Assembly: GCA_000611775.1 (NCBI GenBank)
Contig: KK106982.1
Coordinates: 1,720,643-1,784,642 of the forward strand
Length of the DNA: 64,000 nt
Source: Umbilicaria muhlenbergii
Lineage: Eukaryota; Ascomycota; Lecanoromycetes; Umbilicariales; Umbilicariaceae
Direction: 5' to 3'
The notes beneath the pieces are model-generated. The model saw nothing but the letters and a program-made list of their open reading frames with translations. It was not told where the DNA came from and did no database searches. Below, piece after piece: positions 1 to 64,000 of this stretch (positions are counted from its first letter, which is position 1; each line of letters begins with the position of its first letter). The position numbers and the translations under genes are program-made.

Positions 1-1399
1 GCTATCCAGGGGCAGCCTGTTCCATCAACGCTGGTCTCAATTGGTTCAACCATTCGAGGAAGACAAAATAGTAAAAATTGAAAAAAAGCGTACTTTGGTA
101 ACTTATAAGGATTGCTGGCGCAGTGGTTATGCCTAAAAAAATAGGTATTTCGAAGGATCGCTGACTCAAGTTCTTCAATGAGCGAAATGATTTTTTCGTT
201 CCAAGCCACTCAAATGAGCCACAGGTGCCCCCCACTGAGGCGATCACTCTCCCGTAAAATATAAAAATAATCTTCCAAGCGCACACCTTCCAATTTGTTT
301 CTACCATTTCGCTGCTATTCAACCCTCCATACTGAAATTATTGCACGACCCACTTGAATCATTCGAGTCAAACCCTTTGGGTTGAAACCTGCACTTGCCA
401 ATGAACCACTGTCTCCCAAAAACTGAAGACGAAAGGAGCAATTCTATCATGTGTAACGGTCGATGGGGATGTGGGTATCGATTCTTGGTAATGGACAGAA
501 AAGCGAGATCTTAGTGGCCAGTGGAATAGACCATATAGAGAGCCTCCATCCTTTCAGGCACGCCTGCGTAGCACTTGTTGGCTACAAACTTCATTCTCTT
601 TTGATACGCCTATGACAGCAGCACCTGAATTCTCAGGGACTGACACTGACTACGTCGAACATGAAGAATAGTTAATTGACGTTGAGGGTGCTGGGGCCGG
701 CGATTCAGGCGCTGTTGAAGTTGATGGCGAATCAGAGGTGGTGGGTTGCAGCGAGAACGGGGTGGTGAGAAGGGGGAGTGAGGTAGGGATCTGGTTGTGG
801 GTGGGAGGTGGCCTGGAGGAAGCGCAGGGATAAGTGGTGGGGGGAGTGGAGAGGCCGGCGGAAATTGGTAGTACCGATGGTGGTGATGAGTGCGGGTGCG
901 GGAGGGGAGGGGAGAGGAGGGCGGATGAAAAGGTACTAGGAGTCAGGTGAAAATCTTCATCTGCGTGCTCTTTGCATGAAAATGAGGTATTCGCTGACAA
1001 AATGTAGTCTCTCCAGTATGTTATATTCCTCGCTAAGAACATGAAACGCTTCCGCCACCCTTCTCGCGAGACCCGCCACCCGAGTATCCGACCAGCCCTT
1101 AAAGAAGCAGCAGGCTCTTGCACCATACCTTTGAGTTTGAAGCTCTCTCACAAGACGCCTGGACTACTTTTAGTGAAATTGGCAGAGCTTGTGACGGATT
1201 TGCGTTTCTAGTTACATATGGATACTAGAATCCTCTGACATGGCCGGAATGACTCATTAGGTATCAAGCCACTCTAAACACGTTGGGCTCGACATGTGCC
1301 TGCGACCTGCACACCTTCAATCACATATCTCAATCTGATCTTCTCACTTTCGAGTGTCCTCCAACCTCACGTACCCAGACGTGGACGACCACATCCACC
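1..1399. other. No supported gene (left edge to secreted-protein gene)
   Basis: I find no reading frame here with splice signals or a recognisable product. The stretch at about 700-930 is strongly G-rich on the + strand, and the open frames in it are low-complexity Pro/Ser/Thr translations of that skew. The last 100 bases are CT-rich and look like the 5' leader of the gene starting at 1400. Confidence 0.5.
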
Positions 1400-2498
1400 A
1401 TGTGGGGCGCCTCGTTGCCTCACGCCGCTTTTCTGGCTTGCATTGCCATCACCAGCCTGGCAGGACCAATCATCTCTCCACCAATCACTGCCCGCAATGT
1501 AGATGCTTCCAGCCCTCCTCTGATGCCAGCCGGGCCGTAAGTCAATCTATGCGAAACCCTAATGCGACAGATACACATCAACTGACAACACAGCATATAG
1601 ACAACTAGAAAAACACAGTCTACAAACAACCGAGCAGCCATTCACCCTCTCCCCCCGCGCCCCGGTCAAATACGCCGTCCCTGGAACCAGCGTCTACATA
1701 ATGATCGAGATCGGAGCCCGCGTAGTGACCTCCACCGGCATCATGAGCATCACCAACATGCTCAACGGCGCCTTCCGGCAGATAGCCCGGATGGAAATCG
1801 ATCTCGGCTTGGAAACTCTCATCGCAGGAGGCATGTTCAAATACGGCAACGGCCCACAAATAGTGGTCTGGAATGCCAACAACCACCAAGTGACGATCAT
1901 GACCTTGCAGTTGGCGCTCGAGGGCGTGTTCAGGTATATGCGGGAAAAGTACAATTACGGCGTCGCGGAGTTCGATATCTTTGATGGGGCGAATCAGGTT
2001 GGGAGGGGGCATTTGGTTATGTATATGGAGAAGCGCGATGAGGGTGGTGGTGATGATGATGAGGATGATGATGGCCTCCCGGAAGACGACCTCGCTTTGA
2101 CGACGAACGAACTCGGGCGGCGCGCGGACGAGCCGGCTAGAGTCGATGTGTTTGGTACTAAGAGGTACATACTGATCGGGGTGACGGCACAAGTGGTGGA
2201 CCAGACAAGGATCGAGAATCTGTACCACATGTTGCATTCGGCGTGGATGCAGGCCGACATGCTCGGGCGGGAGCACGGGTGGGCGAACTTGGTTTGGGGT
2301 GGGCTGTTCGTGTGGGGGATCATCCCGAAAGTGAATGTGTGGAATGCGAACAATCATCAGGTGAGCTATGTGGTACTGCGAGACGCGCTTGGGGCGGTCA
2401 TGAAATATATGCAGGATAACAACATCTATGGGGCGGCGGACTTTTCGATTTTTGATGGCGATAACAAGGTTGGCGAGGGTGTTGTTAGTGGGTCTTAG
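1400..2498 (+). CDS. Secreted protein with two tandem 'NNHQ' domains, unrecognised family
   Basis: Exons are 1400-1536 and 1601-2498, giving 344 aa. The ATG at 1400 opens a hydrophobic N-terminus (MWGASLPHAAFLACIAITSL) that reads as a signal peptide, so the product is probably secreted. The 64-bp intron has a GTAAGT donor and a CTGAC branch site. After a short linker come two copies of a domain of about 110 aa, separated by a Gly/Asp/Glu-rich linker at about 2035-2110. Each copy holds VWNANNHQV, then a helix with LxxALxxVxxYM, then YGxAxFxIFDGxxxVGxG. A single-domain relative lies at 44312-44942 with a leader intron in the same place and phase. I do not recognise the family and assign no function; a secreted effector or cell-surface protein is only a guess. 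Third-position composition shifts from C-rich to G-rich near 1990. Confidence 0.85.
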
Positions 2499-2851
2499 GG
2501 CTTTGTGCGGATAAACCGTGTGGGGGGGCTCTGGTCCCCTTACAGCACTCTTACTTATAGACACTTCTCCCTATATCCTACTGCTTCTCTGCATGCACCA
2601 TCTAGCCCGCAGCTGACATTAAATGGTAGCAATTGCCTCAAAGAATAGGGATTTCTACGCTTCCATTAACGTCAAGGCAAACCACATCATGCGCCGCGAG
2701 GGGAATAATCTACACTGTTTTGCGATGTTGAGTGATACTCATGCAATCCTGCCAAATGCATCAATAACGCCCGCTGTTTCGTTCCCGGAACGTACGCTGG
2801 CGTCCCTTTTTCCATCCCCGAACCTCTCTAGCTGCTCAAAACGCGTTCAGC
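2499..2851. other. Convergent 3' spacer
   Basis: This short spacer separates the 3' ends of the secreted-protein gene and the ABC transporter. I see no separate gene in it. Confidence 0.5.
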
Positions 2852-5323
2852 TCACCCCGACTGCTGACCCGCTTTCTCCAGCACAGCCTCCGACTTAGTC
2901 TCTTTCCCCTTCCTAACCTTGACTCCCTCCTCTTCGATATCCTCTTCTCCTTCCCCTTCGCCTTCGGAATGCTCCTGCTCAATCTCCTCAGTCTCCGTAG
3001 GCGGACCTCTCGGCTCCGAAGCGATAGCCGTCGAAGGTCCACCACCACTCTCAATATCGCCTCCACTCATCTGCCACTCCATAAGCTTACTGAAAGCACC
3101 ATGTGGATTCGAAGAAAGCTCTTTGTATGTGCCTTGCTCGGCGACTGTGCCGTCAGAGGAAAGTACGATGATGCGGTCGGAGCGTTTGATGGTGGAGAGA
3201 CGATGGGCGATGGAGATGGTGGTGTTGTTGCCTCTGAGAAGCGCGGCAAGGGCGGAGTTGACCAGGGTTTCGGATTCGGCGTCGAGGGCGGAGGTGGCTT
3301 CGTCGAGGATCAGGATGTCGGGGTTCTTCACCAGAGCTCTTGCAATGGCAATTCTCTGCTTTTGGCCTCCAGAGAGTTGAGCACCGCGCGCGCCCACGGA
3401 GGTGTCGAGACCATCAGGCTAGGGAAGTTAGCACAAAGAGATGATATGCTATGACTGAGAAAGACTTACGAAGTCACTGATGAAGGAGCAGTTGGCCTTC
3501 CGTGCGGCTGCGATGATCTCTGCTCTGGTCGCCTCAGGTTTGGCGTAGGCGATATTGTCGGCAATAGTGCCTGAGAAAAGAACTGGCTCTTGGGCGACAA
3601 GACCGATCTTCCGTCGTAATTGCTTGACGTTCATTGTGGATATATCAACGCCGTCAATGCGAATGGTGCCCTGCGTCGGGGTGTAGAAGCGAAGCATTAA
3701 CGAAGCAATCGTGGACTTTCCTCCACCAGAAGGTCCTACGACGGCCACGTTCGTACCTTGCGGTATCTCAAAGTCTAAATTGTTGAAGATATTCACGGCG
3801 GGCCTCGTAGGATAGCTGAACGTTACGCCCTCAAATCTGATAGGGCCGCGGGCGGACGTCACTGGCAATCCCACAGTCGGGGATATGGTCGGCTTCCTAT
3901 CTTGGAGCTCAAACAGTCGGCTGGCAGCGCCCACACCTTTCATCAGCTCGGAGTAGAAGCTGGACAAGCCGAAAAGACTCGAGCCAGCGTAGGCGGTGTA
4001 CATCAGAAACGATGACAGATCACCGATACTGATAGCCCCTGACTTCACCATGCCTCCACCAACATACAACAAGGCCAGAATGGTTGCATTACCCATGAGA
4101 CCAGTCGTACTGAAGAAGGTGGCACTGATGAGTGCCTCTTTCTTCCCCAGTTCGAAGATTTTCTTCACCTGCTTGTTGTACCTAGACACCTCCAAGATTT
4201 CTCCAGCAAAGGCTTGACTGGTTCTGACATTCCCCAATCTTTCCTCGGCAATCTTTGTCAAAGTTCCCAGATTCCTCTGGATCCTACGACTCAGGTTTCG
4301 GATAGCTTTACCATAGAAGAATGCACCTATGGCGACAGGCGGAAACATGAGACTGAGAATTCCCGTAAGCTTCAGACTGACGTACGCCATGAGCGCAAAG
4401 CCAGCGCCTCCGCTGACCAACGACCGCATCCCATCCGACAAATTCTGCGTTATACTCTTCCCGACAATGATCGTATCTGAACTCAGGCGGGAAATCAAAT
4501 CACCGACCCTGTTGGCATCGAAGAATTCCGCGTTCTGAACAAACGTTCTTCGGAAGAGTTGGGACCGCAAGCGGGCGACTATGCGCTCCCCGACGATACG
4601 AAGAATGATAATCCGGCCATAGTTTGCAGCAGCTCCCACAGCCAGAACGCCCCCCAGAGCCAAGTAGAACGTATTAAGATCCAGTCCGAAGAGTTGGTCT
4701 CCACTGCCATCGGCCTTTGTAGCAATGTCCAGAATCTTTCCGATCGAGAAGGGTATTGACATGGAAATCGAAGATGATATCAGGAGGAAGACGAATGCGA
4801 AGCCTAGTACTCCTGCTTCCGGCCGCGCAATCTTGATCAACCTCCATATCTCTCCCCAACCGGCCGTTTGTCCCTGAGTCTTCCCATCCTTAGCTAGCCG
4901 TGCGCTCAAGTTCACTTGCGCGGCTTGAGTTGCTTTGGCGGACCTCGCAAACCCTCGTTCCTCCTCTTCATGGTCTGGCTCATCCTCATCATTGAGTGCT
5001 TTGTCCCTGTCCTTCTCTTTAACGGCAGGAGGCTTGGCCTCCAGACGGACCTGTGTAGTCGTGAATCGTCTGCGGATCGACTTGAGTATTGGAGGGGGCG
5101 AGAAGGCAGGGAACTGAGTGTGGCCTGTAACTCTCGGCGGACCCCAGGGGCGCGATTTAGGGAAGCTATGACCGGGCGTCTGAGCACATGGAGATATTGC
5201 GAATGGCAGTTGAATCGCGCTGTGCTGGAGGCCCCGAGTATGCGCTGGGATTGATCGTGGTTGCAGGGCACTGAACGCTGGAGCTCTGCATATTTGCCGC
5301 AACAACGGGGCAGAGCTGCGCAT
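2852..5323 (-). CDS. MDL1: Mitochondrial half-size ABC exporter (Mdl1/Mdl2 type, ABCB family)
   Basis: Exons are 5323-3470 and 3418-2852 (51-bp intron), 806 aa. The frame runs open a little above 5323, but only through a GTG, so I use the first ATG. The Arg/Ser/Ala-rich, acid-poor N-terminus fits a mitochondrial presequence. A six-helix ABC transmembrane domain follows, then one nucleotide-binding domain with Walker [10 protein letters not shown] (about residue 530), signature LSGGQ, Walker [13 protein letters not shown] and the H-loop SIAHRLST. The intron falls exactly between SFISDF and [18 protein letters not shown], and splicing restores the family sequence. Yeast Mdl1 exports peptides from the matrix; the closest named relatives I know are Mdl1/Mdl2 and A. 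fumigatus MDR2, and I cannot separate these. The C-terminal ~60 residues are acidic. It is divergent from CDC37. Confidence 0.92.
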
Positions 5324-5649
5324 GACTTGCTGTACCACCTTCACTGCCCTTCAGTAATCACCGGTCGCGGGAGGTCCTGGGATGAATGATCATATTGCTG
5401 CGTTGTCTATGGTCCAGAGTTGAACAAGCCCTACCTCCAAAATGAACACGCAAAGAGCTTAAGACTACCTACCTTAGATACTCTAGCGAATGCACTTCTA
5501 GAATGACGTAGAACACCACCAGCTTCGATCTATAGGTGCAGGAGAAATCTCTCGGTTCTCTGACCGTGAGCTCTCCAGATCCTACTCGATCACAAGCTCC
5601 AGCTTACACGGTCTGAAAGATACGAATTACGGGTGCAACACCTTTCGCC
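5324..5649. promoter_or_regulatory. Shared upstream region of the ABC exporter and CDC37
   Basis: These 326 bases lie between two divergent start codons, so both promoters must lie here or within the genes. I see no distinct operator-like motif. The assignment rests on gene orientation only. Confidence 0.4.
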
Positions 5650-7309
5650 ATGGTCCTCGATTACAGCAAGTGGGATGCCCTAGAACTCTCCGACGACTCG
5701 GACTTCGAACCCCACCCCAACGTCGATAAACGGTCTTTCATACGCGCCAAACAAAATCAAATCCATCAACAGAGGTACGAAAGACGGCATCAAATAGAGA
5801 CGCTCAAGTATGAGCGCATCATCAACGATGGCCTGCTCCGCCGCATCGACAGCCTCCTTGCAGCACTACGGAGTCATGAAGCCACCGCGAGGGATCCGAA
5901 TGAGTTTCTGATGCAGGCATTGATCGAGTCTGCTGGAGATCCGGATGAAGACCAAGCACCGCCACCACCGGAGGGGGTACATACCAAGACTGGCGAGCAG
6001 CCACGGTACTCACAGATGATGGCTAGCCTTGTCGACCAGGTAAAGAAAGAGGTGGACGAGTCAAAGACAGAGAACTGGCACAAAGCATATGTGAAAGGGA
6101 TAGAAGGGCATAAAAAGAAAGTCACTGAGCTTCAGAAGGAACTTCACCAAAAACTAGCTGAGCTGGAGAGGGAAGAAAGCCGCAAAATCACCAGCGACAG
6201 CATCCACACCGGCTTCAACGTATCCTCCGTATCCAAAGACAAAGACCCCTCCAAGTCCTCTCCAAAAGAAAAGCCCAAACCCAAAGCCGTCGAACTCCTA
6301 AACCCCGGCGCGTCCAGCAAAGGCCAACTCCAGCGCCACGACAGCGCCCAATCCTCCGGCGCCGACGCCGACATCGAAGACGAAGAAGCCGACGGAAAAG
6401 ACGACGACGACGACGACGAGCCCATCGAACCGACCCAACTAGGCCGCGAATTCGCCAAAATCAAAATCGGCGACTACAAGGCCTGCCTCGACTACATCTC
6501 CACGCACCGCGCCGTCGTGTCCGAGCGCGAAACCGACGGCCTCCTCGTCGAAGGCTTCAACGCGCAAATGGACGGCAACGCCGCCTACGCCAAACAATGC
6601 GTGCACCAAGCGCTGCTCCTGCAATACTGCCGCTCCCTGGGTAAAGACGGCGTAGGCCTGTTCTTCAAACGGTACATTTCCCCCTCCCCCTCTAATCCCC
6701 CCCCCCGGTAAATTCTCGATCCCCTGAGACAAGCCCCGACCACTAACCCCCCGGCCTTCCTTCAGCATCACCACCCCCAACCACCAAGCCCGCCAAGTCT
6801 TCCTCGATGACGTCACCTCCACCTACACGCGCATCCAAACCCGCGTCGCCGAACTCCTGCACGAGCGCTCCCTCAAGCCCTCCTCCTCCGATGCCGGCAT
6901 CGAGCAAATCCAACTCCACGCCGTCGACCCGGCCACCCAAATCCACATCAACATCCCCCACCCCGGCAGCGCCGACCCCGCCGAACAGTCCTCGCGCGCG
7001 ATTTTCGACTCCTTCCCACCGGGGTTGCAACGCGCGCTCGAGAGTGGGAAGTTGGAGAGGGTCAATGAGGTACTGGGGAAGATGAGCGTGGAGGAGGCGG
7101 AGGAGGTGGTGGAGAGGTTGGGGGAGGGGGGGATGTTGAGGGTGGAGGGGGGGGTGGTGGATGCGACGACGGAGGAGGGGAGGGGGAGGTTGAGGGAGTT
7201 GGAGAGGGAGGCTATGGAAGGGGGGGATGGGATGGGGGAGGAGGGAGAGGAGGGGGATGGGGAAGAGGGGGATGGAGAAGAGGAGATTGAGGTTGCGGGG
7301 CCGGATTGA
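5650..7309 (+). CDS. CDC37: Hsp90 co-chaperone Cdc37
   Basis: Exons are 5650-6671 and 6766-7309 (94-bp intron), 521 aa. The N-terminus, MVLDYSKWDALELSDDSDFE then HPNVDKRSFIRAKQ, is the canonical kinase-binding start of Cdc37, and ATG 5650 sits in a good context (GCCATGG). A coiled segment follows, then an acidic linker (DDDDDDE near 6400), the central Hsp90-binding domain (PTQLGREFAKIKIGDY onward) and a helical C-terminus ending in an acidic Gly/Glu tail. Cdc37 loads protein kinases onto Hsp90 in the cytosol. The coding strand is C-rich up to about 7020 and then becomes extremely G-rich with no change of frame. It is divergent from the ABC exporter and convergent with clathrin light chain. 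Confidence 0.96.
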
Positions 7310-7639
7310 GGGGGTGGTGGGGTGAGGGTCGGGGGGTTGGGCATCTGTTGGGGGCATATTGGGGGGCGTGTCGCTCATCGCATACGTGGGGAAAAGTCGA
7401 AGTGTCTGGTGTAGTTATTGCGTGCATGACATTTTGCTAGGAAGAGAGGCCAACAGTTTGAGACTGGAGATTCTAGCTAGAACAATGCTGGGATTGCTCG
7501 CTAGCATGCAGTCAGATATCTACATATCAGTAGCATGGCCGCCACCAGAATCCAGGGGCACAGAGCCCGGACCGTCCAACGCCTTGATCAAACCGCTCTT
7601 TTCATTTCGACACAGCATCTACACTCCCCGCTCCCACTC
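7310..7639. other. Convergent 3' spacer between CDC37 and CLC1
   Basis: No gene is seen. The first 60 bases continue the G-rich tract of the CDC37 3' end. Confidence 0.5.
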
Positions 7640-8611
7640 CTAATACCCCGTCGCACCCGGCGCCTTCTCATCCTTCCTCAAACTCATCAAAAGCTCCCTA
7701 AACCTCTCCTTCCCCGTCCCACTCGCCCCACCCCTCGCGCCCTTCCCGCTCAGATCCACCAACTTGGCAATGCGCTCCCAACTGGTGCCGCCAGCAGAGG
7801 TGTCTTCGCGACTGGCGAGGAACTCTTCGGCTTCTTTGCGGGTCTGGGCGATGGTCTTGTCTTTTTTCGTGTTGTAGTTTTCGTAGAAGTCGTCGATGGC
7901 GGACTGGGCGGCTTTGATCGTTTCGGCTTTTTTGGCGGCGGAGATTTCGGCGCGGCGGGCGAGGTCGCGGTCGCGGCGTTCGCGCCATTGTCTGGGAGGG
8001 GAGGAGGATGTGAGCTAGAGGTTGGGGGGGGGCAGTGGGGGAGTAGGGCTACCTGATGGGTTCGGGCTCTTCTTCTTCGGCGCCGTAGTTGCTGTAGGAT
8101 GATTTTGGTTGGCCGGGGAGGTATGGCTCGCCTGAGCCTGTGATGGTGCCGCCTGGGGCCATGTGCTATCAAGTGGGTTTTTTGATCAGTACCGTTCGTT
8201 CGAGCTCATAGAGGGCTTGATGATTGGAAAAGCATACATTGTTGCTCGTGTCGATGGCTGGAAATGAGCTCTCGAATTCGGTCACTCTCTCTCCGCCATG
8301 TTGACCACTGCTGTAGGTTCCCTCGTAGCTTCCGCCTAGCAAATCATCCTCGCCATCTTCGACGGTCGCTGTGTTGTCGTTGGCGGAAGCGAATTGAGCT
8401 GCGTCATCACCAAGCAGCGCTCGTTCACGTGTGAGAAAGTCGTCATCTGCGCCTGAGCCGTCGATGTCGAGATTGCCGTTGCCCTTTGGCTGGGTTTGAC
8501 CTAGTGGTGAGACGAAGCTGTTAACTAAAAGCATTGAAGTTACCTACAGCCGAACGCAATTGAGCCTGTACCTTCTGAGAAGTCCTCCAGAGAGGGAAAG
8601 CGGTCGGCCAT
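7640..8611 (-). CDS. CLC1: Clathrin light chain
   Basis: Exons are 8611-8572, 8500-8238, 8165-8053 and 7991-7640, giving 255 aa. The start MADRFPSLEDFSEG and the block DDDFLTRERALLGDDAAQF are typical of fungal clathrin light chains. The second half holds the EPIRQWRERRDRDL segment that begins the heavy-chain-binding helix and continues as a long charged coiled coil, closing with KAPGATGY. The first intron could instead end at 8525; I prefer 8501 because the joined protein then reads SEGQTQPKG and the intron keeps a TTAAC branch site. The protein stabilises clathrin trimers on coated vesicles. It is divergent from the Rtt103-like gene. Confidence 0.94.
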
Positions 8612-9069
8612 GTTGATGGCTATTCGCAAGGTGGTGGGATGATGCAGTGGACTGGGTCGAGTGGATGAAGTTGGTGTTCCTGCTATTCCAGCTTCATCAT
8701 CGGTCTCTTCAAGCACCGACGTGGAAACTCCCGTTTGAGCCGCATCTTCCGAGGTGGTCCAAGCGTCCAATTCCTTGAGCTTCATCTTTGCCAACTGCCA
8801 GCTCTTTGTTACTACCAAGTCAGCAATGTGTGATCGCAACGAATGAAGAGCTATCTTTGACCAATTTACTTTCGATTTCGTAGAGATTCAGCTTGAGCAA
8901 AGCTTCCACGCTTGCGTAAAGGTGTCGGTCTCGGTGCCGCGGTGAGCTGTAAAAATCCAACGCGCATGAGCTCACCCTCAATACATTTTGCTTCCAGTCG
9001 CCCCAAGCCTGAGCTTTACGAAGTAGTAACCGTTCCGATTGATCACACTGAGAGACTGAACGTATCACG
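8612..9069. promoter_or_regulatory. Shared upstream region of CLC1 and the Rtt103-like gene
   Basis: These 458 bases separate two divergent start codons. I see no gene and no clear regulatory motif; the assignment is by orientation. Confidence 0.35.
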
Positions 9070-10629
9070 ATGGCATATACAGATGACGCCGTGAAGGCTA
9101 AGCTCTCTGCCCTCAACGAGACTCAGGAGAGCATTGTCACTGTGGCACAATGGGTCATGTTTCATAGGTACGCAGGCCTCTTAGCTCTGTGCTTTTGAGA
9201 GCATGTCATCAGTTTATGAAAACTTGTTGACGACGTTACAGGAGACACGCAGACCGTACAGGACAGCTCTGGTTGCAGAAGTTGAAAGATTCCGGGGCCA
9301 ACAAGAGACTCAACCTCATCTACCTTGCAAATGGTGAGCATATGATCGGTTGATATCAAGTGTTTGACTAGAATGCTGACAAGCCTGTAGAAGTTGCTCA
9401 ACAGTCCAAAGCTAGGCGCAAGGATGACTTTCTCATTGCATTCTCTCCCGTAAGTTCTGCAGAATCTATAGCAGGAACCATTGCTAAGTCCTAATAGATC
9501 ATCGCGGAAGCAAGTGCGACTGCATACAAGGGAGCTACGAACGAGGTGCAGCAAAAAATTCGTCGAGTCATCGAAGTTTGGAGACAACGGCAGATATTCG
9601 AGCAGCCAATTCAGGAAGCGATAGAGGCTCGCATTGATGGTGAGTGGTCCTCATTCATTTCTGGCAAATGGCACACTAACCTTTGCAGAACTTGACAAGT
9701 CACGCTCGTCGGGCAAAAAGCCACTTCTTGGTGGATCTCTGTTCTCCAATTCTTCAGGCACATCGGCACCCTTGGAGCTTCAGCCAATTGTCCCCCTCCA
9801 AATCGCCGTATCAAAAGCTGTAGTAGCTGCCACAGGGGCCGCATCGACAGCAAATCTCGAGTACGACAAGCTCACAGATCCAAACACGCCGACCCCAACT
9901 CCTCCAGTACATGCTGCACGTCTTAGCTCTCTTCTCAGATCTCTCGCGAGTGCCGAAGGTGCCGTTTCCGAGAGTATCAAAGCCCGACGAGCACTAGTCG
10001 AAGGTCTAGAAAAACTCCTCGAAACAAACCGGACCGCACTCGCTGGCGAAGAATCCCAACACTCCGAACTTGTCACCCGCAAAACCACCATCGAAGCCAA
10101 GAAACGAGAGGTCGAAGACGGTATTATGCGCGGCTTATCCGCAGAGCCCTCACCACCAGTCCACGGCAGTCCCGGTCTCGATTCCACCCCCAACGGAAAA
10201 GGCATAGGCCACGACTCCGCCTCTGTCGAGCCCGAACGTCCAGACATCGAGGCTTTAACCCCACCACCCATGGAAAATCTCACCCCCGTCGGCTCACCCC
10301 GCGCAGAAGGCCTCCCCGCACTCACCACCACCACCGGCGTCGACCTCATCCACGAGCAACCACCCAACCACAACGAGCCCGCACCCGCGATCCCACCACC
10401 ACTCATCCCAGCAACAGCCGGCTCGGATCTGCTATCCTCCTTTGCCATGCCGCCAGTGCGTCATCATCCGGGCAGCCCAACCAACAACAACAGCAACAAC
10501 AATAACGGAGGCGCGTTCAAGAAGCGCAAAATCGAGCCCGACTACGCGGAATTCGGCAGCGGGGACGCGATGGAGGATCTAGACGAGGACGTAGCGGAGC
10601 TGCTACGCGCGGAATCGGGGGGTCATTGA
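9070..10629 (+). CDS. RTT103: RNA polymerase II CTD-interacting (CID) protein, Rtt103/RPRD1-like
   Basis: Five exons: 9070-9167, 9242-9333, 9391-9449, 9498-9639 and 9689-10629, 443 aa. The first ~130 residues form a CID domain: an AVKAKLSALNETQESIVTVA start, then KRLNLIYLANEVAQQSK, then the helix with IRRVIEVWRQRQIF. These are the hallmark helices that bind the phosphorylated CTD. Next comes a coiled-coil region around ESIKARRALVEGLEKLLETN, as in Rtt103/RPRD1. The rest is disordered, Pro-rich, with an Asn run (NNNSNNNNGG) and a basic stretch KKRK that may be a nuclear signal. The yeast relative recruits the Rat1 exonuclease for transcription termination. All four introns have standard ends. 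Confidence 0.92.
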
Positions 10630-10745
10630 GTCATCACGGTTCTCCTTCTCTCAACTTCGTCTGTACTGTATCATTACTTCCATCTATGTATCTAAGCAAC
10701 AGACAACACACCCCCACACACACAATCCCCATCCCCCAATGCCCC

Positions 10746-11145
10746 CTACCAAGCGCCCCCCGCGCATGCATCATACAAGTCTGTGTACTCATCCGGCCAA
10801 TTGTGCAGCGCCCGCGCGGTCCGCTGCATGAACTTCACGTACACCCGCGCCGTGCCCGCCACCTGCTCGATCGTCTTGGGCGCTAGCTCGCGCGTTGCTT
10901 TGTCGGGGAGGCGGTACCAGAGGCGCTCGAGCGCGCGGCGGGAGGAGCGGGTGGGGGCGATGAGGCGGTGGTGCACTGGGATGGGTTAGGGATGTGAGGT
11001 GGAGTGGAGTTGGGGGGNNNNNNNNNNNNNNNNNNNNNNNNNNNNNNNNNNNNNNNNNNNNNNNNNNNNNNNNNNNNNNNNGGGCGCGGGGGGGGATGCG
11101 GCCGGTGGAGCGGGTGCGGAAGCGGTGGTGGGGGGTTGGTGCCAT
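10746..11145 (-). CDS. Unrecognised gene interrupted by an assembly gap
   Basis: The last exon, 10975-10746, follows an acceptor (CCCAG) and encodes a basic helical segment of about 75 aa ending DACAGGAW, with RLIAPTRSSRRALERLWYRL near its start. Upstream of the gap, an ATG at 11145 opens about 20 residues (MAPTPHHRFRTRSTGRIPPR) just after a CGCAG. The sequence between is lost in a run of 64 N, so I cannot show that the two pieces are joined or in one frame. The Arg-rich, acid-poor beginning would fit a mitochondrial protein. I do not recognise the family. Its 3' end is only about 115 bases from the end of the Rtt103-like gene. Confidence 0.5.
11018..11081. other. Assembly gap (64 N)
   Basis: A run of N lies inside a G-run-rich stretch on the + strand (many 5-9 nt G runs on both sides), which probably blocked sequencing. 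Confidence 0.99.
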
Positions 11146-11450
11146 CTGCGGGGGGGGGCGCGGGGGGTTAGTGTGAGGCACTTTTAAAACTAAATAGGTA
11201 GGGTAATGATAGCACGTGAGAAGTGGAACGTACGATGCTGGAGGTCGCCGTGTATGGTTATGAATGATAGATGTAGAGAGCTTGGAGGTGTAGAGGGGAG
11301 GAAGTCACGGTTCGCGGGTGTGCACGCGGAAAGGTACTTGGTGAGCTCTTGGCTTGAGGTTAAGTGGTTCGCACGCGGCCGGGTAAATGCGCGTGGCGAA
11401 TATCATGAGATTTAAAGTTTGAGGGGGTATCTAATATTAACAGATTGGAA

Positions 11451-12828
11451 CTATGGGGAACGCCGTTTTCGCCGCCGATGCCATAACCGTTTTGAGAGGC
11501 GGGGGGGCGCCTCAAATGTATTTGGGAAGTTGTCTGGCGGTTCCCAGTCTTCGTTCATGTTGTTGGGTATGGCTTTGGGTTTGGTGTTGGGAACTGGATC
11601 GGGGGGTGGTGGTGGTGGTGGAGGGGGCTGGGGTGGAGCAGCGGCGTGGCGTTTGGGTTTTACGAGGAGGAGGATGAACATGCCGATAACGAGGAGGAGT
11701 AGTAGGAGGAGTATTTTGCGTTTGGTGGTTTTGCGCTGATAGCCGGTTGCCTTATGCTTTCATGTTAGCAATATTATCTTGGGCACAAAGGGGTAGGCTT
11801 GGCGGGGCATACCACTGTCAATTCCTTATCCGCAGCCTTGACATCCACAGCCATCCTCTCGACGTTGTAATCTATCCTGTCGAGCATGGTTCCTTGATCT
11901 ATGACCATGGTTTGGAGCTCCTTGAAGATGTCCGCTAGCTCGATGATGCCCTTCGCGATATCGGTGATTTCGCGTTCGCGCTGCATGATGGCTGCATCAT
12001 TACTGCCAAGGCGCTTTTGTGATGTCTGTTGGAGCGTTGATTGGGAATATGATTTGTCGGTCTCTGACTCCATCATGGATGGATCTGTATAGGGGTTTTG
12101 GGACGGTGTTGATGCTCGATCTAGGGGTGAGGACATGCCACCTAGCGTTCGGAGTTCTGCATGATATTTAGCAGTATTCCACGCCGTATAGACAGCTCGT
12201 GGGCTATACTTTTGAGATAGTTGCTTTGCTTCTTCCTAAATGCCGCGCTGACCTCCTGTACCCTGCTGGCCAAAGAGATTTGAATGTTGCGCGCCATTGT
12301 CTCGTCGCCCTTAGTTACTCCCCCTTGCTGCTTTGCATCTCGAACCATCGTCTCTATCCTTTGTATTGCCCTCTGGCAATCGTGAAAGCCTCTCGTGATT
12401 TCCTGCGTCATCCGCTCAATCACCGCTTCCTCCTCCCTCCTTACGTCCTCGTCATCAAAACCGGGAAGAACATGCTTCTGATGAAGCTGCTCGAGCCTTG
12501 CTGACTTCTTCACGATCTCAGCCAAGCGTTCTGTGACCTCGTCTTGCACGTCAATCCACCTTGGTGGTAGCAGATCCATCTCGATGACTGCGTCTCCATC
12601 GTCTTCAAAGGCACCAGCTGACATGAGTCCCCGGCGCTCTTCGGTATCGGATGCGCCATTGGAGAAGCCGTTTACGGATGGGCCTATGTATCGACTTCTT
12701 TTGGCGGGATGGTGGGCGTAGGACTGACGGTATGATATGTAGCTATGATAGGGTTACCATAAGCTGTGAGTTTCCAAGAGACCAATGAGAAGCTCATATA
12801 CGTACAGGTTCGTCCGATCCCTCCACAT
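11451..12828 (-). CDS. TLG2: Syntaxin-16-type t-SNARE Tlg2
   Basis: Exons are 12828-12806, 12742-12210, 12156-11813 and 11750-11451, giving 399 aa. The tiny first exon (MWRDRTN plus two bases) joins to give MWRDRTNLYISYRQSYAHHP, the conserved start of fungal Tlg2. The body has the Habc region (DLLPPRWIDVQDEVTERLAE), a linker (KKLRTLGGMSSPLDRASTP), and the SNARE motif (AAIMQREREITDIAKGIIEL onward) with its central Gln in ADIFKELQ. A basic stop-transfer KRTTKRK-like stretch precedes one membrane helix (about residues 312-330), then a Pro-rich tail of about 70 aa. Tlg2 mediates fusion of endosome-derived vesicles at the trans-Golgi. The intron inside SNYLK|KLRT removes an in-frame stop that would otherwise truncate the protein. 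Confidence 0.94.
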
Positions 12829-13321
12829 TGCGCTAGAAACCTGTCCAGATGGACGAGGCGCCGACTTTATGACAGTCAACAAGTGTATCCGTAGCCGTTC
12901 ATCTGCCCATTGCCTTTTGGGAAAAGGGACGCTGTGGTGACTCGATGACAGACAACAAGGCTACTGAAAGCACTTGATCTGGCCGGTGTGGTTTGAGCAA
13001 AGCTCCCGCTTGGATGCCTTCAGTCTTTCGGAGCAACGTTGTCCGGTCTCCGGGGCGTCGACGCTTTCCCCGTTTGGGAAAAGCTAGCGCTCCCGCGAAA
13101 CAAGGCGTTCTCGGCTTTCAGCCCCGCTAGGCGCAAGCGTTCGAGCAGCTCTCCCGCGACAGCGCACTGATCCCTTTCGAGCCTCCTCAGCCTATCTTAC
13201 GACTCACTGCTCAGCCAAACCTGACGACGTCTTCAGCTCCTACTTAACAAGTCCCTCCTTTACCTCTACATATCTACTAGCCCTCTACCTTTCACATTCA
13301 CATTTCGAAGACAGAATCACC
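12829..13321. promoter_or_regulatory. Shared upstream region of TLG2 and calmodulin
   Basis: These 493 bases separate two divergent start codons. The calmodulin side ends in a pyrimidine-rich leader (CTCCTTTACCTCTAC and similar), typical of strongly expressed fungal genes. A TTTGGGAAAAG sequence occurs twice (about 12917 and 13073); its role is unknown. Confidence 0.4.
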
Positions 13322-14266
<945 letters not shown>

Positions 14267-15516
14267 TCTTTCCGTCGGATGTTTTTTGGTAATGCTACTC
14301 CATGTTGATGTGGAGAAGCAGGTGCTGGAGGATTATCGCAACACGGAGTGGAATCAGGGGGTAGTGGGGGTGGAGAGTTACTTCGACCATGCTGGGCATT
14401 GCAAAGCTATGATATCCGATCCGGCCTTTCTTTAGTCTCTCGCCCGGGTTAAGGGCATCACGCGATCAATTCTTGGGACTGTCTGTCCACAGTTTCTGAA
14501 CCCTTTGAAGTAGCTCGCCGTTCAAGCTATTATAGACCACAGTTTATGGGTTGACGGCCTTTCACGTGGACCAACTACAGGGACTTCGATGGCGGGCAAT
14601 TTGCCCGTCAGTAGGCCAGCAGCTCCATCAAACCGAGCTGCAGGAACGAGTGCATCCGCCAGCCAGTATCAGGCCAGCGAGGCATTCGCTTATCTGATTT
14701 CGCCAGGCGTTGGACCAGATTAGCGTAGCGCAGGCGACACAGATGCTACCTTACTGCATGGTAAGGTATGAAATGAAAAGCCTCATGCACCGAGAGAAGA
14801 GCTGCGAGTGGTATTTGGTGCTTATGCCCTTGCTGTTGCCGCCATTGTTGTAGACGACGGAACCTTCCTCGGTGGTCTTATAAAATGAGAGTCCAGTATG
14901 AATGATTGGCAGGGTCAGGTAAAGTAAGAATACCTGTCCGGTAAGTCCTCCTGACTGTACTGCGATGCGGAATGAAAGCGGGCAAGGCGGAATGGAAAAG
15001 TCAATCATGCACGGTGAGATCACGCCCCTCCAAAGGCGCCTCAATTCTTCCGGCTTACCAGTACGTATCTAGTCTACCCCGAGTACACTTGAATCACGAC
15101 TCCTCCATCTCCATGCACCACCGCCCTGCCCCCAGACCCAACACCATGGAATCCATCCTCGCCACCGTCTGATTGGTAATCTTGTTGAGTCTTCATCATC
15201 AATTATCCCCTCATGATTATACAACTGTATCCATATTCAAATTGTCTTTCTTAAGGTCAGGACTACTTCTCCGGCCTTCAATCCCCACGGTCGTTACTTG
15301 CTTCTTAAGACGACATGCGATAACCTCAACTTCACCTTCTCGGCTCCCACGGAATCGCCGTGAGTATCTGTTAAGCCCTGCACTCTCCAGCCTCCATTGG
15401 CGAATACAGATAAACAACCACAAACACGAGACCACTGGGAGACTGACCGCGCCTTTCTAGTCACAGCTGCAACCTACTTCGCCCGACCCCGATTGTTCGC
15501 CTCCCCAACAATCAGG
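14267..15516. other. No supported gene between calmodulin and the reductase
   Basis: I see no convincing coding region here. The part from about 15200 to 15516 is CT-rich and is probably the 5' leader of the reductase; it may hold a leader intron (GTGAGT at about 15361 to CTCCAG at about 15390). Confidence 0.45.
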
Positions 15517-17512
15517 ATGAATCACCGCCGGAACTCGCAACTGCACCAATGCATTCCAGAGACTGCCACATCACATCCACATGACCCAATACCACACGAA
15601 CCAGATCCTGCGTCCATATCCGAATACCGCCCTGCTTCAAATGCATCTCATCCCTCCCCACAGTCATCCGCAAATTCGCTTTCGCTTGTCGAAGACTCCC
15701 CGTTTTCATCCGATGGCGAGTCGCCTGGAACCCCTCGGACAGACCCACAAGTCGATGATGCCTTTGATCAAACGGAAAATGCCGAGACCACAGTCGTCAT
15801 GCCTCTGTCTCCGCGAAAGCGTCGCGCTTCAACAAAGCTCATCTCTCAAGGCCCCAGTGATGTCCGGCGGATACTGAGCAACGCGGAAGGAGAGGGGGGT
15901 ATAAGGCTGATAGAAAAGGTCTGCTGTGGCGGGGGATGCTGTTTTATGAACGCGCTGGAAGAGGACCCGGCTTCGGAAACATTCCTGCCGGTGGTGATAC
16001 CCGACAATGACGCTTTCCGCAGCCTGCAGTTCAAGCTTGGTCCGCTCAGCCTCGATAGCAAACTCACCAACGTCGTTGATCTTCCTCCACAGACCTTGTC
16101 ATTTACTTCACTCGGCAACGAAGTTCAGCCGGCTCCATCGACGGTTCACCAGCACCCACCCACTTTCGTCACCCCACATCCACCTTACGCAGTGTTCTCG
16201 GCAAAGGTGCACCATGCGCGAGAACTGACCAAGCCGGGAGCCGAAAAGAGGACTTACCACTTTGATCTTGATGTTACAGACTATCCCGAAGAGAGCGGTA
16301 ACGTCGACTTTGTTGTTGGTGGTGCCATCGGTGTTTGTGCGCCGAACTCCGAGGAACACGTGACTGATATCTTGGATCTTCTCAATATTCCGAGCTTTGT
16401 CCGGGACAAGCAGGTAATTATGAAAACGGAAAGCGGGCGTTGGCCGACAATATGGGGAGACGAAATGCCCCGAGAACTCGTCACAACTCGCAGGGAGCTC
16501 TTGACGTGGTGTTCGGACGTGCAAAGCTATCCACCCTCGAAACAGCTTCTTCGACTTCTCGCCGAGTACGCCGAAGCTCCCAACGAGAAGAAGATCCTAC
16601 TGTACCTCTCCTCCGCACAAGGCCAAGCCGCCTTTTGCGATCTCCGAACGGGCCCCCATATCACCTTGGCCCAACTCCTAAACGCATTTCCATCGTCCAA
16701 ACCTCCACTTCCGCACCTGCTGTCAACCCTCAACACACTAATGCCCCGTTTCTACTCTCTCTCGCAAGACCCACAGGTCTCCTGCACCCGGGAAGGCGTC
16801 AACTGCCGCCGGCTGATCGAGATCGCCGTCACCGTCCACGAGACACCCAATTGGCGTGGTCCACGAACAGGCGTCGGATCAGGCTACCTTGAGCGCGTTG
16901 CCAAGAAATTACTGGCAGCAGAAAAAGCCGGGATGGATCCTCTCGACCTCGACTTGCGCGTCCCCATGTTCCGCGGTCTGATGGCCAACCCTCTGGCGCG
17001 CGAGTTCGTAACCGACGGCCCCATGCTTCTCGTCGGTGCCGGCGTCGGCGTCGCCCCCTTCCGCGGCTTCGTCCAACGCCGACTCAGATCCGCCAACTGC
17101 GCGAACAAAGTGTGGGTGCTGCAGGGCGTGCGGGATTCACTGTTGGACGAACTGTACAGCGGCGAGTGGGGTGTGCACGAGGACCAGGTCAAGAAAGTGG
17201 TGCAGAGTCGGCGGGGCGAAGGCAGGTATGTGCAGGAGGAAGTGCGGCATCAGGCGGATCTGGTGTGGTTTGTCATCAATGCGCTGGATGGGAGGGTGTT
17301 TGTGTGCGGGAGCAGTAAAGGGATGGGGGAGGGGGTGGAGAAGGCGTTGGTGGATGTGGCGATGTGTAAGGGGAACCTGAACCAGGAGGAGGCGGAGGAG
17401 TTTTGGAGGAATAAGAAGGAGGGGGGGCAGTATATCGCTGTGAGTATCTTCGGTTCCGTGGGTGGTGGTGGGTGAGTGAGTGGTGCTAATGGGTGTTTAG
17501 GAGACTTGGTGA
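15517..17512 (+). CDS. CPR-like FAD/NADPH reductase lacking a flavodoxin domain
   Basis: Exons are 15517-17439 and 17501-17512, 644 aa. The start is the first ATG in the frame; the frame is open above it only through a TTG. Residues 1-130 are Pro/Ser-rich and look disordered. Next comes VCCGGGCCF (Cys 136, 137, 141, 142). From about residue 215 the protein matches the ferredoxin-reductase half of the cytochrome P450 reductase family: an FAD-domain segment (GAIGVCAPNS), RFYSLS at 411-416 that binds FAD, GAGVGVAPFRGF at 507-518 for NADPH, and CGSSKGM at 597. A 61-bp intron near the end adds Glu-Thr-Trp, restoring the terminal aromatic residue typical of CPR proteins. No FMN/flavodoxin domain is present, so the electron acceptor is unclear. 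It may pair with a separate flavodoxin or use the Cys cluster. Confidence 0.82.
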
Positions 17513-19698
17513 TTTAGGTGGTGTGAACGGTGTATCTAGATAGACTTGGGAGCTTGTGCATATCAGGACGAGGATTGGAACGGTAGGGTGTTGTACAAAC
17601 GGCTTCTGGGACGGTAACAGGAAAGATATTATCATCGGTGATGGGAGTGGCGTTGGAAACAGGACGTCTTGGCATTCTATCAGGGCTAGATGAGCAGCTG
17701 CAACACGCATTTGAACTCACACTGTTACACCACATTCGTCCACAACCAAACATCTACCCAGAGGCGTTCGGATTGCAAGCTTGCCCATCAGCAGTCGACG
17801 TTGGGACCTGATCGTGGCGTTGGTCTCGGACCGTGGTCGAATGGCTAAAGGAAGTCATCAGTCGTCCTTTGGTTCGTGACCGCCCACACATCCACCACTC
17901 CCCTGCATCCCTCCCCCCATCCTTGTAAGATTACCTCCGGATCGACAACGCCCTGCCGCGCCTAACGGCCTGATCTATTGGTCCTCCCACCCATGGCCGT
18001 CACTGCGAGTATAACCCGTTGTTGATGCATCCGACAGATCTACCGGGAAAAGAACGAACCCCCCCAGCTGTCCTTCAAGAACTTCTAGGCAACGCAAGGC
18101 ATACTGGGGCCACCGGTGTTTCGTGCGCCGGTCGCAAATGCCGGGGATGCAGTGCCAGCTACGGAGGAGGATGACCACCCAGTGCCCACGGTGAAGCCGT
18201 CCCCCGTCTGCTCAGTCTTAGCTCATAGGTGCGAAAGAGCAGCTCGAGCTGTTCACACGTCTGGATTGGGGAGTTTCAGGTTGGGATGGATGTGGATTCT
18301 GCGGCCACCCGCCCCGGCTGCAGGGTCGATGCAAAGGTGCGCGCAGGTAGCTCGCGTGGGGCGCTAGAGATTAAGCGCAAGTACTCCGATTGGCCAGCCC
18401 TCTCCACCACGGGCCGACTGCACTATTTTACTGCCTGAATAAGGTAGCCCTTCACCCACACACGGTTTCACTTCCTCAGCTAGCTGATCTTGATGCATCT
18501 ACCAGGCATGAGTGGCATCCACTGTCGTGGAGCGCAACAGGACTGCTCAGACGGGCTGAACAGTGCCTGCGACCGGGGATGACGGCGGGGATTCGTCGTG
18601 CTGGAGGAAGCAGGACTGTGCCCGACTTGCATGGTATGATCTTTCACAGTTCGAGCTTCAATGATTTAGGATTGCGGTTGATTTTACTGCCCGCGTGGGA
18701 GAGTGCAGAGATGATGTAGCGGAGGATTAATAACTTATTAATTGGGATGCACCGTCTTCTCCACTCCGGGGCAATCGATGGTATGATACGCTCGAATACA
18801 AGATCCAGTCTGAACACCAATCCTACAGGTGGTAGCAGTAATGGCTAAAGCCGCTGAAACAGACAGAATGGGCAGGATGGGTGGGATGCACTGACTTCTC
18901 TAAGCGTTAGGGTTTACATGCCGTATACCGGTGCTCCACTGACATGGTGGAGAAGGTGAACACCATGACCAAGCGCACGTTTCCACGACTGCGAACGGCT
19001 GGAATTGCTGCCACAGCCCGGAAAACAGGAAGGCTGAGATAAGCAACGGCAGAGATCTTACCAGTCACAGGCAGTAGAGTCTCGGGCAGTAGCTGCAACC
19101 ACAGCGGGGGTCAGGCAAAGACACAGGCACATTAGCTGAGTAGCTGAGCAGCTGGGCTGCTCAGGGATCGCCCTGGATGGCGCCGACCATGCGCTCCTGT
19201 TCGACATGTCGTGGAACAGCAATCCGCTCCTCTTCGCACGGTACCACAGTTCTCCGGCCCTGTTACGAGTCTCGAAGCGAATGCAAGGCACTATACAAGG
19301 ATGTTTGATATATATTTATGACCATCCATGATCTTCCACCAAGCACCAACAACAGGCATGGTGCCTCACGCTTTCCTCTCCCACACCACATCTTTCACCC
19401 GTGAATGGGTGAAGCCTATCGTAAAGCTGCAGAACATTGCCCCGATTGTAGCCACGCTCATTGAGAGCGCTTTTGCCAACCGCGACCAGATTTGATTGGT
19501 GCAACGATGCATCGAGCTGCATTAGGCTGGTTGATTCGAGCACACGTCAAGTGCCGAAGCATGCTTACGAGGAAGATCATTAAGTGAGAATGGGGCCTAA
19601 ATGTATAAAACCCGCCCTTTGGCTCTGTTTTACGATGTTTTCTCTCAGCATCATGAGACATCCGAGCTCAAGTCATTCAAACCCATCTTGAACCAAAA
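17513..19698. other. Gene-free stretch of about 2.2 kb
   Basis: No reading frame has a recognisable product or a convincing exon structure. A tRNA-like string near 17835-17905 was examined and not accepted. The stretch opens the accessory region that runs to about 25 kb. Confidence 0.5.
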
Positions 19699-20189
19699 AT
19701 GCCGTTCGTAATTCCAGTTATCCACGTGTTTTTTGCGGGCCTCGCTAACCCTAATGTTTACTCCATCTCAGTGCCCAGAACAAGCCCACCCAGGACCCAG
19801 ACATCAAACCCAACCCTGATCTCAAGCTTCAACCTTCATCACCAACAGACTCTACCAGGCCGTCCACCATACATTTTCCACAAAACACCTACTCTCAACT
19901 TTACCACTCTCAGCCCTACCTACCTCAACCCTACCACTCCCAACCCTACCGCTCCCAACCATCCCACTCTCAACCCCACCTACCTAAACCCTCTCATTCC
20001 GAGTCTCACTCTCAATCTCCCCGCCCGACGCTCCCCACCGCCCGAGCCGCAGCAATGGCGACCTACATCAAGCAATGGGAGGAGGAGTGGAGTCGAATGA
20101 GCGGTCAGAGCGGTAAGTCGACTCTAACGACTGTGGGTTGAGGATGAAGGGCTGATGATAGTGCAGAGATTAAAGAGAAGAAACTCTGA
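19699..20189 (+). CDS. Small Pro/Gln-rich protein with C-terminal WxEEW motif (paralogue 1)
   Basis: Proposed exons are 19699-19703, 19772-20112 and 20167-20189, 122 aa. The first exon is five bases (ATGCC), the same length and phase as in the paralogue at 23635. The middle is a Ser/His/Gln/Pro/Tyr repeat region (YHSQPYLPQPYHSQPYRSQP). It is followed by TYIKQWEEEWSRMSGQS and, after a 54-bp intron, EIKEKKL. The matching C-terminal block in the paralogue is TYLRNWDEEWARLSASDN then KEKGK. No signal peptide or membrane segment is seen. I do not recognise the family. The first donor (GTTCGT) is weak, so the extreme N-terminus is less certain than the rest. Confidence 0.6.
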
Positions 20190-21288
20190 GCATGATGAGA
20201 TAGGACCGGGTATTAGGAATAAGGAACAAACCACGAGTGTAGCAGCCAGAACGGAGCGATGGCGTCACTATTTGATATCAGTGACGGATTGTCGGGCGTC
20301 TGGTGTCTCATTTAATCCACCTTTAGTTGTGGCTTCCTCAGTCATTATAGAAAAATAAAATAACTTTCTCAAGAGAATAAGTGATGCTGTAAATGCATAT
20401 CTCGTTTCAAACACATCATCAACGAGCACTAGCATCATAAATAGAGAAGAGATCATTCATATAAACACAACCTCATCTCCTCAGCCGTCTGCGTATAATT
20501 GAAACCTGCTCTTCAGTATCCAAACGATCACTTATAAAATTCTTCAGAGCAGAAGAGACACATGATACTGTTCATAAAAAGATGGTATACATCATAATTC
20601 ATAAAGTGGAGAACCTATCATTATCATCGTCATCCCAAAATAAAATCCCAAATACAATCCCAAATTACAATATTAAAAAACAAAAAGGCACACAAAATCA
20701 AATCCTCAGCCCCATCACCACAAAGCAAGAACCAGCAGAACTACGAACAACAAATTCAAACTGATCACGTTTGTGACGTTCCACAATCAACTGTTCGTCA
20801 CAAGTCACTCCGACTTTACGCAACAACCCCAATGCCCTCCCACCTCAACCCCACCACTCACTCACCGCATCAACCCACTCAACACTCACCATCCACCATG
20901 CTCTATGCTCCATCCGATCAAAAGCCTAGCATAAAAAGTATAAAAAAAAAATGAAGGCGAGCCATAGTAAAGCGGTTGTAGTTAAAGATGTAGATTTAGG
21001 TAAAGTCCGTGAATATCTCTCTGTTACACCTGCACCTGAGGGGGCATAATACCTCCAGCACAAACAGTAAATAACAAGATATGTAACAAATAAACAAAAA
21101 ACTACCACAAATCACCACAAATCACCACCTCGAGGTAGCTGCGCTAGCCCATACTGTAGCACTACCAGTGAAAGACATCTCAGCTCGCAAGCCTTTACCC
21201 TCCGCATTCATTGACTGGGATGTCAGATTAGCGAATAGGAGATTAGCCCAACGAGGGTTTGTGGTGAGTTTAGTCTAGTAGGAAAGGG
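20190..21288. other. AT-rich spacer upstream of the LTR element
   Basis: No gene is seen. The stretch at about 20540-20640 is related to 24830-24920 downstream of the paralogous gene. The rest is A-rich and low in CpG compared with neighbouring genes. Confidence 0.45.
20560..20640 (+). repeat. 3'-flank block shared with 24843-24925
   Basis: This block lies about 400 bases beyond the stop of small paralogue 1. Its matching words include TGTTCATA, TACATCAT, TTCxTAAAGTGGAGA and ATCATTATCAT/ATCGTTATCAT. Many of the differences from the other copy are G in that copy and A here. Confidence 0.65.
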
Positions 21289-21293
21289 CCTGG
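21289..21293. repeat. Target-site duplication CCTGG, left copy
   Basis: CCTGG abuts the left LTR and is repeated at 22681-22685 directly after the right LTR, as expected for a 5-bp LTR-element insertion. Confidence 0.85.
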
Positions 21294-21476
21294 TAATAGA
21301 TATGCTAGATAGATAGATAGATAAAAGGTATCTAAGCATATGATAGATGTCGTGCAACTCGTATGTAAGTAAGTGATGCAAACTCTGCATGCTATATGGG
21401 GTCCTCGCCACCCCTAGCGGCAGCCTTACTAGGCTGCCTCAGCTGGAGTACTTGAGTCTAGGCGCACTATTCAACA
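21294..21476 (-). repeat. 3' LTR of the Copia-type element
   Basis: 183 bp, matching 22498-22680 almost perfectly. It contains a short GATA array (near 21306-21322). Confidence 0.92.
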
Positions 21477-22497
21477 CTCTCCCTGCGACTATACTCAAGT
21501 TACTCAACCTGCATCGTCATACAAGCCCTAGTTGTTTGTCAGCGCAACAGCTAGCATCTTACTCTGTTTTTCTCTCCCGGTTCAGCCCTCTCCGCTGGCT
21601 CAGCCCTGGCCTCTCCACCTGGTTGGCCCTCCGCTGGCTCAGCCCTCCACTGATTCAGCCCTTCACTGGTTCAGCCCTTCAGTCTCTTCAGCTGATGCCG
21701 GCCTGCAACTCTCTCTTCCGTCAGCGCTGGCTTTCAAGTGTATGTCTCTCTCTTGAACATCTCCTTCACTCTGACTCTTGACGGTTGGTCTTCTCTTGCC
21801 TTGACCCTTGGCAGTTGGTCTTCCCTTGCCCTGACCCTTGGCAGCATCCTTTTCAGTTGCTCACTGTGCATTTGCGCCCTTCAAACGTGCCTCAAAGGTG
21901 TCAACTACCAGAGCACTTGCACTGTATGAAGTTTGCCTCTCAGGGCGCGCTCTCATATGGAGCTTCTTGAGGGTGGATAGATTTAGTGTCACAACACCCG
22001 CCTGTGGCCTAGCTGATCACTTCAACCTCACCACTATGCAATCTTCCATAGATTCATCAGTGGCCGGTGAGACAGCTCACCGCGTATCAATCATACCTGT
22101 TGATGACTCAACTGAAACAGGGTTCTTTTCACTTGAACGTCCCCTTTTATGAGGCGGCGCTGGCATGTCCTCCTCAGCCTCTTTAGAAAATTGTGGTTGG
22201 TTGTTGTGATTCATATGATTTCGTTGAACGTTGTTGATGTTCAGATCAACAACTAACTTGCGCAGGTGACTGTGTTTGTGTGATGCATCAGGCACTTCTG
22301 TCTGCTGGACTCATCAGTAGTATATGTAGTGCCGGTGTACTCAACTTCATTCTCATCACACTGCGTGTTGGTCGTTGTTGGCCATGGTGGTTTAGGGGTA
22401 TGGGGGGTGAGCAGTCAGGCGCAATTTCTGTATGACGGGGGCGATTCTTTCGTGACTTTGTTATTGCTTAGCAGTAGTGCTCCCCGGGCTCATAACC

Positions 22498-22680
22498 TAA
22501 TAGATATGCTAGATAGATAGATAGATAAAAGGTATCTAAGCATATGATAGATGTCGTGCAACTCGTACGTAAGTAAGTGATGCAAACTCTGCATGCTATA
22601 TGGGGTCCTCGCCACCCCTAGCGGCAGCCTTACTAGGCTGCCTCAGCTGGAGTACTTGAGTCTAGGCGCACTATTCAACA
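22498..22680 (-). repeat. 5' LTR of the Copia-type element
   Basis: Partner of 21294-21476; the primer-binding site abuts it at 22497. Confidence 0.92.
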
Positions 22681-22685
22681 CCTGG
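22681..22685. repeat. Target-site duplication CCTGG, right copy
   Basis: Matches 21289-21293. Confidence 0.85.
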
Positions 22686-23634
22686 GTGTTTGGAAGTTGG
22701 AGTTGTGGCCGTAGCCGTAGCCGTAGGTGCAGGTGCTGGTGCTGGTGTGGGCTTGGGCGACTTGGGTGACTTGGGTGATCAGGATGACTGAAAGGGTCAA
22801 GGCGAAGGAGGCGCAGGACGTTCGGTGCACTAAGCCGAATCTGCCGAACCGCGCCCCGAGTCCATGTGTTCGCAGCAGCCACGATAACGACAACGACAAC
22901 GGCATGACATGGCCAGGCAAAACCAATTAGCAAGATCCAGCGTTGCGGAACCCCGTGCAGATCCACCCAATCGACTGCAGCATCTCTCTTCCAAAGTGGG
23001 CAAGGCTCTTCCTTCGTATATGTCCGGATGATTTACGCAACCCTCAGCCGTGATACACTCTCTCCCAAGGACTTTGGAAAAACAGGCACAGGCGCGCGCG
23101 CGCAACACACGAACAACGCTACGAGCACAGATGATAATCCTAGATTTTCAGAACACTTTTGAGCCGTAGAGAGGTTGATGTATATCACTAAGGCAGCATC
23201 TATGCAAATCTTGTGGCAATCTTCAAAAGTAGCAGAGTGCATGTGCTGCAGCTGTTTCAGGATTCGTGGTTTGGGAACCATCACCTTTGCATGGTGGTCC
23301 GCGGGTGAATCGAAGGGGTTTAGCCTCGGGTGCCGGGTGGCGGGTGTGCCATACGGCGTGGTGTGCCATACGGCGCGGTGTGCCATACAATTGGTGCGGC
23401 CCAAACCACGGGCCGTGTTGGTGGCATACAAACGGTGCGTCAAGTCCTTAGCGGGCATTTTGTGCATCAAGGATCAGTCGAATGGCCTGGACGCCTCAGA
23501 AGTCCGAATTTACCTATTTTGTTTGAGGGAAAGCCGTGTAGGGGGATGTCTATAACTTTCCCACCTTTCCCCCTCTTCAGCCTAATGTTTAAAACAAAGC
23601 CCTCAACTACATCTACTACTAGTAACCGATCATC
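22686..23634. other. No supported gene
   Basis: I see no supported coding exon. A short GT/GC repeat (GGCGTGGTGTGCCATACGGCG with a variant copy) lies at about 23345-23390. Confidence 0.45.
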
Positions 23635-24068
23635 ATGAGGTGAGTTTACCTCTGAACAAATAAACATCTATTCCCTCACCCAGCATCCGATTCGCTAACC
23701 CTAACCTCCAACCCACCCCCTCCAGTCCCACCACCACCACCCGCACCCAACCCCAACTCCACCCCACCGCACCCAACCCTGATCCCCAGATGCCCCGTCC
23801 ACAATCCCACCAACTCAAAACCTACCTCCAAGAACCCGACCCGTACCGTGCCTTCCTCTGCGGAGCCACCAGCAGCTCATCCCAGCCTTCAAGAGCCCAG
23901 GCAACGTCCACCTACCTCCGAAACTGGGACGAAGAATGGGCACGTCTGAGCGCCTCAGACAACCGCAGCAAAGAAAAAGGCAAGTTCTCATCATCCACTT
24001 CCCCAGCAAATAGCACCAACTCCCATACCTACCCGCCGCGGGGGAACTCTTCGGCTAACGCAGCATAA
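23635..24068 (+). CDS. Small Pro/Gln-rich protein with WxEEW motif (paralogue 2)
   Basis: Exons are 23635-23639 (ATGAG) and 23726-24068, 115 aa, with a strong GTGAGT donor and a GCTAACC branch site. The product starts MSPTTTTRTQPQLHP. It carries LKTYLQEPDPYRAFLCG in the middle and TYLRNWDEEWARLSASDN toward the C-terminus, then a Ser/Asn-rich tail. It is a clear relative of the gene at 19699: both have a five-base first exon in phase 2, a Pro/Gln-rich middle and the WxEEW block. No known domain is recognised. A non-canonical GC donor (GGCAAGT at about 23980) could make the real C-terminus shorter or different. Confidence 0.65.
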
Positions 24069-25219
24069 GCCGGCCCCGTTAGCACGACCTCGAGGTTCTG
24101 AACCCCCCGGGGCACGCTCCGGGTGTGAGAGAAGCCGGGTATGCCTTCAGGGTAGACAGGTTGGAGTTTGCTGCTGCGGGCGTGGCTTGAGGGTTCTGCC
24201 GGCGTATGGGTGCTGGGTAGAGACGAAGAAACGAATGACGATACAGCGTTCGTGGATGAAAGCATTCCGAGCGTGGTGGGAGAGGAGGAGTTAATGGTGT
24301 TCATATAGAGTAGTAATGTGCTAGGTATTGCAGTTAGGGCTTGCCGTTGCTTGTGCGTTTCAATGGAGTGCGGGTGTCCAGGACCGTTGTGGCCGGGGGC
24401 TGCATGGGCCGATGGAAGGGAGTCGGGGGCTTGCCATAGCGGATTGTTCGAGATACTCTGTCTGGCGTTCAGGATGCTACCGCCAAGGCTGTAATAGGTT
24501 GCTTTGGATTTGCAAAGACAGGGAAGCGTGGGTTCCTTGGAGTCGGCGTTTGCCCTGCGATGGTTAGATCATGTCAACGTATGCTTTCCTCTCCGATTTT
24601 CCACATGAAGTGGTTATATCGGCTGTTTTTTTCCCGCAGAAGGGTTAGACAGAGATGTTGCTCGCGCTTCTAGGCCGTGTCATTCTTGCGGTCTAGACGA
24701 GCGTGAAAACCGGAGTGGGAGAAGTGAATGTTTCATATATGCACAATCCATCTCCTCTGCCGCCTACATACATCCGAAGAAACGGCAACGAGTTATCAAA
24801 ACAGCACCCATAAAAAAAAAAAACCGCTCAAGAGCACCAGATTCGTTTCGTGATGCTGTTCATACAAAGTCGTGTACATCATGATTCGTAAAGTGGAGAG
24901 TTGCATCGTTATCATAAATCGTACCGCTAAAAAGGATCGGACAAAATCAAGGCACGCAAGATGGTATCTTTCAGTCTTTCGCCGCAACAAGACGACCGGG
25001 AATGATAAAACAATAGTGTTGTGCCGCCGGACCGAAAAGGAAAACAACGCGGCCGAGAAGAAGCAGCCGGAGTAGCTTTTGGGCAAACTTTTGCGCGCAT
25101 TGGGAATCGAAGACAATGTATCAGCTGTTCTTGAAGACAACCTCCCAAAGCAGAAGAACAGAGAGATGAATCCCTCCCGGAGGGTATGGCATCATACGAT
25201 CCGCTCATCAGGTGATGAT
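24069..25219. other. Spacer downstream of paralogue 2
   Basis: No gene is seen. It carries the block related to 20560-20640 and a run of 12 A at about 24811. Confidence 0.45.
24843..24925 (+). repeat. 3'-flank block shared with 20560-20640
   Basis: This is the less AT-rich copy of the block; it lies about 775 bases beyond the stop of small paralogue 2. Confidence 0.65.
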
Positions 25220-27487
25220 TCACTTCCCACTATATCCGCTCCTGTCGCTGCGTCCGCTCCGGCTCTCGGTGCGAACAAGCCTCCTCTCCGTGATCGTAAG
25301 ATCTTCCATTTCTTTCGTAGGTGAGCTCCGCCGACTGCGGCTCACGATCTTCTTCTCGCGAAACGCCTGGTCATCATCATCGAAATCTCGACTCCTGGAA
25401 GGTCTGCGGCTGCGATCACCCGGCCGAAGCGTCTCCGTCACCTCCTCGAGATGCGAGCTTCTCCTCATCCGACTGCTACTGCGCGACGGGGCGGCAGCAT
25501 GCGAATACGTCGAAGCCCTCATACGACTCGAGCTCCTCGACGGCTCGGCGAGGTCCGAATAGCTGACTGTGCCACTATGACTAGCCCCGCTGTGACTGTG
25601 AGGCTTATCTGGTGCTCGGGCTCTGTCAGATCTTTCGCTACCCTCATCGCCGGCCTTGCGGCCGCCAATCCGGAGTTCCATGCTTCCGTCTCCATCTCCA
25701 GAATGCTGGAACGTGATCGTCCGTCCTTCGACGCCGTCGCCTTTCACATCCACTTTGACCCCGGGTTGAAATCGCATGGTGAATCCATCCCCGTCAGTGG
25801 GACCAGCCACGGCTCGACTGCCCACACCGCTGCGTGGCTTCACATCGCTGCCTTCGCGGCTGCGGCCTCCAGATTTGGTGCTGCTGTGGCTTCCTGCCAC
25901 ACTTGCCTGCGATTGTGTATGCTTGGGTGCGAATCTCACGGAATCGATTGTCGGATTGCTTTTCGTGGCTGTTCCCGGCGCATGGTTGGTGGCATATTGA
26001 TATCTCTCAGCTTCGCGCTCGAGAGCATCTTGGCCATAGTAGCTGGCTCGCCGGCGTCGCTTGTCAGATACGTTAGCTCTTTCGACGAGAATCCTCTCAT
26101 TGGGCGCAGAGGTGTAGGATGCCCTAGGGGGCCCTGCGGAGGGACGTGCAGCGAGAGACTGACGGCGAGAGCGAGGCGGTTGCTCCGATATGGATTCACG
26201 GCGACTTTGCCGTCGGTTCGATACATCTGCTTCTGTTGAGGACAGTGATGGCAACTCTTCTCCGCTACGGCGTGGGTGCGATGTAGCGTGAGCGGCGGAA
26301 GTCGTCACTGCGTGACGTATTGCAGGTCTTTGTTGCGATGGAACGGCGGGTGCAGGTGGAGGGGGCATTTTGTAGTAGTCGTCACCCCGCTCGTAGTATG
26401 CTTGCACTGTATTCGGATGTCGCTCACGGTGGAAGTTCGAGTCGCGCGGTAGTGATTGAGAATAAGGCTGAGGTGGAACACCGGTTGTGTAACTTGGTTT
26501 TTGCTCGCCATATTGGATGATAGGAGGCTCATAGATTGCAGAGTGATGTGATGGGTGGGTATGTGGTTCGGCTGGCCACTGGCGGGGTTGGGATCGAGGT
26601 GGCTCGTACGGCGATGGCATTGGATATTTTGGTGGTGCTGACTGAACCGGGGAAGGTATGTATGTGGCGCTGGTCGGTGGATAAGATGGTACGGGAAGGG
26701 TTGGCGGGGCAACATAGATGGATTGTGGTTGTCGCTCGACGTACAGCTGTGGCTGGGGGTAGTAAACGACTTCAGGCATCGCACCTGCATGGAAGCTCAT
26801 AGGTCGCGGCATGCGATGTGGTTGTGCAGAAGGGGGCCGAGTTCTGGGCTGAGCGGTGTTCACGAGGGGTACCTGTTGAGCGTGATCCGGAGGAGCGGCC
26901 CGCGCAGATTGCGGTGATGGAAGACCAGCACCTCGAGGTCGTGACGTCTGAGGGAGGGTAAAGTAATCCTGTGGTGGTTGCAATTCGAGCGGCGTCACAC
27001 CAGGTTTCTTCTTGGGTGCACAATCAGGGCATTTGCATCCTTCAGGCCGCGCGCTCTCCTTGCCTTGATCCGTGGACGTGGTCGTAAGCGGCGGGAGCTT
27101 TGTTGGGCTTTTCCGCGTCGCGCTCTTCGGTTTGCTCTCTGGTAGCGTCGTCTTGGCCTTTTCAGTCGCAGCTCCCGTGTCAAGGGTCAATGGTGTCAGG
27201 CCAAGTCGTGATCTTTGCGACGAGCCTCCACTGTCGACCGTTGCAGCGGTCTGGCTGGAGTAGCCGGAGTCACTGGCGCCATCCTTTCCGACCTTTGCGA
27301 CCTTTGGAGGATTATCGTCTCCACCCTTTGCGACGAGGGAGATGTCCGGCTTGGAGGCGCGCTTTGCGGCACTGTTGGCAGTGCGCCGCGAGTCGGGGAT
27401 GGTGGTGCGGGCATCCTCGTTCCAGTCCTCGCAGGTGGCCGGATGGGGACGCGGACGCGGCCGGTGACGGCTCGGACTGACGGACAT
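25220..27487 (-). CDS. Disordered Pro/Ser/Arg-rich protein, function unknown
   Basis: This is one uninterrupted reading frame of 755 aa from an ATG at 27487. The N-terminus has CEDWNEDARTTIPDSRRTAN, then SDSGYSSQTAATVDSGGSSQ and a short Cys motif, CKCPDCAPKKK. The middle is Pro/Tyr/Gln-rich (CAPK to about residue 400). The C-terminal third is Arg/Ser-rich with a more ordered block (FRPGVKVDVKGDGVEGRTIT) and repeated SRSSSRMR units. I recognise the layout from fungal hypothetical proteins but no named domain. It could be a nuclear or scaffold protein judging by its basic, phospho-site-rich content; this is inference. Its 5' flank carries six different short tandem arrays. Confidence 0.8.
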   Translation of the reverse strand: MSVSPSRHRPRPRPHPATCEDWNEDARTTIPDSRRTANSAAKRASKPDISLVAKGGDDNPPKVAKVGKDGASDSGYSSQTAATVDSGGSSQRSRLGLTPLTLDTGAATEKAKTTLPESKPKSATRKSPTKLPPLTTTSTDQGKESARPEGCKCPDCAPKKKPGVTPLELQPPQDYFTLPQTSRPRGAGLPSPQSARAAPPDHAQQVPLVNTAQPRTRPPSAQPHRMPRPMSFHAGAMPEVVYYPQPQLYVERQPQSIYVAPPTLPVPSYPPTSATYIPSPVQSAPPKYPMPSPYEPPRSQPRQWPAEPHTHPSHHSAIYEPPIIQYGEQKPSYTTGVPPQPYSQSLPRDSNFHRERHPNTVQAYYERGDDYYKMPPPPAPAVPSQQRPAIRHAVTTSAAHATSHPRRSGEELPSLSSTEADVSNRRQSRRESISEQPPRSRRQSLAARPSAGPPRASYTSAPNERILVERANVSDKRRRRASYYGQDALEREAERYQYATNHAPGTATKSNPTIDSVRFAPKHTQSQASVAGSHSSTKSGGRSREGSDVKPRSGVGSRAVAGPTDGDGFTMRFQPGVKVDVKGDGVEGRTITFQHSGDGDGSMELRIGGRKAGDEGSERSDRARAPDKPHSHSGASHSGTVSYSDLAEPSRSSSRMRASTYSHAAAPSRSSSRMRRSSHLEEVTETLRPGDRSRRPSRSRDFDDDDQAFREKKIVSRSRRSSPTKEMEDLTITERRLVRTESRSGRSDRSGYSGK

Positions 27488-27580
27488 TGCTGCTTCGAAG
27501 CGCCCGCGGTCAGAGCGCGCTTGCGTGCTCGTAAGGCTGGCCTGCCTTGATTTTTACCTTACGAATGAGACAAGAATCGA

Positions 27581-27856
27581 GACAGGCACGACAGGCACGA
27601 CAGGCAAATAGGCAAATAGGCAAAAAGCGACAAGGCGACAAGGCGACAAGGCGGGAAGCGAGGGGTAACGGCGCGATAGCCGGATGATCGATTATCGATT
27701 ATCGATTATCGATAAGCCGTGCGGTGCCCCGCCTCGGAAAAAGGGCTGAGTACGCGCGACGGCGAAAAGCGAGAGCCGGAGCCAGAGCCAGAGCCAGAGC
27801 CAGAGTAAGGCCAGAGCGGAGCCACAGCCAAAGCGAAAGCGAAAGCGAAAGCGAAG
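27581..27856. repeat. Cluster of six short tandem arrays in a 5' flank
   Basis: Arrays in order: GACAGGCAC (27581-27603), AATAGGCA (27605-27622), GACAAGGC x3 (27629-27652), CGATTAT x3 (27689-27709), GAGCCA x4-5 (27773-27805) and AAAGCG x4 (27830-27856). All lie 95-370 bases upstream of the ATG of the gene at 27487. Confidence 0.85.
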
Positions 27857-27860
27857 GTGA

Positions 27861-29611
27861 CGGCCGTGCGACGTAACTGGACACGGCAAGGGACAGTGAG
27901 CAAATGGAAAAGGCGACCGTCAGACGGCTTTGCTCAGTCCATTGGAGGGTGAGCCGGTAGTGCTGGGAGCGGACTCGCGCTGGAGTCACAGACTGGTTGT
28001 TTCGATCGGTGACGGATAGTGGGCGAGGAATGTTGGGACGCCGCAGGAGAGAGATCTGCTTTCCCTCACTCGGCCGGGCTGCCGACACAATGGGCGGTGG
28101 CCTTCACATCGGCCTCCAATGGCTGAGCGTAGAGGCGCATCATGCTCTTCGGCGATTCACCGAAGTACAAGTGTGGTGAATGGTGGTGGGTGAAGAGGAA
28201 AGGGGAAAGGGGAAAAGAGTCCCCTCGCGGTGGGAAGTGGGTGGGGCCATGGCGGAAATCACCACGGTGATATGTGAGTAATACGCTTTCTTGACGACGG
28301 TGCGAAGATTTGGCACGGTAGTCGATGCGATGGATGCCTGGTCAAGCAGGTCGCTCGTGTGGGGTGGACAGGCCGGACGGGCTGCTGCCCAACGCCCAAT
28401 GACCGCTCTAGTGCAGCAGGGACTGGCCGATATTCCCAGCAGCCGAATGCACTGCTCGATTATTCAAGCATCACTCTAGCTCGTCGTGACGCACATCACA
28501 GCGTGGCTGGTAGCAAAAGCAGCTGCCCACCTCGTATCGCTTAGGAAGCTCTGAGCGAGCAGCACGCACCGCCGTCGCTGCCACTGCCACTGCCAGCGAC
28601 GGCGCGGAAGAGCCAGGGAAGCCGGCCAGGACCACGGAGGACCGGCCACCTGATCCCCTGCCGTTGGCCGCGCTGGCCGAATGGAGGACCTTGTTCCCGA
28701 TCGGTACTGGCACGGCAGCTTATCGGAATCCTCTTTGGGCATGGGCAGACCAAGTTCCACTATCATCAGCTTGCCCTATGGCGGAAAGAGGTAAGTCGCT
28801 GCTGAGCGCTGCTGAAACACAGGCGAGGGGCAAAAAGGACAACGCATCAGTCGTTTCCCAGAGGGGAACGGTGCAGAACATCGCAGATGTCGTGCGTGTG
28901 CATGCTCGAGGATGGAAGGATCACGGGCTCCCGATTGGCGGCGTGGCAGATTGGGGATCGCACGGCTCAGCGTCACGGTGCGATTGGAGCTTGGGGGTGG
29001 CATAGCGATGCATGCCCGCAGCTCAAACCGTTGGTACTATGCCTGCAAGGCGGTGCGAGGGTGGTGGCGGCCACTTGGGTTCGCCGACACCCTCGATACC
29101 GAACAGTCAAGGGTCATAGCGTCCGCGATTGCCCCTGATATCCAGAGCGTTTCCATACTGTTGTTCTATTTACCTGGATTTGTAGCTGTCATGCCTGCAA
29201 GCCGTCTCTTGTTGCCTGCAACGACGCCCCCGGAACCATCCGTGGCCCGCACTTGCCAACAACACCACAAGTCCTCACCGCTTTTTCACTCCTTAATACC
29301 AATCGTTGCCCACGGAATGAGCCAAATCGTTCTTATGACTTTCCCCACGCGATTCGATGCAGATCATCCAATCCTTTCATCCTTCTCTCCGCTCTCCACC
29401 ATATTGACGAACGGACGAGCCGACGAACATCACCCCACAGTTGGTATAACGCTATGCGCGGTGAGCTCCGATCGCTCCTGAACCAGCGCTATTGAGATAG
29501 ATGGACCATTCAGACGTCATGCCCACCTCGGTCAGCGATCTGTACTACGCGTCCCTTGACGCGCCAAGCGAGCCCTAACAGTGCTTGGCGCATGTCGGAC
29601 ATATAACTGCA
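27861..29611. other. Gene-free stretch of about 1.75 kb
   Basis: No coding exon is supported on either strand; the open frames of up to 190 codons have no recognisable content. It separates the disordered-protein gene from the 3' end of arginyl-tRNA synthetase. Confidence 0.45.
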
Positions 29612-31973
29612 TCACATGCTGCTTCCGTTAGCTCCTCGATCTCTCTAAAAGACGGACGGTGGAGTGCGAGGTGGACGGGAGGAAAGGAGTCTTACCGTTC
29701 CACAGGGTTCAATCCGAGAAGTCTCATGCCGTTGTTCAATACCTGCCGAGCCGCCTCATACAGCGCCATGCGCGCCTTCTTTAGCTCGGGCTCACTACCG
29801 ACCACCTTGAGCTTATCGTAGCTTGAGCTCAACATATGTGTCATCTTGAACAGATACGAAAGCACCGTCACCGGCTCGAGGGTCTTCAGTGTGTTCTGTA
29901 CAACATCCGGCCATTGCGACAAGGCTCTCACAAGGTCTATCGCTTTGTCTTCTGTGAGAAGCGAGAGATCCGCGGAAGCGATCTCTTGGGGAGATACTCC
30001 GGCTTTACGGGTAATCGAGCAAAGACGAGCATGTGCGTACTGGAGATATGGGCCTGTATCGCCTTCAAAGGATGTCATTCGCTCCAAGGAAAACTCATAA
30101 TTGTTAATGCTAGCAGCAAGTCAGCTTCGACATCGAAAGAATACCCGACGCGTCCATTGGAAAGTCATACCGCTTGCCAGTCATGTCTTGCACCATGACC
30201 GCCGTTATACCCAGGGTGTCTGCTGTCTGCACCGGATCCTCTACTTGCTCATATTTCGTTTGGTTCCGCTGCATGACCTCATGCATCTTTTCTCCAACGT
30301 CCTTCAGGATGTCATCAAGGAACTTCACCGTGCCTCTCCGTGTGCTCATCCCAAGTACCATCCCAAAGTTGACGTGTTGGCATCTCTTCTGGATATCGCC
30401 ATGGCCCATGAGCTCGAGGATCTTGAACAGTTGGGCGAGGTGCAGATCTTGCTGCGATGCTACAACATAGATCATCTGGTCAAACTGGAACTTTTGCCAT
30501 CTTTCCACAGCGGCGCCGATGTCGCGAGTGAGGTATAGCGTTGACCCATCTCGCTTTTTGACAAGCGCCTTGCCCAATTTCTTGGTCTTGGGGTCTTTCG
30601 TCAGATCAACTATGACCGCACCTTCCGATTTCGCCGACACTCCAGTCTTCTCCAGTTGCTCTGCAGCAGCTTCCATGCTCTCCGGCTTGACCTGAGACTC
30701 TCCCGAGTAATAGTCATAACGAATATTGAGGCGCGCATAAGTCTTCTTGTATTTGTCGATACTCAGATCCCTGAACCGTTCCCATAGGGCCAAGGCTTCC
30801 TTGTCGCCTTTTTCCATGCGCTTGAAGTACTTCCGGGCCTTCTCATTGGTACTCTTTGACTCCAAATCCGTAATTTGCTGCTCCAAGTCACTGGTATCTT
30901 GCCCACTGGCCTTCGCTTCTTGCAGCTCCTTTTTCTTCTCGGCAATCTCGTCTTCTTCTGGCTTCGAGACCTTGTTTATCTCAACATAGATATCGTAGAG
31001 ATGCCCGATAGGATCCATTTTAAGCTTCTCCTCACTTCCATACATCGCGAAGGCGTTTGCAAGTAGACCGAATTGACGGCCCCAGTCTCCCAAGTAGTTC
31101 ATCCGAATGACTTCCCATCCGGCCGCCTCGTAAACGTTTGCCAGAAACCCTCCAATGATTGTGCTTCGCAAATGCCCTGCATGAAAGGGTTTCGCTATAT
31201 TCGGCGAGGAGAATTCTATAATGATGCGTTTTTTACCTTTCGATGGATCCCACGGGTCCTTCAATCCCAGTCTCGCATCGGTACCGTATCCGGCCTTCTC
31301 TTTTAGTATTGAAGGCAGAACGAACTTCGTGAGCGGCGCAGCTTTGAACCAGAATTGCACGGACGTGCCGGCCACAACGGGTTTTTCGATAAGGTCTGAT
31401 TCAGGGAACTACAGAAGAGTAGAGATTAGTACATAGGAGTCGACCGGTTATGATGAAGCTTCATACCTTCTCCACCAACTCGGCTGCTAGGTCGTTGGGC
31501 TTCTTTCCTTTGATCCGTAGAGCTGGCACTGGAAGCACCAGATCCCCCTTGTCCAGCGTCTGGGTCCATTGAAGCCTTGGATAGATTTCAGTGGCATCTA
31601 AACCGGTCAAAGAAGCAAGCTCCTTCGAAATATGGGCTCGGTATACATCCACTGGATTTACAGCCGTGAATGAGGCCTGCACATTTGCCGTGCTATTGCT
31701 CGTCGCCAGTGATCCTGATGCGTCTGCCGATGCGTCATTACTGACTGCTGGATATGTAGGGGCTTTCTCTTTGTTTTCCAGCTGTAGACTCTTAAGTTCA
31801 TCCATCTTGACTGTGCTGAAGACGCGAACGAATCTTGAATCGCTGCGGAATGGGGAGGTTGCGGGTTGTTCCTTAAAATAGAAGAATCTGAATTTATGCG
31901 AGGTATTCGCGAAGCCAGAAGTTCTCAACAAGATATCTCTAGCACTTGAAACATGGAGTAAGCGGTGGCGCAT
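29612..31973 (-). CDS. RRS1: Arginyl-tRNA synthetase, probably cytosolic and mitochondrial forms
   Basis: Exons are 31973-31467, 31408-30171, 30109-29696 and 29618-29612. From the ATG at 31805 the protein is 665 aa; from 31973 it is 721 aa with an Arg/Phe-rich leader (MRHRLLHVSSARDILLRTSG) like a mitochondrial presequence. Motifs: N-terminal additional domain, class I HIGH as HAGH within FSSPNIAKPFHAGHLRS, GMSTRRGTVKFLDDIL in the KMSKS position, and the anticodon-binding region SFEGDTGPYLQYAHARL. The last exon is 7 bases and ends the protein VERM, the usual ending in this family; without that intron it would stop at VER (29692). The frame is also open to an ATG at 32126. It charges tRNA-Arg. 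Yeast uses two genes for this, whereas many other fungi make both forms from one. Confidence 0.93.
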
Positions 31974-32427
31974 TAAGTGAGTCAGAGCTGGGTGCTGTCT
32001 GTGCAAGTCGCTGGACCTATGGCCGATGTTGAAATATTTCAGTAGCCGCGATGATTTAAGCGCGCGAACTAGCGGCTTTGTGCGGCTGTACAAAGTTAAA
32101 GAAGAAACGCGGGTTGAATGATGCATGTACGCTTATTTTAATGCAAGAGCTGAAGGATTTCTGGAAGACACTGTTTGCATTTCAGTTATTTGAAATTTTC
32201 CACGAGAAGTCTTCGTTTTACAGTCTCCACGCTGTGTTAGAAAACCTTGCCAAGTCCCATGTTTTCAAATAGAAAGGTTTTACAACATATAAGAGACCAC
32301 TGATAGTGTGCTTAGTCTCAAATCGAAGCATCCGGTGCCGTGTCCTCTCATACATTAACTGGTCTGCATAAAAGTAGATAGGTTACCAGTTCGATTACTA
32401 TCATATACAAGATAGTAGCTCCATGCC
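31974..32427. other. Spacer between arginyl-tRNA synthetase and the enoyl-CoA hydratase gene
   Basis: This holds the synthetase's upstream region and the hydratase's 3' end. No separate gene is seen. Confidence 0.45.
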
Positions 32428-33691
32428 TCAAAGCTTCGACGACTTCTTTGCCGGCAGTACAACTCCTGGCAGAGGTGTTCCTCCAACCTCCACAGATTCC
32501 CACCATGGATAGTAAGTAGGAGGGTTCTCCGTCATCGTACCGGTGAAGTTAACAGCTCGTTTGTTGAGAAACGCTTCTACGCCCTCCTTCTTGTCCCTGT
32601 AATATCAAAAATTAGCCGCTGTGCTCGCGGCAGTGGTACTGCAGACCTACGCAGAGCTAAAAAGATCCCAAATAACCCCCGAATCCAGTAAATGCGCCCC
32701 CTCCGCCGTTCCCGGATTCCGCCACATCATCTCCCTCATCAGGTACGTACTAACAACACTCGTCTGCGAGGCAACCTCCTCCGCGATTTCAAGCGCTCTG
32801 CCATTCCGTCAACATCTCATAACAGTCCTACCTCCCCACCTCGGCAACCTACCTCGTCATCACAGCCTCCGGGGTCTCCAAAACCTCAGAGTATAGCCCA
32901 TCCAGCAACTTCGAATCAGCTCTATACGTCGCTCCCGTTGTCGTGAGATGCAGCGCACGCGAGAAGCCGATCAATCTTGGGAGGAAGAACGAAGATGCTG
33001 CTTCCATCACAAGCCCGCGGCGCGCAAACACAAAGCCTATCTTGGCTTGAGCGTAGGCGATGCGGATCGCGCAGGGGAGCTGAATGGTTGCGCCGATGCC
33101 GACCGCGGAGCCATTGACGGCTGCGATGGTGGGTTTACGACATCGGTGGATGGCTAGGGTGACACGGCCGCCTCTGTATATGTAGTCTAGAAGTTAGTGG
33201 ATATTCCTCGGTTGGGAAAAAGGGCTGAGATACGGGACGATTGTGAAAGGAAGAGTGCGTTTGCTATTGGTACTGGGTCAGACTTACGTATCTCGATGAG
33301 TGCTAGCGCTCTCATCTCCACCCCTCAGTTCGCCCTGCAAGTCTGCGCCCGCGCAGAACATCTTTCCATGGCCCGTGAGGACTACGCACTTGACGCGGTC
33401 GTCAGCGCTGAAGAGAATGAATGCTTCCTCGAGCTCCTGCGCCATGAGCGCGGTAAAGGCCTGAAGGGTTCAGAAACATTAGTCCATATCTTGCTAGGAC
33501 TATACCCGCGCCGAAGCGTCATAGTAAGAGCTTTGCTTGGGTGTAAGACCAACATTGTATTTCTCCGGCCTGTGGAGCGTGAGTACGACAATAGGTGTCG
33601 GTGTAGACGAAGAAGCGGGGTGGTGGAAGATACGGATGTGTCGGTAGGGCAGGGAAGCGTAGGACGAGGGGAGCTCCAATGTCTTCGCCAT
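32428..33691 (-). CDS. Peroxisomal enoyl-CoA hydratase/isomerase family protein
   Basis: Exons are 33691-33554, 33460-33288, 33173-32853, 32797-32651 and 32596-32428, giving 315 aa. The crotonase fold is visible: [10 protein letters not shown], then [16 protein letters not shown] (first oxyanion-hole strand), then [20 protein letters not shown] (second) and [20 protein letters not shown] with a catalytic-region Glu. The protein ends KKSSKL, a type 1 peroxisomal targeting signal. This points to fatty-acid beta-oxidation or a peroxisomal step of secondary metabolism. Close fungal relatives include AKT3-type hydratases of Alternaria and Eci1-like isomerases; I cannot tell which reaction it runs. 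The PTYYPWW block near the C-terminus is typical of the fungal group. Confidence 0.92.
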
Positions 33692-34130
33692 ATTGCTTAT
33701 AAGCAATGATCAGTGAGTGTATTATCGCAATGCCATAGTGCACTTTGGGTTATAATATGCTGCTTGAAGGTCGTACACCGGCGTTCCTCGGCATACTTCA
33801 CGCTATTAGGGGCGCTTCTCCGCTGCCCCGCCTAAACGGGTACTCTGGCGTTCCCCAGATGCACATCGAGCCAGTTATATAGCACGGAGCCATATTTGAC
33901 GGTGGATATTGGGAGGTCCTCAAGGTTATGAAAGTTGAATTTTTGTTAAAGTGTAGGAGCATGTCGTAGTGAATGCTGCAATGTTGAGATGCAAGTTGCT
34001 AGGGCATGGATTACATCCCGATTAGGACTAGCATACCCCGCAAATGCATGGCTCGCCCCACCTTCCCACTTTCCATACTGAGCAGCTTATCCGAGACTAA
34101 CGATATCAGGAAGTCTGTGTACACTTCCAG
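33692..34130. promoter_or_regulatory. Shared upstream region of the hydratase and haspin genes
   Basis: 439 bases between divergent start codons. No gene and no clear regulatory motif are seen. Confidence 0.35.
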
Positions 34131-35891
34131 ATGGCGATCCTAACAGAAATCGAAGCCGGTAAGTTATATGCATCTCTGAGGCTCCTCACGACTTCAAATT
34201 GGCGTAACAAACCCAAACAAGCAATTGACTGAAGTAAGTAGGCCTGAGGCGCCTTCGCAAGAGCATGCAGACCAAGGCGAGGAAGGTTGCCGTTTACGGC
34301 AAGAAGAAGCAGAAGGACTTTGCAGACGAGTTTGCAAGGTTGTCGCTGTCGCCGGCGAGGAAAGGTATGTGAGGCCCCCACAAACATTGTATACGTGACT
34401 TATGAGATCTTAGACCGAACACCATTGGCTCCCCTCTCCGCCAATGTCGCCGTCTCGTCCGAGGAACCCCCTGCCGCCACCAAAGCTGCTGGTACGAGTT
34501 GAAAACAACCCTTAAACTAGAGCGTTGGGGATCCTCCTACTAATCTATGTAACTCTACAGTGCCTGAAGCAGATACGCCAAGAGAGTCACGAGGGGCCCC
34601 CGGAGTACAAGCAGCGCGGCCGCCACCACTGCCATCTATTGATGACGAGGCCACGCTAAAGTACCTGCAGCCTCTCCTCACTTTAAAATACGTAGAGCGA
34701 CGCGTCTGCAACTTCCAAGCCTTCGCCGACCTCGTCGGCCTAGCCTGGGAGAAGATCGGCGACGGGTCTTATGGAGACGTCTTCAGACTAACAGTAGGTG
34801 GCAACATACGAATCATCAAGTGCATTCCATTACGACGGCAGCGAGGACCAGGCTCGAAATCCAAGTTCACTCCCGTCAAGGAGGCAGCGGACGAGATTGC
34901 TATAGCGACTAGAATGCAACCGATCGAGGGGTACGTCGACTTCTGTGCTGCTCAGGTGGTGTATGGTCCCTATCCAAGCCAGTGCGTGGAGGCGTGGAAC
35001 CGATTCAAGGAACGAGAGGAAGAGTGCGGGACACCCGACCCCAATGAATCAGACTCTTACGTTCCGGACCAACTGTGGGTCTTAATGCAGATGAAGGATG
35101 CTGGGATGGCGCTTGACAGATATTGCGACTCTGCTACCCGCGAGTCATCAGGACTGCCGGTGAAGTTGAATATGTGGCAAACGTTCGATATATTCTGGGA
35201 TGTAGCGAAAGCCGTGGTCCGCGGAGAGGAAGTCGCACACTTCGAGCACCGAGATCTTCATCTAGGAAATATTTGCATCCAACATCTTGACGAAGCAACT
35301 GCATCTGGACCCCAAAAGTTCAATCTCATCCAATACGGCGGCACGAAGAAATTGGGACGGACGAGCATCAAAGTCACCATTATCGATTACACATTATCAA
35401 GAGTCGATATGGACGATGGGAGCGTTCGCTATAATCCGATGAAAGACCTAACCCTCTTCAACCAGTACCGCGAAGGGCAAGACATCCAATACAAAGTGTA
35501 CCCTATCATGAAAGAGACGGTATTAGGCCGCGGGCGCCGCAAAGACGAGAAGAAATGGTCAGAGTACCACCCGCAGACAAACGTTCTCTGGTTATGGCAC
35601 CTGTTGGAGAAGTTGCTGGAAGCCACAGATTCAATAGTCCCTCTCGATCAAGACCCCATTCTCGCCGGCGACGCATCTGACGAACATGTTACGCTTACTC
35701 GCCTGTGCGAAATGAGAGATAGCCTGCACGATGTACAGAAGCGTCTAGCACCTGGGCCCAGAGTCTCTGGACCTCCGATAGATTCGGCGGTGGATCTTCT
35801 GTCGTACGCGCTGGATAGCGAATGGCTCTCACCCGAGGATGTGGTGGATGGAAGTGAAGACGAGAAATCGGGCGAGGAAGTAGATGATTGA
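34131..35891 (+). CDS. Haspin-type protein kinase
   Basis: Exons are 34131-34158, 34242-34364, 34414-34491 and 34561-35891, 519 aa. The basic N-terminus (MQTKARKVAVYGKKKQKDF) resembles the start of fungal haspins and may target the nucleus. The kinase domain has a glycine loop GDGSYGDVF at about residue 143, a catalytic loop HRDLHLGN at 306-313, and IIDYTLSR at 350-357, where DYT replaces the usual DFG. That replacement is diagnostic of haspin. A short acidic tail ends the protein. Haspin phosphorylates histone H3 Thr3 and helps place the chromosomal passenger complex at centromeres in mitosis. The first exon is only 28 bases, and I chose ATG 34131 because it gives a continuous frame through MAILTEIEAGLRRLRKSMQ. 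Confidence 0.93.
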
Positions 35892-36143
35892 GTAGTTATT
35901 TGGACGTTGTAGGTTGTTTGCACAGTCTTGGCGTTTTTGCTTTGTTAGCGATACCCGCGCCTCGCCGCGCCTACGACGTGATGACTCCGTCCATCTGACC
36001 CAGAACATCACCTATACAGTTTGCCACTCTCCACTCAACTCCCCCAGACCTTCTCATAAACACAAGGGCTCTCACCATGCCTTGAAACCCCTCAAACCCA
36101 CAACCCAGCAACAAGGATACCCACCCCCCACCTCCACCACAAC

Positions 36144-37527
36144 ATGCATCGCCTCCGCCGGGCCCTCCGCCCCCCCTCCCCCACCTACACGCCTCTCCCC
36201 CCTTCCTCCCCGCCCACCCTATCCGCTTCTCCCCGACCCATATCCCCCTTCACATACCTCACCTTCCTCCTCCTCGGCACATCCATGCTCTGGGCCTGGA
36301 ACGCCTTCCTCGCCTCAACCGCCTACTTCCTCTCGCGCCTCTCCTCCCACCCCACCCTCCTCACAAACTTCCAACCCTCGCTAATCTCCATCTCGACACT
36401 CACAAACCTCCTCTCGATGCTCCTCCTCACCTCCCTCCACCGCTCCGCCAACTACCCGTTCCGCATCCTCGCCGGCCTGGGGCTCACAATCGCCGCCTTC
36501 ACGCTGCTGGCCGTCTCGACGAGCGTGTGGCGGGACGTGCCCGCGGGGCTGTATTTTGGGTTTCTGATGGCCGTGGTGTTTGTGGCGAGTTTGGCGACGG
36601 GGCTGTGCCAGAATGGCGTGTTTGCGTTCGTGGCCGGGTTTGGGCGGGGGGAGTATACGCAGGCGATTATGACGGGGCAGGCGGTGGCGGGGGTGTTGCC
36701 TTGTGTGGCGCAGATCGGGGCGGTGTTGGCGGTTGCGGAGGGGGAGGAAGAGGGGCGAGGGGGGAGTGGGAGGGCGGCGGNNNNNNNNNNNNNNNNNNNN
36801 NNNNNNNNNNGCGTTTGTGTGGCTTTTGCGGAGGGGGGAGCGGGGGGAGGGGAAGATTGGGGTGGAGCGTCGGAGGGAGAGTGGGGATGGGGATGGGCGT
36901 GGCGATGGGGATGGACGTGGGGATGGAGATGGTGGGGAGGTGGAGGTGGAAGTGGAAGAGGAGGAGCGGGAATGTCGGGGGGAGAGGAAGGCGGTGGGCA
37001 TGTGGACGCTGTTCAAGAAACTGCGATGGCTGGCTTCGGCGGTGTTTTTGTGTTTCGCGGTCACGATGCTCTTCCCGGTGTTCACACAGGAGATCCTAAG
37101 CGTGAGGCCCGCGGACGATGCGCCGCGGTTGTTGCGGCCGACGTGCTTCATCCCGCTGGCTTTTCTACTCTGGAACACGGGCGATTTGACAGGACGCCTG
37201 CTCACGCTTATTCCGAAGCTTTCTTTGGTGCGGTATCCGCGGGTACTGTTCGCTATCTCGGTTGCCAGACTCGGATTCATCCCGCTGTACCTTCTCTGCA
37301 ATATTCGGGGACGGGGCGCGGTCGTTGGTAGTGATTTCTTTTACCTGGTCGTTGTGCAATTCTTGTTCGGGACTACGAATGGTTACTTGGGCTCGTCGTG
37401 CATGATGGGAGCGGCGGAGTGGGTGGACGTTGATGAGAGGGAGGCTGCGGGCGGCTTTATGGGGCTAATGCTTGTGGGGGGCTTGACGACAGGGAGTTTG
37501 CTAAGTTTTCTGGCTGCGGGCCTTTGA
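36144..37527 (+). CDS. Equilibrative nucleoside transporter (ENT/Fun26 family), broken by an assembly gap
   Basis: Single reading direction from ATG 36144 to a stop at 37527, with 30 N at 36781-36810. Before the gap there are about six hydrophobic helices, starting FTYLTFLLLGTSMLWAWNAF, the ENT signature of helix 1, and including SLATGLCQNGVFAFVAGFG. After the gap come a charged loop with Gly/Asp/Arg and Glu/Val repeats, then about five helices (ASAVFLCFAVTMLFPVF, FIPLAFLLWNTGDLTGRLLT, and others) ending FLAAGL. The frames on the two sides differ, so the N run does not have the true length. The yeast relative Fun26 moves nucleosides across the vacuolar membrane. No intron was needed. Confidence 0.88.
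36781..36810. other. Assembly gap (30 N)
   Basis: Lies in a G-rich purine tract of the transporter gene; the flanking frames disagree, so the gap length is not reliable. Confidence 0.99.
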
Positions 37528-38372
37528 GGCAGGTAATGGAGCGTGTGGGTATCTCATGAGGCGGATGAATTTAGCATTGCGATGGGCGCGGGTCACAGAT
37601 TTGGGACTTGGACTTGATTTAGAAGAGGCCTAAACCATCTGGGCTTGCATGACTTGGAGGAACAGAATATGAAGATATAGATTTTTATATTCTCCATTTA
37701 GATTTGCCATTTTACTGCTTCTTCGCTGTTACTCTCCTAGGTCCAATAATTCTCTCATTACAACAGATGATCCGAAGCCATATTTCAAAGGTCCACTTGT
37801 TGCAAAAGCCTGGGGTGGAGGCGGACCTTAGATGACCCTTGAATCCTCCGTGCTGTAACCGCCCGATGCACACGTTGGCATTTGCAAGAAGAGGATCTAG
37901 AAGAGCCCACTATGCATCCTTCACTGGACTCGAAGCTCTAAACAATAGGGGGGCCGGGATCGGTGCGCCTGCCTGACAACACGTACTTCCCATGTCGTAT
38001 TGTTTGAGAAGTTGAGCGCATCTTACGACTCAGTTTTGAGTCGTAGCCTGGAGCATCGTTCGCTTGGCTGGTTCGGCTATTGAGATCAGTTCGTTACTTG
38101 TTGATACCCCTTAAAAGCATCCTCCCTGTATTCGCAACAGTTAGGTACGATATTTCTTCCCAGCTCTCCGGCTCGTATTCAAGGTTGTCGGCGACGACAA
38201 CTCCAGCCCTGCTCTACATCACTGTTGTACCTATCTTCGCTTTCTGATCTGCAGCCGTGATCTCGGGATCTCGGGGCCGGAGTTTGCGGAGAATAGAACC
38301 AAAGTCTTGGTGACTTTCGATTGGCACTTGAGAGACCGTTTTCATTCCGAGGCCATGGTTTCTCACGGCAGA
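37528..38372. other. Convergent spacer
   Basis: Separates the 3' ends of the ENT and rhodopsin-like genes. No gene is seen. Confidence 0.5.
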
Positions 38373-39731
38373 TCACACATGGTCGACATGGCGGGAAAAG
38401 TCTTTATGAACCATAATAACACTGGACGGGACATCATGCATCTGCTCGAGGTCGTCCATCTGCACGCCCACGATATTGTTCTCGAGGGTGGCATCCGAGG
38501 GCATTTTCGAAAAATCTGTGGCAGAATCATTGCAATACCCTCTTCTAAGGTAACTTGTGACACAAGGCGAGTTGTTGTTACTACTGCTTCGCATTTGGTG
38601 TGCGGCACGCTTTCGGGTGCTGCTTTGGAAGAGTGGTCGCATGGTGGGAAGACAGGCACTGACAATGGCGACGGAGCTTTCGACGATCATCCAATAAAAG
38701 ATGGAGGACAAATCATCTGAGCATTCCTTCAGTATTGATGATGGATACCTCCACGTTGGGGAAGGCTCAACGTACAGGTAACATCTTGATCTGTTGTAAT
38801 TCCTTTGACGTTTGCAAATACCGTTCGTATGATAGGGACGGCGCAGACACTAGTATCATCGTAAGCTAGGAATCTTATAGTTAGCAGAGAAGCTTACAAT
38901 GCTCCCAGTAAGAAAATACCGCCAACCTGTGCCTTCCTTCTTATCTGCAGTTGCAAACCCCAGATCATGGGCCACGGCATAATGAGAATCATCGTATCGG
39001 TCATTAAATTAAGGCCCTGGTAGGCATTGACCAGATGCTTGCTGTTAACGCAACGCCGCGTTGCAGTAATTTCCCAAACTCCGGAGATCGGAGTGCATTG
39101 GAAGAGGTTGGCAAAGAAGAAAGCGACGCCCCATGCAGTGACAAGGGAACCTACAATCCACACAGGTATACGGAATGCCGGCGCGCTGAAGATGCGTCGG
39201 TAGAAGAGCAGAACAGATAATTTGATAAGCGTGAGCGCGCAGATGGACATGAGTTCCAAGGCCAATAGGCACTGGCGCAGGACTCTGGTCAACCTGCTGT
39301 TCCCTGCCATTGTATGATATGATTTGAGCGGTCTCACCTGGTTGAATACGACCATGGCACGCATATTCAGCGGGAACCCGTCCGGTGCTAGCTGCTGATG
39401 CTGTCCAAAGTCCCCATAATTGGCTCCTAGACGACCAAAGATCAGAGCCGCGAGCAGAAGTATTAAGCTGAAGATGGAGGGGCTTCAGTTACCGATTATG
39501 CCGTCGATTCCCATGCCAATTACGAGAGCCTGTGATAGGGATAGGATAAGCACTGTGCTATTATATTTTGCTATTATGAGGCAACTGTACCAAAGCCGGT
39601 ATAATAATGTAGTCGTCAGCCTGTAGTCTCAGCTTCTTAAGACGACGCGATAATAGACGGAGAGCGACAGCGGCCATTGACAAGACCGGAAAGACGATAG
39701 AGAGCACCACAACTTCTGCGCTTAAGCCCAT
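38373..39731 (-). CDS. Fungal rhodopsin-like (SAT4-family) seven-helix membrane protein
   Basis: Exons are 39731-39591, 39529-39493, 39426-38898, 38849-38776 and 38716-38373, 374 aa. Hydrophobic helices include VVLSIVFPVLSMAAVALRLL, MSICALTLIKLSVLLFYRRI and IPVWIVGSLVTAWGVAFFFA. The family markers are all present: LSVLLFYRRIF, FQCTPISGVWE, the cluster TDTMILIMPWPMIW, and FYWMIVESSVAIVSACLPTM leading into RPLF. The last ~100 residues are a soluble Ser/Asn-rich tail. Proteins of this family are common in Pezizomycotina plasma membranes, some near pathogenicity or secondary-metabolite genes, but their function is largely unknown. A segment before the third helix (39290-39337) reads through in frame and is longer than I expect for the family. 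Confidence 0.88.
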
Positions 39732-42700
39732 GGTGGATGCAGCAGCCACGAGTGGACTTTTCCAGGTTGTGTACCTCGATCGAAGTTGAGCTGGATGGAC
39801 TTCAGGAAGACAGCGCAGGCAAGGAGAATAAAATCCCGTGAGAACTAAAGAACAGGCGGAGCCATAGGCCTTTATGGTTGATGTGGGACCAACACAGGGC
39901 AGGCCGAAGAGTGCGGCCAGAAGGCACAGCACATGGTAACAATTCTCACGTCAGGTAAGCCGCTGCACGGCGCATTGCTCTTGTTCATCCATATACTAGG
40001 AATGCTGGACCTTTTCCACCCTCAGGACTGGGAACGGAGAGTAAAAAGGCGTGTTGAGCGTGTTGGCGGGTTCGCACTGGATTACCTGCATGTCAGCTGA
40101 AAGATAACGGAAGGCTGACTTCAGACCGGCGGTGAGAGGGGGTAAATGTGAGAACCAATGGTCCATAGCATGTGGGTGCGTGTAACATGCGTTTGTGAGC
40201 ATCGACAAGAACAGGACGCCACTTCGACCCTGTTGGCCAATCTGCTTCGGAGTCCGAGCCGTGCGGACAGTTGCAGTCAGGTACGGAGTCCCTTGGCCAA
40301 GCACTGCCAAGCTACAACTTGGAAGTATTTTGCGGAAGAGGATCAATGCAGCCATGCGGCGCCATGACTAATACAGCCTAGCTCATCTCTTCCGAGACCA
40401 CCTACTACCTTACGTGCTTAGGTACTTACTCCTCGAGTCACGATCATGCACTCAACAGAGTACATGTACCTTATTCCGTACGTGCCTCGGCATTCCACTC
40501 CTTCAGCCTCATCGCCCGCGAGCTTTGTACTGACGCAGGCGCTTCTCCGGCTGACATGTGTTCCATCAATGCATCGTACTTCCGTACTGTACGAGGTAAC
40601 ACAACATCGCCAACTACTGCCTTTTGGTGCGCTTTTTCCTGCTCAAGGCATTGAAGGCAGCAAGCTATGCGGCGTACCACTCATCCTTGTCTCGGGACTT
40701 CTGTGCCCCACTGGACGCTGGCCACCTGGGGAGCTTCCAGAACGCATGCAAAGTGGCACTTGGTGACTTAAGGTACTCCTCCTTGCTCAATGTTCTGCAT
40801 CCCAGTTGCCGAGCTGCAGCACGACAGGGGTGGCATCCATCGCACGTGGGTTAGCAGACGAAAGGAAGCACTTACTTCCGCGTCGATACGCGAGGCAGAT
40901 GGCCTGCCGCATCCTCCGGAGTAGAACTACTCCCAATCAACCTCGCGGCGGAGCGTTGAGCCATTCCTAGATTGGAAGTCGCGCAACCGGACAGCAATTA
41001 CGAATAGACCCGTACCCTGGGGACAGCCTGGCTTTAGCCAAAAGAGGCTATTGTCGAGGGTCTTGCTCGGTCGTTTCAGGCATTCCTCCGTCTTACTGTA
41101 CCCTCCGCGTGGTCCAAGGTAGTGAGGTTGCCTACGGTGGTAAATGTTTTCCGAAGACTTACTGGATTACGGCTTGATAAATAAGGCTCTTCTACCTATA
41201 GGGACCTGCATCGTACGCATAAGCTGCTCTTTGTTACCACTCCTTGGTAACGTCAGGGTGACCCATTACGTAGGTAGGCACTATCTTGAGTGCGATCGCG
41301 GTTAGAAGCCGTACACAATTAGCAATCACCTTGTCCAAGGTCATACAGAGATTGGCCAGCGAACAACTGAAGAAGGTACAACTAAAGCTCCTTCTTAGTC
41401 TAGCTAGCTTGGTGCATTGGACCCAAGCCGTTTCAGATTCACCACGGTCGCTGCGTGGATATTGAACGGAAGCTACCCCAAGCAGCAGTCTTACTTTGCC
41501 TTCCTTCTACGATCGGGAACCGGTAGCGATCTGGCTGTGGTGTTTAGTTGGGCCCTCTAGACATCTGCACGACAGGCCGGCAATTCAGGAGAGGGCCGTG
41601 TGGCTTTGTCAGAAGGAGCCGAGATGTGGTTGTGCCATCAACGGCAGCCCGTACCATTCAACGTCCATGGTGGAACCATGCGAGGTAACGTGCAAGGTCA
41701 GGCCCACAAACATGGCACGTCTGCAACACTGCTTTGTTTCGCAGTGTTAGTAATAATTCCTTGCCGTCTTCGTTACCTTATCTCAGCAGACTGAATGCGA
41801 GGGTGCAACCTCATTCATGAGCGCCGGATTGGCTGTGGCGAGGAAATAAAATCCACCACTGGGACAATCGGAGACTATCCATGGCTCCTGTTGATCAAAT
41901 GATGATGCGACCACGAGCTTCTCTGTTACTCTGCCAGCGAAGTTCGCCTTACCTGGATACTGCTACGCCAATTGTTTGACCTCGTAGATTGCATGAGTTA
42001 AGGATTTTATTGGCATCTGCGCAGTAGATCAGTTTCAAAGCTCACTCTCCCGTTCTCGTAGCTAGCATGGGCCATAGTCTCGCTCTCTAAGGACGGGGAG
42101 CGCCATGGAATCATGATTAGTAGGTTTTACAGCGCCGTACGATGGATTTTCCGAGAGGTAATTGCTGGCTGCAAACAACCAGTGGGGAAAGCGGAGCCAT
42201 GTCTACCCACGTACCTGACCCGAAGCACCAGAGCTCGTTCTCTTATCCTCTTACTTTGTCGCCGCCATGCGAAGTAGCAAGGTTTACGGGTCGCTCGCGA
42301 ATCGTGGATCTCCGTGACATGTCCACCAGCAGCATAATTAGACCATATTACAATACTGCCAAGATGGTTATAGTTAGCCGAGAGTCCAGCAACTGTCGAG
42401 GTCGTTGCTTCCATAGGTGGTGCAACGAGAGCCTAGCGAGAAGAGACAACAGCCAGGATACTCCAAGAGACCAAATACTCGACACGTTGCACTTCAACGA
42501 TTCAGCAGACATTTTGTCCACAAGAAGCTACATACAAAATACTTACTTATAGTCCAGCCCATGGCAGAAGAGCTGCGTTCAAGGCGGCTAATAACGAGAA
42601 CAGGGGGGCACAACGGACAAAGGGGGCAATAGACTGCAGAGCTGATAGATGAACAATTGTTGATGTACGGTGATGGAGCGCAGTGTAATGTCTATGCTGC

Positions 42701-44311
42701 CGTCTTTGCATCTGTATGTAGCACACAAAACAAAAATTCAAATCTGTGGAGAGTATAGAACACTGTCACAAAGTAGTATATAGGCTTTGGTATGCTAACA
42801 TACCTTATGGAGCCGAATACCATGGCGTGCAGAGCAGCAGCCTACCGTTAGGAAGCGCTCTATGCTACACGGAACCAATCTGGGCTTGAAACGCCTGCCC
42901 TTGGGATAGCTGGCTGGTTCTGAATGGCAGTGAGCGGTGCGCCGTAGCATAGTGGTGTTTCTATAGGAGGAAGTGTGTGGCGCAAGAACGCAAACGATAG
43001 CAAAGACCTGCTGTTCATGCGAGCGATAAGTCAAGACCGGAGGGTTGCAAGCCAAGACGCAATGTAGCACATAGAACAGGTATGCTGCTGCCGTAGCCGC
43101 TGTCAAGATTGGATTGAACCCGTAAGGGGGGCGAAGGATGGTACTGGTACAGTCAACATACTTGACAGTGAAATACTCATGTGAGTTTACAGCGTAAACA
43201 GCCAAAGGAGATATCAACTCATGAGCAGGGAATGTAAAAGTGGGCTTAAACGATGGTCCAGGCCGGGTGGCTTGGACAGCAAAGGGGTGAACGGGCAATG
43301 GCAGTAAGGGAAGAGAAGGAACGCAGTACTTGAAAACACCATCGAAAACAGAGAAATATGGAAGACTGTGTTTTGGCTGGAACCCTGAAATAAGTGTCGG
43401 CAGGTCATCAAAGGTTTTGGGACGGATGTGATTTGCTTGCGCTTATTGGCTAGCTCGCTCCTAAAAAACCCTTTCATGATCTCCGGGTTGAGATATGATA
43501 CTTGTCTTCCCTCAACCAACGTGGTGTAGGTCTCGGTCGTCGTTACGTTGCCGCAAAGTCGATATTTGCGGCTAATCCCAAGCGTGGTTAGTGCCGAGCC
43601 AATGCGCTTGCCCAGGCACGGTATGCCCTGCGCTGCGGCTGAGGAGGCCTCCAACTTCGAATCGCAACCATGACGACGTTCCCAACCGAGTACCGCATGG
43701 CGGCTCGCGGGCCTGTCTGAACAGACCGCACGCGACACAGATCTCCTCGGGGCTGTGTGAACACGAGGGGTACTAAGACCGACCCTCTATCGGAACATGG
43801 CTCCTTATAAGCCAGATATGATCTTATTTTCGAGCTCCGGGACATCCATCGGTTTCAAGACATTCCGCTATCACCTACGGTGGGTCACTTTTATAACACC
43901 TATTTAGCTTTCAGTGTTGCAGCTATGCAATGCGGACTCCAGAAGCATAGCCCCCGCGCTCCCTACCTTTTCCCGCAGTCAAATGCGGGCATCGACTAAG
44001 CAGACACGCTCAATGCTTTAGCAAGCCATCCCCCCTTTACGAAGTCAATAGAGGAAGAAGTCAAACCTTTTTCCACGATTACCAGCTGATATCTACTTGT
44101 GTGTTCACAATGGACATCGGAAATTCACTTGTAGACTCTTGAAACGGCCAAAAGGCATATATATGCGAGTTCCTCGACGCAGCAGGTTTTGGACGCGACT
44201 TCCGCTATCCGGCGGACGTTATACATTGCAATTAGGACCCCGTGGGAGCATGAGCTTTTCTCTTCGGCTTCTGCGAATGCATGCCTATCCTTTATACTGT
44301 GCTCAACCAAG
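39732..44311. other. Gene-poor stretch of about 4.6 kb
   Basis: No gene can be supported with confidence. On the - strand, two overlapping open frames at 43214-43738 and 42795-43298 have a protein-like look (one contains SRKYRLCGNVTTTETYTTLV). A splice such as TTTCAG at about 43393 would switch between them, but I cannot build a complete model or name a family. The rest shows no repeats or coding signal that I can see. Confidence 0.4.
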
Positions 44312-44942
44312 ATGCAAGGATTCAGTCTGTCTTCTCCGGTGTTGTTGTTATTGTCTGTTGCCCCAAGCTTGGCATTTCCAACTTTCAAAGAACCAGCTTC
44401 ATTAGCTCCTCGAGCTCGATTCTGCGCCAACTCTCCTCACACAGTAGCTGGAACGTAAGCGGGGAACTTTTCCTTCGCAATTTGAATCGTATTCGAAAGG
44501 GCTGGTTTGCTGACAACACATGAACAGCAAACTCAACCACCGCAGTCCGTTGGCCAACACTTTACAGCCCCGAAAAAGCACCGAAGCCGTCGTAGTCTGG
44601 TGCGCTACAGGCACCGAGACATACATACTTCTTACTATGGCATTCGAGACCGGCGGGAATGCTGTCCAGACCCTACTCAATGCAGCATACAATGAAATAC
44701 TGTTAGGCGTTGCCATCCATGGCGATGGAGTGGTTCCGGGTGGAATATTCCACAAGATTGGGCCCGGTAATGTTGCGCTACGTACAATGAATTCTAATAA
44801 CCACCAACTTACGTATGGCGTTCTCGGAGCCGCGATATCGGCACTGCAAGCTTACATGAGCCACTTCTCCTATGGAGGCGCATCCTTCACCATCAACGAC
44901 GGGATGATTGAGGTAGCAAAAGGTGTCATTGGTATGGAGTAG
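44312..44942 (+). CDS. Secreted protein with one 'NNHQ' domain, unrecognised family
   Basis: Exons are 44312-44454 and 44528-44942, giving 185 aa. The start MQGFSLSSPVLLLLSVAPSL is a clear signal-peptide sequence. The intron has a GTAAGC donor, a GCTGAC branch site and phase 2, the same place and phase as in the two-domain relative at 1400. The mature part has one domain: TYILLTMAFETGGNAVQTLL, then MNSNNHQLTYGVLGAAISAL, then YMSHFSYGGASFTINDG and a final VAKGVIG. It matches both repeats of the 1400 gene across the whole domain. No catalytic residues or known family are recognised. It sits alone in a gene-poor region, as fungal effector candidates often do; that context is only suggestive. Confidence 0.82.
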
Positions 44943-47453
44943 GAAGTATTGGTTTCTGATAAGATGGAGTGAGCCCTGATGCAAGAGTGTACCCCTTAAG
45001 GGGTATGGTTGTCGAGCAAGGGCTAGGTACGTTTACGAAAGGGTACAATTCTTTCGGGATGGAAGCCTTTTGTCTTCACTCGCCTGTTAGTTAAGCCTCA
45101 TAGCGGTCGCGAATCGATTCACTTTCAGCCTCTACATATGTCTGTCGCTCCCTATACTCAGCGATCGGACCATTGGAGCAATCGAAGACGAAGAGACTCC
45201 TTTCTTTGTCCTCGGAATGTAGGGACTAGCCAAGGGAGACCGGCCGGTAGATTGGGCTCGATCTATCGTATCCATGCAAAGCGCATCCCATTCCTCTTTC
45301 CTCACCTGGTCGGCTCGATGCCTCACGTATGTAGTTGTTGAGCAACTACCCACATCCTGTTGGCTTCCACATTCAAACCAACATTCCCTTGGATAGTATG
45401 AACCGGTCGAGACTCGTTCGTGGAGGCGGTTACTGGAGTAGTCGTACTGACTGAGTATGCACCTCCATATAAGTTGAAACGAGGTTGTAGAGCATTTCTA
45501 AATAGACCTCTTACATTTCGGAAAATATTGATGTACCCCGTCGTCGGATATGGATCTAAACACTTTTGAAAGCGAAGCTGTATCTTTGTCTCATCGACCT
45601 GGCTTGACCCAGCCGAAGTAATCTGAATGGTAAAGGTGAACAGGATCTGGAGACTGGGGGTCGAATCTTAGGCGCCAATTTATGCATAACCTTGGTGCGT
45701 AGGCCCTATGCACTGGCCAGTTAACTCGATCTCGATCCTCTCAGCGGCGAATATCCCCTAAGTAGCCCTTATCCTTTGGGCTTTCCGGGGAGTATCCTCT
45801 TGACTCGAAATATCAGGGGAGTTAACTCCCTTCATTCCTGGCCGAAGCCGCCCCCCCAGAATAAAAGTAACTCCGCAGTCACAGCGGCTAATTCATGAAT
45901 TCTGCGCTCGATAAACTGTTACTCTTTCAAAAAGTTCTTTTCTACAAAATTCGCCTTCCTGTCATAGATCAAGCTCTCAGAATAACATCAATTGACCATC
46001 ATAATGTCTCCTTCCACTCTGAATATTATTATTACTGTAAGATACCCCTTTCCCTTCATGATAGATACCTAGTTAGCTGCACATAGCAGTGTCATAATGT
46101 CATAGTAGGGGGTGCTCTGGGGATATTCCCCAATCACGTTTTCTCTGTGGGAGTATTTGGCGGTTATAGCCAGGCAATTAGACATTCGACATCATCACGC
46201 AGCTACTATTCCACGTATCAAGAACACATTTTTACATCCGGTTCCACTGCTCAGGATAAATATCTTTAAGAATTGACCTAGTACGAGAAAGGGGACAACG
46301 ACCAGGAATCCCTGCTTAAACCATATCTTACAATCACCGATCAATTCCCGACGTAAACATACGCAGAGCCTCACCATCAGCACGCACTCCACAGCGGCCC
46401 TATCAGGCTCTCCACTTCCCACGTGTATGTGTGCCCCCCACTCCTCACATCGAGAGCCCAGTACGCCCGGCCCGCTATAGACTTTAATGCAACCACAACG
46501 CCAGCTCAGTGAGTTAGCCCAACGCTTATCGTGGTTCCACAAAAGCTGCTATCCACCTAGCGTCGAGCGCCTGCATAAACAAACGACCCCAGAGCCTCAA
46601 GATGTGGGTAGGTATCAGTAGGTGTCACCTCGAATCCCAAGAGTGGTGACCGCGTAGAAGCGATGCACAGTCCTTCAGGCCGCTAGATAGGCATAACTGG
46701 ACCGCCTCGGACTGGGATCTAGGGTTTGGGGTCCATGACGCCGACAATAAATCCATGTGCAGCCGACCCGGAGCAACGGAACTCGTTCACCTAACACAGC
46801 GATTCGCATGTGATAAGGCCGGAAGACATTTCTGTGGACACATGAAACGAGGCTTCAGCCCGGCAACGATGGTGGATGCGTGGCACGCGGGCTGTGGGTT
46901 TTGGCGCTCGTGTTGGAAGCAAAAGCATGCTCCGAATCCTGATTGTGGCAGATCGGGAACCAAGAGGGAGTCAGCTGATTCCTTCCCGATGCGCTTGCGG
47001 GGCGGGCCTTGCAGAAGGGTGGGGGTGCTTTTCTCTGATTGGAGGGTTAGGGCGAAACCAGGCTACGGTAGGTAGACGGGTGCATGTGTTGCTGCTTTAC
47101 TGCGTATGCGCTGCTGCAAGGCTGCGGCAGGTGCTTGGAACAGGAGCGATTTCAAGCATTGGCATGGATATCAAAAGGGGAAAGGCTTGATATGCATTTG
47201 CAGGGAAATTGGACATGGGTATCACATTGAAAGCAACTGCAAATAACGCCAGGTGAGGAAGTCGAAATGAAGTTCATGCTTCCCAAATGCGAGGGTAATA
47301 ACAGGGGATGCTTTTGAACTATATACTAGCTGAGCCACTTCTACTTCCACTTTGAAGGGCCCCCGTAGCCACACAACATAACCGATTTCCTGCAGCAAGT
47401 TGTAGTGCTCCCGTCAGAGAAGGGCGGCTACGTCCACGGCCGAAGGGTACGCA
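44943..47453. other. Gene-free stretch of about 2.5 kb
   Basis: No gene is supported. The open frame at 46755-47075 has no recognisable content. Short complementary words (GGGAGTATTT/GGGGAGTATCC-like) recur at 45790-46170, but I cannot define terminal inverted repeats. Confidence 0.4.
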
Positions 47454-49398
47454 TTAGATACTCTTTGAGGTTGTGAACTCTTTACTGCGCTGAGAGTGAC
47501 AAAGGGGCATAAGCCCGGAGGAGGCAGAGTTGTAATGCAGTGTTGGACTGATAGATGTCGGCATTGTCACTTCTGTAAAAGGAGTTGCGGCCTGCTTCTC
47601 TGGAGCAGTGATTATAGGTATCTCGGTCTTAGCAGAGTATCTGGAAATGGACCTCCAGGTCCCCTGTGAGGTAGGCAATAAAGCACCTGCGGCTTGGTCC
47701 AGCGGCCAGCACTGCTCAACATATGCCCACCATTCGCGATCATCCAGAAAAATGTCGTCCAAGAAAGCCTTATGGCTTGCTTGCTCGACTTTCGAACATC
47801 GCAGTCGATCGAGTATCCACTGACTCACACGTTCAAGAGTAGACGGAGATTCCCCCTGTTCGTCAGCACCGTTTGGCCATGCCGGCTCGTTGTTCAAGTG
47901 GGAAGGCACGGATGTATGGGAGGGTATTGAAGGTACAATCCCCCGCAATTTATGGTCGAAAGTCGGTGGCTGAAAAGGGTCAGAGACCAACTTTGGTTTG
48001 TCTTCTATGCCCTCATCAGGTGCAAGCGAGGTACAAACCCCTAACAATAGTTCAGCAATTTTGATCGGATATAAGATATTCGAGGATCTACCTTCAGGGT
48101 TCCACAGCTGTTCGTCATGCTTTTCAATGTTACAACCCTGTGGAGTTTGCCAAGGCTTAGAAGCCGACCACTATGTTGAGGAGACAGTATTAGCCACAGG
48201 GTCTATTAAGATACTTGAATGATGCACGTACCGAAGTAGAGGGAGTGGAAACCCTTGGAACCTAGGTTCCCAATTAGCCTGAGAATGTGACATGAACTGT
48301 AATCTACTATACATTGGTTTTCTCGGGTCTAAAAGGGGCCTCCGAGGCAGCATAACCAAGAGCTTCTCTTCGCATAGCCTCTGGCTGTGATTGATTCGCG
48401 GTCGCAAAGAATGCGCTTTGATCTTGTGGATTCGACTCAATTGATAAAGCCGTGGTAGGCGCTGTGTCCCGACCATCCTCCGAGTCCACTCTACCTGCCT
48501 CATATTTGAGCCGTCTAACGTCATCTTCGACCTCACGAAGCTCTTCCACAAGTTGGTTGTACACCAACGGAAACTTGGCCAAAAAAGCCACGTTCGGAGG
48601 GTAAGGAAGTAAGGAATAAGACTTTCGTTTTTGCTCCTGCTCCAAACAATCGTTCTGCTCTTCTATGAGATCCTCCAGCCTTTCGTGAAGAATGTTTGCA
48701 TCGCCGAGTCTGGAAAGATACCGTGTTGTAGGTGATGAGTCCTCAGCTGCATCACTTACATAATAAATCAAAGACTGTGGAGTTTTCTCTGGTGATGAGC
48801 CGCGTATCGGCGAGTTAGGACTTTCTCCAGCCCCGAGATCCCATGACTGAGTGTAGAAATTCTTTTCTTGAACTTCCAGATCATACTCCAGTCTATCAAG
48901 ATCGTCCTCTGCCTCGTTGTAATCGTGTTGCATTGGTCCTAACTTATCCCGATCTCCATTAATACCCTCAAGGAGATTTTGAAGACCAGGGTCCTCGACA
49001 CTCGTACCCTTGTTCCAAGAGCGTTGTAACCTCTCGAAGAATTCAACCTCATGGTCAACGACCTTCCCGCGCTGCTGCTCTAATTTCACCCGCCGTTCAT
49101 GTAGGTGGAGTCTTTCCTGTGTCACTCTGATACGGAGAAGCTGGATCTGATATTGCGCCACTTGCTGTGCGTTACGTCGCATCGGCCGTCCATTGAGATC
49201 GAGTTCTGTTGGTTTGCTGGAACTAGTGTTGGAACCCCAGACTTTGTGATCAGAGCCCATGGCGGTGGTTTCGCTAATGTGTGAGTCATGGCGGCCTGGC
49301 TCAGGTAGGAATGATAGTGTTGGAGAAGCTGAATCTAAGCTGTAACCCTTTGGACCCTTTGAACCCCAAGGAATGTGAGCGGTGATCAAAGATGCCAT
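47454..49398 (-). CDS. Coiled-coil protein, fungus-specific family (paralogue A)
   Basis: Exons are 49398-48313, 48170-48092 and 48040-47454, 583 aa. The ATG at 49260 is an alternative start. The protein is mostly charged coiled coil: a first coil (LLRIRVTQERLHLHERRVKL), the block RDKLGPMQHDYNEAEDDLD, a second coil opened by YLSRLGDANILHERLEDLIE, and a C-terminal block RVSQWILDRLRCSKVEQASH followed by a Trp-rich stretch. Paralogue B at 54919 shares all three landmarks (RDRLGPLEDNYDWEEDEHN, YYSRVGDANNIRERLDDLQ, RISRWILNNLRYSPLERVKH). No enzyme motif or membrane segment is seen. I know this layout from hypothetical proteins in Pezizomycotina; function unknown. Confidence 0.78.
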
Positions 49399-50157
49399 GA
49401 TTGCGAATATGTAAGGGGCCTTAGCCCTGCCGCGTCTCTCAACAAAACAATATCCGGGACGTGTTTCAGAAGCTTCCTGCAATTCACCATGGGATAACTT
49501 GGTGTCGCTGCCACCTCTCGTCTCCAGACGCAAGTTTGCACTGTGCCTCGTCCGACAATTGCAACACCAACCACTTTCCAGAGCTGCATAGAGATTACAT
49601 GCAAAGACTCATAAATGTCTTAACATAGTAGAGTGTGTGGGGTCCATATCTTGGCGTAACTCTGCGAATCGAGTTATGCCTTGTGTCAATTGCGAAAGCA
49701 GGTAGTCCTTCGATTCAGAGACTCAAGGAGGTTCGTCCTAGTAGATTTTGGCCAGGTGAATCTAATGCTCTCCACTTCTTTCTTTGCACTCCGTTTCAAC
49801 AACTTGCCAAATGTAGAGGGCGACGTCTGAGTGACCAAGAGATAAACCGACCATAATCCGTCGTTGAACCGGCACAAGTAGGGGGCTTGAATCTAGATAA
49901 GGAAATTGAAAGAGAGCCTTGACAAGCTTCCATGTACCTTTGACATAATGGAGATAGCTGGTGTAGGACTCTCCTAGAATCTTAGCTAGTCTTGTCCAAT
50001 GATTAGCCTTAGACGCCGCAAGGGGGCCTATATATGATGCAGCAATGACATTGTGAAGATGAAATTGCACCAAAGAACCAAAGGTGTCACATAGAACATT
50101 CAGAAGATACCCCGCTCACCCATGAAACGCCCCAGTCTCACAACGCCCCTTTTGTGC
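49399..50157. other. Spacer
   Basis: The - strand frame at 49762-50073 (HNVIAASYIGPLAASKANHW) could be a leftover exon of the DUF7580-type gene just upstream, but I cannot join them. Nothing else is seen. Confidence 0.35.
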
Positions 50158-50454
50158 TCAAATCATCGGATGACCCGCTCCTCTCAAAGCCGGCATTTTT
50201 TCAAGCTTTTCTGCCGGCCGCTTAAGTAGAAGTTTCAGAGTCCCCGCATCCATCTCCTCATCGAGAATAGCATGAAGAAGCGCTTCGCATGTGTTTCGAA
50301 ACAAACACCGCTGGCCTTGTAAATGGCTGGAAAAGCTTCCACTTCCAGAGGATATTGTTTCCTTTCTCTGAGCGGCTGCGCGATAGTGCTCGGCAGCTGG
50401 GATTACCAAAGGCAATGCCCCAAGAATGAAGCCACGAGCGTCTATGGCGGACAT
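50158..50454 (-). pseudogene. DUF7580-type N-terminal stub
   Basis: An ATG at 50454 opens 98 aa that begin MSAIDARGFILGALPLVIPA and continue AEHYRAAAQRKE, ending soon after RCLFRNTCEALLHAI. This matches the start of a large fungal family (DUF7580, some members tied to prion/heterokaryon-type signalling), whose proteins normally exceed 500 aa. The C-terminal body is absent, so I read it as a truncated copy or remnant. A short independent protein is possible. It is divergent from the C2H2 gene, with 228 bases between. Confidence 0.5.
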
Positions 50455-50682
50455 ATAGAGATGGTTGAATGAGGAAAGAGGTTCACAAATGTTGGTTTTT
50501 CGAGGGGTGCTCCCCGCTCTTTGGCGAACTAGTGAACATACAAGCCCCTGAAGGACCCCCCAAAATCCTTCACTACAAGTGATTCATCACTTGTTCCATA
50601 GCCACTATCTTCTTCATTGCTACATCTAGATTCAGACCTCCGGTACCTGTAAATCACTCTTATATTGTCACAACGAGTGAAA

Positions 50683-52282
50683 ATGATCACGCTTACTCTG
50701 AAGACCTGTCTCAAGGGTTTTGACACCCTCTACGATGCCATATGCGGAAGCGAAACCAACATGTCAAGCCTGCAAGAAGACGAAAAGCTATCACAAAGGC
50801 TATTAACCATTCTTGACCGCTTCAAACTCTGGGCTCATGGACACGGTGCCAACGAAGGTCACTTGGACAAGAAGTTGCAGTCCTCAACATTCCTTCGAAA
50901 TTTCGTCGACCAGCAACTGCATCGTCTTGCTCACGCCCTTCAGGAAGGCTTATGCCAGGATCTTTCTGACAAGCCGGTAATGCTTGAGTCTCTTACCTAT
51001 CTCGAGCGAATAGTTCATGGCCTATTCGATATTGAACCTGCTCTGCAAACACCTGTGCCAGACGCGGTCAAAGAAGAAACGACCGATTTGGAACTCGAAG
51101 CGGACATTCAGCGTGTGGAACTAGCATTCCCAAGAGCTAAGGCTCACCCAGGACTTATTAAGCGACTAGCTAGGGCCAACTACAAACGCAGACAACGCTT
51201 GAGAGATATGCGAGAGAAACAAGAAGCTGTGGATGAACGGATGAAGAACCAAGAGGCAGATGGAGGAATGGAAATGCAGGTTGAATCAAGAGTAGCCGGG
51301 CAGTTCACCCTGGAAGAGACTACATCAACATCACCATCGAAATTCTCAGATGTTAGCTTTGAGGACTCTGATTCGAAGTCGGAGGCAGGTTCCGACTCTT
51401 CTTACGCATCCTCTGTCAGTGATGAGCAGATCTACCGCCGTCGATTACCGTCTCCACCGGAAGAGGTAAATGCACAGGGGTCGTTCGAGTGTCCCTATTG
51501 CTTTGAGATTCAAACGAATATCAAAAGCCGGGCAGCATGGAAGTATGTAAGAACAAACCGTTCTCTTTCTTTGCTCGTAATAAGTCCTCATGTTTCAATT
51601 GTCGATGTTCGCCACAGAAGCGGCACAGAACCCGCTCGTGCCATTAGCCAGTGATGCATGATACCATAAGCGCTTGGATTCAACGTGCAAGACTGAGAGA
51701 AAGCTTAACATGCTGGTGTTTTCAAACTTGGAATTACCGCTCCAGCTATGAAGGTGCTGACCATGCGAAGGAAACATGTCTTTGCAGATCTCCAGGCCTA
51801 TGTCTGTACTTTTGGGTGCTGCCTAGAGAGTTCTCAGGTGTTCTCCTGCCGAGCTGAATGGTACAACCACGAACTGGAAAGGCACCGATATGTGGTCAGA
51901 TGGTTTTGCTGGGGTGCTTGTCAGAAGGAGTTTTCGACCCCTAAGGATTTCGAGGATCACATGCGGGAAATCCATGTCGGAACCTTCGCGGAGCATCAGC
52001 TGCCAAGCATCAAAGACTTTTGCAAACAGACCGTCACGGAAAGTGCGACAGAATGTCCGTTTTGCTTTGCATCAGTCGAATTGATAAGCCGGGGACCTCG
52101 GCGTCATATCGCCAACCATCTTGAGGAGCTGGCTTTGTCTGCTCTACCTGGTACCAATGATGTAAGTAATGAAGACAATAGTTCTAGCAATAATCACTCA
52201 TTCGCCATCTGGTTATTAGAAGCCTGAGGAAATTAGAGAAGCAGCACCGAAGATGTTGACCCGCCAGACATCTCACCGATGA
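50683..52282 (+). CDS. Fungal C2H2-finger protein with HLEELALxALP ending
   Basis: Exons are 50683-51542, 51771-52161 and 52220-52282, 437 aa. The frame is open above 50683 only through a TTG. The N-terminal ~250 residues are helical and charged, with an acidic Ser-rich stretch (SFEDSDSKSEAGSDSSYASS). Then come degenerate Cys/His fingers: FECPYCFEIQTN, KKHVFADLQAYVCTFGCC, WYNHELERH, WFCWGACQKEF with HMREIH, and ECPFCFASV with HIANHLEELALSALP. This order is typical of a multi-copy Pezizomycotina family often found beside NACHT or signalling genes. Members are presumed to bind nucleic acid or protein; no role is proven. The final 21-aa exon is inferred from a strong GTAAGT donor and could instead be read through to 52227. 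Confidence 0.82.
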
Positions 52283-54918
52283 GTATGTCCCTTAACTAGG
52301 ACCGGAAAGGCAGCATGAGTTACGATACATGAAGAAACAGCGGGTTAAGAACTCTGAACGTAGTAGATGGAGTGAAAGTATTCTGACACAGGCCCTTTCA
52401 AAACTAAATGTAGTGAAGACAAGGAGGCGAGGAGGCCAGATCTCGAAGAAAGACGCTGATGAAGGAGGCGCAATATCTGCTGATTACACTGTAAAATACA
52501 AAATGACGGGCTCATACCATAAAGAATGAGGGCATAGAGTTTATACACTGATGCAGCAAGTCCCATGGTTGAGATCACGTCTATAGAGTATTTGATTCGA
52601 CTGTATTTCTACTCGGAAGGGTATCAGGCGTGCCATAAAAACAAGTGGCAGTCTCAAACTAAGAAATTTGGGGGATTCTCAGCAGCAAGTCGATAACGAA
52701 GAGGCACCCTCTTATTAAGTAACCTAGAATGTAATTGGAACGGCCCAGTGATTTCTAATAGCATTTGCGCAGCCCGAAACCTGCTTCGCCGTTGAGAACT
52801 ATGAGGGCTTTGCCTGTGCGTGAACTGCCACTTACTTAGATGGTGCGCCTGATATTCAACCATGTTATAAGTGTCATTATCTACGTGCCCAAAATTATGC
52901 ATCGTTAACGTTGATTACGCGCTCGCAGTTCCCAATACCCCTTCCTCATACGGAAAAGTAGGGACTATGCTATCCGCTCTCTCGCTCGCTACCATAGTTA
53001 CTACTCGGGGATTGAGTCCGTGTCTCCTTTACTGTAATTGTTCGCTGCCGCCGCGGAGGCTAAAGCACCGCGGTTACCCTGCATGCGGAAGGAGGATGCT
53101 GGGACTGCAAGATGGAGGACTGTGCAAGATGGAGGACTGCGCAAGATGGAGGACTGTGCAGTCTGTAGGCAGCTCCGTGCAAGGGCTCTCTACGGCGGAT
53201 CCTCTAGGCGCTCTACTCACTTACAGAGAGCCCCTTGAGGCCTCTAAATTCTGCTCTTCTTCTCCATGAGAATTTGGTTAATTTTGTTCGATCGATAGAT
53301 ATAGATGTATCTAGTGGGCTTGATCTATTAATCTTTTCACCAGTCTTCACCTCCTATTTTCGACGTCCCGCTCTCCCGCGTCGTTGATACCAGAAGTGTG
53401 AATAGAAAGAACGGCTTGAGTTTTGGTGTTAAATGAGGGCGCTTTGATTGCGAGACGCCCTGCCTCGAGGCGTTTATAACTAATAGGTTTGGACCTTTTG
53501 CAGTGGTAAGGATCTTGAACATTGGTAGAGGCTGAATCGATTGAATGTGAGGGCTACTGTAAACTACTGCCAACATGCAAAATGGGTTTAATGACAGATA
53601 CCTTTCCTGGGCGATGCCGGTATCAAGTTTGCTAGCCGGGCGTCTGTTCAAGATAAAAAATCATCCCGTGTTCTCCATTCATCGCTAGGGATTTGATAAT
53701 AATACGGCCGTGTATATCTGTGTATTACATCTACCCGGTATAGAACTACAAAATTGCGCCAATGATGTAATACCTACATTCAGGGCATAAAGAAAATTGA
53801 GAAAGACTAAGCAACTCTACGGATATGAGCTGTATTCTCCGCATTGTGTCAACAACAAAAGATCCTTGAGACAGATGAAATAAGAGATTTGGTGATAATA
53901 AGAAAATGAAGCTAGCTTAACAAAACCCAAGTGTGCCATAATAATACAACTTTGGTAACGAAAGTATTGCAGCTCAAATCAAAAGAGTACAAGGGACTAG
54001 CAGACGGGTTCGATCAACGCAAAAATCAGCCACGTCAAAAACGACTGGGCTAGAACTCCTCTGTGTGACTTATGCAGCCTCTGGAGTTCTTGTCATCTGA
54101 CTAAGAATAGTCCGGATGTTGCAGGTGTTTGATGCGCGATCGAACCTGACGGGTAATGACAGCTGTGCGGCAGGAAAACTTGCCAGAAAGCGGCCCGAAG
54201 AGGCTTGTGTTGTACAACAGCGATAACATGGTACGACTCAGGGTTCGACCAGCAGATACCCAGCCATGTATGCTGTTATCGCAGGCGATAAGGTCAAAAG
54301 AAATAACAGGCCCCCGTAGGGTCACGACACGGAATGAAGGTAAGACAACCCGACTGTTATATTGTGGTGTAGCTAGCCTTGGATCTTAGAAATTTGTGGC
54401 GCGAGGTGTTCGGTAGTGACGGTAGGCCGAAGAAATCAAGCAGTTGGTGGCGGCTGATACTGACGTGTTGATTAACGAGGTGAAGGGAAGTAGAATGTGG
54501 GTGTGCTCAATCAGCCAGATTCCATGCAAGAGGATCCTAGGTGGACCGGATGTTGAGATCCAAAAGAGGTCATGAGGTCGTTCGTCTGTCGCCGCTTTTC
54601 CAGGGGGATTTGAGGTGTGCTGGTGGTTGCAGTCGTTGAGACTAGGTGCTAGTTCCCGCGGCCGATGCCTAATAGCAACCAATGGCACCGTTTGGAAGAC
54701 AGCGAAGCATCAACCACTGATCGACGGCGCAATGCAAGGAATTTGTCGAAAGTTTGCCCAGCAAGGCTACTTTTTGGATACGCCAACTATGTACCGTAGT
54801 TTTCCAAAAATTCCAAGTAGGGGAGCAGGCCCCTCACGATGTTGACGGTGTGAGGTCCCCACAATAGTGAACAGGGACTGGGACAGAAGCAATGACGTCG
54901 TACAACTGCCCTCGCTCG
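52283..54918. other. Gene-free stretch of about 2.6 kb
   Basis: No gene is supported. It contains the 17-bp minisatellite at 53107-53159 and an AT-rich part at about 53690-53960. Confidence 0.45.
53107..53159 (+). repeat. Minisatellite, 17-bp unit x3
   Basis: Unit GCAAGATGGAGGACTGT repeats three times; the middle copy ends in C instead of T. Confidence 0.95.
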
Positions 54919-56343
54919 TTAGATACTTCGAGATTCATACTCTGGGAGTAAATCGTGCTCGATACTATTCTGGGGGTACGGATATCCTCTGTTCAGCGTA
55001 GCCCTAATGCTCTCCTCACGGAAGGCGCTGAAGTCTTTGGCCTCTTCTCCAAAAAAGACATCATGATCGAGGACTGCTTTCCAAGCTTTGCGAGTACCGA
55101 GAGGGAAATGTACTTTTTCCTTTTGCCAGTCGTTAAGCAGATGAACGTTTTGTGGCCGTAAATTGTCTTGCTGCCTTACATGATCCCATGAGCCATCGAA
55201 GGTCTCGATCTTGTCGTCAACTCTCCAATACTCGAAAACCGCACGTGCCCATGTTTGGTCTTCTATCGAGTCACGTTCGAGTTCCTCCCACAGAATGTTA
55301 TCGTGCTTGACACGTTCGAGAGGGGAGTATCGGAGATTGTTCAAGATCCAGCGGCTGATGCGTCCTCGTACCTCAATGTAATCACTCAAGAGGTATGGCA
55401 GCACGTCATCAGTCTGAGTAGTCCGGTGTAGAACTGGTGTTTTGTCCTTGAAAATGGGTCCCTTGTCTGGCAAGGACGGCTGCGGGATCCTGATTGGCGA
55501 CCTTGAGTTAATCTCAAACCCCATTTCCGTAGCTCTTTGCCCTAGCTTGGCGATGTCAGCTTCCGCCTTCCCTAATTCAGCGTGCAGCTCATCATATGCC
55601 TTATGAACCCCGGCAAGAAATTCAACATTCTCTGCATAAAGCTCTACATTGTGATTCTTCCGGAACTCAGCGTCATCAAGCATTTGGATGTGCTCAATTT
55701 GAAGATCGTCGAGTCTCTCACGGATGTTGTTGGCGTCACCAACGCGAGAGTAGTACTCATGGACGATTGGATTTAGAGTTTCAGGAACTGCAGCTGCAGA
55801 CTTTGAAGTTCCGGTCATGGTAGACTGATGATCAGACTCATTGTCATTGTTGAGGTATTGAGCCTCTTCTTCATCCAGCTGAAACTCCAGTGCATTATGC
55901 TCATCCTCCTCCCAATCATAATTGTCCTCCAGCGGGCCCAATCTGTCTCGTGCTTCCTTTAACCTTGTGTAGACGTTAACAGTGGCTTTATCAGGTACGA
56001 CGCCTAGTTCCCAGAGTTGTTGCATGCTCTGCATGAGCTTGGTTTCGAGATCGATAGCGTTGGCCTGCTCATCCCGAAGTTCTTTGCGCTTCTCCCTCAA
56101 ACGGAGCCTATTTCCCATAATCTCCCGTCGTAAACCTGCAACCCTTTTCTTTCCTTTCTTCAACCTCTTGCGTTCCGGCCTTATGCCAACTTCTTGTGAT
56201 GTGTCTCTCTCATCTGGAACAACTGACCATGTCGTGACAGCAGTTGGCGCCGACTTCGGAGGCACACCATGGACGCTAGTAGCTCGAGAGGATTGACTCG
56301 AAATGGGATCACCAAGGGATGATGGAGTAGATCGCCCGTACAT
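54919..56343 (-). CDS. Coiled-coil protein, fungus-specific family (paralogue B)
   Basis: One uninterrupted frame of 474 aa from the ATG at 56343 (MYGRSTPSSLGDPISSQSSR). The frame stays open upstream to 56958, but that part is Cys/Pro-rich, has no match in paralogue A and is probably 5' leader; an ATG at 56475 cannot be excluded. A basic stretch (RPERKRLKKGKKRV) leads into a long coiled coil. It shares with paralogue A at 47454 the blocks RDRLGPLEDNYDWEEDEHN, YYSRVGDANNIRERLDDLQ and RISRWILNNLRYSPLERVKH. After that it carries WARAVFEYWRVDDKIETFDG and a C-terminal region with GTRKAWKAVLDHDVFFGEE. Unlike A it has no introns. Function unknown. Confidence 0.8.
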   Translation of the reverse strand: MYGRSTPSSLGDPISSQSSRATSVHGVPPKSAPTAVTTWSVVPDERDTSQEVGIRPERKRLKKGKKRVAGLRREIMGNRLRLREKRKELRDEQANAIDLETKLMQSMQQLWELGVVPDKATVNVYTRLKEARDRLGPLEDNYDWEEDEHNALEFQLDEEEAQYLNNDNESDHQSTMTGTSKSAAAVPETLNPIVHEYYSRVGDANNIRERLDDLQIEHIQMLDDAEFRKNHNVELYAENVEFLAGVHKAYDELHAELGKAEADIAKLGQRATEMGFEINSRSPIRIPQPSLPDKGPIFKDKTPVLHRTTQTDDVLPYLLSDYIEVRGRISRWILNNLRYSPLERVKHDNILWEELERDSIEDQTWARAVFEYWRVDDKIETFDGSWDHVRQQDNLRPQNVHLLNDWQKEKVHFPLGTRKAWKAVLDHDVFFGEEAKDFSAFREESIRATLNRGYPYPQNSIEHDLLPEYESRSI

Positions 56344-57221
56344 AGTGCTATCCCCACACTTAGACAGTGGCCTCTCTGCCCACTTCAGGTGTGGGTTATG
56401 AACCCGTGAGGCAAGTGCGGTCCCTTCCTCATGATATCGAAAGGACGGAAGACGCTCTTGCGCCTCCGCTGCCATGCAAGGCTTCGGAAAGACTCTTCGG
56501 CGTAGTATGGTTTCAGGGAATCTCAGCTGGAATCCTGCCGCGTTTGATATGCCGCGCTGGCTCCTGTGCAACGGTCTGCAAAATCCCGGCACCCGCCCTG
56601 AGGTGATGCGGGAGGGTGCTGAAGGGTGTAATGCTGATGTTTTCCGAAAGTCTGCTGGGTTTCGGTGCAAAGTAGAATAAAGTATTGGAGAGGGTTGGCA
56701 GGCCAACATGAGGAACACGGCATACCTTTGAGGAGGTTGGGGGCTCTGGCCCCTTTCCAGCCTTCCCTTTGGCAGGCATAATGCGTTAAAGGCGAAGCAT
56801 CCATGATTCGGTTTGCGCAACCAGCAATCTCGTTCCGAAGAGGTGGCCCGGGGGTTCGGTAGTAAGCGTGGGGGTGTCTTGCATACACTGCAGACAACCG
56901 AACTCCAATTGGGCAACACCCTGTCCGGCGCTTGGACAAATGGCATTTGACACAGCACATACTGTTACACTGCATGTACTAGGTATGCCGAAGTAGTCCT
57001 TTCGCGCGCATAATCCTTGCATCACTCAAGCAGCGCTACGTGCAGGATTTAGTATGGCCTTCGTCGTTCTCATGTTACACCCCCGGTCTATGACATTTGA
57101 GGTGACTGTGGCAGAGCCGCATTAGACTCATGGACTATATCTGTATTGCGTGGCATCCAGGCCATGCAATGTCTCCTCAAAAAGCCCTACACGGGGACGT
57201 TAATGACACGTGGTCTGCGTC
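56344..57221. other. Spacer between paralogue B and the first DUF6590 gene
   Basis: Divergent upstream regions. The - strand open frame here is discussed under paralogue B. No other gene is seen. Confidence 0.4.
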
Positions 57222-58890
57222 ATGGCGAGCAGCAGCAGTACGTCAAGCAAAACAGCTAACCCCTGGAAGTGGAGCGAGGTGCACAACGACTGGTATCGTA
57301 CGCAATGGGTTCCCGACACTAGACATCCTGCCGGAGGTATGCTTTGCTATCAAAACAGCAGCAATGCAGACATAGCCGGGCTGACCCTATGAACAAGGCA
57401 ATTTGGTTTACATCTTCTACAAAACCGAAAGGTTAGTACTGTCCATGAACCATCATGCATCGCCGGGCACAACTGCTAAAGTCAGTGAAACCATTCCCCT
57501 GGATTCAGCTCCGCTGCCAATGAACCTCGCTACATTCCAGGCCTACCTAGCAATGACCCTAGAGCAGGCGGCAGTGCTGTCGGCGGCAGCGAGCGACCAG
57601 TGCAGGGCTATGGTGCTGCACCTTCAGCCCATTATCCACTGACAACTTCGAGCGTTGGAGCTGTGACGGATAGTTTGGCCGGTCTGAGCGTCAATTCCTA
57701 TGGTGGGCCGGGTATCTCCAGTCGTCGCCCGCAACCTGAGCGAACTGCGAGTCAGGTCAGCGAGGGTCTGGCAACTGGAAGATCTCAAGGCTCTGGTACG
57801 CCTTCCGAGTGTTAAACATTAGCACAGGATATTGACAGAACCTAAGGAGCCTCGGGAAGACGGCAGTCCTCGTCTGGACCCAATGGAAGTGGGTATGCCA
57901 CTCAAACTCCTTATGCTCCACAGCAAAGTAGCATGAGTCAAAGCTATGGAGAGATGCGACAAGCCCAACTGCAACAAGCTCAGCAGCAGCAGTATTCGCC
58001 TTATGGGCAGCAATTCGCAGCACAAAACTCTAGATACGGAGATGATTATACCACTGGAACAGCGACGAACGCTTGGCAGGTTGCTGGCAAACAGCCTATT
58101 AGCGGTGAGCCTCGACAAAGCCCGCATCTATCCCCCCACAGGCAGTTGCTAACATCGCGTTAGACGGCCACTACGACGATGTGACCCTTGAAGATGGCAC
58201 AATGATCCGAGGCACGCCAGAATACACCGTTGAGCCATTGGATCCTAGTGAGTGAAAGATTAAGCTGCTCGCAAAAATTGGGTTGATTTTCCTTTAGGCT
58301 ACAGTCTTGCTGATAATGAGTGGACCTTTTTCATTCGCGGGAGAGTGAGTTTGTCCCATGTGTTGCAAAACTCTACTAAGGCGTCGCAGGTCTTTCAAAT
58401 GTTGTTGATCGAGAATGCATCCGAGAGGATCAAGATTGGTTCAGCCAACGTAAGCATAGTGCAGTATGGCGAGAGAGCCTTTGCCCGCATCAGACGCTTC
58501 GTGGTCGTCGAGGCCAAGCCAGACAGACACTATTCAAAGTGCATGTGAGTGCTCGAGACCCATAAAAGCGCTCGGCAGCTAAATGTATGCAGTCCAATCA
58601 GTACCTACAGTGGAAGAGGAACGATTGGTAAGAGCAGCGGCGAACAGAAAGAGCATGGGATCATATATACCGGGAGTCGACCCCCAAGGCGATTTGAACG
58701 CGAGCAGAATCTCCGCAAGGATCCGATCAGAGTGGATGTGAAAGATCCATCCCTGAAGTTGTCGGACGATTCCAGAATCAACTATGCATTCACTCGGCCC
58801 ATTGACCACAATGTCAAAGTCAAGGAGGTCGGCATGATAGCCAAGAGTGACATGTACAAGCTTGTGAATTACTGGAAAGAGTATAGGTAA
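57222..58890 (+). CDS. DUF6590 protein, first of a tandem pair
   Basis: Eight exons: 57222-57336, 57398-57431, 57509-57795, 57847-58104, 58164-58247, 58298-58344, 58390-58544 and 58593-58890, giving 425 aa. The N-terminus has an aromatic block (NPWKWSEVHNDWYRTQWVPD). The middle is Ser/Gly/Gln/Tyr-rich (QAQLQQAQQQQYSPYGQQF). The C-terminal ~180 residues form the DUF6590 domain: NEWTFFIRGRVFQMLLIENA, RRFVVVEAKPDRHYSKC, PISTYSGRGTIGK, IIYTGSRPPRR, SRINYAFTRPIDHNVKVKEV and a closing YKLVNYWKEYR. The family is common in Pezizomycotina, and its function is unknown. Some exons are below 50 bases and the intron phases all agree. The gene at 60580 is a diverged tandem copy. Confidence 0.85.
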
Positions 58891-60579
58891 AGGATCGAGC
58901 CGGTGGCAGAATAGGTACCCCTCTTCCTCGCAGCGTGGAACGTTGCTCAAATACGTTTGCCATCCTCGTGATGGCAATTGACCAGAAGTCGTCTTTGGCG
59001 GTCTTGCGGCCTCCGCGATGTCTACTCGTCTCGCACATTGTCCGCTTAGTCTGGTGTTCTTTCAACATTTTTCCTAATCTCCTTGATATGATCCATTGTT
59101 TATTAGCTTACGGGGTACTGTACACGTTGGATCAGGTCATTTAGACCCTCGGGTAACTTTCCGTATTGGTGACGAGACGAGACACGGCCTCTTCTAATTG
59201 TTTCACGGCTCATCAATGAATTCTCAAATCCGCCAACGTTCGATTCTCCGGAATATGTGTGCGTGGCATAAGACCTTGCACATAGGTGTCAGTAAACCGA
59301 TAAAATTGTGATATCGAAGGAGATGAACAGTGGCTGTATCTCTTGCCATAGTAACGGAAACTATTGACTCGTATGATATTGCTCGTATGATATTGCTCGT
59401 ATGATATTGCTCGTATGATATTGCTCGTATGATATTGCTCGTATAGTGTCATGTGGAAGTCCAGCCGCCGCCCTCCACAACACGTCAGTTCTGTACTGGG
59501 GTCAAATCAAAAGTCTGTGGATGCAGCAGCCACAGAAAGAGAGAGGTCGCCATCAAGGCTGCGCTTCGTGGATCGCTCCTACAGCACATTGTGACTCAAG
59601 AGGAGAGGTGATGTTTGTTCCCCGCGTGGGGGTGGGGTTGCCTCGAATCAGGTAACCAATACGGTGGTCGATAAGATGGAGCGCTGCTTTTATCCTGCAT
59701 GGAATTAGCGAGAGCTACGGCGGCACGAGATGGATGTCAGCAGTACTCCGCACTAAGGTAAGGTAGCGATGTGGGTACCTTAGGTACCTTAGCCTATCTT
59801 AGCTCGCTTAGGTCCTGGACAAGGCAAAGTGTAATCTTGCGGGCTAATATCCCTGAACCGCACATACTCTTGCAGACATGAGTCCCGTAAACCATCTTAA
59901 TCTATTCGACCTTACTTTATTCTAACCAACTCATCTCTAATTTACTCAGCTGTAATCTACTCAGTCCAAATCTCCTCTCTTTTTCTAATCAGGTCTATTC
60001 TACTACGTACTCTGCGCCGCTTCACAGGCTGCCGGTAGCCTGGTCAGTCTATCGGCTGACATGGTTTCAGCGCCACCGGTGTGTGGTCACAGCGTTCATT
60101 CGGAAGACCTCATCTTATCCAGCTTGCTTTGGCAGCTTGTAATTGGAGGTCCCAGAGGCGGGAGAGAATTGCCTACGGTGGCCTGCAGGATGTGCATGCG
60201 GCAACCCTGTGAGGCAGATGTTGTGTGTGCACGCTGTGCATGAAGCATGTTGTGATTTGTGCAACGATACAGCCACGCCTCATTTGGTTTTTCATGCAGA
60301 CTGAATGTTCCTGTTCATCCAACAGGGAGGAGGAGGATGTTGCACACGATTCATACATTTGCAACTGTTGGTTGTCTGTGCATTGGACTCTGCACATCAC
60401 CACACCAGTTCCTGAACCAAGCCCTCGATAGGCCTGGGGATCCTTCTGCTATTGAGCCGCATTTATTGATCTTTTTTATATACTTGTTACCCTATTCCAA
60501 GAGGCTGTGGTACTACTACTGGATACTACCCCGAGTTGAACCCTTGGTTTGACCATGCACATTTGGTATTGTTATTATA
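58891..60579. other. Spacer between the DUF6590 copies
   Basis: No gene is supported. It holds the 14-bp minisatellite (59368-59437) and a CT-rich, TCTAATC-like stretch at about 59890-60010 with repeated CTCAGTC/TACTC words. Confidence 0.45.
59368..59437 (+). repeat. Minisatellite, 14-bp unit x5
   Basis: CTCGTATGATATTG repeats five times without change, followed by a partial sixth unit. Confidence 0.96.
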
Positions 60580-61958
60580 ATGGGCGATCCATCCAATTAC
60601 GGGGCCTGGGATGAGAGAGGGCAAGACTATTATCCCTACCAGCAGACTCAGCCTGGTAATTCTTATTTCTTTGTGCCTACGCCCGCGCCACAGTGACGAG
60701 TTGCATGTCTAACGAAAATACCTTAAGGTGTCGCGAACCGTACATGGGCAGGATATAACCCTCAAACAGTAATCCGAGAGAACCCCCGGGCCTATCCGGC
60801 ACCAAGCTACAATGCTGGAAGTGGCTACTACCCAGCGCAGTCATCGCTGCCATGGCCGACAGGTGGATACACATATAATCCAAACTATGCATCTTCCGGA
60901 ATGGATGAAATTACCACCGGCCTTTCAAACTTGCCAGGGAACTTGGATCAGCCTCAGCAGGCTGCTTTCATGAGTGGTGGATATCCACGGACATCAGGTA
61001 GAGCCTGGTATAGGTTATGGCTGGCATCCATCTGATTACGACCTTAGTAACACAGGAAGGCGGACGATATACTTCTACGAGCTCTTCCATCTCGGCGGAT
61101 CCTTCCCGTGGTCAGCACTACCGCCAGCAATCCTTGACAAAGCTAATTTGTATAGTTAGCCAAAGTCGCACCAACGACGCGCCAGCTGGCTATCCCTACT
61201 CTAGTCGTCTTTCTGAGACCCAGCCACAACCGGCACTATACCGAGGAATTGAAGCCAGTCGAGCCAGCTATGCGCCTGCGACTTATTATTCAGGACCATA
61301 CGTAGACCCAAGTAAGTTTGCATCAAAGACGCTCAGCTTGCTTCTCGGTATTGCACCTAAGTAACTTTAGGCAAATATAAAAGACAACGGAAGGAGTTCT
61401 TTGTTGTTGGGAAGGTAGTGCACAGTTCCCTTCTTGCCAAAGCCTGCTCACGCGCTTCAGGTAATCAAGTTTTTCCTTATTGACAATGCGGGAGAACCCA
61501 TCAGAGGATCTGACTTCTCAACTGTCGCCAATGGCGAGGTTGCGCATCATGGGTTTCGACGATTCGTAATTGTGCGTACGTGTTCTGATGAGAACTTTTG
61601 CCATGGCCTGTGAGTGCCACACAATAACTTGCACGGGCCAGTACCCAGCTAACAATGTTACAGACCCATAACTACATATGGCGGAAGAGCAACAACTAAG
61701 CCAGGCGTCAGTCAACGTACTCATACCATTATTTACACCGGTTCCAACCCGCCTCGAAGACTCTCAGGAGAGAAGAACATGAACAAAGACGCTTTGCAGA
61801 TGATTGACCATTATCCAGAGGAAAGCTTGGACACCTACTCCCGGCTGAATCTCCGGAAGCATTATGTCATTGAGTACAACTGGAAGGTACAAGAGATTGG
61901 CAGAATTTCTCCCCAGTCGCTGCCGAAGTTGGTACAATACTGGAAAGACTCGAAATAG
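60580..61958 (+). CDS. DUF6590 protein, second of the tandem pair
   Basis: Six exons: 60580-60655, 60728-60997, 61048-61311, 61371-61414, 61461-61609 and 61664-61958, 365 aa. The start MGDPSNYGAWDERGQDYYPY is followed by a Tyr/Pro/Ser/Gln-rich half. The DUF6590 domain has RKEFFVVGKVIKFFLIDNAG, HHGFRRFVIVRTCSDENFCH, PITTYGGRATTKPGV, IIYTGSNPPRR, SRLNLRKHYVIEYNWKVQEI and LPKLVQYWKDSK. These align block by block with the gene at 57222, and three introns around the domain fall in the same places (after GR/GK, in KC-IP/HG-LP, and before the domain). The third exon could start at 61060 instead of 61048. Role unknown; the long low-complexity half suggests a scaffold or regulatory protein. Confidence 0.83.
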
Positions 61959-62541
61959 AACAGGAAGTGACGAAGACCGCAGCGCTTCACGGAGAACGAT
62001 TTGAAAACCCCATACGTGCATTGCCAACATGGCAGTGTCTTTTTCTGAGTACTACTTTACGTAAAAGATGGACCTTGATGGCCGGACTGCTAGGTATTGA
62101 TGCTTTTCCTTATTGTGTTTGGAATCTACCGATGATGTTCTTCTCCTCTCTGCTTTTTCTTGTAAAGCGATTTCACGCGGCGGCCAAATGTTCCCATTTG
62201 GCAGTAAGGTAGCTGAAATGAATGACGGCCGACAGCAATATCGGGATCGCGCATTGCTCTGATGTTGTTTACCATATGATGCTAAGAAACGTGTGTGCGG
62301 GGATAAAGTTCGTACAGATATGGTAGTGGTCGTCTTCTTCCCCGCCTTGGTGGAAGCTTCCCTAGAGCCGCGACTACGGTAACCTTCTCGTGCTTCCTAA
62401 GGTAGTCTCGTAGTGTGCCGAATGCCAAGATTTCGATCGTCGCCTTTGAGCCTTATGACTATCCTCTAGCGCCGACAAAAGTTCACCTCAACTTCAAGCG
62501 CCCATAATGATCCTGCATCTCCCAACTAACGCTTCCTTAAA
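61959..62541. other. Spacer upstream of DBP9
   Basis: No gene is seen; it must hold the DBP9 promoter. Confidence 0.45.
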
Positions 62542-64000
62542 ATGAAGCGCAAACTCAACGAGGATAATGTGCCGACCACGGGTATACACGGCGGCCCTAC
62601 ATCCTCAACTACTGCTTTCAGCGACTTGGGGCTTGACGCTCGACTACTACAAGCCTTGGTAAAAGAGAACTTCTCAAAGCCAACACCGGTGCAGTCGAAA
62701 GCGATTCCTCTGGCACTAGAGGGCAAAGATATACTTAGTACTACCAGCAACTAATTTCAAGTGATGCGGGCCCTACTGACTTTAATAGCACGCGCGAAGA
62801 CTGGGTCTGGCAAGACCGCCGCATATGTCCTACCCATTCTCGAAGGCATCCTCCGAAAGAAAGCAGTACGCTTCTTATCCTAAAGCAATCCTCTACCAAT
62901 GCTAATTTAAAGCTCAGTCAAACACCAACGACAGGTCTACCTCCGCCTTGATCTTAGTACCTACCCGGGAACTCGCCGAACAAGTGTCTAAAGCATTTTC
63001 AACCTTCTCAACCTACTGCGCCAAAGATATTCGCATCCTCAACCTTACGCAAAAGATACCCGAGGCCGTACAACGTTCCTTGCTGGCAGACTTACCCGAC
63101 ATCGTCGTTACAACTCCTGCTCGTGCGTCCCTCAACCTCAACACTTCGGCTCTCTCCTTGCAGAATCTAGCATATCTAGTGGTCGATGAGGCGGATCTCG
63201 TCCTATCGTACGGATATGACGAAGATCTACAAAATGTTGCGAAGGTCATACCGAATGGTGTCCAGACATTCTTGATGAGCGCGACGCTGACGTCGGAGGT
63301 CGAAACGTTGAAAGGCTTGTTCTGCCTCAATCCAGTACTGCTCAAGTTGGAGGAGACGCAGGATGATGGCGGCGGTGTGAGCCAGTACGTGGTGAAGTAT
63401 GTATGCTTCTAATTGGAACTCGAAGATGCCTGCTAATGGTTCGTGAATCCATAGATGTGCCGAGGATGAGAAATTCCTGCTTATCTACGTCATCTTCAAG
63501 CTCAAACTGGTCAAAGGCAAATGCATCATCTTCGTTGGCGACATCGACAGGTGTTACCGCCTAAAGCTATTCTTGGAGCAGTTCGGCACAAAGAGCTGCG
63601 TGCTCAATTCCGAACTTCCAGTTAATTCACGCATACATGTGGTGGAAGAATTCAATAAGAACGTCTATGATATTATCATTGCTTCAGATGAGCACGAGGT
63701 CCTGGGCGATGAAGAGGATGGTCGGGTACAGGAACATGGAGCCAAGGTGAAAGACAAGCAACAATCGAACGTCTCTGGAAGCGCAGATTCTCAGCCAGCC
63801 AGTCAGGACACCAGATCATCGCCGCCTCCAGGTGGAGACGGGGCGACCGCGGATGTCCCCATTGGAGAGAGTACAGTGGAGCCCCGCAAGAAAAAGCGGA
63901 AGAGCGCGAAAAGGGACAAAGAGTACGGCATTTCCCGCGGAATAGATTTCAAGAATGTCGCCTGCGTGCTGAACTTCGACTTACCAACCACTTCAAAATC
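62542..64000 (+). CDS. DBP9: ATP-dependent RNA helicase Dbp9 (partial, runs off the window)
   Basis: Exons are 62542-62737, 62789-62865, 62918-63396 and 63455 to beyond 64000. Motifs in order: Q motif ([20 protein letters not shown] then [10 protein letters not shown]), motif [21 protein letters not shown], motif [17 protein letters not shown], motif [11 protein letters not shown], then the second RecA domain ([20 protein letters not shown]). The long Ser/Lys-rich insert before [17 protein letters not shown] is the known insertion of Dbp9. Dbp9 works in the nucleolus in 60S ribosomal subunit assembly. The C-terminal part, including the last helicase motif, lies outside the window. The DEAD box followed by LVLSYGY separates it from other DEAD-box helicases. 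Confidence 0.95.

Follow-up and report, generated by a model that had tools for sequence, protein, structure and literature searches.

The genome of the lichen fungus Umbilicaria muhlenbergii was found to carry a large and old family of predicted secreted proteins which, judged by sequence, has named members so far in lichen fungi of the Umbilicariales alone. What is new here is the family, which is undescribed; the fold class that it is predicted to share is itself already known. Its growth, to at least 170 loci, has come about mainly by gene duplication, and its upstream DNA suggests that it is probably turned on together by a Ste12-type factor under the UMP1 (PMK1-type) MAP kinase. Two members, gene 1 and gene 2, lie in the stretch of 64,000 nucleotides that was analysed as a whole and is called the window below (Table 1).

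Structure of the two genes in the window

The spliced products of gene 1 and gene 2 are 344 aa and 185 aa long and hold two copies and one copy, respectively, of a domain of about 115 aa. Signal peptides were scored with a script based on hydropathy and cleavage sites, which agreed with the preliminary description in finding one in both genes. The same description had placed a leader intron in the same phase in the two genes, and this intron was recovered in phase 2, after codon 45 in gene 1 and codon 47 in gene 2, with a GTAAG start in both. A second in-frame acceptor lies 18 nt downstream in each gene and is the choice of an automated gene model; the introns would then be 82 nt (gene 1) and 91 nt (gene 2) long. 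The motifs NNHQ[VL][ST], YM, YGxAxF and DG, around which a shared domain had been proposed, are present in all three domain copies of the window genes, the third as YGVAEF in gene 1 domain A, YGAADF in gene 1 domain B and YGGASF in gene 2. Domains A and B of gene 1 share 44% identity across 109 aa (E 4e-31), and gene 2 is 32-33% identical to each of them (E 1e-13 and 2e-11), so that the shared domain, twice in gene 1 and once in gene 2, is borne out.

Pfam matches were obtained for 6 of the 10 neighbouring frames scanned, and the family genes are placed among core genes. The GC content of the window is 52%; the published genome mean is 47.12% (PMC3999499). No Rfam match was found in the window at the gathering cut-off.

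Table 1. Coordinates, in the window, of the two family genes, their upstream sites and neighbouring genes
Feature	Position	Strand	Remarks
TGAAACG, Ste12-type site	1042..1048	+	358 bp upstream of gene 1 start
Gene 1 exon 1	1400..1536	+	signal peptide and leader; leader without Cys after signal peptide
Gene 1 leader intron, phase 2	1537..1600	+	alternative acceptor at 1618
Gene 1 exon 2	1601..2498	+	two domains and stop codon
Gene 1 domain A	1647..2012	+	profile match
Gene 1 inter-domain linker with acidic run	2013..2114	+	
Gene 1 domain B	2115..2486	+	profile match
ABC transporter	3449..5347	-	Pfam
Cdc37	5617..6708	+	Pfam
FAD/NAD-binding reductase	15364..17472	+	Pfam
Class I (R) tRNA synthetase	30113..31408	-	Pfam
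Haspin-like kinase	34521..35888	+	Pfam
Nucleoside transporter	36060..37328	+	Pfam
TGAAACG, Ste12-type site	44140..44146	+	172 bp upstream of gene 2 start
Gene 2 exon 1	44312..44454	+	signal peptide and CANSPHTVAG leader; leader Cys codon 44423-44425
Gene 2 leader intron, phase 2	44455..44527	+	alternative acceptor at 44545
Gene 2 exon 2	44528..44942	+	one domain and stop codon; AlphaFold model m1485547fe66f
Gene 2 domain	44556..44930	+	profile match
Gene 2 domain Cys codon (W-C, first short strand)	44601..44603	+	proposed disulfide partner of leader Cys
Gene 2 N-x-N-N-H-Q-x-T loop	44790..44813	+	strand 4 to helix 2

Family size and genomic distribution

Three protein queries (gene 2, domain A of gene 1 and a further family member) and the pattern N-x-N-N-H-Q were run against the genome sequence (34,788,950 bases). 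Among the matches listed, 179 (178 after merging) were reduced to 174 gene-level loci, and matches occurred on all 7 contigs. A protein-search match supports 170 of these loci, a figure to be taken as a minimum for the genome, and 4 were detected by the pattern only: L061 was confirmed by the profile, L067 is without the domain, and the other two are known from the pattern alone. The pattern matched 130 times in the genome (100 of them listed) and once in the reversed control, which excludes a chance origin of the shared motif. The 174 loci are dispersed, single genes making up 111 of 138 groups, with 36 gaps of less than 10 kb where 8.3 were expected at random, and they show no bias toward contig ends (7 against 7.0 expected).

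A profile scan of 85 family stretches yielded 97 domain pieces, 83 of them near full length, in 89 gene-level groups. Most groups are intact; a frameshift or stop splits four (L036, L039, L040 and L061), a few more are partial or interrupted by an insert or possible intron, and a run of N appears as X in L043. Identity to the nearest paralog among the 83 sampled domains has a median of 47% and a maximum of 64%. Among the 89 groups, gene 1 is the sole one with two whole domains. The earlier proposal of growth by domain duplication thus holds, in this sample, for gene 1 alone, and the family has expanded mainly through duplication of genes.

Some members have unusual surroundings. The open frame around one domain (G000:C3:891470-891874) runs to 1,097 aa, which may reflect a fusion or simply a long frame that arose by chance. 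In L055 (C1:5863627-5864058) and L020 (C1:8014618-8015046) the domain is interrupted, ahead of the NNHQ loop, by a low-complexity insert with much Ser, Ala and Gly, and a similar insert is present in the relatives P0030 and P0042. Just before the domain of two distant family genes, about 220 bp (L010:1325-1542 and L027:3305-3530) are 80% alike, with shorter pieces in L053, L069 and L071; this stretch may be an element that was inserted or a linker shared from long ago. For these genes two-exon modelling was unsuccessful or gave an odd result, and no tandem repeats were found in the inserted stretch of L010.

Relatives and lineage restriction

The preliminary description had suggested a secreted fungal family without a named match and a search with a profile of the domain copies. 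Such a profile, built from 77 domains, retrieved 78 proteins among 5.8 billion; the 12 named ones all belong to Umbilicariales, namely Hypocenomyce scalaris (4), Lasallia pustulata (5) and Umbilicaria vellea (3). A second profile, applied at E ≤ 10 to only the 7,998 candidates sharing most words, so that distant relatives may be missed, returned 45 proteins, the weakest at 1.5e-10. One copy is 80% identical to a Lasallia protein (the next copy 56%), and other relatives reach 93%. Since these cross-species identities exceed those between paralogs, the lineages split before the species did and were then kept. Three short relatives (P0078, P0103 and P0104) have the signal peptide and domain in one frame without the CANAP leader and perhaps form an intronless subfamily.

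Neither window protein matched a Pfam family at E ≤ 10. At E ≤ 1, the 77 members matched 17 families, only as scattered weak hits in 1-3 members each, and no family was assigned. A phmmer search of PDB with gene 2 gave no sequence relatives, a PDB search with the family profile gave nothing credible (best E 0.29), and nothing credible was found in a viral structure library. Together with the many relatives, these results are in keeping with the family as first suggested. No description of it, and nothing relevant to its motif, was found in searches of open-licence PMC articles.

Leader, intron phase and cysteine pair

Gene models for the 83 near-full domain pieces were produced by a script that picked the best signal peptide and intron and ignored phase. 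A model was obtained for 60 pieces, representing 59 genes, and the intron was in phase 2 in 58 of the 59; the 23 pieces without a model include short stretches and insert-bearing genes. The same leader and the same intron phase therefore recur in many members, as had been anticipated for a true family.

The leader consensus is roughly R-x-x-x-C-x-N-A-P-x-T-V-A-G before the junction and T after it. Among the 50 leaders with a Cys near the junction, Arg stands four residues before the Cys in 41, most often as Pro-Arg (21), and all 61 domains examined have an x-Arg among the first nine positions of their domain region (Pro-Arg in 33). A Kex2-type protease could cut at these x-Arg sites. The idea that a Kex2-type KR or RR regularly follows directly behind the intron was rejected, since 15 of 58 show it.

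Across 58 genes, 46 have a Cys in both leader and domain, 4 in the leader only, none in the domain only and 8 in neither (Fisher p 2.6e-7). For proteins of other species the corresponding counts were 6, 0, 2 and 8 (p 0.007); of the two exceptions, P0021 was read as having its Cys elsewhere and P0111 as being without a true leader. Gene 2 carries both cysteines and gene 1 neither. The best tree implies 8 changes of the leader Cys, few of them on well supported branches, and a phylogeny-aware test had too little power (1 pair when restricted to supported branches, 8 when every branch was used). Because the two cysteines are lost together, the simplest reading is a disulfide between the leader and the first strand, which the tallies suggest.

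Predicted fold and conserved site

Prediction of the fold had also been recommended. Two AlphaFold models, one of them of gene 2, gave a beta-(alpha-beta2)2 sandwich. The closest structures found for it in PDB were Zt-KP4, ginkbilobin-2, DUF26 and the lectin Y3, at a moderate level of match. The element order in both predicted structures agrees with the GNK2/KP4 fold as described in the available part of PMC10462633. By predicted fold, the family thus groups with killer toxins and lectins of the GNK2/KP4/Y3 kind.

The near-invariant positions include the D in the GD loop that follows helix 1, most residues of the N-x-N-N-H-Q-x-T loop, which joins strand 4 to helix 2, and the DG turn connecting the final two strands; N-x-N-N-H-Q-x-[TS] is kept in 68 of 83 domains. 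Tracing of the chain in the models would put all three elements at one end of the sandwich. These loops are likely to form a putative ligand site, and the remainder of the domain varies among paralogs.

Promoter site

When all 7-mers in the 400 bp upstream were compared with background, TGAAACA ranked top: it was carried by 15 of 33 genes and by 34 of 441 background windows (p 7.6e-9 over 6,136 words). With each upstream base counted once, TGAAAC occurred 62 times in 24.8 kb upstream of 58 genes (2.50/kb) and 71 times in 152 kb of background (0.47/kb; p 1.6e-19), and the upstream enrichment of TGAAAC(A) was about fivefold. The sites lie mostly 100-350 bp before the ATG. TGAAAC headed the ranking of 2,075 six-mers, with flanks that are unconserved, so the enrichment reflects more than recent copying. 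When only the last 300 bp are counted, TGAAAC[AG] occurs upstream of 22 of 37 genes, compared with 38 of 475 background windows and 2 of 42 regions upstream of control ORFs. In these counts the ATGs came from the gene models, and the background includes coding DNA.

Held-out genes gave the same picture: TGAAAC was present in 11 of the 14 testable on their own upstream DNA, against 21.5% expected (p 8.6e-6), after 15 genes without upstream DNA and 2 with shared upstream DNA had been set aside. It was present in 5 of 20 downstream controls, a looser tally in which some genes were counted twice or share DNA with the discovery set, and in three of three further genes. The hexamer AGTCGC was also over-represented upstream of family genes (26 against 8.7 expected).

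TGAAACA is the Ste12 site, and the genome has one Ste12-family match. In Cytospora, a yeast one-hybrid assay demonstrated that Ste12 binds a promoter with TGAAACA, and putative effector genes are controlled there by Ste12 acting under a PMK1-type kinase (PMC10789715).

Comparison with known families

KP4 proteins are disulfide-rich, with many conserved cysteines, whereas the family domains hold 0-3 Cys (83 domains). The family is without a sequence match to KP4 (Zt-KP4, PDB 8acx; PF09044), the Pfam entry being unmatched by both window proteins (E ≤ 10) and by the 77 members (E ≤ 1), and it differs further in its conserved motif and in its massive expansion in one genome. The C-X8-C-X2-C motif of ginkbilobin-2/DUF26 (PF01657) is absent from all 83 domains; DUF26 is land-plant specific, and its tandem form (PDLP ectodomains) is said to appear plant-specific (PMC6368629, in part). 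The lectin Y3 of Coprinus comatus and LDL are mushroom lectins with known glycans, unlike the family, which has no sequence link to them and whose sugar binding is putative; LDL was not among the structural matches listed.

Heavily expanded effector families like RALPH, which counts 262 members in one genome of powdery mildew, resemble the present family in scale, secretion, a shared fold at low sequence identity and lineage restriction. They differ in that the predicted fold here is another one, and the family belongs to a lichen mutualist, is without a known virulence role and has a shared promoter site. The fold class itself is widespread, and massive expansions have been described as rather rare (PMC10462633, which also gives the RALPH count).

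Proposed role and alternatives

The features by which candidate effectors are recognized were found here: a signal peptide (by hydropathy), small size (gene 2 185 aa, gene 1 344 aa), no known domain, and lineage restriction. The family members may be effectors, as had been suggested at the outset, and this reading now draws support from the confinement to one lineage, from the killer-toxin/lectin fold that is predicted and from the Ste12-type site upstream. Because the organism is a lichen fungus, not a pathogen, the partner would be the alga or the microbes of the lichen.

In the proposed mechanism, a Ste12-type factor under the UMP1 MAP kinase would probably switch on the family jointly, through putative binding to the enriched sites. 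Each protein would enter the secretory pathway, would probably be trimmed of a propeptide at the x-Arg (in many cases Pro-Arg) that is conserved immediately ahead of the leader Cys, and would fold into a small sandwich of the predicted kind, with its leader presumably tied to the first strand by the disulfide that the joint loss of cysteines suggests. The N-x-N-N-H-Q-x-T loop, GD loop and DG turn would serve as the likely ligand site. The most likely role would be outside the cell at the contact zone, where glycan binding or inhibition may be directed at the algal partners, at rival fungi or at microbes of the thallus; gene 1 would be the tandem two-domain version.

In U. muhlenbergii without UMP1, formation of the symbiotic complex is blocked (PMC10620189). 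The words Ste12, effector and secreted were not found in the text available from that article, and the link from UMP1 through Ste12 to the family is therefore our own inference. A KP4-like gene of Cladonia grayi has a value of 150, taken as a coculture ratio (PMC6652019, in part), and in another lichen fungus most genus- or species-specific small secreted proteins rise early in resynthesis (PMC9232553, in part). Taken together, these reports favour extracellular binding proteins or toxins at partner contact. We consider it somewhat probable that the family is a Ste12-controlled arsenal of secreted binding proteins or toxins with the GNK2/KP4/Y3 fold, used at the contact zone between fungus and alga or fungus and microbe. 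The fuller version is put forward tentatively: a lichen-specific Umbilicariales arsenal of about 170 disulfide-tethered killer-toxin/lectin-fold proteins in one UMP1-Ste12 regulon, with which the fungus may recognise, restrain or sort algal and microbial partners.

The promoter site could instead mark factors of mating, self-recognition or hyphal growth, secreted and induced by Ste12 in the pheromone response or pseudohyphal growth and acting between fungal cells. TGAAACA is the classical pheromone response element (PMC10789715, in part), pseudohyphal growth is likewise under UMP1 control (PMC10620189, in part), and many diverged paralogs would suit recognition between strains. Such a function does not in itself call for some 170 diverged extracellular proteins, however, and named relatives confined to one lichen order are at least as compatible with an outward role specific to the lineage; we regard the function as unlikely. 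The predicted fold bears on another alternative, namely that the proteins are antimicrobial or of killer type and act against rival fungi and bacteria in the thallus, not against the alga. The closest folds are indeed Zt-KP4 and the antifungal ginkbilobin-2, and Fusarium KP4-like proteins have been hypothesised to support fungal antagonism (PMC9506348, in part), but neither toxin activity nor an immunity gene is known in this system and PF09044 is unmatched, so that an exclusively antimicrobial function appears rather improbable.

That the family is a neutral by-product of gene duplication or a mobile-element passenger, without an important role, is very improbable. Some copies are broken (e.g. 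L036, L040 and L061) and clustering is only mild (36 close gaps against 8.3), as such an origin would allow; yet the majority of the 89 groups are intact, lineages were kept across species (80% to Lasallia, up to 93% elsewhere), and promoter site and intron are retained in paralogs at most 64% identical.

Significance

Partner recognition in lichens is largely unknown (PMC12712428, in part). A 2022 comparison of six lichen fungi including U. muehlenbergii counted 107-207 small secreted proteins per species and, in the part available, argued that many of them may not be required (PMC9232553). The assembly published for U. muehlenbergii comprises 34,812,353 bp in seven scaffolds, with 8,294 genes and 1,488 predicted secretory genes (PMC3999499). 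A single family of at least 170 loci equals about 2% of the 8,294 predicted genes and alters the picture of small secreted proteins. Since U. muhlenbergii is transformable and a UMP1 deletion mutant exists, the regulon prediction is directly testable. If the contact-zone arsenal is real, the family would be a mutualist's counterpart to the largest effector families of plant pathogens, overlooked for matching no known family.
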